Assembly (NCBI GenBank): GCA_022447525.1
Contig: JAKVBA010000039.1
Span: 1-41,281, forward strand
Reading direction: 5' to 3'
From: Gammaproteobacteria bacterium
GTDB lineage: Bacteria; Pseudomonadota; Gammaproteobacteria; Arenicellales; Arenicellaceae
Length of the DNA stretch: 41,281 bases
Shown here in pieces: positions 1 through 41,281 of the stretch. A model generated the notes under the pieces. The model was not told the DNA's origin. It did no database searches and saw only the letters and a list, made by a program, of their open reading frames with translations. The translations under genes and the position numbers were made by a program. Each line of letters starts with the position of its first letter. Within the stretch, counting starts at the first letter, position 1.

Positions 1-267
1 GGGGGGAAGATCTCGATCAAATCCGCTGTCATTCAGAATCTTGTGTCTCTAGCTTAACCCTAGCTTGACCAACCCCTCAGCCAATACGACTAAAATTCCA
101 AATCTTTCTACTCATTTAAGCGACAGAACTCATTCCACCTCTCACTCTTTTTTTACCCAAACTAACGAATTTATTCAAATGTCTATTTTTCGTAATACGG
201 GTTCTTATTGCTAATATTGAATATCTAGGTGCGTCGAAATTTAATACATTTAAGATAAAGGTGAATT

Positions 268-1293
268 ATGGGACAAGATGTCAATTTAAAAAGTAAGATA
301 TATTCGTCAGGTGTTTTCTTACCAAATCAGGTTGTGGACTCGGAAAGTTTGTTTGAAGAGATCAAATCTGAAGTGCAATACAACCTGCCGGTCAATTGGA
401 TGAGTGTAAAAATGGGAATTGAAGAAAGAAGAGTCGCTCCGCAATCGTTTTTACCATCTGATTTGGCCATCCCCGCTGCTATTCAAGCGATCGATGATTG
501 TGACGAAAAAGTAAGACAAGATATTGATTTAGTTTTGTTTTGTGGAATTGAGAGGGATCAGCCGGAACCTGCAACCGCACACGTAATTCAGCATGCTCTC
601 GGGCTGAGGGCCCGTTACGCTTTTGATATTTCCAATGCATGCTACGGGTTTATTGATGGTATGCAAATCGCAGACACCTATGTGCGAACGGGATTGGTTA
701 GATACGCTTTGGTTATAACAGGAGAAATTCCCAGCAGAGTTTTACGAGCGGCTGTAGATGTGCTAAAAAGGGGTGTCGATATTAAGACAGCTCGAGCAAT
801 AATTGGAGCATTGTCTGTTGGTGACGCTGGAGGTGCTGTTATTATCGGGCCAAATTCAAATGAGAGAGCGTCTGGATTTGAGCTTTTTAATGTTAATTCG
901 TTCAGCGAACTTGCCAATAAATGTCGGTATACAAAAAGCAAGACTGGGCAAATTGAAGGGCATATGCATATGCCGCAGATAACAAGGGCATTCATTAACA
1001 AACAACACGAGCTAATTGATGACACGTTGCTAAAATTAGGTTGGTCTGAGTTCGATTGGATGCTCACTCATCAAATTGGGAAGAAGCCTTTTGAGCGGTT
1101 ATCAAGACTCAAAGGTGTGCGTCCCTCTAAGATGGTGAAGACACTGGACAAGCTCGGCAATATTACGACAGCAACGTTTCCGGTGAATTTCAATAAATTG
1201 AAGGAAAGCGGTCAGGTTAAGTCTGGAGACCGAATTGGTGGATGTTTTGCTGGTTCAGGTTTGGTTGTCGGACAGTTTGGTTACACTTTTTGA
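268..1293 (+). CDS. Ketoacyl-ACP synthase III (FabH-like) family protein
   Basis: A thiolase-fold condensing enzyme of 341 aa, slightly longer than FabH (about 317 aa). The expected Cys-His-Asn triad is visible: Cys125 in DISNACYGF, His268 in MLTHQIGKKPF, and Asn298 in KLGNITTATFPVNF. The glycine-rich C-terminus (GGCFAGSGLVVGQFGY) is typical of the fold. Such enzymes catalyse decarboxylative condensation of an acyl-CoA or acyl thioester with malonyl-ACP, or acyl transfer in secondary metabolism. The ATG follows a good ribosome-binding site, AAGGTGA, six bases upstream. No fabD, fabG or acpP lies next to it, so it is probably not the housekeeping FabH; its partner is unknown. The next gene on the same strand is a membrane HTH protein. 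The fold and triad are clear; the substrate is not. Confidence 0.88.
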   Translation: MGQDVNLKSKIYSSGVFLPNQVVDSESLFEEIKSEVQYNLPVNWMSVKMGIEERRVAPQSFLPSDLAIPAAIQAIDDCDEKVRQDIDLVLFCGIERDQPEPATAHVIQHALGLRARYAFDISNACYGFIDGMQIADTYVRTGLVRYALVITGEIPSRVLRAAVDVLKRGVDIKTARAIIGALSVGDAGGAVIIGPNSNERASGFELFNVNSFSELANKCRYTKSKTGQIEGHMHMPQITRAFINKQHELIDDTLLKLGWSEFDWMLTHQIGKKPFERLSRLKGVRPSKMVKTLDKLGNITTATFPVNFNKLKESGQVKSGDRIGGCFAGSGLVVGQFGYTF

Positions 1294-1354
1294 ACCACGC
1301 TGTTTGGGTTTTGCGGCTAAATTCAAACACACTCGTCGGTAAATTTGAGAAAGT

Positions 1355-1378
1355 TTAACGACTTGGTTAACGACTTGG
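1355..1378. repeat. Tandem 12-bp direct repeat (TTAACGACTTGG x2)
   Basis: Two exact, abutting copies of TTAACGACTTGG lie in the gap between the KAS III gene and the membrane regulator. They sit about 75-100 bases ahead of the leader ORF. They could be operator half sites or a slippage duplication. Confidence 0.7.
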
Positions 1379-1388
1379 TTTGCAGTGA

Positions 1389-1412
1389 AGCATATGCTCC
1401 ACACGAGCTCGT
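1389..1412. promoter_or_regulatory. Two adjacent perfect palindromes ahead of the regulator gene
   Basis: AGCATATGCT (1389-1398) and ACGAGCTCGT (1403-1412) are both perfect 10-bp palindromes, separated by four bases. With the tandem repeat just upstream they form a dense cluster of symmetric elements in a short intergenic region. Protein-binding sites are plausible but unproven. Confidence 0.35.
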
Positions 1413-1451
1413 TATGGATCGATTATTTTATGTACTAAAGGGGTAGCAACC

Positions 1452-1490
1452 GTGGCTAACGAGGCGAGTTTTCGTAGCCCTTACGGATGA
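1452..1490 (+). CDS. Possible 12-codon leader peptide coupled to the membrane regulator
   Basis: A strong Shine-Dalgarno sequence, AAAGGGG (1437-1443), lies eight bases before a GTG that opens a short frame, MANEASFRSPYG. Its stop codon TGA overlaps the ATG of the next gene as ATGA (1487-1490). The downstream gene has no convincing ribosome-binding site of its own, so translation coupling through this leader would explain how it starts. No homologue is recognised. The alternative is that the strong SD is fortuitous. Confidence 0.35.
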   Translation: MANEASFRSPYG

Positions 1491-2404
1491 AAGATATGAG
1501 TTTATTGGTATTACCAGCGTTATTGGCGCTACTTATAAAATTAGGCCTGATTTACATTTACAGAAAAAGTGTGAAAGGTTCTACTTGCTTTTTAGTCATG
1601 GTAGTAGTTTTCGCGCTACATAATCTGTGCGAGGTTCTCGCTTTTTGGGAGTTTTTTCACGGTTTAAATGGCGAGTTTCTATTAAAAACCTATCATGTTA
1701 TTTCTTTGACCTCTCTTTTGGTGATCTGTTGGACAGTCAATGAAGTCAGTGAGATAGAGAGTAGAAACTACCTAAAGTTTTATGGCTTTTTAGTAGCCTT
1801 AGCCTCGAGTGTAATCGTGTTTACTGACCATGTAATTTCGGGTGCGGGGACTCTTTCTTATGTAATAACTGCTGAGAGAGGGCCTCTGTACTCTGTGTTT
1901 CAAATAATGGCATTGTCGCTTATCGTCATGTTGTTGTACCAGATTTATATCGGATACAGCCAAGCGAAGACCCACTCTGCGCAAATTAAAAGCGCATATA
2001 TGGGTATCGCGTTGTTACCTCAAGTTGCTGCTGTGGTGATCGTTATAATTATGATGAATATGAAATTGCCTATAAACGGGGCTGTAATATTCCCTTTGGC
2101 TACATCATTATTCGTCTTCATTTTACTTGCGGCTGAACATAAACATCAGATTATGGACGTTCGTCGCTTTATACCTTTTTCTGACGAGAGGAAGACTTCA
2201 AATCAAATTATGGATATATTTTCAAAATATGCTCAGGATAGAGCGAGTTACAGAGAAGCTGTGAACGATATTGAAAAATTATTGGTCGAACACAAGTATG
2301 AGAAAAATGATAGGAATGCAACGTATGCTGCGCAAAAGATGGGCATGCCTAGGTCTTCGCTCTATTCTTTGTTTAATCGACTGGGCGTAAAAAAGCAAGA
2401 TTAA
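1487..2404 (+). CDS. 7-TM membrane protein with C-terminal Fis-type HTH (putative membrane-bound regulator)
   Basis: The first ~220 of 305 residues form about seven hydrophobic helices (roughly 5-24, 33-52, 64-82, 95-113, 130-152, 168-190, 196-217). The layout resembles the 7-TM sensory module at the N-terminus of some histidine kinases. A cytosolic tail follows, ending in a helix-turn-helix of the Fis/NtrC C-terminal type, YAAQKMGMPRSSLYSLFNRLGV (about 280-301 in pattern). There is no kinase, receiver or AAA+ domain, so if it regulates transcription it does so directly from the membrane. A second ATG at 1496 (MSLLVL) is an alternative start. It follows the KAS III gene on the same strand and may control it. 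The topology and HTH are visible; the role is inferred. Confidence 0.65.
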   Translation: MKDMSLLVLPALLALLIKLGLIYIYRKSVKGSTCFLVMVVVFALHNLCEVLAFWEFFHGLNGEFLLKTYHVISLTSLLVICWTVNEVSEIESRNYLKFYGFLVALASSVIVFTDHVISGAGTLSYVITAERGPLYSVFQIMALSLIVMLLYQIYIGYSQAKTHSAQIKSAYMGIALLPQVAAVVIVIIMMNMKLPINGAVIFPLATSLFVFILLAAEHKHQIMDVRRFIPFSDERKTSNQIMDIFSKYAQDRASYREAVNDIEKLLVEHKYEKNDRNATYAAQKMGMPRSSLYSLFNRLGVKKQD

Positions 2405-2444
2405 GCTTCATGTGTTTCGATAAGGTTTTTAGGTTTTTATGTTC

Positions 2445-2477
2445 AGCCTTTCGAGTTTCGTGATAATCGAGGCTTTT
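2445..2477 (+). terminator. Probable rho-independent terminator after the membrane regulator
   Basis: AGCCT (2445-2449), a two-base bulge and CGA (2452-2454) pair with TCG and AGGCT (2467-2474). A run of T at 2474-2477 follows. It lies 40 bases after the stop codon and separates convergent genes. Confidence 0.55.
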
Positions 2478-2482
2478 GGGGG

Positions 2483-4846
2483 CTAAACGAAGCCAAAAAG
2501 CCGGATTAAACGATCCTTTACTCGTTGGAGAAAAGATCGTCTTGCTAGTGTCAAGGCCTGGCGTAACCTCTGATTCTCCAAAGTGACTTCATCGAACTCT
2601 TTCAATTGATTGCTCTGATGTATTAGAGAGTTAGTGGCCTGATTAAGCCGACTTTTGAGCATATCAATATCAGCCTGAGTTTCATGGCCCTTGTTGCCAA
2701 GCCGAACAATTGATTCGGCTTGACTGTCGACTAGGTCCAATAAACTCTTCAGTGCTTGGTTATAGCTAGGATCAAATATCAATTCTAATTCGATCTGGAT
2801 CTCAGATATCTGCTCTAACTGCTGCTGATTACTCAAATCTATAAGAAAGAAGGGATCTTCATTGGTGGCAATAAAGAAGATTTCCGAGTCTGTTGTTGAT
2901 AACTCGATGTTTTGCATTTGTGAAAGATCAGCAAGTTGTTTTGCGTCCCTAATTTGCCAAATTGTTTTTTCCTCTTTATCGAGCAAGGCAATGCCGGCTA
3001 TTTTAAACAATCCTGGACGTTGCATAGGATCAATTCTAAGAATTGATTTCTCGGTATCAACGTAGCTAAAGTCGTGTTTCAAAGTTTGCAAATTGCTCTT
3101 TATCGGCCAATCAATATTGAGCGTGCGAGCATTATCGAAAATATTTTGCTGATCTGCCCAAGTTATCTGACATACATTGTGTGATATTTTTTCGTTTATC
3201 TCACCAGTAAATCTCCCGTGCAGTGAGTGGAGTATCGATCCGGATTTGAATCGATCGCTAATCTCTCTCTGAACCGTTTCCTCTAGATGTACAAAATCGA
3301 GTAAATTTTCATCTGAACTAACTTCATTGAGGTAATGACGTATAAAAGCGTCAATAGTTTGAAAACCCCAGGTATCCCCAAAGTCGGCTAGTAGAGATTT
3401 GTTCTCAAAAGCGAACCAAAATAGGGCTCTAAAAAGTATAAATTCTGGGCTAATTTCTTTTTGTATCAACCATTCTGGGTCTATGGCTCGGTAGCAGTCT
3501 AGATCTAGAAAATTGTTGTTTTCACAAAGTATATTAAAGGGCAGAAGGTCGTAAGTATCACTTGAGAGTATTTTCTTATTGATCGGATCGGCTCTACTCT
3601 GAAGCCACCTAAAATACGTCTGTATCAGCTGACTCAGAGATTTAGCGTTTTTAGCCAACACTGCTTCCAGCCAAGCATCTATTAAGATCCGCCCCTCAGC
3701 AAAATTTTGCTCTGCAATATCTTGTTTTAGAAGCTCTGGTTGGCTCATGCGTTTTTTGACCGTCGCTCGCATGATGGGAGTTTTGACAACTTTCAATTCG
3801 CTACGATCCTTACTCGTAATCGTGCGCCATTTTGGCAGTCTGTTGGTACCGGGGAAATGGCAGAAATCCTTGCCATACAATCTTTCGGCTGCGCTATTGT
3901 CAAGATCACAAAATGCTACTATCCGAGACGATTTGTGAAATAGATTTTTGTTGGCGACTAATAATGATTTGTAGAGCAGATATTCATTTATTTTTGGGTT
4001 GTTAATAGACCCTATACGATAAAAATGATTCAACGCCGTTGGGCTATTATCAAGATAGTCTTGCGATAATAAGTTGGGCAGACCGTGATGGGCAGAAAAG
4101 CAGCCACCCATTAATATTCCCCCGAAATCTAATTTTGATAAACAACACGAAAATTCGTCGGCAGAAAACAAATTGGAATGCTCATCAGCGTATAGGTCTT
4201 TATAAGGCGTCAAAGGGTCCAGATTGTCTCTATCTGTATTCAACCATTTCGACATTCGATCACGGTTTTTTATATTTACGACAAGGACGCCATTTGAGCT
4301 AAGTGAGTCTCGCAGTTTACCCAAAAGTGACTCGGTGCTCGCTGTGTCAAGTTCTAAGTCTTCAACGCGTCCTAAATAGATGAAATCATATTGCTTTTTT
4401 GGGTAGCTGAGCTTTTCTGGAGTGGCAGTATGGAAGTGGATATTACGACTTTCAGGAAAGCGCTGTCTACTCAGTTTAGTTCTTAAAGGATCAACTTTTA
4501 TTGAATCAACATGTGAAAACAATGTTGATAGGAATTCACTAGTACCGCCAAAGTCTTGAGATAAATCCAACGCAGTCCGTTGTGATTTTAACTTTGTAAA
4601 ATCACATACCCTCAAGACATTATGTATAGACCCGTCAAACTCATAGATGAGTTCGGGTGTATCCAATAACTGCTCCATTCTAGTAGAGAAAAGTCGCAAG
4701 TCAGCGTCGGATTCCAATAGTCGAGGAACAGCGATATTCAAATAACTGCTTAGGGGGGTGTACGCACGTTCAGAGAGGATATACCGCAATATTCCATTCT
4801 CACGAGGATGGTCCGGGTTGCACTCGGCTAACGCAAAATTTGTCAT
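2483..4846 (-). CDS. Large SAM-methyltransferase-like protein with C-terminal coiled coil
   Basis: A 787-aa protein. Residues ~88-195 read as a class I methyltransferase Rossmann fold: a motif I-like strand and loop TALDLSQDFGGTSEFLS (91-107), a motif II acidic end DSIKVDP, a motif IV-like YDFIYLGRVEDL, and a later strand GVLVVNIKNRD. Motif I is degenerate (DLSQDFGG in place of D-x-G-x-G), so activity is uncertain. The central ~450 residues match no domain I recognise. The last ~80 residues are rich in heptads (LLDLVDSQAESIV ... LENQRLRQALTLARRSFLQRV), suggesting a coiled coil that tethers or oligomerises it. There is no signal peptide. Similar MT-plus-coiled-coil proteins occur in surface polysaccharide loci, but no such cluster surrounds this one. 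Confidence 0.6.
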   Translation of the reverse strand: MTNFALAECNPDHPRENGILRYILSERAYTPLSSYLNIAVPRLLESDADLRLFSTRMEQLLDTPELIYEFDGSIHNVLRVCDFTKLKSQRTALDLSQDFGGTSEFLSTLFSHVDSIKVDPLRTKLSRQRFPESRNIHFHTATPEKLSYPKKQYDFIYLGRVEDLELDTASTESLLGKLRDSLSSNGVLVVNIKNRDRMSKWLNTDRDNLDPLTPYKDLYADEHSNLFSADEFSCCLSKLDFGGILMGGCFSAHHGLPNLLSQDYLDNSPTALNHFYRIGSINNPKINEYLLYKSLLVANKNLFHKSSRIVAFCDLDNSAAERLYGKDFCHFPGTNRLPKWRTITSKDRSELKVVKTPIMRATVKKRMSQPELLKQDIAEQNFAEGRILIDAWLEAVLAKNAKSLSQLIQTYFRWLQSRADPINKKILSSDTYDLLPFNILCENNNFLDLDCYRAIDPEWLIQKEISPEFILFRALFWFAFENKSLLADFGDTWGFQTIDAFIRHYLNEVSSDENLLDFVHLEETVQREISDRFKSGSILHSLHGRFTGEINEKISHNVCQITWADQQNIFDNARTLNIDWPIKSNLQTLKHDFSYVDTEKSILRIDPMQRPGLFKIAGIALLDKEEKTIWQIRDAKQLADLSQMQNIELSTTDSEIFFIATNEDPFFLIDLSNQQQLEQISEIQIELELIFDPSYNQALKSLLDLVDSQAESIVRLGNKGHETQADIDMLKSRLNQATNSLIHQSNQLKEFDEVTLENQRLRQALTLARRSFLQRVKDRLIRLFGFV

Positions 4847-5073
4847 AAGGTAAATATCGGTCGACTATTTTAAACCTTAGCTAGGCCACAGTGGATTAGC
4901 AATTTACGGTTTAGATCACATAAGTGCTTTACCTAAATATAGTAACACGCGTGTCCCCGATAACCGAATTGAACTATTAAATCAAAATTCGCTGAGTCCC
5001 TTTGTGTTGGAAACTGGTTGCCTTAGTCCCAAGGAGAACGGTCAGCTTGAGTGCTGACAACAATCGAGTCTGT

Positions 5074-5286
5074 TCAGGTGTTTGCGGGGCGCCAGCCTAG
5101 TAGCCTTGCGGGCAGCGTTATTAACGCTAGTAGGATCGCAAATACACCTGTAAACATGATTCCAATCAAGCGAAATGGCAAGGATATTAACCATATGACC
5201 GGCCATGCTAGGATTGCTAAAATCGCCAGTGGCCAACATATCGTCAGTAGTATCAGCCAAAGAATAATACCCATGAATGTCGACAT
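5074..5286 (-). CDS. Small hydrophobic membrane protein (70 aa)
   Basis: A 70-aa, almost wholly hydrophobic protein with two or three membrane segments. It contains two related stretches, LISLPFRLIG (about 33-42) and LITLPARLLG (about 55-64), as if a TM-loop unit were duplicated. No known family is recognised. The start at 5286 has only a weak ribosome-binding site; an in-frame ATG at 5274 is an alternative. Opposite-strand frames over the same DNA lack any protein-like character. It stands alone between the methyltransferase gene and the TMEM175 gene. A real small membrane protein is likely because of its composition and regular LPxRLxG repeats. Confidence 0.5.
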   Translation of the reverse strand: MSTFMGIILWLILLTICWPLAILAILAWPVIWLISLPFRLIGIMFTGVFAILLALITLPARLLGWRPANT

Positions 5287-5550
5287 CTTATTATAATTCC
5301 GGTGGTTTTCTCTTAAACTATGCGGGCATTTGTCTACTTTTCAAGGCGAGATAGATTTCATCAAGTTACCTCTATTTATATAGCAGCTTGTCGACCTAAG
5401 TGTTGTCTAATATTCGCATGCAATGAGAACTAACTTTAGTTTACCATCCCACAAGTCCTATCTTGGAGAGGACTTAATCTGTTTTGGATTTTTGACGTCT
5501 GCGTTTTATCGTATTTTAAGCATAGTTGTTTCGATCAATTGGAAAATTAT

Positions 5551-6273
5551 ATGAGATGGACTAATAAATCGCTCGCTAAATTAACTGTTCGTGACGGCTT
5601 CCGCCTGAGAAGTGAGAGCATGACTAGACTAGAGGTGTTTTCTGATACGGCGTTTGCTTTCGCAATGACCATGTTAGTGATTTCAGTTGACAGTGTTCCT
5701 AAAAATCATGATGAGATGATACTAGCGCTCAAAAGTATACCTGCCTTTGCGTTGAGTTTTGGCAATATAGCTTTCTTCTGGTGGGCACATAGGTCTTGGA
5801 GTCAACGGTACGGTCTTGAAGACCGAATTTCGACCTGTTTGACGTTAACCATGATATTTGCCATTTTGGTTTATGTGTATCCCTTAAAATTGATCTTCTC
5901 CTCTCTGTTCAGTTTTCTCACGGGGGGATGGCTGCCCAATGAGTATGAAATTCGTGTATACACAGATCATTCCAGTTTGTTCGTGATTTATGGATTAGGT
6001 TATGCATTACTTACTCTGATCATTTATTTACTCTACTGCCATGCGTTAAACCGCAGTGATTACCTAGCGTTAGATCAAAAAGAGCTTAATCAAACTCGAA
6101 TTTCTAGAATATGTTGGGCGTATCATCCTGTGTTTGGATTAGCCTCGGCTGCCTATGCTTGGTTGCTGCCTCCCAAGTATGGCACTTTCGCAGGCTTTGT
6201 TTTTTTCGGCTTGTTCGTTTGCGTGCCCTTGCATAAAAGGGTGCTGCTAAAAAAATTCAATATTGCTGACTAA
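5551..6273 (+). CDS. TMEM175 (DUF1211) family potassium-channel-like protein
   Basis: The diagnostic first helix of bacterial TMEM175 proteins is present: RLEVFSDTAFAFAMTMLVISV, containing the FSD motif. It is followed by helices including SFGNIAFFWWAHRSW, CLTLTMIFAILVYVYPLKLIF, a Tyr/Leu-rich helix and two C-terminal helices, about six TM segments in all. Family members form tetrameric K+-selective leak channels in the inner membrane. I prefer the ATG at 5551 (240 aa). An upstream in-frame TTG at 5539 is weaker. An ATG at 5620, just before RLEVFSD, gives 217 aa, closer to the usual bacterial length, and is a serious alternative. It is a single gene with no close partner on its strand. Confidence 0.85.
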   Translation: MRWTNKSLAKLTVRDGFRLRSESMTRLEVFSDTAFAFAMTMLVISVDSVPKNHDEMILALKSIPAFALSFGNIAFFWWAHRSWSQRYGLEDRISTCLTLTMIFAILVYVYPLKLIFSSLFSFLTGGWLPNEYEIRVYTDHSSLFVIYGLGYALLTLIIYLLYCHALNRSDYLALDQKELNQTRISRICWAYHPVFGLASAAYAWLLPPKYGTFAGFVFFGLFVCVPLHKRVLLKKFNIAD

Positions 6274-6537
6274 AATCCAAATCTCAATAGAGAAAACAGA
6301 AAAATAAAGCATGGCTTACTATCTCCTTATCAGTGCGTTTTATCGCTTTGATAAATAAATTTCATCGGAAATGTCCTTCGATTGAGGCTATAGTATTGGC
6401 AGGGGGTTTGCATAAACTTGGTCAATTATTTCAGCTCTAACCTTTTTGGTTGAGCGACCGAAGTGGTTTGAGGCAAGTGTTGGAAAGTTTCTTAACTGAC
6501 TTCACATTTGCCTGAAACAACTTTTTAGGAAATCAAA

Positions 6538-7887
6538 ATGCAAACCAAAGTAAATAGGCCAAGCGCCGAGTTGAACGAAACGCAAACCAAGGGTGTTCCA
6601 CAGATTGTCGTTGTGGGTGGAGGTGCTGGAGGACTCGAGCTAGTCACTAAACTAGGGCGAAAGTTAGCGAAAAAAAATAGGGCAAACGTAACACTAATAG
6701 ACCGACACAGGGTGCATATTTGGAAACCCCTGCTGCATGAGGTCGCTACCGGATCATTGGATACTGAGATCGATGGTGTGGTCTATCGTGCTCATGCTAA
6801 AAGACATGGATACCGATTTCAGCTAGGCACTGTTACAAAATTAGATCGTCAAAAGAAAGTAATCACGCTAGCACCGATAGAAGATGATGAGGGCGGACTA
6901 GTCGTTCCTGAACGAACCATTGCTTATGACACACTGGTTCTAGCAATAGGCAGTATTAGTAACGACTTTGGTACCCCAGGTGTAAAACAGTTTTGCTCTT
7001 TATTGGACTCGAAGGCGCAAGCACAACGTTTTCAGCAAAAGCTGCTAAATCAATTTTTAAAAACTTCAGCACAATCCGAAAACGATCAGCAAGAAACTAG
7101 GTTAGCCATCGTGGGCGGCGGAGCGACGGGTGTTGAATTATCAGCCGAGCTACATCATTTAGAGGAAGTGGCGGGTATTTATGCTAAAGGAACAAACGAA
7201 GCTCCTCGGTTTAGTATTGATTTGATTGAAGCCGGCCCAAGAATATTGCCAGCTCTTCCCGAGCGGATAGCAATTGCGGCCACTAATGAATTAGAAAAAC
7301 TCGGAGTGCGGGTCCATACCAACATAAAAATTATTGGGGCTCAATCTAACGGCTTTATTGGCGATGACAATAAACTCATCGAGGCAGATCTAATGGTTTG
7401 GGCTGCTGGAGTTAAAGTGGAAAGTTGGCTCCGTGAGGTTGGTTTGGAAGTTAATAAGATAAATCAGGTAGTTAGTCATCGTACGTTGAAGTCTATAAGT
7501 GATGAAAATATCTTCGTTGTTGGCGATTGTGCTGATGTGGAAATGCCTGACGGGACTAAAGTACCTCCTAGGGCACAATCAGCGCATCAGATGGCGGATG
7601 TTGTGGCTACCAATATTGTTCGAGAATTTAATGGCCAGCCCCCGTTGGAGTTTACCTATAAAGACCATGGATCATTAGTTAATCTATCTCGCTTTTCTAC
7701 TGTGGGAAGCTTGATGGGAAACCTTGTTAAAGGGTCTATGTTTATAGAAGGAAAAGTAGCTAGACTAATGTATCTTTCTCTATACAGAATGCACCAATTG
7801 GCTATTCATGGAATCTTCAAGGGGCCGTTTATTATTTTACTAAGCCGGGTCTCAAAGATTATAAGACCTAAAATTAAACTCCACTAA
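6538..7887 (+). CDS. ndh: Type II NADH:quinone dehydrogenase (NDH-2)
   Basis: A 449-aa two-dinucleotide-fold flavoprotein. The FAD-binding motif VVVGGGAGGLEL is at 25-35, with the acidic strand end VTLIDRH (~51-57). The NADH-binding motif AIVGGGATGVELSAEL is at ~190-205. The third FAD contact, IFVVGDCADVE, is near 325-335, and the quinone-site signature AQSAHQMADVVATNI follows. The C-terminal amphipathic region matches NDH-2 membrane attachment. It oxidises NADH and reduces quinone at the inner membrane without pumping protons. Its stop codon overlaps the end of the convergent APP1-like gene by three to four bases. The 264-bp upstream gap holds a short inverted repeat (TTTATC-N5-GATAAA, 6339-6355) that could be regulatory. 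Confidence 0.92.
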   Translation: MQTKVNRPSAELNETQTKGVPQIVVVGGGAGGLELVTKLGRKLAKKNRANVTLIDRHRVHIWKPLLHEVATGSLDTEIDGVVYRAHAKRHGYRFQLGTVTKLDRQKKVITLAPIEDDEGGLVVPERTIAYDTLVLAIGSISNDFGTPGVKQFCSLLDSKAQAQRFQQKLLNQFLKTSAQSENDQQETRLAIVGGGATGVELSAELHHLEEVAGIYAKGTNEAPRFSIDLIEAGPRILPALPERIAIAATNELEKLGVRVHTNIKIIGAQSNGFIGDDNKLIEADLMVWAAGVKVESWLREVGLEVNKINQVVSHRTLKSISDENIFVVGDCADVEMPDGTKVPPRAQSAHQMADVVATNIVREFNGQPPLEFTYKDHGSLVNLSRFSTVGSLMGNLVKGSMFIEGKVARLMYLSLYRMHQLAIHGIFKGPFIILLSRVSKIIRPKIKLH

Positions 7888-8981
7888 ATGTCAGAATTAG
7901 CTAGTTTACTTAGATCCATTTTGATTTGAGATGGCTTTGTAAACGTGGACCATAAGCGTCGATTCAAACCTTTAAAAATAGTCTCATATTGTTTATTGAG
8001 GGTTTGATCGGCGTGTACGTTGCGGATATAAATCTTTTTTACTTGCTTGGGAAATTCTCTCGCTATCTGAGCATACGCTTGAGCGTCCTGCTCTCCGCTG
8101 TCGCCAACTAAAACAAACTTTCGTTTTGGATATCTTTGCATAATTTCCTTGATCGCGATTGGTTTAGTAATGAGTCCACTCTTGAATAAATTAAGAAAAG
8201 TTTCGTCTTTAATTCTTACTTTTTTGAGCGAAAATGATGCCCATGGAAAATTAAACTCGCACATAAACTCGTTCAATGGAGCGTAAAGTTGCCATGGAGA
8301 TGATGATACAAAGTGAAACCTTGCTCCTTGTTTCGCCCATTTTTGATAAAGCTCGGGCATACCTTCAATGGCCTCAAATGGTTGGAAGAATGCCGCCTCG
8401 AACATTTTTTTTCGATCATTGATGTAACTTAGCTTCACAGTATCGTCTATATCGCTTATTACCGAGACGCCTCTCGGTCTAATAAACGACAATGAACCGA
8501 CAAAGCTTCGCTGGTCAGATTCCCTCAGAATTGCATTAAAGGAGACGGTCTTATCAACACTTATCTTAAGGTCCTGATCAGGAATTCTAATCAGGCCCAT
8601 GAACTGTCCATTTGGTGCGCTTTTTGGAAGTTCGTATAATTGATCAAAGAGATCAATGATGATTCTTTTACTTCGTTCGTTATCCACTGTGAATAAATTA
8701 AGACGACGCTTAAATATGGGTTTTGTCTTGTTATCAACCTTTAGACCGTATTTTCTGTCTAAAAGTTCACCGATCAGCTTTCTAATTGTCCAGCTTGATT
8801 GTGGTTCATAGACCCAGCCATGCACAGGTATGTGCCATTCCATGGTTTCTTCATTTAGCGAGGCGGTTGTGTTGAAGAAAACCAGCTCTTCATCTCGCTT
8901 GAGGTTGGATACTGTTTTATCGAAGTCAACGCCGACAGCATTCAATGCTTTAGCGAGCAAGTTTATATTCACAATTGGCAT
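7884..8981 (-). CDS. APP1-type (DUF2183) phosphatidate phosphatase family protein
   Basis: A 365-aa protein whose second half carries the App1 catalytic domain. The HAD-like motif SDIDDTVK (176-183, with Asp177 and Asp179 as likely catalytic residues) is followed by FHFVSSSPWQLYAPL (motif II, with the serines) and FVLVGDSGEQDAQAYAQIA (motif IV). This order is characteristic of DUF2183, named after yeast App1, a Mg-dependent phosphatidate phosphatase. The N-terminal ~170 residues are the less conserved beta-rich region usual in the family. No signal peptide is present. It is transcribed divergently from the S4-domain gene, 75 bp away, and converges on ndh with a tiny overlap. The family is clear; the substrate in bacteria is inferred. 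Confidence 0.82.
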   Translation of the reverse strand: MPIVNINLLAKALNAVGVDFDKTVSNLKRDEELVFFNTTASLNEETMEWHIPVHGWVYEPQSSWTIRKLIGELLDRKYGLKVDNKTKPIFKRRLNLFTVDNERSKRIIIDLFDQLYELPKSAPNGQFMGLIRIPDQDLKISVDKTVSFNAILRESDQRSFVGSLSFIRPRGVSVISDIDDTVKLSYINDRKKMFEAAFFQPFEAIEGMPELYQKWAKQGARFHFVSSSPWQLYAPLNEFMCEFNFPWASFSLKKVRIKDETFLNLFKSGLITKPIAIKEIMQRYPKRKFVLVGDSGEQDAQAYAQIAREFPKQVKKIYIRNVHADQTLNKQYETIFKGLNRRLWSTFTKPSQIKMDLSKLANSDI

Positions 8982-9056
8982 AGTCTTGGTCGTTTTCGAG
9001 AGTTTCTATCTTTAAATTACCAGTGTTGATTTTACAGGTCTGCTAAACTCTGGTGA

Positions 9057-9269
9057 ATGAATAAAGTATTGATTAATCGCGAACCAGTTGAGCTCTTCAA
9101 ATTATTAAAGTTCGAGGGCTTGGCGGCTACTGGTGGAGAGGCCAAAATTGTCATCGATGAGGGCTTAGTAACAGTCAATGGACAGCCAGAAATGCGAAAA
9201 CGACGTAAAATGATGTCAGGAGATGTATTCGAGTTTGAAGGCGAAAGCTACCTGCTGGAACTTGAATAG
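9057..9269 (+). CDS. S4-domain RNA-binding protein (YbcJ-like)
   Basis: A 70-aa protein that is essentially one S4 domain: FKLLKFEGLAATGGEAKIVIDEGLVTVNGQPEMRKRRKM, then GDVFEFEGESYLLEL. The G-x-A-K-x-x-I-x-x-G-x-V-x-V-N-G pattern and the basic RKRRK patch are what the stand-alone YbcJ family shows. These proteins bind structured RNA, probably rRNA or tRNA. Length matches the family (about 70 aa). It lies alone, divergent from the APP1-like gene and convergent with the TPR protein gene. Confidence 0.88.
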   Translation: MNKVLINREPVELFKLLKFEGLAATGGEAKIVIDEGLVTVNGQPEMRKRRKMMSGDVFEFEGESYLLELE

Positions 9270-9324
9270 ATCACGCTAATCTGAGTGGTCACCTTTGACT
9301 TCATGAGATTTAATTACTACCCAG

Positions 9325-11595
9325 CTATTTCGACAAAATGCGCTCTAAGGTCTCTTTAGCCTTTTCAATAACTGTATTCCAGCTTTGATCAGCCGCTTTT
9401 CGCACTAGTTGTGTATTTAAGTACCAATTACTTTGAGTTTCATGTGTCCCCCAGCACCAATCCAGTTGCTTCGATAATAAGCAGACCGTGGGCTTACCCA
9501 TTGCCCCACTTAAATGCGCAATTGTGCTGTTTACACAAATAACCGCGTCCAGTTGATCAATAACATCCGCTGCATGAGCATAACTCACGAGTTCGGCTTC
9601 AAGGTTTACGATGTTGGCGCTATCCAGCTGTGATTTATCTTCATTATTTAACTGAGTTTGCAGACTAAAAAACTTTATACCTTCTAGGGTGCAAAGTTCT
9701 AGCATTGTGGCTAGATCACATGAGCTGTTTGTCGGTTCGGACTTATCGCTCCAAACGATTCCTACTTTTTTGCTACCAGAATTCTCGATACGTTGTACGA
9801 GCTTTTGGCTTGGCACATTAATATAAGGTTGGTCGGGTGTAGTGGATTGCTCGATCCCAAGCGCCCAAGGAAGTGACAGTAAAGGACAATATACGTCGAA
9901 AAGATCGGCCGACAGATTGCTATTTGATCGTGCTTCATCCACCCCGTCTATCGAAGCAAACACCAATCGTAATGACTCTGGGCAGACAATGATAACTCGC
10001 TTGCACCTCTCACGTGCTTCTTTTATGAAGCGCGCGAGTAACAAAGAGCTACCATCGCCAATTTCAGTATGAATCAATAGATTTTTATCTGAGATATCCT
10101 CGCCGCTCCACTTCGGTTGAGAGCAATTAAGCCTATTTTGATTTGGCATTTTCCAACGCCATTCTAGGTCTGACCAGCCTGCCTTATAGTTTTCAAGCTT
10201 CAAATTGATCTGTGCGCGGTTTACATAAGCGGGAGCAAACTTTTTATCCGTTGCGATGGCCGAATTAAAGTGGCTAGTTGCTGCATCAAAATCATGTTGC
10301 TCCGACATCAGTTGGCCGAGTGCTAACAGTGCATTAGTATGCTTTGGCTGTAGCTTTAGGCATTTTTCATACTGCTGTATTGCCTGCCTCGACTGTCGCA
10401 GTTCTCGGTAGAGGGTGCCGAGATGATAGTGCGCTTCTATATACTTAGGTTGCTCTTTAATGGCCTGAAGATAGACTTTTTCGGCATCTGCCAGTTGTCG
10501 ACTTCGGTGCAGTGCAATCGCCTTTTCAAATAACAATTGCTCCTGTTTAGGTGGTGTAAATTGCTTCACAGCTTCGTCAGGCAATGAATACGATGAGGCT
10601 ATCAATGGATCATTTAGATCAAGAAGTGCAGGGTAGGAACCTGGGACTACTTGCACAGAAAAAATCTCTTGAATTGCTTCGGAAAACTCAATATAACCCT
10701 CGGTTTTACCCGTTTCTATATCAACAATCCAAACGCCACACTTACGATCTTGTTCTCTTTCCGTTAACGGCAGCCCGGCAAAAACAGAACTTTCTCTAAC
10801 CTGAGAAAGGCCTATAAGTGCATACCTTTCGATAAAATCTATGCCTCGACAAAAGCCTGGTACCTCAGCGATCACGGTTTTTTCTCCAGTTTGTAGATCG
10901 AGCGTAATTAGTTGACCGGCACCAGACTCAAGTACCCATAACTTATTCCTGTACCATCTGGGTGAATGAGGCATCGAAAGCCCTTGAGAAATGAACTCGT
11001 TGCTTTCGATATCCATGATCATGCCACCGAATGCCTTATTCTCTCTCCAGCCGGCTGATTTATCGGATACACCCAGAGAGCTTACGTATCTAGGTTTGCC
11101 ATCTCTCATGGCCAAGCCATTTAAGTGACATCGATCGGTAAGGTCATATCCTGAAATAAATGGTGGTTTCCACTTTGGAACAAAACTATGATTGATGTCC
11201 AGTGTTCCCAAGCAGGACATCTTTGTGTTGATAATCCAGAGTTCATTCTGAGCATCGAAACTCATCTCATGGATATCGATATCACCTGTGTAATGCATGC
11301 GCCTAGGAAGAAAAGCAGAGTCATGAGTATTGACTGGTTGAACCTTGGGGCCCACAGCGGGCATATTAAAGTAATCAATTACCCTGACTCCCGATCCAAT
11401 GCTCAAACGATTTTTTTTATAGGCGACACCCATGGGTTTCGCAAGGCTAATGAAATGGGTATTTAAGGTGCTGCCAGCAGATCGAAGTAAAATCAGTTTA
11501 CCGGCTTGATAGGTTGAAACGACAACACTTGCTTTTGCTTGGTTTAAAAGGTCTGGAAACGATGTGGTATGTACACTGGAAAGTGCTTCGGCCAT
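9325..11595 (-). CDS. Three-part protein: TIGR03032-like, TPR, GT9/GT41-like domain
   Basis: A 756-aa protein in three parts. Residues ~1-340 resemble TIGR03032 proteins, a beta-propeller-like region with STYQAGKLILLR near the start, then HEMSFD, LWIINTKMSCLGTLD, CHLNGLAMRDGKPRYVSSLG and MPHSPRWYRNKLWVLESGAGQL. Residues ~365-500 form three to four TPR units (AIALHRSRQLADAEKVYLQA, AHYHLGTLYRELRQSRQAI and so on). The C-terminal ~250 residues match the glycosyltransferase-like domain found after TPRs: WSGEDISDKNLLIHTEIGDGSS, KVGIVWSDKSEP, and DVIDQLDAVICVNSTIAHLSGAMGKPTVCLL. No signal peptide is seen. It may glycosylate a protein or surface polymer, but acceptor and sugar are unknown. The boundaries are estimates. 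Confidence 0.72.
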   Translation of the reverse strand: MAEALSSVHTTSFPDLLNQAKASVVVSTYQAGKLILLRSAGSTLNTHFISLAKPMGVAYKKNRLSIGSGVRVIDYFNMPAVGPKVQPVNTHDSAFLPRRMHYTGDIDIHEMSFDAQNELWIINTKMSCLGTLDINHSFVPKWKPPFISGYDLTDRCHLNGLAMRDGKPRYVSSLGVSDKSAGWRENKAFGGMIMDIESNEFISQGLSMPHSPRWYRNKLWVLESGAGQLITLDLQTGEKTVIAEVPGFCRGIDFIERYALIGLSQVRESSVFAGLPLTEREQDRKCGVWIVDIETGKTEGYIEFSEAIQEIFSVQVVPGSYPALLDLNDPLIASSYSLPDEAVKQFTPPKQEQLLFEKAIALHRSRQLADAEKVYLQAIKEQPKYIEAHYHLGTLYRELRQSRQAIQQYEKCLKLQPKHTNALLALGQLMSEQHDFDAATSHFNSAIATDKKFAPAYVNRAQINLKLENYKAGWSDLEWRWKMPNQNRLNCSQPKWSGEDISDKNLLIHTEIGDGSSLLLARFIKEARERCKRVIIVCPESLRLVFASIDGVDEARSNSNLSADLFDVYCPLLSLPWALGIEQSTTPDQPYINVPSQKLVQRIENSGSKKVGIVWSDKSEPTNSSCDLATMLELCTLEGIKFFSLQTQLNNEDKSQLDSANIVNLEAELVSYAHAADVIDQLDAVICVNSTIAHLSGAMGKPTVCLLSKQLDWCWGTHETQSNWYLNTQLVRKAADQSWNTVIEKAKETLERILSK

Positions 11596-11733
11596 GATTA
11601 TTTTTGTTTTAAATTCCTAGTTACATGATCATACCACTTGTTTCCCACTTTTATCGCGAGGAATGCTTGGCGCAACGTGCTAATATTCGCGCCCCCAAAA
11701 GACTCTGACTCTTTGACGCTTTTCACATTAACA

Positions 11734-11748
11734 GGGGGGATAGCCCCC
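11734..11748 (+). promoter_or_regulatory. GGGGG/CCCCC hairpin in the plsC leader
   Basis: Six G (11734-11739), a four-base loop ATAG and five C (11744-11748) form a short, very stable hairpin. It ends eight bases before the upstream ATG of plsC and also holds the only purine-rich SD-like stretch there. It could hide the ribosome-binding site, but this is a guess. Confidence 0.25.
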
Positions 11749-11756
11749 GGCCTTAA

Positions 11757-12575
11757 ATGAAGCTCAAAGCGTTTTGGATCAGTATTGAATCACACTCTAG
11801 AAACGACATGACAAGACTGTTACGAACATGCCAATACCATTTGAAGATGGCGTTGATTGGGCTTTGGTGTGCACTCGTCACCATCTTGTTTTATCTCATT
11901 TCTTTCCCAGCTAATAAGAAAAAGTGGCTAGCATGGGCATATGCTCAAGCCCTAAATATGGGCGTAAGAACGATTCTTGGCGTAAAAGTAAATGTGATTG
12001 GCAGAGAAAATATGATCGCTGGCCCAGCTGTGATTATTATGAATCATCAGTCTAACTTCGATCCATTGCTACAAGGTGTGGTTTATCCTAAAAACGCGAT
12101 TATTATCGGTAAGAAAGAACTGGAAAAAATACCTCTTTGGGGGCGAATTTTTTATGCCAGCAACAATATCATGGTTGATCGACATGGCGCTGGGAAAAGT
12201 AGTTCGGCCGTTGATTTGTCGGTAGAAAGACTAAAAAACGACGATTGCTATATTTGGATTTTTCCGGAGGGAACGCGGAGCTTGGGAGGCAAGATGAATG
12301 CATTTAAAAATGGTGCTTTCAGAATGGCAATCGGAGCCGGGGTGCCTATTATCCCGATGGTATCCAAACCTCTTCAGCCGGTTCTTGACGTACCCAATAA
12401 GCTAGCTATTGGTGGCGAACATGAAATTAAAATATTACCCTGGATCTCTACTGATGGAATGAGCAACGATGATGTTGAGAATCTGATAGTTAAATGCTCG
12501 GACATTTACAGAGAAGAGTTATCTAAGTATTTGGATTGCGATCCTGACGAAGTTTTTAGGAAAGAAAAAGCCTAG
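11757..12575 (+). CDS. plsC: 1-acyl-sn-glycerol-3-phosphate acyltransferase
   Basis: Contains the acyltransferase motif I NHQSNFDP (HX4D), a glycerol-phosphate-binding block ending NNIMVDRHGAGKSS, motif III FPEGTRSLGG, and motif IV GVPIIPMV. These define the PlsC/LPLAT family, which makes phosphatidic acid from lysophosphatidic acid at the inner membrane. A hydrophobic N-terminal helix (MALIGLWCALVTILFYLI) precedes the catalytic part. From the ATG at 11757 the protein is 272 aa, about 27 longer than E. coli PlsC. An ATG at 11808 (MTRLLRTCQYH) gives 255 aa, closer to the family, and may be the true start. It is divergent from the TPR protein gene and 160 bp ahead of the alpha-2-macroglobulin gene. 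Confidence 0.9.
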   Translation: MKLKAFWISIESHSRNDMTRLLRTCQYHLKMALIGLWCALVTILFYLISFPANKKKWLAWAYAQALNMGVRTILGVKVNVIGRENMIAGPAVIIMNHQSNFDPLLQGVVYPKNAIIIGKKELEKIPLWGRIFYASNNIMVDRHGAGKSSSAVDLSVERLKNDDCYIWIFPEGTRSLGGKMNAFKNGAFRMAIGAGVPIIPMVSKPLQPVLDVPNKLAIGGEHEIKILPWISTDGMSNDDVENLIVKCSDIYREELSKYLDCDPDEVFRKEKA

Positions 12576-12756
12576 ATCAAGGCGTATTTTCCAACCTGTT
12601 GTAAGGTCAAACTGCCACTCCAGATAAAAGAATAAAAAACCGCTATTTTGTAAAGTCTTAAAAAATATTTAGAATTTCACCACAGGTTTCCCATCCTAAG
12701 GCGTTTAGATGTTGGCATACTAGCGCTAACAATGAATGAAAAAGGGTGCTGAAGAC

Positions 12757-15700
12757 ATGAAGTCATTTATCACAAGACTATTGGTTTTAGGGTGTTCACT
12801 TCTAGCGTTGGACGCAACTTATAGTCCAGCAAAATCGCAAGCGTCGGATTTAACCATACTTCGGATTACACCGACTGGAGATACGGTTAGAACAAATAAT
12901 CGTCAAATCGTAATTAAGTTTAATAAGGCCATAAAAGCGATTGGCGATTTTGCAGTAAATGAGGAGGTACCCGTACGAATTTCTCCGCAGTTAGATTGTG
13001 CATGGCGTTGGCTAGATACAACTTCTCTGGCTTGCCAACTGCAAAGAGAAGACAAATTAAAGCTCGCTACTAAATACACCGTTTCTGTCGCCAAGGGGCT
13101 GCAGAGCTTATCGGGAGCCACTTTGACTGAGTCAGTGGAACATCATTTTGTTACGCTTAGACCATCGGTTCAGAGAGTAAAACTCGAAGAGTGGGTCGAA
13201 GCAAAACGTCCAATTGCTCATATCGAATTTAATCAAGCGGTGACTGCCGAATCCGTTCTAGAATCGATCAAGTTTATTGGCAGTCACAACGGTTTCATAT
13301 CGTCAATTACTCTTCCGGAGGACCAAAACCCGTTATCTGATGAAGTTTATCTGAATTTCGATGATACCTTGGGATACAGCAGATTTCCGCGTTTGTATTA
13401 CGTTGATAGCGACCCCAACCAACAAGCAGAGTTGCGAAAACGTACTAACGCCAAAAAACAGGCTAGACGAATTTGGCGTGTCGCATTGGCAGCTGACTTG
13501 CCAAGTGCAACTGAAATCAGAGTGGGTGTATTCGGTAATCTGTATGGAGTAGAGGGGCAAGAATCTGGCGTTAAGAACGCAAAAATTCATCAGTTTACTA
13601 GTTTGCCCACATTTGAGTTTAAAGGCATCGAGTGCATTGCCGGAACGAGTAACAAGACCCTGACTCTGAGCGATAAACAAATATCAAGAGTAAACCTAAA
13701 TAGAAAAAATTCAGGGGGGGCAAATATGGGGGAGGATAAGTGCGATCCAATGGAACGCGTTGCTCTTAAATTTACTCTCCCCGTCAGCGCAAAATCTTTG
13801 GCGAATACGCTGACTCTCACAAACACCGATAATCTTGACGAGACCACTGATTTAGAAGCCGATGGCCTTTGGTCAAAAAGTTCTAATGAGTATCGTGTCA
13901 AATCGTTTTTACGAAATCGATTCAACTATGGTTCTAATGATCTTTTTAGGTTAACTGTTCCAACTGTTTTACAGGCGAATAAGGAATATCAATTGTTGTC
14001 TGATAAAAGCTTTGAGGATTTTTTTGGACACCCATTATCGAATCAAGTCAATGCTAAGTTTTATACCTCAAATCGAAAACCATCCCTGTTTTTAAATCAT
14101 TATCATTCCGTCTTGGAGTCTAATATCGACTCGGAATTACCGGTCTATATCACCAATCTAGATTCCTTAATGGTCAAAAACTACCGAGTCACTACCAGCA
14201 CCGACGGGCAGGGAGGATTTGATTTCAGCAGAGTTCTCCCCGAGGTGCCGAATACGTCTTATCGCTCACCCGTGGGTGTTAGAAGCTTGCTGGGTGGAAA
14301 ATCTGGAATCATAGCAGGCGTTCTCAGCTCTGAGCCTGCTTCCACAAGATGGTCGACAAACTCTGGTTCTCGGTTTGTCTCTCAGGTAACTCCATTCCAC
14401 GTACATGCAAAACTGGGGCATTTTGAGTCGCTGGTGTGGATAACTGATCTTACTACGGGAGAGCCAGTAAAGAACGCCAAGGTTTCAATAGAGCTAGAAA
14501 ATCTATTCAATTTATCACCGCTCAAGCCCGACTTGGCGAATGCAGTGTCTAACAACAAAGGAATCGCTCGACTTCCTGGTTTGAAGGACATTGACCCTTC
14601 GCTTGACCACATCTATGAGTATCGTAACGATAAGCCAAATTGGATTGTCAAAGTGCAAAAAGACGATAGTGTGGCGTTCCTTCCTATTATGGGGGAGTAT
14701 CGAGCTAGCACTCAGATTTGGCCCTATCTTCGTGCTAAAGGTGGTTATTTGCGATCGTGGGGCACCACGTCTCAAGGGGTTTACCGAGCGGGTGACCAGA
14801 TAGAGTTTAAACTATACGCGCGCGCACCGAACAATCAGCATTGGTCGAAACCGCCACAAGGACAATACGATGTGTCGGTGATTGATCCTAAAGGTCAGGC
14901 TCTAGCAGAATACAAGGATATAAAGCTAAACGAGTTTGGAGCCTACAGTAATAAATTTTCTACAGTAAAAACCTCTCCTATTGGATGGTACGAAGTTAGA
15001 CTCAAGTTTAAAAATCAACATACATCGCTGTCGTTAAGCCCAATTCGGGTTTTGGTTAGTGATTTCACACCTTCCCCATTTCGTACTGGAAGTGAGTTAA
15101 ACGCAGACAGCTATAACCTCGGTGACACGGTTAAAGTGGCCAACAATGCAAGAATGCATGCTGGTGGTCCATATGCAAATGCGCCCACCCGAGTTACTGC
15201 GCGATTAAATCCAAAAACGTTCAGCACTGATCACCCTGAGGCCAAGGGGTTTCGTTTTACCCATCAGAGGAATTCCAGTCAGACTTTATTTCAAGATCAA
15301 GGAAGCCTGGATAAAAATGGAGAATGGAAAACCGAATTTTTGATTGCAAATACAGAAGCACAATACGGGAAAATTAGTGTGGAAACGGCCGTTAGGGATG
15401 ACAGAGGAAAGTTTGTCGCGGCTACTTCGGGCGCCGATTTTTTTGGCCGTGATCGATTTCTCGGTTTGAAACAAAGTAAATGGGTTGAAGAGGTGGGCAA
15501 AGACGCCGAAGTTGAGTTTTTAGTAGTCGATCGAGTTGGAAAACCAGTTGCGAATGCCGATGTTAAGTTTTCTATTGAGCACCAAGTCACCAAGGCTGCG
15601 AGAGTAAAAGGTGCGGGCAATGCCTACTTAACCCAATACACTCAAGAATGGGCCCCGTTATCAGAATGCAATGAGGTTTCTGGCAAGAAAGCGAAGGTCT

Positions 15701-18700
15701 GCAAGTTTACGCCGACTCAACCTGGCTATCATCGTATCACGGCTAAATCAACCGATACTAAGTCTAGAGCTGTTTCAAACACTTTATACACTTGGGCGGT
15801 TGGAGAAGGCGCGGTGCTGTGGGATCAAGGCAATTCAAACACCATCGAAATTATTGCGGATAAATCAAATTACAAGTCCGGTGAGACGGCCAAATTTTTA
15901 GTTAAAAATCCGTTTCCAGACGCACAGGCGTTGATCACAGTAGAACGCTATGGAGTAGTGCGTAGCTGGCAACAAAAATTAAAAGGCAATACTCCGATCA
16001 TCAAAGTACCGATCACCTCTGACGATTATCCAGGCTTTTATTTGTCCATTGTTGTAGCGTCTCCTAGAGTCGATATGCCCATTGAAGATGGACAAGTGGA
16101 TCTAGGTAAACCTAGCTTTAAAATGGGTTACCTCAAGGTAGATGTCGTTGATGGACGAAAACAAATTGAGGTTAACGTTAAAACTCAAAGACAGGTGTAC
16201 AAGCCGCGGGACAACGTTGAGGTTACGGTAAAGGCTAAACCGGAGACTCGATTTACAAAGAGTGAAGATAAACGCATGGAGCTAGCGGTGGCGGTTATCG
16301 ATGAGGCCGTTTTTGACCTCAACGTTAAAGGAATGGCGTATTACGATCCATATCAGGGATTCAATCGTCTCGATAACCTTGGAGTCGCCAACTACAATCT
16401 CTTGATGAAACTGATTGGGCGCCAAAAATTTGAAAAGAAAGGTGCAAATCCAGGAGGCGGAGGCTTTGGCGCTACCGGTCCAGAAATGAGAAGTATGGAC
16501 AAGTTTGTTGCTTACTGGAACCCCTCGATTATTTTAGACTCTAAAGGGCGAGCGAAATTTGATTTTGACCTACCTGATAATTTGACCGGTTGGAGGGTTG
16601 TCGCAATGGTAGTGGATAAAGAGGCTCGAATGGGCGTTGGCAGCCACTCCTTTAAAGTAAATCAGCCCACTGAACTTCGTCCGGTTATGCCGAATCAATT
16701 GACGGCGACCGACGTCGTGGATGCTGGTTTTAGCGTGATGAATCGAACTAATAAGTCTCGAAAGATTAAAGTCGACTTGCGCGCTTCAGGCTCTGCTTTA
16801 GATGCGGGGATAGCAGAGACTAAAACTGTGGAACTAGAGCCGTTTGAAAGAAAGATAGTTTGGCTTTCGTTAACAGCTTCAAATCCTGGGGAAATGGTTC
16901 TGTTTGCGAAAGCCGAAGATGTCGCTGGAAGTCGATATAGAGATTCGGATGCTATCGAGCACAAAATTCCAGTAAATCCAAGATATGTACTTCAAACTCA
17001 AGTCAACTATGGCAGCACTGATACGAATTCTGTCATTGAGCCGATAAAATTTCCTCAAGGCATTGTCAGTGGCAAGGGTGGTCTTCAAGTAGCAATATCT
17101 TCCAGTGTCATCGGTAATATCCGCGGCGCATTTAAATACATGCGTAACTACCCTTACGCGTGCTGGGAGCAGCGTTTGAGTAAAGGTATTGCAGCCTCTC
17201 AATACCAAGTATTAAAGAAACACCTCGCAGCTAAGTCTGATGCAGTCGATTGGCCTGCAAGTCAAGGGCTTCCGCAACTGACATTGGACGTCGCTGCGCA
17301 ATTTCAAGCGTCGAACGGAGGAATGACTTATTGGATTAATCGTGATGATTACGTCAGTCCCTATTTGAGTGCGTATACGGCAATGGCCTTTGTGTGGATG
17401 CGAGAACAGGGCTATAACGTGCCCCAACAAGTTGAAACCAAGTTACATAAGTATCTCCTAGCGTATTTACGCAAAGGGGTAACTCAGCAAAGCTTCAAGT
17501 CACAATTATCAACACGTGTCTTGGCCCTTACCGCGTTGGCGAAATCTAAGCAGCTTGGTTGGGACGAGGTGGAGCGATACATGCCTCATGTGGCTGATAT
17601 GGATATTTTTGCCCAATCGTATTTATTGATGGCAAGTATTGCTGTGAATGCCAAGAGAGATATTCCACTCAAATTAAGTGACGCTATTCTGGATCAGGCA
17701 GTGCAATCTGCGGGTAAGTTTCATTTCCAAAATAGTAATTCTCACTACCCTAGTTCGCTTGGTAGCGTAATGCGAAGTAACTGTGCTGCGCTCAGTGGCC
17801 TAATGCAAGCATCAACTATATCGGTGGAAATGCGAGAGCGTCTGGGCGACCTACCCTACAAAATTGTAAGGGCGATCACACAAAATCGAGGCGCAAGAGA
17901 TCACTGGGAGAATACTCAAGAAAACGTATTTTGTATGAATGCTTTGGCCGATTACAGTGAGCAATACGAATCCATTGATCCGAACTTTGAAATAGCCGCT
18001 ACGTTTAGTAGCGCCGATAATAATGCTCCAATCAGCTTGGGAGCTGTATCTTTCGACTCATTGGATTCCGCTTCGTATGCTCTTGAAAGCAATTCGGTAA
18101 CACCCGCGCCAGAGCTCACTGGTACCGTCAATTTGAGTAAAGAGGGCGAGGGCCGATATTACTACCGCGTCAGCGCAAGCTTTGCTAAAAACGACGATGA
18201 GGCCAGGCCTGTTAACGCTGGTATTGAGGTTTATAGAGAGTATTCGGTAAAACGAGACGGTAAATGGCAATTAGTGTCCTCGCCCATTTCTCTTGAACGT
18301 GGAGAGCTGGTAAAGGTCGACCTATTCGTTTTGACTTCAGGGCCCAAAAATTTCGTTGTCGTTGATGACCCCATCCCCGCAGGCCTGGAGCCTGTAAATC
18401 GGGATTTAGCTACTGCCTCTGTGATAGATTCTGAATCGATTTTGAAGTCAGATAAACGCTCGCGTATTCATCTCTATGATCGGGTTCAGCAGTTTGGAAG
18501 ATACGGTTCGGGCTTTTACCACAAAGAGCTACGTCATGACTCGGCACGTTTTTATTCCGACTATTTGTCTGCTGGAAACCATCACCTAAGCTACACAGCA
18601 CAAGTCATTGCCAGCGGCGATTTTGCCGTAAAGCCACTAAAAGTTGAGGAAATGTATGATCCTGATGTATTTGGTCTTGGTCTTCCAGGTCGCTTAAAAA

Positions 18701-18732
18701 TAGCACATGAAAATCTCCTGCAAGAAGACTAG
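12757..18732 (+). CDS. Bacterial alpha-2-macroglobulin (YfhM-type) with thioester
   Basis: A protein of about 1,990 aa in the large bacterial alpha-2-macroglobulin class, a periplasmic protease trap. The thioester motif CWEQ is present (Cys about residue 1469, in NYPYACWEQRLSKG). It is preceded by MG-type beta domains, by the MG/ANA-like block AVAVIDEAVFDLN, and by the hallmark YWNPSIILDSKGRAKFDFDLPDNLTGWRVVAMV. I chose the ATG at 12757 because it starts a normal signal peptide (MKSFITRLLVLGCSLLAL). The in-frame ATG at 12736 adds seven residues. The signal may be SPI or lipoprotein (VLGC is a poor lipobox). The gene is followed after 24 bp by pbpC, the classic pairing in which the trap protects the envelope while PBP1C repairs peptidoglycan. 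Confidence 0.93.
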   Translation: MKSFITRLLVLGCSLLALDATYSPAKSQASDLTILRITPTGDTVRTNNRQIVIKFNKAIKAIGDFAVNEEVPVRISPQLDCAWRWLDTTSLACQLQREDKLKLATKYTVSVAKGLQSLSGATLTESVEHHFVTLRPSVQRVKLEEWVEAKRPIAHIEFNQAVTAESVLESIKFIGSHNGFISSITLPEDQNPLSDEVYLNFDDTLGYSRFPRLYYVDSDPNQQAELRKRTNAKKQARRIWRVALAADLPSATEIRVGVFGNLYGVEGQESGVKNAKIHQFTSLPTFEFKGIECIAGTSNKTLTLSDKQISRVNLNRKNSGGANMGEDKCDPMERVALKFTLPVSAKSLANTLTLTNTDNLDETTDLEADGLWSKSSNEYRVKSFLRNRFNYGSNDLFRLTVPTVLQANKEYQLLSDKSFEDFFGHPLSNQVNAKFYTSNRKPSLFLNHYHSVLESNIDSELPVYITNLDSLMVKNYRVTTSTDGQGGFDFSRVLPEVPNTSYRSPVGVRSLLGGKSGIIAGVLSSEPASTRWSTNSGSRFVSQVTPFHVHAKLGHFESLVWITDLTTGEPVKNAKVSIELENLFNLSPLKPDLANAVSNNKGIARLPGLKDIDPSLDHIYEYRNDKPNWIVKVQKDDSVAFLPIMGEYRASTQIWPYLRAKGGYLRSWGTTSQGVYRAGDQIEFKLYARAPNNQHWSKPPQGQYDVSVIDPKGQALAEYKDIKLNEFGAYSNKFSTVKTSPIGWYEVRLKFKNQHTSLSLSPIRVLVSDFTPSPFRTGSELNADSYNLGDTVKVANNARMHAGGPYANAPTRVTARLNPKTFSTDHPEAKGFRFTHQRNSSQTLFQDQGSLDKNGEWKTEFLIANTEAQYGKISVETAVRDDRGKFVAATSGADFFGRDRFLGLKQSKWVEEVGKDAEVEFLVVDRVGKPVANADVKFSIEHQVTKAARVKGAGNAYLTQYTQEWAPLSECNEVSGKKAKVCKFTPTQPGYHRITAKSTDTKSRAVSNTLYTWAVGEGAVLWDQGNSNTIEIIADKSNYKSGETAKFLVKNPFPDAQALITVERYGVVRSWQQKLKGNTPIIKVPITSDDYPGFYLSIVVASPRVDMPIEDGQVDLGKPSFKMGYLKVDVVDGRKQIEVNVKTQRQVYKPRDNVEVTVKAKPETRFTKSEDKRMELAVAVIDEAVFDLNVKGMAYYDPYQGFNRLDNLGVANYNLLMKLIGRQKFEKKGANPGGGGFGATGPEMRSMDKFVAYWNPSIILDSKGRAKFDFDLPDNLTGWRVVAMVVDKEARMGVGSHSFKVNQPTELRPVMPNQLTATDVVDAGFSVMNRTNKSRKIKVDLRASGSALDAGIAETKTVELEPFERKIVWLSLTASNPGEMVLFAKAEDVAGSRYRDSDAIEHKIPVNPRYVLQTQVNYGSTDTNSVIEPIKFPQGIVSGKGGLQVAISSSVIGNIRGAFKYMRNYPYACWEQRLSKGIAASQYQVLKKHLAAKSDAVDWPASQGLPQLTLDVAAQFQASNGGMTYWINRDDYVSPYLSAYTAMAFVWMREQGYNVPQQVETKLHKYLLAYLRKGVTQQSFKSQLSTRVLALTALAKSKQLGWDEVERYMPHVADMDIFAQSYLLMASIAVNAKRDIPLKLSDAILDQAVQSAGKFHFQNSNSHYPSSLGSVMRSNCAALSGLMQASTISVEMRERLGDLPYKIVRAITQNRGARDHWENTQENVFCMNALADYSEQYESIDPNFEIAATFSSADNNAPISLGAVSFDSLDSASYALESNSVTPAPELTGTVNLSKEGEGRYYYRVSASFAKNDDEARPVNAGIEVYREYSVKRDGKWQLVSSPISLERGELVKVDLFVLTSGPKNFVVVDDPIPAGLEPVNRDLATASVIDSESILKSDKRSRIHLYDRVQQFGRYGSGFYHKELRHDSARFYSDYLSAGNHHLSYTAQVIASGDFAVKPLKVEEMYDPDVFGLGLPGRLKIAHENLLQED

Positions 18733-18756
18733 TCATTACTAGACCCGGAGATCTGT

Positions 18757-21066
18757 ATGCATCGCTTGTTAAAAACGAAGAAGTTCTATGCGACATTTGT
18801 GACTCTTGCTGCTCTCGTGGCATTGGGCCTGATTTCATATCTTGCTTGGTATACAAGTAAGTCAACTTTGAATGAAAAGCAATTAACTTCTCTTCTTTTG
18901 CCGATAAGCTCCCACCAGAAATTAACGCTGAAACAAGAAGGAGAGGGCGATGAACTTTTGTATCCTGCGAGGGCGACAAGGTTCAAACCCCAATTACTCG
19001 ATCGACATGGCCGGCCCTTAACGGTGACCTATCAAAACTCATGGAACTACCATGACAGAGTTGCCCTTCATGACGTGCCAATATTTTTGCAAGAAGCGTT
19101 TCTATTGGCTGAGGATAAGCGCTTTTATGACCATGGCGGCGTTGATTGGGTGGCTAGAGTTAGCGCACTCGTGCAAAATGTTCTCTCATTCGATCTAGTA
19201 CGAGGTGCCAGTACGATCTCGGAACAGCTGGTGAAGATGATGCATCCAAGGCCGCGCTCGTTGAAGTCGAAGTGGGTAGAGGGTTGGGACGCCGTTCGCA
19301 TGGAACGTTTACTGGATAAAGCATCCATCTTTGAGGCTTATTTGAATCAAGTACCTTATGCTGCTAACAGAAGAGGAATTGTTCAAGCGGCAAGATATTA
19401 TTTTGATAGAAACTTAGATACGCTAAATCAAAAGGAGATGTTGGCTCTGGCTGTATTAGTCCGTGCACCGTCACGATTTGATCTCTACAAAAGTACAAAA
19501 AAAATACAAAGTCGCATTGATACCCTTTCCTACCGCATGCGCTCGCTGGACTTACTGACCGATGACCAGTTGACCGCTATCAAAAGTCAGAAAATTAAAC
19601 TGCATCGATCATCAGATCAAATTGATGTAGAGCACTTTGCCAGATACGTCTATGAGAGATTGACTGATAAGCAAAAAGCGAAATTCGTGAAAACAACGCT
19701 TGATTCGAGTATTCAAAAATCCGCAACGGCGTTGCTAAATGAACGTTTGAGCAGTTTGAAAAATAAAAACGTTGGAAATGCGGCGATGATTGTCATTGAT
19801 CATCATACGAATGAGATTTTGGCTTGGGTGGTGGGTAAAACCAGTGAAAATCAGGCCGGCTACTTCAATACGGTCACAACGCCAAGGCAGCCCGGTTCCA
19901 CACTAAAGCCGTTTGTTTTCGCTAGCGCCATGGAAAAAGGCTGGACAGCAGCCACGATGATTTCCGACACTCCTCTTCAAGAGGCGGTTGGCGTTGGTGT
20001 ACATAGTTATCGAAACTATAGTAATTCTTTCTATGGAGAAATCAGCTTGAGAGAATCCTTGGGGAATTCTTTGAATATTCCTGTGATTCGTGCAGTGGAC
20101 CACATTGGTCAGGAAGAGCTTGCAAATAAGTTTGGGCAATTGGGGTTCAATAGTCTTGAAAAAAACTGGCAAAACTTAGGGAGTGGCGTTGCTTTGGGTA
20201 ATGGCGAGGTGAGTCTATTCGATTTGGCGCAGGCCTACAGCGTGTTAGCCAAACGTGGCAAATTTGAGCCTTTGACGATTTTTACCGAGCACATAGCGCC
20301 GGAAAGTAAGACTGTTTTTAGCAAAGAGATCACATCGCTGATTGCTGATATATTGTCTGATGATCAGGCTAGAGCAAAAGAATTTGGTTCATCAGGAGTG
20401 CTATCATATCCGATTCAAACCGCGGTAAAGACTGGAACATCCAATGATCATCGAGATGCTTGGATTATGGGGTTTAATCACCGGTTTTTGATTGGTGTTT
20501 GGATGGGAAACCTCGATAACGAACCAATGCTTAAAATCACCGGATCTTCCGGACCAGCGCCATTAATGAAGTCTATGTTTGCGGTGTTAAACAACATGGT
20601 TGAGCCTAGAGCTCTTTATTTAAGTCCGGACCTGATAGCTACCAAAGTATGCTTAGATAGTGGTTATCTAGCGGATGACGGGTGCGCGAGCAAACACGAG
20701 TACTTCCTACCAAAGCAGATCGCGCAACACGCAGTTTCGAAGGCATCGGTACATCGATCTGAGGTCAAGCAAGTAACACAAGGTAGATTGACTCAAGCGT
20801 ATAAATTGCTTGCACCTTTAAATAATATCGATTTGGCGTTTGATCCACGTATACCCAAATCATTACAAGTATTTCAATTTAAACTCAATGAAACAAAGGG
20901 ACTGTATAGAGTAGAGTGGTATTTGAATGATCGGCTTATGGCTGTTAACTCTGGTGAAGCTTATGATTGGCAAGTTGAGCGCGGCGAGTTTTCTTTACAA
21001 GTTAAATTATTCAGGATCGGCGAGACAGAGCCAAGCATTCTCTATTCAAATTATCGAGTCAAATAG
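18757..21066 (+). CDS. pbpC: Penicillin-binding protein 1C
   Basis: A class A bifunctional PBP of 769 aa with an N-terminal membrane anchor (FVTLAALVALGLISYLAW). The glycosyltransferase domain shows AFLLAEDKRFYDHGGVDW (Glu119 catalytic) and RGASTISEQLVKM. The transpeptidase domain has the SxxK motif STLK at 381-384, an SxN-region YSNSF, and KTGT from Lys558. A C-terminal ~80-residue BiPBP_C-like beta domain ends the protein, as in PbpC rather than PBP1A/1B. The start has a good ribosome-binding site, CGGAG. It directly follows the alpha-2-macroglobulin gene with a 24-bp gap, so the two are almost certainly co-transcribed. It ends four bases from the convergent phosphoribosyltransferase gene with no clear terminator. 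Confidence 0.95.
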   Translation: MHRLLKTKKFYATFVTLAALVALGLISYLAWYTSKSTLNEKQLTSLLLPISSHQKLTLKQEGEGDELLYPARATRFKPQLLDRHGRPLTVTYQNSWNYHDRVALHDVPIFLQEAFLLAEDKRFYDHGGVDWVARVSALVQNVLSFDLVRGASTISEQLVKMMHPRPRSLKSKWVEGWDAVRMERLLDKASIFEAYLNQVPYAANRRGIVQAARYYFDRNLDTLNQKEMLALAVLVRAPSRFDLYKSTKKIQSRIDTLSYRMRSLDLLTDDQLTAIKSQKIKLHRSSDQIDVEHFARYVYERLTDKQKAKFVKTTLDSSIQKSATALLNERLSSLKNKNVGNAAMIVIDHHTNEILAWVVGKTSENQAGYFNTVTTPRQPGSTLKPFVFASAMEKGWTAATMISDTPLQEAVGVGVHSYRNYSNSFYGEISLRESLGNSLNIPVIRAVDHIGQEELANKFGQLGFNSLEKNWQNLGSGVALGNGEVSLFDLAQAYSVLAKRGKFEPLTIFTEHIAPESKTVFSKEITSLIADILSDDQARAKEFGSSGVLSYPIQTAVKTGTSNDHRDAWIMGFNHRFLIGVWMGNLDNEPMLKITGSSGPAPLMKSMFAVLNNMVEPRALYLSPDLIATKVCLDSGYLADDGCASKHEYFLPKQIAQHAVSKASVHRSEVKQVTQGRLTQAYKLLAPLNNIDLAFDPRIPKSLQVFQFKLNETKGLYRVEWYLNDRLMAVNSGEAYDWQVERGEFSLQVKLFRIGETEPSILYSNYRVK

Positions 21067-21070
21067 CCCT

Positions 21071-21634
21071 TTAAGACTTCAGTAGATTTGCAAGCTCTGG
21101 TTTTTGAGTGCGAATTTCTTCTTCCGAAAGATCAGTCAATTCATGCGGAAATACCAGCCAGTCATCTGTTTCGTGTAGGTAAAAATCGGGTGTGTATTCA
21201 GTTAAGTTACGAGCAGGTTTGTACCATGGACAGGCTATTTTCATTGAATGAGGCATATTACGTCGAGTTCTCAATGCCATATGGTCAAAAATAGCCTTGA
21301 TGCTTCTGCCTGAATCAAAGACGTCATCAACTAGTAAAACCTCATCTTCAGCGTTAACGTTTTCGATTATGTAATCCAGTCCGTGAACTCTTACATTTTT
21401 ATCTTGACGATTTATTCCGTAATAGGATGAGGTTCTAATCGCAATATGATCGGTGGGGACGCGCATGTATTCAAAATACTCTTGTATTGCGATACCGACA
21501 GGAGCACCTCCACGCCAAACGCCGATAATAAAGTCTGGGCGATAGCCGCTATCGTAGATTTTTTGAGCAAGTTTGAAAGAATCAATCAAAAGATCATTTG
21601 CACTTATAAAATGCTTGTTTGGTATTTGGCTCAT
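21071..21634 (-). CDS. Purine phosphoribosyltransferase (hypoxanthine/guanine type)
   Basis: A 187-aa type I phosphoribosyltransferase. The PRPP-binding loop is VLLVDDVFDSGRSIKAI (~99-115), and the pyrophosphate loop is GVWRGGAPVG (38-47). The WYKPARNLTEYTPDFYLHETDDWLVFPHE block resembles the XGPRT/HPRT-like group (Gpt-like), where an aromatic residue stacks on the purine. It converts a purine base plus PRPP to the nucleoside monophosphate in the cytoplasm. It is the last gene of a three-gene minus-strand operon after the deoxyribosyltransferase and an NCS2 base permease (39-bp gap). That context fits trapping of imported bases. The exact base preference (hypoxanthine, guanine or xanthine) cannot be read from the sequence. 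Confidence 0.88.
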   Translation of the reverse strand: MSQIPNKHFISANDLLIDSFKLAQKIYDSGYRPDFIIGVWRGGAPVGIAIQEYFEYMRVPTDHIAIRTSSYYGINRQDKNVRVHGLDYIIENVNAEDEVLLVDDVFDSGRSIKAIFDHMALRTRRNMPHSMKIACPWYKPARNLTEYTPDFYLHETDDWLVFPHELTDLSEEEIRTQKPELANLLKS

Positions 21635-21673
21635 ATGGCGTGTGTCTAAATCAATTGAAATACAAAAACGGCA

Positions 21674-22960
21674 TTATAAGAATGTGAATTTGAGAGCAAA
21701 AATCAGAGCGATCACTATCACTGCTATTGGGCATCGGTTAATCTGACCCGAAAATAATTTAATACCAGCGTAAGCTATGAAGGCCATGCCAATTCCATCT
21801 GCAATCGAATAGCTCATTGGCATCGCTACCATTGCTATAACGGCAGGTGCGGATTCGGAAATGTCGTCCCAATCCAAGCCAGTTATTGATTTAATCATTA
21901 AGCACGCCACAAATAAAAGCGCGGCGCCGGTTGCAAAACTTGGGATACTCTTCGCCAGAGGCTCGAAAAATAAGCAGAATAAAAACAAAATGGCGGTCGT
22001 GATCGCTGTCAAGCCTGTCTTACCACCAGCTTCAACACCAGCTGCTGACTCTATGTAGGAAGTAGTAGGTGAGGTGCCTAAAAGTGCGCCTGCCGTTGTT
22101 GCCGTCGAATCGGCGAGAAGCGCCTTTTTCAGTCGAGGTAAACGACCATTTTTGTCCAACATGTTTGCTTGGTTAGCAACTCCTACGAGAGTTCCTGCGG
22201 TGTCGAAAACGTCAACCAGCAGCAATGTCAGTATAACCGTCACCATTGACAGTTCTAACGCACCTACGATATCTAGTTCAAGTAACGCGCTTGGTGATGG
22301 AGGTAGCGAGAATAGACCTGCAAACTCGTGTATTCCCAGCGCGAGTGCAATTGCCGAGATGGATAGTATGCCTATCAAAACAGCGGCTTTAACCTTCTTT
22401 ACTGTCAATGCAGCTATCAGGATGAATCCAACCAACATCAGTATTGCCGGTGGTTGCTTGAGATCTCCAAGACTAATTAAAGTTGCCGAATTGTCCACGA
22501 CGACACCGCTACCAGTGAGTGCAATGACGCCTAAAAACAAACCAATTCCTGCTGACATCCCAAGTTTTAGAGATTTTGGAATCGAATTGATCAGCCACTC
22601 ACGAACAGGAAGAACGCTAAGTACTATAAATAGTGTTCCGGAAACGAAAACAGCACCTAATGCAACCTGCCATGGAATCCCCATACCCAAAACTATTCCA
22701 TATGCAAAAAACGCGTTTTGACCCATCCCGGGTGCCTGAGCAATAGGGTAGTTGGCGTACACTCCCATTATCAAACTACCTAGTGCGGCTGCAATGCATG
22801 TGGCGACAAACACAGCACCGAAATCCATCCCGGCATCACTCAAAATCGCTGGATTGACCGCAACGATATAAGCCATGCTAAGGAAGGTTGTTATTCCCGC
22901 GCTAACTTCTTGGCGCACACTTGTCTGATTGCCATTGAGATTAAAGTATTTTTCTAACAT
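21674..22960 (-). CDS. NCS2-family purine base permease (AzgA/PbuG-like)
   Basis: A 428-aa, highly hydrophobic transporter of the adenine/guanine/hypoxanthine branch of NCS2. Landmarks are the opening EVSAGITTFLSMAYIVAVNPAILSDAGMD, the half-helix YPIAQAPGMGQNAFFAYG, LLLVDVFDTAGTLVGVANQANML, and GTSPTTSYIESAAGVEAGGKTGLTA. The last two hold the conserved acidic and Thr/Ser residues of the substrate site. It imports purine bases by proton symport. Its ATG lies three bases after the stop of the deoxyribosyltransferase gene and is probably translationally coupled to it. The phosphoribosyltransferase gene follows. The specificity is inferred from family resemblance. Confidence 0.92.
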   Translation of the reverse strand: MLEKYFNLNGNQTSVRQEVSAGITTFLSMAYIVAVNPAILSDAGMDFGAVFVATCIAAALGSLIMGVYANYPIAQAPGMGQNAFFAYGIVLGMGIPWQVALGAVFVSGTLFIVLSVLPVREWLINSIPKSLKLGMSAGIGLFLGVIALTGSGVVVDNSATLISLGDLKQPPAILMLVGFILIAALTVKKVKAAVLIGILSISAIALALGIHEFAGLFSLPPSPSALLELDIVGALELSMVTVILTLLLVDVFDTAGTLVGVANQANMLDKNGRLPRLKKALLADSTATTAGALLGTSPTTSYIESAAGVEAGGKTGLTAITTAILFLFCLFFEPLAKSIPSFATGAALLFVACLMIKSITGLDWDDISESAPAVIAMVAMPMSYSIADGIGMAFIAYAGIKLFSGQINRCPIAVIVIALIFALKFTFL

Positions 22961-22963
22961 GAC

Positions 22964-23530
22964 TTACTGTTGTCTATTGATATGCTCTGCAATCTGTAAG
23001 ATCGCGGCCTCGAAAGAAGCGGCAATACGATGGTTGTCGGCATCGATAGAGCCAATCATCATTAAATTGTCAGCCATTTCGAAGTTTTCAATGCTCTGCC
23101 CAAAAACGTCAGTGTCCTGTCTTTCTTTAGACACCGGGTAATATTTTCTTACTTTCTCTTTGTAAATGCTTGGTTTTTCTGATTTTCCGTAGAATGGCTC
23201 AGCGTCATAATAAGCGAAGACAGGCTTATTGAGTCCCTCCATGTATCCCATTTCAAAAGCGGTGCCAACATCCATGCTTGGTCCGCGAAAGCGAATCATA
23301 TTAGCCGTGACAAAATTTGCTTTTTGCATTAGCTCAATATTGGCTTTATATATACCAATACCAGTATTGAAATCATGATTGAAGTTTTCTATCTGATTAT
23401 CCATTGGGTACAAACCAACAAGATTGAAGGGCCAATCGTATTTTTGATTGAGCTCCTTTATCTTTGCCTTTTTAGTAACGCCGGCACCAATTGGGTCAGG
23501 TAGAAAAACCTCAGGTCCAGCTAAATACAC
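22964..23530 (-). CDS. Nucleoside 2-deoxyribosyltransferase domain (5' end apparently frame-shifted)
   Basis: Family features are the first strand and loop YLAGPEVFLPDP, a middle region ANFVTANMIRFRGPSMDVGTAFEMGYMEG with the catalytic Glu in GTAFEMGY, and the helical C-terminus. These enzymes move 2-deoxyribose between bases or hydrolyse the bond. The frame as it stands can begin only at GTG 23530, which has no ribosome-binding site and cuts into the first beta strand. The same frame stays open upstream for about 20 codons (..ETSTVQPESPTYYV) without a start. It reaches a run of four A where a lipoprotein signal peptide ends in another frame. A +1 shift there would give one 234-residue lipoprotein. 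It heads the operon with the purine permease. Confidence 0.8.
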   Translation of the reverse strand: MYLAGPEVFLPDPIGAGVTKKAKIKELNQKYDWPFNLVGLYPMDNQIENFNHDFNTGIGIYKANIELMQKANFVTANMIRFRGPSMDVGTAFEMGYMEGLNKPVFAYYDAEPFYGKSEKPSIYKEKVRKYYPVSKERQDTDVFGQSIENFEMADNLMMIGSIDADNHRIAASFEAAILQIAEHINRQQ

Positions 23531-23573
23531 GTAGTAAGTAGGCGACTCTGGTTGTACAGTTGAGGTTTCAATA

Positions 23574-23669
23574 TCAACTTTTAGGTTGACAACCCGCTAA
23601 TAAAAGCGCAGCAGTTGCACAAAGGATCGTTACGGTTTGGCGATGTAATCTGGAGAGTTTGAAGGTCAT
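23574..23669 (-). CDS. Lipoprotein signal peptide ORF, one frame from the deoxyribosyltransferase
   Basis: A 31-codon frame from ATG 23669 encodes a short basic n-region (KLSRLHRQ), a hydrophobic core (TVTILCATAALLL) and the lipobox LLAGC, followed by QPKS and a TGA stop. This is a complete type II signal peptide with nothing left to export. Just past the cysteine the DNA reads CCTAAAAGTTGA. Skipping one base in the AAAA (23579-23582 on the plus strand) joins it to the open deoxyribosyltransferase frame (..QPKVDIETSTVQPESP). It is most likely the broken 5' end of that gene, through mutation, sequencing error or less likely programmed +1 frameshifting. No strong ribosome-binding site is visible. 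Confidence 0.7.
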   Translation of the reverse strand: MTFKLSRLHRQTVTILCATAALLLAGCQPKS

Positions 23670-23792
23670 TGTGAATGTGGGTGTAAATGGTAGATCGCGT
23701 TAAGTTATGAGTTGCTGAAGATACCACGATGTTAACGGTTTTAGCAGCATATGATTTTTTTGAGTTATTGATTTTTCATAGGAGGGACGGTT

Positions 23793-24146
23793 GTGTTAGT
23801 GGATTCTAAAGAAAAGGACACTCGAGTTTTCATGTTCCATGCTATGTGGTTTAAGCCTGATGGGGGGGCTGAAACCTATCAGAAATACCTAAAACGAGCT
23901 ATTCCATTGGTCGAATCCGTCGGGGGTCGAAAACTCAGAAGTTTGGAGCCCGAACGGGCTCTTGTGGGAGAGTTCGATGCTGATCTGATGTTTTTTGTCG
24001 AATACCCATCTTGGGCAGCCTATAAGAAATTTGTGAGTAGCCCGGATCATCATAAGATAGCCTATTTACGGGAGAGCGCCTTGGATAAGATGATACTGCT
24101 AAAATGCAATCGTCCGATCAATCGACGCTCTGGTTCAAACAAATAG
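23793..24146 (+). CDS. DUF1330-like ferredoxin-fold protein
   Basis: A 117-aa protein with the DUF1330 pattern: YQKYLKRAIPLVESVGGRKLRSLEPERALVGEFDADLMFFVEYPSWAAYKKFVSSPDHHKIAYLRESALDKM. The GGR turn, the EYPSxxAAxxFxxSP block and the following arginine are what this dimeric alpha/beta-barrel family shows. The biochemical role of the family is unknown. The GTG start at 23793 is supported by an excellent ribosome-binding site, AGGAGGG, six bases upstream. It is divergent from the deoxyribosyltransferase operon and followed by 240 bp of leader before deaD, so probably monocistronic. Confidence 0.75.
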   Translation: MLVDSKEKDTRVFMFHAMWFKPDGGAETYQKYLKRAIPLVESVGGRKLRSLEPERALVGEFDADLMFFVEYPSWAAYKKFVSSPDHHKIAYLRESALDKMILLKCNRPINRRSGSNK

Positions 24147-24220
24147 CCTTTGAGCTCAAATAATCTTCAAAGTTTGTCCAGCAAGGGTAAATCATCTGCT
24201 TTTTAAACGAATCCCGTGTT

Positions 24221-24355
24221 TTTAGTACGGCTAAACAGCTATACTCGCCCGTCTTAAAATCTGGCCATACAGATTTCTTGTCGATTTCAAACTTCAGGTT
24301 TGCGTTTGCTTTGCCTGGGGATTGGTAAGACCCTCTTTTTACGAGTAAGACTCGT
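24221..24355 (+). promoter_or_regulatory. Hairpin-containing leader upstream of deaD
   Basis: The 243-bp gap before deaD contains two small perfect hairpins, TTTAG-N5-CTAAA (24221-24235) and ACGAGT-AAG-ACTCGT (24341-24355). Long structured leaders are known for deaD/csdA cold-shock mRNAs in enterobacteria. Here the structure is seen and the cold role is inferred. Confidence 0.3.
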
Positions 24356-24389
24356 TACTTTCCTGGCTAATCGAGAGCCATAAATTCTA

Positions 24390-26297
24390 ATGACAAACCC
24401 AGTAATGTTCAGTGAGTTGGGGTTACCCGAATCAATATTAAAAGCGATAACAGAATTGGGTTATGAAAAACCATCCCCGATTCAGGAGCGAAGCCTACCA
24501 GTATTGTTAAGTGGGCAAGATCTTCTTGGTCAGGCTCAGACAGGTACCGGTAAAACAGCGGCTTTTGCGTTGCCGTTATTAAGCAAAATAGATCCAAAGT
24601 TGCGATCGCCGCAATTGCTGGTTTTGGCCCCCACCAGAGAATTAGCCATTCAAGTAGCCGAGGCTTGTCAGCAATACTCTAAACATATAAAAGGTCTAAA
24701 CATATTACCCATCTATGGTGGGCAGTCCTACACCATACAACTTCGTCAGCTAAAACGTGGTGCCCAGGTTGTAGTCGGAACTCCCGGTCGTGTCATGGAT
24801 CATATGCGTCGCAATACACTAGTACTGGATCATCTTAAATCAATCGTCTTGGATGAAGCCGATGAAATGCTGCGGATGGGATTTATCGACGACGTTAAGT
24901 GGGTGCTTGAACAGGCTCCGCAAGAGCGGCAGGTGGCACTGTTCTCAGCCACTATGCCCAAAGAAGTGAAAAAAGTAGCTGATCGATATTTGTCAGATCC
25001 AGCTCATATTAAAATAGAGAGCAAAACAGCGACTGCAGCGAATATTTCGCAGCGCTACTGGGTGGTTAAAGGTACTCATAAGCTAGATGCCATCACTCGA
25101 GTTTTGGAGAGTGAGAATACAGACGGCGTTATCATTTTTGTAAGAACTAAAAATGCTACGGTTGAATTAGCCGATAAACTTCAAGCTAGAGGTTTCAGGG
25201 CAGAACCCTTGAATGGGGACATACCTCAAGCAAATCGCGAAAAAGTAGTTGATAGATTAAAACAAAATAAGCTGGATCTTTTGATAGCTACTGATGTTGT
25301 TGCCAGAGGCCTTGATGTAGAAAGGATAAGTCATGTAATTAACTACGATGTGCCTCATGATACCGAATCTTATATTCATAGGATTGGCCGTACTGGTCGA
25401 GCTGGGCGTAGTGGTCAGGCAATTCTTTTTATTGCTCCGCGCGAGAAGCGTATGCTGCGTGCGATAGAGCGGGCAACAAAGCAAAATATTGAACCAATGC
25501 CACTTCCATCAGTGGACGACATCAACAAAAACAGAGTCGAACGTTTCAAGGGTAGAATAATTGATGCAATTCAGTCTGAGAATCTGGATATTTATTCTCA
25601 GCTAATAACTGAGTTGCAATCAGAGCATGAGGTCAGTGCAGAACAGATTGCTGCGGCGAGTTGTTTTATTGCTCAAGGCGGTACTAAATTTCTTTTAGAA
25701 GAAAGTGAATTGGTAAACGATACGCGGGGTAATCGAGCCCGTAGGTCGGGTGATACAAAGCCTGCACCTGACCTTACTCCGGTTAGTTTGAAAGAATTTC
25801 CTGAAGTCAAAATGCAGCGCTTCCTTATTCATGTTGGGCATCAACATCGTGTTAAGCCGGGTAGTATAGTGGGTTGCATTGCCAATGAAGCGGAGCTTGA
25901 GAGTAAGTACATCGGCGATATTGAAATCCGCGACACCTACTCAACCGTAGATTTGCCTGCGGATATGCCGAAAGAGGTGATGGGTGTACTTCGTAAAGCA
26001 AGGGTCTCAAATAAGCCCTTGATGATTGAAAGATATAAATCGGAGCCAGTATCTGAAGGTGAATTTAAGCAAGAGGGGAGATCAAGGGAGTTTAAACCTA
26101 AGCGTCGAAGCGGGTTCAAAAGTGGCGATAGAGCTGGAGCGAAAAGTGGATACAAAAAAGATGGTTATAAAGGCAATGGCGAGGGTTCAAAGAAGAATGG
26201 AAAGTCCTATAATTCCAAAAATAAAAAGTCGAGCAAAGGAAAAAAAGGGCCAACGTCTGAATATGCCAAGAAAAAGCGTAAAGATAGGCAAAAGTGA
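24390..26297 (+). CDS. deaD: DEAD-box RNA helicase DeaD/CsdA
   Basis: Has every DEAD-box motif in order: Q motif (FSELGLPESILKAITELGYEKPSPIQ), AQTGTGKT, PTRELAIQ, TPGRVMDH, DEADEM, SATMP, then ATDVVARGLDVERI and HRIGRTGRAGR. After the helicase core comes the DbpA-type RNA-binding domain (RFLIHVGHQHRVKPGSIVGCIANEAELESKYIGDIEIRDTYSTVDLP). It ends in a ~90-residue basic Lys/Gly/Ser-rich tail. At 635 aa it matches E. coli DeaD (629). It unwinds RNA during ribosome assembly and mRNA decay, especially in the cold. An HExxH lipoprotein gene follows after 35 bp and may share the transcript. The SD before the ATG is weak; Met6 at 24405 is an alternative start. Confidence 0.94.
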   Translation: MTNPVMFSELGLPESILKAITELGYEKPSPIQERSLPVLLSGQDLLGQAQTGTGKTAAFALPLLSKIDPKLRSPQLLVLAPTRELAIQVAEACQQYSKHIKGLNILPIYGGQSYTIQLRQLKRGAQVVVGTPGRVMDHMRRNTLVLDHLKSIVLDEADEMLRMGFIDDVKWVLEQAPQERQVALFSATMPKEVKKVADRYLSDPAHIKIESKTATAANISQRYWVVKGTHKLDAITRVLESENTDGVIIFVRTKNATVELADKLQARGFRAEPLNGDIPQANREKVVDRLKQNKLDLLIATDVVARGLDVERISHVINYDVPHDTESYIHRIGRTGRAGRSGQAILFIAPREKRMLRAIERATKQNIEPMPLPSVDDINKNRVERFKGRIIDAIQSENLDIYSQLITELQSEHEVSAEQIAAASCFIAQGGTKFLLEESELVNDTRGNRARRSGDTKPAPDLTPVSLKEFPEVKMQRFLIHVGHQHRVKPGSIVGCIANEAELESKYIGDIEIRDTYSTVDLPADMPKEVMGVLRKARVSNKPLMIERYKSEPVSEGEFKQEGRSREFKPKRRSGFKSGDRAGAKSGYKKDGYKGNGEGSKKNGKSYNSKNKKSSKGKKGPTSEYAKKKRKDRQK

Positions 26298-26332
26298 CAT
26301 AGCATTCTATCTGTAGTGGTTTCGTTTAGGAC

Positions 26333-27361
26333 TTGATAGTTTTTGCTCTAAAGTTGATTAATGCCTTTGTGGCGCTATCAGTGCTACTAATTTTGGGTGG
26401 TTGCCAGACAGTTTCTTTTTACACCCAAGGAGTTGTTGGTCATAGTCAGTTAATGTTGGCTAGACAACCCGTTGACAAGGTCTTACCGACCGCAGACACT
26501 GAATTGGCCGAAAAGCTCAGTTTGTCCAAAGAGCTTAAAGAGTTTGCAACTCGAGAGCTTGCTCTGCCTGACAACAAAAGTTACTCGACCTATGTACCCT
26601 TGAAGCGCGAATACCCAGTATGGGTGGTACTCGCGGCTGGTCAACTATCTTTGGAGCCCAAGCAATGGTGTTATTTGATCATTGGCTGTGCTTCCTATCG
26701 AGGGTATTTTTCAAAAAGCTCCGCGTATCAATATGCAGAAAAACTTAAAGAGCAAGACTGGGAAGTGTATGTCGGCGGCGCAGCAGCCTATTCAACTCTT
26801 GGATGGTTCGCTGATCCCTTATTGCCAACAATGATGCAAGGAGATGACTCGGCGTTGGCGGAGTTAATCTTTCATGAGTTAGCCCACCAAAAGTTATATG
26901 TAAAAGGTAATAGCGAATTCAATGAGTCCATGGCAACGGTGGTAGGTGAAAGAGGCACATTGCGCTGGCTACAACAATACAGACCCAATTCGGTAAAAAG
27001 ATATCGAGATCAGGTACAAGCACAAAAGCAATTTTCTGAATTAGTAGCCCATCTAAAAGATAATCTCGGTCAGATTTATAAATCCTCTGCCGATATAGCT
27101 GAAAAACTAGACCTTAAAAAAAGGGAGATTAGGTCATTTCGTTCGGATTACGAGAATCTTAAGCTGGTTGAGTGGGGCGGTAGAGGTTACTTTGATAACT
27201 GGGTATCCTCAGAAATCAATAATGCCAAGTTGGCTTCGTTTTCAACGTATTACGCAAAAGCACCCGAGTTCAATCGATTTTTGGATGAATGCAACGGAGA
27301 CTTTGGACGGTTTTTTGCTTCATTAGATGATAATAAAGGTCTGATACCAAAAGTCTGCTAG
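26333..27361 (+). CDS. Predicted zinc aminopeptidase lipoprotein (COG4324-like)
   Basis: A 342-aa protein with an N-terminal lipoprotein signal: hydrophobic FVALSVLLILGGC with lipobox LGGC and Cys24. The metal site is HELAH (His181, Glu182, His185) in ELIFHELAHQKLYVKGNSEFNESMATVVGERG, with Glu198 in NESMA as probable third ligand. The whole pattern, including GYFSKSSAYQYAEKLKEQDWEVYVGGAAAYSTLGWFADP, is that of the predicted aminopeptidases of COG4324. The start is a TTG at 26333 with an AGGA only one base away, which is poor; an in-frame TTG at 26354 is the other candidate. It is probably anchored in the outer membrane facing the periplasm. The substrate is unknown. Confidence 0.8.
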   Translation: MIVFALKLINAFVALSVLLILGGCQTVSFYTQGVVGHSQLMLARQPVDKVLPTADTELAEKLSLSKELKEFATRELALPDNKSYSTYVPLKREYPVWVVLAAGQLSLEPKQWCYLIIGCASYRGYFSKSSAYQYAEKLKEQDWEVYVGGAAAYSTLGWFADPLLPTMMQGDDSALAELIFHELAHQKLYVKGNSEFNESMATVVGERGTLRWLQQYRPNSVKRYRDQVQAQKQFSELVAHLKDNLGQIYKSSADIAEKLDLKKREIRSFRSDYENLKLVEWGGRGYFDNWVSSEINNAKLASFSTYYAKAPEFNRFLDECNGDFGRFFASLDDNKGLIPKVC

Positions 27362-27373
27362 TAAAAAGAGCTT

Positions 27374-27405
27374 GACTGGTCAAAGGAGGTACTGAGCCAG
27401 TCTTT
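27374..27405 (+). terminator. Weak hairpin terminator after the HExxH lipoprotein
   Basis: GACTGG (27374-27379) pairs with CCAGTC (27397-27402), followed by TTT. The 17-base loop contains a perfect SD-like AAAGGAGGT (27382-27390) that does not serve an ORF at normal distance. The long loop and short T-run make it a weak call. Confidence 0.4.
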
Positions 27406-27642
27406 ATAAAATAATGAGTTTCGTTGACATTTGTATTTAAAATGTTGGTGGGGTCAAGAATATTCTTCGAAATTATATGATAAATATGAATTTATATATC
27501 TAGTTTACCAAAGTTAACAGGTATCAAGGTTTCTTCTATTGGATCTGCTCGCATCTAGCTTTACGCTGCGGCCATCTCGTCACTAGGTAGGGCTGCAGAC
27601 TAGCCTTTAGCACTTCTTACTTTTTAACTTGTTGGGGAAGAT

Positions 27643-27942
27643 ATGGTTGTTAACGAAAAAATGCAAAAAATACTTCACGAACTCAGCTTGGTTGAAAGAA
27701 ATGAGATCAGTAGATGTATGAATTTAGCGGCTAACGACCTTGGGAATGAATTAATCTGCCTTTATTACTCTGATACAACAAATGAAGTGAGATCTTTAAT
27801 AAAAGACTTTTTGACCTCGGCAGGAGTAGTTTGGTTAAGAAAACTCCTTACTAATGACACTTCTGCGATAGTAAGTAGTCGAGGCGAACTGGCTGGCTTG
27901 GACGATTATCTAGTGCTATTAGCCGCCAATGATAAGGCTTAA
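27643..27942 (+). CDS. Hypothetical protein, 99 aa
   Basis: A 99-aa protein not recognised. It has no signal peptide or membrane segment, and looks mostly alpha-helical and acidic (MQKILHELSLVERNEISRCMNLAANDLGNELICLYY, then VRSLIKDFLTSAGVVWLRKLL). Two cysteines are present (Cys25 and Cys39). A good ribosome-binding site, GGGGA, lies six bases before the ATG, and a strong rho-independent terminator begins about 60 bases after the stop. These make it a genuine single-gene unit. A 281-bp gap separates it from the upstream lipoprotein gene. No function can be proposed. Confidence 0.65.
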   Translation: MVVNEKMQKILHELSLVERNEISRCMNLAANDLGNELICLYYSDTTNEVRSLIKDFLTSAGVVWLRKLLTNDTSAIVSSRGELAGLDDYLVLLAANDKA

Positions 27943-28005
27943 TGTTGCGGACAGACGACTTGCGTCAAGACAAAAAATAACTTCGCACTCCTTGCGTATA
28001 TTGTT

Positions 28006-28034
28006 GCCCTAGATTTGTTCTGGGGCTTTTTTTT
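28006..28034 (+). terminator. Strong rho-independent terminator
   Basis: GCCCTAGA (28006-28013) pairs with TCTGGGGC (28019-28026) with one G-T wobble and a five-base loop, then eight T (28027-28034). It ends the orphan 99-aa gene transcript. Confidence 0.9.
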
Positions 28035-28104
28035 ACTCGATACGATTCCGAAGATGAAATTCTATTCAGTGTGTTATTACCCTGGGTGATTTTGTATCAA
28101 ATAT

Positions 28105-28134
28105 AAAAAAAGCACGCCTAAAAAGGAGTGCTTT
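28105..28134 (-). terminator. Rho-independent terminator of the small secreted protein gene
   Basis: On the minus strand AAAGCAC (28134-28128) pairs with GTGCTTT (28115-28109), followed by a T-rich tail (the A-run at 28105-28110). It lies 60 bases past the stop of the 91-aa gene. Confidence 0.85.
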
Positions 28135-28192
28135 GCGTTATAAAGCGTATCGCTAGAGAAGTTAACTACTCAGCGATACGCCTAAATTTGAC

Positions 28193-28468
28193 TTAGCTGA
28201 TTGAGTAAGTAATCGCGCCGTCTTTAGCAATTTCACAAACTGATTTGATAGTTTCACCCTCTGTAACTACTTTTAGTTTGATTTGGTATACACCGCGAGT
28301 TAGCTTGATCTTATTTGCCTTAGCACGCTTATAACCTTCGTGAGCAAGTTCTGCTTCTGCTTTGCAAAGAGTTACTGCATGTCCTGATGATTTGGCTGGT
28401 GTGGCTGCCTGCGCAGTGCCCGCGGCTAAGAACGAAAGAGCGATGATCGAAGAAGATAATTTTTTCAT
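28193..28468 (-). CDS. Small secreted protein with two cysteines (91 aa)
   Basis: A 91-aa protein with a clear Sec signal peptide, MKKLSSSIIALSFLAAGTAQA, cleaved after AQA (residue 21). The mature ~70-residue part holds two cysteines (Cys35 and Cys78) that could form a disulphide in the periplasm, and a beta-rich middle (RGVYQIKLKVVTEGETIKSVCEI). I do not recognise the family. The start has GAGG seven bases upstream. A terminator follows, so it is a single-gene unit. Two copies of the CAGAAT-N4-RTTCTG motif lie upstream, one within the likely promoter, suggesting control by the neighbouring TetR protein. Confidence 0.72.
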   Translation of the reverse strand: MKKLSSSIIALSFLAAGTAQAATPAKSSGHAVTLCKAEAELAHEGYKRAKANKIKLTRGVYQIKLKVVTEGETIKSVCEIAKDGAITYSIS

Positions 28469-28529
28469 GTTAAAACCTCGTTTCAGTACAAGTTAAAATG
28501 ATGCTTGGTTATCACAGAAAGTCATTCCA

Positions 28530-28535
28530 GTTATA
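28530..28535 (-). promoter_or_regulatory. Candidate -10 box (TATAAC) of the small secreted gene
   Basis: Reading on the minus strand, TATAAC lies about 62 bases before the start codon. The 16-bp operator-like repeat occupies the 17-bp space immediately upstream, where the -10/-35 spacer would be. The -35 is poor (CATAAC-like), so the promoter may be weak or need activation. Confidence 0.4.
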
Positions 28536-28536
28536 T

Positions 28537-28552
28537 CAGAATGAATGTTCTG
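28537..28552. promoter_or_regulatory. Candidate TetR operator 1 (CAGAATGAATGTTCTG)
   Basis: Inverted repeat CAGAA-N6-TTCTG, one base upstream of the candidate -10 of the 91-aa secreted protein gene. It shares the CAGAAT-N4-RTTCTG form with two other sites in this 0.8-kb region. Binding here would block RNA polymerase. Confidence 0.65.
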
Positions 28553-28624
28553 TTATGATTAAAAAAAACAGCGCGTAAGCGCCAGCGACTTTGTCATGTG
28601 GAAAGGATAATGCATGATTGTGAA

Positions 28625-28640
28625 CAGAATGTCTATTCTG
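28625..28640. promoter_or_regulatory. Candidate TetR operator 2 (CAGAATGTCTATTCTG)
   Basis: Second copy of the CAGAA-N6-TTCTG inverted repeat, 88 bp from copy 1 centre to centre, in the gap between tetR and the secreted protein gene. The distance is close to eight helical turns, which would suit looping or cooperative binding. Confidence 0.6.
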
Positions 28641-28719
28641 AAAAGAGAAAATTGTTTAATTTAGATAAATTTTTGCAAACATTCTCTACTCTAAGATCTT
28701 TGTAGAGTTTAGTTGATAT

Positions 28720-29304
28720 TCAATGCTGAGCAGGCCTCAACAGATTTAAGGCACACCTAACGTAGTCTCGACGTTCCTGCTCGCTGCAGCGTTGCTTGGT
28801 CATAGTGATTAGAGCTCTTTGGATTCCCATTACATAAGTCACTAGATCTTCCACTGGCATGCGCCTAATAACCCCTTTGTTGATACCGTTTCTGATAAGT
28901 AATCGATAAGCTGTCTTGGTGTCCTCAAAAATAGAAGACACGATACTTCTGACTTTTTCGTCATCGGCACCGCGTTCTATTGCCGCTTGATGCGCGAAGC
29001 AGCCATTTCGATCACCATCTGAAAGCGCCTGTAGAACCAAATCAAAATGTTCAGAAAGACTATGATCCCCTGATTGACCGCAATAGGGCTTTATGAAGTA
29101 ATCGTGCAAGCGTTGGTGGTAGCGTTTCAACGTTGCGTAGTAAAGCTGATCTTTATCCTTAAAGGCTTGGTATAAACCATATCTGGCTACGCCTGACTCC
29201 TTTACTACATCTGCCATCGAACACGCCTTATAGCCCTTACTCCAAAACAGTTCAAGGGCGGCATCAAGTACTTCTTCAGGTCTGAATTCTCGTGATCTAG
29301 GCAT
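28720..29304 (-). CDS. TetR/AcrR-family transcriptional regulator
   Basis: A 194-aa protein with the N-terminal TetR DNA-binding domain: EEVLDAALELFWSKGYKACSMADVVKESGVARYGLYQAFKDKDQLYYATLKRY. The recognition helix is around VARYGLYQAF. The C-terminal ligand-binding half is helical, with the FAHQAAIERGADDEKVRSIV stretch of the family. It is third in a minus-strand row after cfa and an alpha/beta hydrolase (33-bp gap). An inverted repeat CAGAATACCTGTTCTG lies seven bases before its ATG, and two more copies precede the next gene. Autoregulation and control of the secreted protein gene are therefore likely. The ligand may be a lipid or fatty-acid-like compound given its neighbours, but this is inference. 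Confidence 0.9.
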   Translation of the reverse strand: MPRSREFRPEEVLDAALELFWSKGYKACSMADVVKESGVARYGLYQAFKDKDQLYYATLKRYHQRLHDYFIKPYCGQSGDHSLSEHFDLVLQALSDGDRNGCFAHQAAIERGADDEKVRSIVSSIFEDTKTAYRLLIRNGINKGVIRRMPVEDLVTYVMGIQRALITMTKQRCSEQERRDYVRCALNLLRPAQH

Positions 29305-29310
29305 ATGAAG

Positions 29311-29326
29311 CAGAATACCTGTTCTG
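29311..29326. promoter_or_regulatory. Candidate TetR operator 3 (CAGAATACCTGTTCTG)
   Basis: Third copy of CAGAA-N6-TTCTG, inside the 33-bp gap between the hydrolase stop and the tetR ATG, seven bases from the start codon. It occupies the place of the ribosome-binding site and suggests feedback control of tetR. Confidence 0.65.
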
Positions 29327-29337
29327 ATTCAAAAAAG

Positions 29338-30219
29338 TCAAGACTTGTAATGCTTTGAGTTTAGCCACGTTGAGATAGCTTGATGACATATCTCTGGTTT
29401 TTCAAGTGGAAGAAGATGATAAGTATTTGGTAAAACTAAGCCTGTAAAATTCTCCTCGAGACCCTCATTGTTGGAATGAAATACTTTGTTGGAGTAAAGG
29501 CTTGAGTGTTCGGCCTTGAGGAAGAGACAAGGCAGATTACACTTTGCAAGGTATTTCCAAATGAATTCGACTCGGCGAAAAATATGCGCTTCCCACTCTC
29601 TAGCAAAGACCAGCTCATAATCCCCGTTTTCGCGGGCGCGCAATCCATATGCCGCATAATCTCGCATGGCTTCTGAAGTAAATCGTTTGTAAGTAGGATG
29701 TTGTGAATACCGTTCTAGAAATGATTGATGATCGGACCAATATTTTTGTCTCTGCGCTGTTCTAGCAATCATGGGGATCAATTTGAATACTAACTTTTCA
29801 GGCAGGTGTCGGTACACCAAGTCTAACCAAGGGCTGGTTAGTGAGGCTGGTTCGATCAATACCAATTTACTGAATAAATCCGGCCTTTTGAAAGCAGCAA
29901 TTAGAGTTATGTGGGCGCCGAAAGAGTGCCCCATACCAATTACCGAAGATCTATGCTTAGACTCAATTGTCTTTATAAGATCGTCGGCAAAATCAGAAAA
30001 GCCAAAATTTGATAGTGGTATTTGATCGGCCAGCGTCGCTCTGCAGTCTACCGCCTCGATCGAATATGTATCCGCGAACTGTCTCAAATAGCTCTTGTAA
30101 ACACCAACTGGAATACCGTTTGCTCCACTAAAGTGAATAGAGGAGGTGGGACGGTTATTAGTAGCGTCAATCTTGAAGCCGGTCAGGGCGTTGATGTCAA
30201 TGTGCGCTTCTTTCATCAT
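29338..30219 (-). CDS. Alpha/beta hydrolase
   Basis: A 293-aa alpha/beta-hydrolase-fold protein. The nucleophile elbow is GMGHSFGAH (Ser99). The oxyanion-hole region is around HFSGANGIP (29-37), and a late DHQSF-type cap helix precedes the C-terminal region. The catalytic histidine is probably in PNTYHLLPLEKPE near residue 270. No signal peptide is present. It lies between cfa (37-bp gap) and tetR (33-bp gap) on the same strand and is likely co-transcribed. The neighbours suggest an ester or lipid substrate, but it could as well be a haloalkane- or lactone-type hydrolase; the substrate cannot be read. Confidence 0.85.
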   Translation of the reverse strand: MMKEAHIDINALTGFKIDATNNRPTSSIHFSGANGIPVGVYKSYLRQFADTYSIEAVDCRATLADQIPLSNFGFSDFADDLIKTIESKHRSSVIGMGHSFGAHITLIAAFKRPDLFSKLVLIEPASLTSPWLDLVYRHLPEKLVFKLIPMIARTAQRQKYWSDHQSFLERYSQHPTYKRFTSEAMRDYAAYGLRARENGDYELVFAREWEAHIFRRVEFIWKYLAKCNLPCLFLKAEHSSLYSNKVFHSNNEGLEENFTGLVLPNTYHLLPLEKPEICHQAISTWLNSKHYKS

Positions 30220-30256
30220 AAACCCTTATGCCAGGTTATAGTACTATGGACAATCA

Positions 30257-31378
30257 TCAGTCCACGGCTGAGCGGATAGCTTGGTAGGGATCCGGTAAGA
30301 TTCCTTTGGAGAACACAATCTGCCATAAGTGATTTCTGGACGCTTTGAAGGTTCCCGCACAGGCCATCAAATAGTAGTGCCACATTCGTCTGAATCGTTC
30401 ATCATAGTCAGGCAAAGCAGACCAATTGTTCTCAATTTTGTCATTCCAAGCCATCAAAGTTAGATAGTAATCCTTTCCGAAGTTATGCCAGTCCTCAAGA
30501 TTAAACAGCGGTGAACTATGTTTCGCTATCAGTTCTGCCGATGGTAGTATCGAGTTAGGAAAGATGTACTGAGATATCCATGGATCGACCTTATTGAGGG
30601 TTTGACGGTGACCGATTGTGTGCAACAAAAATAGGCCTTGATCTTTCAAGCACAGGTAAATTTGATTAAAAAAGTTTTTATAGTTTTTAAAGCCTACATG
30701 CTCAAACATTCCCAGTGAATAGATTCTGTCGTAGCTATCATAATGATCTCGATAGTCACACAGCTCATAAGACACTGAGGATCCGTCACTGTGAGTTTTT
30801 GCTAATTCGATCTGTTCTCTCGAATTGCTGATGCCAGTGACATGCACATCATAGTTGTCAGCCATATAGCGAGCTGCACCTCCCCATCCACAGCCAATAT
30901 CTAAAACTCTCATGCCGGGTTGTAATTTGAGTTTTCGACAGACCAATTCAAGTTTATGTTTTTGGGCCTCGTCTAAACCATTTGCATCCCGCCAAAAACC
31001 GCAGCTGTATATCATGTTTTTATCTAGCATTGCCCGATACAGGTCGTTGCCGATATCGTAGTGTTGAACGGCGACTCTCCTAGCCCGTTGATGAGTTTGT
31101 CTGTTTTGTAGGTGAGCCATAGCGAAGAATGCTTTATCGCGTAAAGTGGTAATCGAGTTAACCAATTCCTCTTCAAGAACCCTAGCAAAGAATAGGTCAA
31201 GCCTATTGCACGACCACCATCGATCCATATAAGCCTCTCCCAAGCCAAGGGTGCCGCCACCGATCACTCTTTTGTAGAAGTCTTGATTATGAATTTGTAT
31301 ATCATGATCTCGACTCCCATCAATTTGTATGTCAGCTCTCTTCAAAAGCTGTTTAACCTTAAGTTCTAGTTTCCCCAT
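30257..31378 (-). CDS. cfa: Cyclopropane-fatty-acyl-phospholipid synthase
   Basis: A 373-aa protein with the Cfa domain order: N-terminal lipid-binding domain (IHNQDFYKRVIGGGTLGLGEAYMDRWW, LDLFFARVL), then the methyltransferase. The HYDIGNDLYRAML and MIYSCGFW motifs are followed by SAM motif I LDIGCGWGG, then SNSREQIELAK, YRDHYDSYDRIYSLGMFEHVGFKNY, and DPWISQYIFPNSILPS. These match E. coli Cfa (382 aa). It converts unsaturated acyl chains of membrane phospholipids to cyclopropanes using SAM. I prefer the ATG at 31378; a GTG at 31384 adds two residues. It heads the cfa-hydrolase-tetR row. An inverted repeat TGTTA-N6-TAACA lies 16-31 bp upstream of this ATG. Confidence 0.93.
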   Translation of the reverse strand: MGKLELKVKQLLKRADIQIDGSRDHDIQIHNQDFYKRVIGGGTLGLGEAYMDRWWSCNRLDLFFARVLEEELVNSITTLRDKAFFAMAHLQNRQTHQRARRVAVQHYDIGNDLYRAMLDKNMIYSCGFWRDANGLDEAQKHKLELVCRKLKLQPGMRVLDIGCGWGGAARYMADNYDVHVTGISNSREQIELAKTHSDGSSVSYELCDYRDHYDSYDRIYSLGMFEHVGFKNYKNFFNQIYLCLKDQGLFLLHTIGHRQTLNKVDPWISQYIFPNSILPSAELIAKHSSPLFNLEDWHNFGKDYYLTLMAWNDKIENNWSALPDYDERFRRMWHYYLMACAGTFKASRNHLWQIVFSKGILPDPYQAIRSAVD

Positions 31379-31393
31379 AACCACTTAACCCAT

Positions 31394-31409
31394 TGTTACC
31401 CAGATAACA
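31394..31409. promoter_or_regulatory. Inverted repeat TGTTA-N6-TAACA upstream of cfa
   Basis: A perfect 5+5 inverted repeat with a 6-bp centre, 16 bases before the cfa start. It differs from the CAGAA-N6-TTCTG sites, so a different regulator, or none, may act here. Confidence 0.35.
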
Positions 31410-31496
31410 TAGCTATCTTTTTTCAATCAGATACTTTTAAACTGGCTGTAAGCCCTATATGCATTACTCAGCCTGCGTAATATAGCTCCTTACGCT

Positions 31497-31512
31497 AAGT
31501 TATTGGTAACTT
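31497..31512. repeat. Palindrome AAGTTA-TTGG-TAACTT
   Basis: Perfect 6-bp arms with a four-base loop, in the gap upstream of cfa. The AAGTTA arm recurs in the palindrome at 31663. Confidence 0.5.
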
Positions 31513-31662
31513 TTAACAACGGTCCGTGAGGTGCACTTGTCTGGAAGCATTGAGAGATGGTGGATCGCAACTTTTTTATACGAAGCTCGATTTGTATCTA
31601 GCTTAGATTCTACTTAGCCTTTGATTTTCTTTATGAATATTTTTTTAGTTAATCCGCTGGTA

Positions 31663-31681
31663 TTAACTTTTTTAAAGTTAA
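31663..31681. repeat. Palindrome TTAACTTT-TTT-AAAGTTAA
   Basis: Perfect 8-bp arms with a three-base centre, AT-rich. It could be a weak hairpin or a binding site; no gene nearby explains it. Confidence 0.5.
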
Positions 31682-32082
31682 AGTGATTGATTTATAAATT
31701 GTCGAAAATACTGGAATCGTTTTCAGCAACGACAGTTGCTTCGAACCCTACATTTAAAGTGATGAATTCAGCAAAAATGAATCAAGATTCGGTTACCCCA
31801 ACGCTGCGGTTCGTCATTGCTTGATCATTTGCTCTATCGTTATCGAAGCTTAATGGTTCCTACAATCTTGAGGTCTCGAAACGTGCTTTCTATGAAAAAT
31901 TACTCCCTAAAAAAGAACACTAAGCTCTCAGGCTATTTAGTAATGGCTTTAGAGCATGCGCTCCTCATTTTTAATCTAATGATAGTGTTAGAGCTTCCAT
32001 GCCAGAGTGCCGAACGGCAACACTTCAACACAAACTCTCAGAGTAAAACGTTTGCCTAAATGATTTTAGAATTTGTGATCCG

Positions 32083-32124
32083 AAAAAAGTGACTTTTCCA
32101 TTTTAAAAAAGTGACGTTTTCATT
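32083..32124. repeat. Imperfect 20-bp direct repeat, possible insertion-sequence end
   Basis: AAAAAAGTGACTTTTCCATT (32083-32102) and AAAAAAGTGACGTTTTCATT (32105-32124) match at 18 of 20 positions, 22 bases apart start to start, about two helical turns. Spaced repeats of this kind occur at the ends of IS21-family elements, which carry multiple transposase-binding repeats. No transposase frame remains next to them, so at best this is a remnant. Confidence 0.45.
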
Positions 32125-32590
32125 GAGGCTGTTACCGAAATGAATCGATTAGTCAGAACGAGTGCAAGGCATAAGCCAACACGGGAATCGTTGTTAAAAC
32201 GATCGATGATGCGCTATGCGTCAAGATTTTCTATCTCGATTATGCTGAAAAGTATGGAAACACCGATTCGAGTCCATGGGTGATGAGAACAGCTACTTCG
32301 CTATTATAACTTAAAAGTGCTAGCACTAGAGCATAGCAGGCCTGGGTAAATTACTGCATTACCTCAGCGCACTTGGCTATGACTAACAGCCTAAATCGAT
32401 CAACCAACCCCGACTCTCACAGTGGGGTCGTCACTGCGATGACGATAACAAATGGACATATCGGGGCACGATTTACTGGGTGCAAAAACACTCCTTATTA
32501 TGACTATCGTTTTGCACTGAAGATCACGAACGCCCTCAGTTAAAATACAAACTCTGTTAAGGCAGTGACGTCGCGTCCAGTTCGGTTGGT

Positions 32591-33718
32591 TCAAGTCGAA
32601 GTGTGAATGGTCGCACCGCCCAGACACTTTCGTTGATCATAAAACACCAGTGCCTGACCTGGGGTAACAGCGCGTTGCGGCTCGGTAAATTTTACCTCGA
32701 TTGAATCAGTTTCTGGGTCTACTTCGATGATCGTACATTCTTGATCTTGCTGCCTATATCTGGTTTTTGCCGTTAGTACATCGCCCAGGGCAGGGGGGCG
32801 TCCGCTGACCCAGTCCATTCCTCTGGCTAAAACAGTTCGCGTCAACATTGCAGGGTGGTCATGGCCCTGTACAACAAGCAGCTCGTTACTCTGAAGGTCT
32901 TTGCCAGCCACATACCACGCTTCGCCCGGTCCCCCGATGTTTAAGCCTTGGCGTTGACCGAGTGTGTAGTACATCAGTCCATCATGTTCGCCAACTATTT
33001 GTCCATCGGTGTTGATCATGTTACCAGGATTCTTCTTCAGATAGGTACTCAAAAAGTCTTTAAATCGACGTTCGCCAATAAAACAAATACCAGTACTGTC
33101 TTTTTTGTTGTGCGTAACAAATCCTTGTTCATCGGCTATTTGCCGCACCACGGATTTTTCAATTTCGCCAAGGGGGAATAAGCTTTTCTCAATCTGGTTT
33201 TGTTGCAGTGTATAGAGGAAGTAACTTTGATCTTTATTGGCGTCGGCACCTCTTAATAATAAAGCTTTTCCGTGCTGATCTTGCCCTCGAGCTACGTAGT
33301 GCCCAGTAGCTATATAATCTGCACCAAGACTCTCAGCTTGGAGTAAAAACTCCTTAAACTTAATTTCTTTATTACAAAGAATATCGGGATTAGGCGTGCG
33401 TCCAGCTCCGTATTCAACTAAAAAATGTTCAAACACATTTTCCCAGTATTCATGAGCAAAATTCACTTCATGTAGCTCAATGTCCAGTCGATCACAGACT
33501 TGAGCTGCATCTTTTAAGTCTTCAGCCGCGGCGCAATATTCCGCGGTATCATCCTCTTCCCAATTTTTCATAAACATCCCAATGACTTGAAAGCCTTGGG
33601 TCTTCAATAAATGAGCGGTTACAGACGAATCAACACCGCCAGACATACCAACGACTACTTTGGTTTCCTGTGGTGGTAAACTTGTTTTCAGATCTATTAA
33701 GGGGTGTAAACTGGTCAT
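32591..33718 (-). CDS. mnmA: tRNA-specific 2-thiouridylase
   Basis: A 375-aa protein that thiolates U34 of the Lys, Glu and Gln tRNAs using sulfur from a relay. The PP-loop [10 protein letters not shown] (24-33) binds ATP. Cys115 in [12 protein letters not shown] and Cys212 in [10 protein letters not shown] are the catalytic pair. [13 protein letters not shown] and [10 protein letters not shown] are conserved tRNA and ATP contacts, and [15 protein letters not shown] begins the central domain. Length fits the family (~370). nudJ lies just upstream on the same strand, the order also seen in E. coli. No hflD or purB follows; a decayed gap does instead. Confidence 0.96.
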
Positions 33719-33791
33719 AATGACATTTGACTGTTGCAGTGGCTTAACTCAACGGTGATTAAATTGTGCGCCTAAACGGTGACTATCATAC

Positions 33792-34244
33792 TTACAACTC
33801 CCTCAACGCGGTCAAGGGGTACTTTATTCCAGCGAGATAGTCCTGTATGCAAGACAACACCAGCGGGCTGCGTAGGTTATCAGCACGATTGATTTCGTCG
33901 AAACTCATCCAGTGTGTATCCAAAATATCGGAATCTAATTCGTAGCTTTGATCTATTTCTGACACCGAGCCAATAAACGTATAGCGAAAGTAGGTCTTAC
34001 CATTTTCGGCCTCTAGCCGATATAAACCAAGTAGGGCCTCGGGAGTGAAATGACGCTGGGTTTCTTCTAATGTTTCCCTTATCACAGCTTGGATAACACT
34101 TTCTCCCTCTTCAATGTGACCAGCTGGCTGGTTAAGTACTTTCGTTTGTGTTGATTTAGCGATTTCCTCCACTAGTAGAAACTGCCCATGGTGTTCACAA
34201 ACCGCGGCAACGGTTAAATCTGGGTGCCACACGTGATTAGTCAT
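33792..34244 (-). CDS. nudJ: Nudix hydrolase NudJ
   Basis: A 150-aa Nudix protein. The Nudix box is GHIEEGESVIQAVIRETLEETQ, matching G-x5-E-x7-R-E-x-x-E-E except for the last glycine position. The opening HPDLTVAAVCEHHGQFLLVEE and the N-Q-P-A-GH approach to the box are those of E. coli NudJ (YmfB), a nucleoside di/triphosphate and HMP-PP phosphatase. It lies 73 bp upstream of mnmA on the same strand, as in E. coli, which supports the name. The gene has no clear SD. Confidence 0.9.
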   Translation of the reverse strand: MTNHVWHPDLTVAAVCEHHGQFLLVEEIAKSTQTKVLNQPAGHIEEGESVIQAVIRETLEETQRHFTPEALLGLYRLEAENGKTYFRYTFIGSVSEIDQSYELDSDILDTHWMSFDEINRADNLRSPLVLSCIQDYLAGIKYPLTALREL

Positions 34245-34712
34245 ATGTTTAGTAAGTTAATTTGCAATTTGTTCTGAATCTTTGTCGCTGTCGTCTCCAA
34301 GAACGAAAACTCCGGCAAGTACAGTGCACTACGCACCGCATTGAGTTTGATTTTACTACAGTGTGATGTGCTGGGGCGGCTTTTACAATGCTGATTGGCA
34401 TATTTTGTGATATCCTTGCGCAACTTTTTGAGGGCTATGAATCGAGAGTAGCCGCTGGTAAGACTTCAATGCTTAGGAATAGTAAAGGCTTTCACGCCTG
34501 ATCTGTCGGTGACTTTGGAAGTGTCCGCTCATAGGCAGTGTCTTTTTCAGATATTTTCTTCTTAATAAACAGGTTATGAAGAAGATTACTCAGTATCACT
34601 CTCATGCGAATCTCCGCTAGCCTTCATCCTTGTTGTGGTACTGAGCTCCAAGTGCCACGTTTACTATAGTTCAGTTGTTCGCTGTTTAAGCGAATCAAAG
34701 GCAAAGAAACAT
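34245..34712. other. 468-bp gap between nudJ and icd (divergent promoters expected)
   Basis: No gene is supported. The two flanking genes point away from each other, so both promoters should lie here. A hairpin with arms TCTTCTT (34557-34563) and AAGAAGA (34579-34585) sits in the icd leader. A frame on the minus strand (34241-34423) lacks protein character. Confidence 0.5.
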
Positions 34713-36953
34713 ATGAGTAACGCAAAGTCTAAGATTTTTTATACCCTAACCGATGAAGCCCCCGCATTAGCAACTCGATCATTACTTCCCATATTTCAGT
34801 CATTTGCTTCGGCTTGCGATGTTGAATTAGATACTAAAGACATCTCATTAGCGGGCAGAATACTGGCGGCGTTCAGTGAATATCTGCCAGCTGATAAACG
34901 CGTTAGTGATGCTTTAGCAGAGCTGGGTGAATTGGTGCTTGAACCAACGGCTAATGTAATTAAAACCCCAAATATCAGTGCTTCAATTCCTCAAATTAAA
35001 GCGGCGATCAAGGAACTTCAAGAGGCTGGCTACGACCTGCCGGACTTCCCTGACGATCTAAACAGCGAAGAGGATAAAAAGGTAAGAGCGCTTTATGAAC
35101 AAGTAAAGGGTAGCAACGTTAACCCTGTCTTACGCGAAGGTAACTCGGATCGACGTGCACCAGCAGCGGTGAAAAATTACGCTCGTAAAAATCCTCATTC
35201 GATGGGTGAATGGTTACCAAAATCAAGGTCTCATGTTGCAACAATGAACGGCGGTGACTTTCGTTCGAGCGAGCGTTCAATGACTTTGAGAGATGCCTGC
35301 TCTGTGCGGATCGAATTTACAGACCGTTTTGGTAATTCTGAAGTAAAACAAAGTGGGTTAGCATTACAAAAAGGCGAAGTAATCGACGCTATGTTTATGA
35401 GCAAAAATGCGCTTTGCAAGTTTTATGAAGAGCAGATTGAAGATGCACGCGTCAACGACATGCTGTTTAGTTTGCATGTTAAGGCCACAATGATGAAGGT
35501 TTCACACCCGATCGTGTTCGGTCACTGTGTAAAGGTATTTTACAAAGATGTGTACGAGAAATACGCTACCTTGTTCGAGGAACTCAACGTCCAGCCGAAC
35601 AACGGTCTTGGAAATTTATATAACGTTATAGAGCAGATCTCGGGTGGTCTGCGTGAAAAAATCGAAGCTGACATAATGGCTTGTTATGAGAATCGTCCAG
35701 CGATCGCAATGGTGGATTCAGATAAAGGTATTTCGAATTTGCACGTGCCAAGTGATGTAATTGTTGATGCGTCGATGCCGGCAATGATTCGCAATTCAGG
35801 GAAAATGTGGAACATGGATGGCGAACTACAAGACACTAAAGCAGTGATCCCCGAGAGTACTTACGCTTATATCTATCAAGAAGTCATTGATTATTGCAAA
35901 GAACATGGCGCCTTGGATCCTACCAAGATTGGCAGTGTCTCGAATGTTGGTCTAATGGCTCAGAAAGCCGAAGAGTACGGCTCCCATGATAAAACATATG
36001 AAATGGAATATGATGGTTATATGCGGGTAATCGACGAGTCGAACGACCGTATATTATTTGAACACGCCGTTCAAGAAGGCGACATTTGGCGCATGTGTCA
36101 GGTAAAAGACGCTCCGATCCAAGATTGGGTTAAATTGGCTGTTAATCGTGCTCGTAAAACAGGTTCTCCAGCGGTGTTCTGGTTGGATAAAAACCGCCCG
36201 CATGAAGCTCAGTTGATTATTAAGGTGAATGAGTACCTAAAAGACCACGATATTGATGGTCTGGATATTTTGATCATGTCCCCAGCGCAAGCGACACGTT
36301 ATAGTTTGGAGAAAATAAACGAAGGCAAAGATGTTATTTCGGTCTCCGGTAACGTATTGCGTGATTACCTAACTGACTTATTCCCGATCTTAGAGCTCGG
36401 CACCTCAGCGAAAATGTTATCCATCGTGCCATTGATGAACGGTGGTGGGCTTTTTGAAACCGGTGCTGGTGGCTCAGCTCCAAAACACGTGAGCCAATTC
36501 AACAAAGAAGGTCACTTACGTTGGGACTCTCTGGGTGAATTCTTAGCAACAGCCGCTGCATTCGAGCATTTGGCAGACTCAGCTGGTAATCAGAAGGCAC
36601 AAGTTTTGGCAGACACCCTTGATTTAGCTACCAGTAAACTGTTGGATGAGGGTAAGTCACCATCACGAAAGGTTCATGAACTGGACAATCGTGGCAGCCA
36701 CTTTTATCTTGCATTGTATTGGGCTGAAGCCCTCGCTGCGCAAGATGATGATGCGGATTTAAAAGCTAAGTTTTCAGACATGGCTGCAGAGCTTGCTGCT
36801 AATGAAGCGAAAATTATTGAGGAGCTAAATGCTGCTCAAGGCGATAAGGTGGATATTGATGGATATTATTTCCCAGACAATTTAAAGGCTGATGAGGCTA
36901 TGCGACCGAGTGCCACATTAAATTCGATCATTGACGGGTTTATGCAAGCCTAA
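34713..36953 (+). CDS. icd: NADP-dependent isocitrate dehydrogenase, monomeric type
   Basis: A 746-aa protein of the monomeric (IDH-II) class, about the family length of 740-745. It shows [26 protein letters not shown] at the N-terminus, [40 protein letters not shown], and [19 protein letters not shown] near the substrate and NADP site. It oxidises isocitrate to 2-oxoglutarate and makes NADPH. I chose the ATG at 34713 because conservation begins at MSNAKSK and an AAAGG-like SD lies upstream. An in-frame GTG at 34635 would add 26 residues without family similarity. A strong bidirectional terminator follows. Confidence 0.96.
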
Positions 36954-36981
36954 AATGTCATAAACTCAGAATGGTTTGAGC

Positions 36982-37014
36982 AAAAAAAGGCACGCTGAAT
37001 AGCGTGCCTTTTTT
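36982..37014. terminator. Bidirectional rho-independent terminator between icd and cspD
   Basis: GGCACGCT (36989-36996), loop GAAT, AGCGTGCC (37001-37008), flanked by seven A and six T. It terminates icd on the plus strand and cspD on the minus strand. Confidence 0.95.
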
Positions 37015-37114
37015 GTTGAGCCTGTAGACTCTTAGATTAATGCATCTCGTCGGTAAGTTTGAAAAATTTAGAGGTTTTAAGCTCCGAGTTCACCGAGATT
37101 TCTTTAGATTAACA

Positions 37115-37324
37115 TTAGGATGCGTCTCTTATTTTTGCAGCCTTGGGGCCTTTGTCTCCGTCTTCTAATTCATATTCCACTTCTTGTCCTTCATTCAGCG
37201 TTTTATATCCGTCCATCTCAATTTCTGAGTAATGGGCAAATACATCGTTGCCGCCTTCACTGGGTTCTATAAATCCAAACCCTTTAGAAGAGTTGAACCA
37301 TTTAACAGTTCCTCTAGTTGGCAT
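37115..37324 (-). CDS. cspD: Cold-shock-domain protein, CspD-like
   Basis: A 69-aa single cold-shock domain. RNP1 is KGFGFIEP and RNP2 is DVFAHYSEI; the surrounding [31 protein letters not shown] matches CspD rather than CspA (FAHYS instead of FVHFS, and MDGY). CspD binds single-stranded nucleic acid and slows replication in stationary phase in E. coli. The location next to clpS-clpA, divergently placed, is the conserved CspD neighbourhood. GAGGA lies eight bases before the ATG. Confidence 0.92.
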
Positions 37325-37660
37325 TTTGATTCCTCACTTATTGGTATTCTTTCCTGATATTAGCTTCAGGTATTATTTTTATTCGTGAAATGGTATCGGT
37401 AATTGACTACTTCACAACTACATTCGAATTAACATGGGGTAACTCGATGCGCTCAAGTAAACAGGCTGTGGAATGTTTCGTCAAGCATAGTGACCAATTT
37501 TCGTCACTAAATTGACAAAAGACAACGAAATCACACTTGAAAAATCAGATCTTAGGCGCAAAATTAGAGGATGCGGTTTCATACCCCAGAAGCGTCTATT
37601 TACTGCAATGATGTTAGATAGATCAAATTTAGAGAATTAATGAATCAAACAAAGTGACGT
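37325..37660. other. 336-bp gap between cspD and clpS
   Basis: No gene is supported. It must hold the divergent promoters of cspD and clpSA. TTGACA at 37513-37518 is a good -35 by sequence, but no good -10 lies at the right distance. Confidence 0.5.
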
Positions 37661-37987
37661 ATGAGTGATTTTCCAGAGCCTATTTATGATGACGGGCTGG
37701 CACTAGAAACGGCTAAGCCAAAACTGAAAAAGCCGCCTTTGTATCGGGTTTTACTGCTAAATGATGACTACACAACGATGGAGTTTGTGATCGAGGTTTT
37801 GACTCAAATTTTTCATCACAGTGAAGAGAAAGCTACGCAGATAATGTTACATGTTCACCAAAAAGGCGCCGGTGTCTGTGGCTTGTATACCCGTGAGATA
37901 GCTGAATCAAAAGTTGAGCAAGTCATACAGTTTGCGCAATCAGAGAAGCATCCTTTGCAGTGTAAGATGGAGCCGGACTCCGAGTAA
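37661..37987 (+). CDS. clpS: ATP-dependent Clp protease adaptor ClpS
   Basis: A 108-aa protein with the ClpS core: [58 protein letters not shown]. The NDD-TxMEFV and HxxG features form the pocket that binds N-terminal Phe, Leu, Trp and Tyr of N-degron substrates, which ClpS hands to ClpA. The N-terminal ~25 residues are the flexible extension. clpA follows after 30 bp on the same strand, forming the standard operon. Confidence 0.97.
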
Positions 37988-38017
37988 TGTAGTCAGTCTA
38001 GAGGTTAAAAAGACGTT

Positions 38018-40267
38018 ATGATTTCAAAAGATCTAGAACAATCACTTAGCCAAGCAGTGCAATTGGCTCATGAAGCCAGACACGAGTTTGTTACCACAGA
38101 GCACCTATTGTTGGCTTTGCTGGATAACAATTCTGCGATGGCAGTTTTACAAGCTTGCAAGGCTGATATCAGCCAGCTGCGTGCTGATCTAGCCCTTCAT
38201 CTAGCCGACAATCTAGAAACGATTGGTGAAAATGTCGAACTAAAAACTCAGCCGAGTATTGGCTTTCAGCGTGTTCTTCAGCGTGCGATCGTACATGTGC
38301 AAGGCTCGGGGCGCTCAGAAGTAGAGGGTGAAAACGTTCTTGTTGCGATGTTTTCTGAGAGAGATTCTTTCGCTGTATATTACCTCGACGCCCAAGACGT
38401 CACTCGATTTGATGCGGTCTCATACATTTCTCATGGTGTTACCAAAGACGGTGAAGAGCTTGAGGGCTTGCCGTATCCTGATGACGCCGAGGGCGATGCT
38501 CATGTTGATCAAGCGGAAGGCCCACTTGAGGCGTATACAGTAAACCTAAATCATCGAGCCATTGAAGGTTTTATCGACCCACTTATTGGTCGAGATAAAG
38601 AAGTAGAAAGAACCATCCAAATTCTTTCACGCCGCCGTAAGAACAACCCACTGTACGTGGGCGAGGCGGGCGTAGGCAAAACCGCTATTGCTGAGGGGTT
38701 GGCTAAGCGTATCGTCGAAGATGACGTGCCGACTGTCTTAAAAGACGCGGTTATTTATTCGCTTGATATGGGCGCTTTATTGGCAGGAACTAAATACCGT
38801 GGCGATTTTGAGAAACGACTAAAAGCAGTGTTAAAAGCCCTTGAGAAAGAAGATCATGCAGTTCTTTTTATTGACGAAATCCATACCATCATAGGCGCTG
38901 GCTCAGCTTCCGGTGGAGCGATGGACGCATCTAACTTATTAAAACCTGCTCTCTCAAGTGGGCAATTAAAATGCGTAGGTTCTACTACGTACCAAGAGTA
39001 CCGGGGCATCTTTGAAAAAGATCGTGCTCTGGCAAGGCGATTTCAAAAAATTGATGTTGAACAGCCAACCGTTGATGAAACGGTGCACATTCTTCGAGGG
39101 TTAAAATCACGTTTTGAAGAGCACCACGAGGTGACCTACACTAATGAGGCATTAAGCACGGCAGCTGAGTTGGCTGAGCGTTACATTAACGAACGTTTCT
39201 TGCCTGACAAGGCGATCGACGTAATTGATGAAGCCGGCGCGCGTACGCGACTATTCGATCGAAAAGAGGGCGAGATTCCAACTATCGATACCGAACAAAT
39301 TGAAGAAGTGGTTTCGTTTATCGCACGCATACCACCTAAAAACGTATCTGCTTCCGATGTCGACGCGTTAAAGAACCTTGAACGTGATCTGAAGATGGTG
39401 GTGTTCGGACAAGACGATGCAATTGTGAACTTATCTTCGGCAATTAAAATGTCGCGTTCTGGCTTGGGTAAACCTGATAAGCCAATCGGTTCGTTTTTAT
39501 TTTCTGGCCCAACTGGAGTTGGTAAAACCGAAGTCACTCGGCAGTTAGCCATGACTTTAGGCGTCGAACTAATCCGTTTTGACATGTCTGAGTACATGGA
39601 GCGTCATACGGTGTCTCGATTGATCGGTGCACCTCCAGGTTACGTTGGGTTTGATCAGGGCGGTTTACTGACAGATTCTATTAATAAGCATCCGCATGCC
39701 GTCTTACTGCTGGACGAAATTGAGAAGGCGCATCCTGATGTATTTAATCTGCTCTTGCAAGTAATGGATCATGGCACACTTACCGATAACAACGGTCGTA
39801 AAGCCGATTTTCGTAACGTGATCATTGTTATGACTACGAATGCTGGAGCGGCTCAGGTCTCGAGAAATTCGATGGGCTTTACCAAACAAGATAACAGCAC
39901 AGACGATACAGAGGCGATCAATAAATTGTTTACGCCAGAGTTCAGAAACCGTTTGGATTCAATCGTGCGATTCAAACCCCTGGGCGCTGAAGTCATTGGT
40001 AAGATCGTTGAAAAAGAACTGCTCGAAGTGGAACGACAATTGCTGGATAAAAATGTGCAGTTGTATGTCGACCAGCCTGCGAAAGATTGGATCGCCACAA
40101 ACGGTTACGACGAGGCTATGGGCGCACGACCACTTGCGCGCTTGATTCAAGAAGAGATCAAGCGTGGTTTGGCCGATGAGCTGCTATTCGGAAAGTTGCA
40201 AAAAGGTGGAATGGTGCGCATCTCGGCGGTCGATGGTGAACTCACCTTTGAGATGCAAGAGAGCTAA
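38018..40267 (+). CDS. clpA: ATP-dependent Clp protease ATP-binding subunit ClpA
   Basis: A 749-aa AAA+ unfoldase. The N-terminal repeat domain ([29 protein letters not shown]) is where ClpS docks. AAA1 has Walker [14 protein letters not shown] and Walker [18 protein letters not shown]2 has Walker [14 protein letters not shown] and [15 protein letters not shown], with sensor residues in the NRLDSIVRF and GARPLARLI regions. There is no middle ClpB domain, so this is ClpA. The ClpP-docking loop reads SMGF where E. coli has SIGL. It threads substrates into ClpP, which is not in this window. AGAGG precedes the start by about 12 bases. Confidence 0.97.
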
Positions 40268-40309
40268 CCCAATCGCAGAGGCTAATTTGGAATACCAAGA
40301 GATTGCCTG

Positions 40310-41008
40310 ATGAAAACCATTGGTTTGATAGGCGGTATGAGCTGGGAATCAACGGCTCTATACTATCAACTCATCAATCAGGGTATTAAGCGAGAGATGG
40401 GTGGCCTCCACTCAGCAAAAATCGTGTTAGTGAGTGTTGATTTTGCTGAAATAGAGTCGTTGCAAATAGCCGGCGAGTGGAGCAAAGCTGGCCAACTGTT
40501 AGCACAAGCCGCTGTGAGTTTACAGTCTGCTGGCGCCGACTTCTTTCTTATCTGTACCAACACCATGCACATTGTCGCTGAACAAGTTCAAGCCGCGGTT
40601 CGTATACCGTTACTGCATATTGTTGATGCAACCGGAAATCTTATCAAAAATAAAGGGTTTTCAAGGGTTGGTCTGCTGGGTACTGCATTCACCATGGAAC
40701 AAGATTTTTACAAAGACCGACTAGTGCAAAAATATGGCGTCGATGTTCTAACCCCAAACCAGCGAGAACGCCTCATTGTCCACAACGTCATTTATCAAGA
40801 GCTTTGCTCAGGCATCATAAAGAAAGAATCTCATGATAAGTATCAGAATGTAATCGATTCATTGCGAGAGCGAGATGTTGACTGCGTAATCCTAGGGTGC
40901 ACAGAAATTGGTTTGCTGGTAAACCGCGAAACGTCTTGCATTCCAATCCTCGATACAACGCAAATTCATGTCGACGCCGCGTTACAAGAATGTTTAATGA
41001 AATCTTAG
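40310..41008 (+). CDS. Aspartate/glutamate racemase family protein
   Basis: A 232-aa PLP-independent racemase. The opening KTIGLIGGMSWESTALYYQLIN is typical of the YgeA/RacX group, and the two catalytic cysteines are Cys82 in LICTNTMH and Cys197 in VILGCTEIGLL. These enzymes interconvert L- and D-amino acids (Asp, Glu, or broader in YgeA and RacX). It lies 42 bp after clpA on the same strand, so may ride on its transcript. In many gammaproteobacteria infA or aat occupies this place. The substrate is not predictable. Confidence 0.9.
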   Translation: MKTIGLIGGMSWESTALYYQLINQGIKREMGGLHSAKIVLVSVDFAEIESLQIAGEWSKAGQLLAQAAVSLQSAGADFFLICTNTMHIVAEQVQAAVRIPLLHIVDATGNLIKNKGFSRVGLLGTAFTMEQDFYKDRLVQKYGVDVLTPNQRERLIVHNVIYQELCSGIIKKESHDKYQNVIDSLRERDVDCVILGCTEIGLLVNRETSCIPILDTTQIHVDAALQECLMKS

Positions 41009-41046
41009 CTGATCTCAAAGCATGGGTATTGTCGACGTATGGGGCC

Positions 41047-41091
41047 AAGGATTTGACCCCTTGCCGCTACCCGGTGAATCTTATCCGGTAG
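41047..41091 (+). terminator. Weak hairpin(s) after the racemase gene
   Basis: CTAC-CCGG (41067-41074) pairs with CCGG-TAG (41085-41091) with one bulged C. There is no T-run, so it is doubtful as an intrinsic terminator. The remainder of the window to 41281 holds nothing else I recognise. Confidence 0.25.
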
Positions 41092-41281
41092 AGATATTAA
41101 GATTTGCAGTTTACTACAAGCAAAAAAATATCTAATTCGCCAACTTGGAATGTTGGCTAAGGCTCAGCGAAGTCTCTTAGTGGTGGGTAGGCTTGAGGAT
41201 AAAAGAAAGAGAAACTTAATTTTGATTTTGCGGTGTCTGTATGAACCATCTTATTAAAATGTTCTCTTTTGTAAAAGCGCA

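Follow-up and report, generated by a model that had tools for sequence, protein, structure and literature searches.

For both the core and the layout of the putative operators described below there are precedents in the TetR family, namely RolR and AcuR. In Rhodobacter sphaeroides, AcuR is a TetR-family autoregulator whose operator overlaps the promoter and whose mRNA starts at the AUG, with no Shine-Dalgarno site; it targets acuI and dddL, its operon includes a COG0604 oxidoreductase, and its operator is given as TAATAGAC-N6-GTCTATTA (PMC3017554). RolR of Corynebacterium glutamicum occupies 29 bp with two dimers, and one of its two repeats reads TGAAC-N4-GTTCA (quoted in PMC9210681).

The locus reported here is similar to that of AcuR (PMC3017554) in its probable autoregulating TetR-family logic with a putative operator over the promoter, the leaderless mRNA being in our case predicted from promoter geometry. 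A COG0604 oxidoreductase is part of the AcuR operon, and among the possible targets in our case is an MDR gene away from the locus. The operator words, however, are different (the AcuR word above, CAGAAY-N4-RTTCTG here), and our protein falls far short of the NCBIfam AcuR model NF051457 (19.1 bits, cut-off 247). With RolR, in a comparison made by operator alone, the GAAC-N4-GTTC core and its spacing are the same, while the second repeat, the pair of dimers over 29 bp and the outer bases of the quoted RolR site set the two apart (PMC9210681). The initial annotation of this DNA could name no TetR operator that the motif matches, a statement that has to be amended, since the core resembles the RolR repeat quoted in that source. 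A literature search by title returned nothing on an Arenicella TetR of this kind.

The window, that is, the whole stretch of DNA that was analysed (41,281 nucleotides), is contig C156 of a genome of 3.62 Mb in 222 contigs (G000). The features of interest are the following:

28193-28468, minus strand: gene of the small secreted protein (SSP), 91 aa, with a signal-peptide-like start
28530-28535, minus strand: candidate SSP -10 TATAAC, extended as TG-A-TATAAC
28537-28552, minus strand: O2, putative operator of the SSP gene, its last TG and one further base preceding the -10
28569-28584, minus strand: terminator-like hairpin and then T8, between tetR and SSP and downstream of O3
28625-28640, minus strand: O3, operator-like site in the tetR-SSP gap, in the tetR 3' region
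28720-29304, minus strand: tetR gene, 194 aa, with TetR_N and TetR_C_13 domain matches
29311-29326, minus strand: O1, putative operator of tetR, CAGAACAGGTATTCTG on the minus strand, containing the candidate -10
29312-29317, minus strand: candidate tetR -10 TATTCT, inside the operator, from the promoter scan and the last N4 base T
29336-29341, minus strand: candidate tetR -35 TTGACT, 18 nt from TATTCT, from the promoter scan

As the initial annotation had claimed, CAGAAT-N4-RTTCTG is matched exactly at 28537, 28625 and 29311, and all three matches lie in non-coding gaps. The window has no other exact match, and none of the three is inside any listed ORF of at least 70 aa (the ORFs flanking the gaps are SSP, tetR and a hydrolase gene at 29338-30219, all on the minus strand). 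For the exact pattern, a first-order Markov model on one strand expects 0.009 occurrences in the window, 0.0002 in 800 bp and 0.81 in 3.62 Mb. When up to two mismatches are allowed, the window scan returns 10 rows (5 places on both strands) against 8.55 rows expected from shuffles, and only the three named places among the five are exact. In the whole genome the same pattern has five exact places: the three window sites, C10:3224 in the gap between convergent genes and C148:23341 upstream of an MDR-type oxidoreductase gene. Widening the pattern to CAGAAY-N4-RTTCTG gives seven, against one for the reversed control, and the two places added lie before an acyl-CoA dehydrogenase gene (C150) and within an ORF (C212). 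Places with one mismatch are about as frequent as those of the reversed pattern (28 against 24 in this genome, 18 against 20 in its nearest relative, G002), which means that the exact sites alone are informative; the one-mismatch genome scan was therefore dropped as a regulon finder. Random hits, which would have counted against the initial annotation, are few: the 18 genomes of the genus hold 34 exact CAGAAY-N4-RTTCTG places against nine reversed ones, with the tetR-SSP locus accounting for 19 of the 34. The word does occur in the form first described, but along transcription its commonest form is CAGAAC-N4-ATTCTG (C in 15 and A in 17 of these 19 sites).

The protein between the sites scores 52.1 bits for TetR_N (PF00440; cut-off 24), which corresponds to the N-terminal helix-turn-helix of the TetR family, and 29.3 bits for TetR_C_13 (cut-off 27). 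Its AlphaFold2 model (mean pLDDT 85.9) has nine helices, in an all-helical fold with a C-terminal ligand/dimer domain, and its best Foldseek matches are TetR-family structures (best E 8e-6). By sequence, the top match among solved structures is CifR from Pseudomonas aeruginosa (PDB 6nsn; residues 3-177, E 2e-9), a likeness, compared at the level of the protein, no greater than TetR-family members show in general. The Gly-Cys pair G101 C102 is invariant in a ten-sequence alignment, and solely by analogy with NemR we take it to be a possible sensing site.

Orthologues of this TetR were sought in 61 genomes, its own included, at a threshold of E below 1e-70, and were found in eight others, all of the same Arenicella-type genus (61-72% identity). 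Every one of these eight loci has one exact CAGAAY-N4-RTTCTG before tetR, 5-6 nt from the ATG, and one before SSP, which is still recognisable in G007, where the contig ends within it. Conservation thus holds for the counterparts of 29311 and 28537, but not for the site at 28625, which is present in this genome alone. In six of the eight (G003, G005, G007, G008, G010 and G017) the genome has no exact site besides the flanking pair; a further one is present in G015, and a further two in G001. Orthologues of TetR and of SSP (E below 1e-14 for the latter) co-occur in the same 9 of the 18 genus genomes. Genes of both sides are found on one contig in G012 and G013, with neither tetR nor SSP between them, and the stretch from the cyclopropane-fatty-acid synthase (CFA) gene to the neighbour matching window 27643-27942 is without both in G014 and G016, where, as in all these drafts (78-99% complete), absences are not proof. 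That neighbour is a 99-aa ORF with no Pfam or NCBIfam match, seen near the locus in four of the eight tetR-bearing congeners and also in G002, G012, G013, G014 and G016, where no tetR was found.

In a gap-free alignment on the operator, positions in the arms agree in 8.7-8.9 of 9 sequences on average and those in the flanks in 5.6-6.0. As a pattern search was used to find the sites, the agreement of the arms is in part a given, and the figure for the flanks means that the gaps are not conserved throughout. Moreover, since strong conservation is confined to one genus, the loci share ancestry. Even so, the prospect that the sites are chance palindromes or copies of a repeated element is practically negligible: the background level of the one-mismatch matches would suit it, but three exact sites stand against 0.009 expected in the window, the N4 spacers vary between copies, and exact sites occupy the same places in all eight orthologous loci.

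The synteny also bears on whether the sites might instead control the adjacent alpha/beta hydrolase and CFA genes, which read towards tetR. Both adjoin it in the window, and G001 has the two of them, and G017 the hydrolase, near tetR. However, neither was found around tetR in G003, G005, G007, G008, G010 and G015, where the sites persist, G014 has both genes at the same place without tetR, and in the window neither gene is preceded by an exact site. These genes are not a constant part of the tetR locus and were rejected as targets on synteny, which leaves such control very unlikely.

The core of the word raises the question of LexA, as LexA recognises GAAC-N4-GTTC in several groups of bacteria and most of the papers listed for this core are, by title, about LexA, SOS or recA. 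In the gammaproteobacteria the LexA box is CTGT-N8-ACAG. At the lexA gene of this genome (200 bp before and 60 bp into the frame) the best match to CAGAAY-N4-RTTCTG has three mismatches, whereas two places match CTGT-N8-ACAG with one mismatch. In the six congeners whose exact sites are limited to the pair around tetR, no recA or lexA can have an exact one. The box of the present sites was not found before the lexA of this genome, and the LexA regulon reading, rejected on the organism's own lexA promoter, is in our view highly improbable.

The three sites are, by contrast with these alternatives, very probably TetR binding sites, as shown by their retention upstream of tetR and SSP in marine relatives. 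The initial annotation had proposed as much from the clustering of the sites, and their rarity outside the locus and their conservation in eight of eight orthologous loci support it. We put the probability that they are operators of the adjacent TetR-family repressor, controlling tetR and SSP, at about 0.85; what the sequences show is that the sites exist, that orthologous loci have them too, how they are placed with respect to promoter-like elements, and that tetR and SSP occur together. A TetR dimer would then bind CAGAAY-N4-RTTCTG at both promoters.

At tetR, O1 lies 6 nt upstream of the ATG. The tetR operator includes TATTCT in nine of nine genomes and TATATT in seven, with the ATG 5-6 nt further on, and TTGACW is found 9 nt upstream of it in eight of nine (TTGCAT at 10 nt in G001). 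The N4 spacer ends in T in 9/9 tetR operators and in 3/10 SSP operators, which matches expectation if the tetR spacer doubles as a -10. A consensus promoter scan lists the tetR promoter as one of four promoter-like sites in the region, against 3.0 in shuffles, and at this chance level its -35 and -10 calls are weak alone. With a start 6-8 nt past such a -10, at or a few nucleotides from the ATG, the tetR mRNA would probably have no leader, or hardly any. As the operator holds the -10 and ends 5-6 nt from the ATG, a bound repressor would hide the -10, and in this way TetR may set its own low level.

At SSP, the minus strand reads A-TATAAC directly after O2. In eight of nine genomes the operator ends in TG, followed by one base and then WATAAC, so that the whole reads TGnWATAAC, an extended -10; G001 has CTAACA there. 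This -10 is unlisted by the consensus promoter scan, in which a TTGACA-like hexamer and a T at the last position are required, and no TTGACA-like consensus was seen upstream of the SSP operator in the aligned loci. Here the operator would sit just upstream of the extended -10 and supply its TG, and bound repressor would block the promoter. A ligand that frees the repressor would be expected to switch on SSP together with tetR.

Between the two genes, the hairpin followed by T8 has at least seven T at that place in nine of nine genomes, and the terminator scan that found it gives one hit in the region against 1.1 in shuffles, which is weak alone. Upstream of the SSP operator, a run of 7-9 T is present in all nine genomes (window 28553-28580; L057-L064). 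In several of them (e.g. G001, G007 and G008) the run makes up the loop of a short hairpin with a stem that varies in sequence from genome to genome, which would be odd for a terminator. As SSP comes with a site and a -10 of its own, we do not favour a single operon of tetR and SSP; the terminator scan, however, is no better than shuffles on this point.

The SSP itself has two cysteines that are kept in all nine aligned sequences, a paralogue in G015 included. Its model (mean pLDDT 81.5) has one helix and four strands, in an arrangement resembling that of cystatins: a structural second look gave Z scores of 10.1 and 8.5 to designed proteins and 7.1 to chicken cystatin, values which may reflect no more than a common arrangement, and Foldseek returned nothing at E <= 0.001 for the model. 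Pfam searches with eight proteins gave matches below the cut-offs alone (PepSY_2 at E 0.006 for the window protein, others scattered), and for the window protein NCBIfam gave none and a PDB profile search none at E <= 10. Beyond the genus there is one weak match (G398, E 2.5e-4) among 369 genomes of the class searched, which include the genus in part. Weaker relatives occur in other genus genomes, the best in G009 (E 3.8e-9; L114).

More distant TetR relatives in the order were scanned, and a related palindrome lies at most 40 nt from the ATG in 4 of 19: CAGAATGATCGTTCTG in G011, TGGAACGATCGTTCTA in G446, GAGAATGATTATTCTC in G001:C47 and TTGAACGAATGCTCAA in G015:C7. The other 15 have no such palindrome near the ATG, and four of these (L222, L223, L226 and L236) were read out of frame in the scan and are no test; L230, also among the 15, has TTGAACATTTATTCAA only at -111. 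The G011 protein is a divergent TetR (L109 2442-3032; 19% identity) with an exact palindrome of the same pattern at 3046-3061, 13 nt before the ATG. The gene in G015:C7 (L238) is another TetR with three TTGAAY-N4-RYTCAA palindromes before the ATG, which make a sister word that differs in its outer bases.

Outside the locus, the genus genomes hold 15 exact sites. Six of them are promoter-placed or beside a tetR gene, i.e. before two MDR and two acyl-CoA dehydrogenase genes, the SSP paralogue of G015 and the divergent tetR of G011. The other nine lie within an ORF, over an ORF end (G016:C445) or in a convergent-gene gap (G000:C10), and their number equals the nine reversed-pattern controls. The third exact site of G015 (L099 2975-2990) is about 75 nt before the likely ATG of the SSP paralogue, which has the same two cysteines.

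The sites upstream of the MDR and acyl-CoA dehydrogenase genes are those of G000 and its nearest relative, G002, whose two proteins are 80% and 91% identical to their counterparts, respectively; the solved structure closest to the MDR protein is 3iup, annotated as a putative NADPH:quinone oxidoreductase (E 2.6e-119). Both MDR promoters read TG-A-TATAGA. At the acyl-CoA dehydrogenase genes the sequences are TGG-TTATACT and TGG-CTATACT, where TATACT is shifted by one base. The arms fit the pattern in G000 as well as in G002 although their spacers are not the same, an argument that the site has a function in both. In the other genus genomes the genome-wide scan gave no exact site at these promoters in the sequence covered. 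A scan of the 160 bp before the gene took in 17 MDR and 15 acyl-CoA dehydrogenase loci, some of which are cut short or partial (L125 and L131; L139, L143, L145 and L146), the stretch shown there not being the promoter; with G000 and G002 set aside, the remaining 13 MDR and 9 acyl-CoA dehydrogenase loci come no closer to the pattern than two mismatches (L126). The initial annotation spoke of a local TetR regulon. The local sites are borne out, but given the exact sites at the MDR and acyl-CoA dehydrogenase promoters here, the regulon may be wider than the locus in this genome.

In G002 no TetR orthologue was detected, nor a CFA match at the locus. Its contigs C25 and C26 end at the tetR-SSP-hydrolase-CFA place, and the orthologue may thus be unassembled. 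On C25, beyond the conserved neighbour and where the tetR-SSP block would be expected, there is a fragment (L199 642-1871) that we take to be RHS-like. Promoter sites in a genome without a detected TetR orthologue suggest that another regulator may read the word; the word would then be read by two regulators, the local TetR at tetR and SSP, and another, common to G000 and G002, at the MDR and acyl-CoA dehydrogenase promoters. G002 indeed has both enzyme promoter sites, and nine other TetR pairs (55-89% identity) are common to the two genomes. Against this, an exact site is found beside none of 13 other TetR_N matches in G000 and none of 10 in G002 (300 bp before to 150 bp into the frame), and the contig ends may account for the missing orthologue. 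We regard a second regulator as a serious possibility, if on balance a doubtful one. The tetR of G002 may be unassembled or lost, or a second regulator may read the word.

Returning to a single TetR as the reader of all these sites, we tentatively suggest, at somewhat less than even odds, that a two-gene circuit has spread its operator to two metabolic promoters, those of the quinone-oxidoreductase-like MDR gene and of an acyl-CoA dehydrogenase pair, in the lineage of G000 and G002. That circuit would consist of a near-leaderless tetR with the -10 in its operator and a cystatin-like SSP that is almost confined to the genus. If true, this would be a single-target TetR turning into a small regulon, with the secreted protein as the original target. 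The sites also lend themselves to a study of how promoters acquire operators anew among closely related genomes.

The operator evidence is unusually clean for computational work, while the system itself is one of ordinary local gene control. With it, an uncharacterised group of TetR proteins in Arenicella-type bacteria obtains a clearly defined operator word, and the layout of the promoter predicts that the repressor mRNA is leaderless. It also gives a handle on a secreted protein family for which our searches gave neither a Pfam or NCBIfam model above cut-off nor, by sequence, a solved relative.
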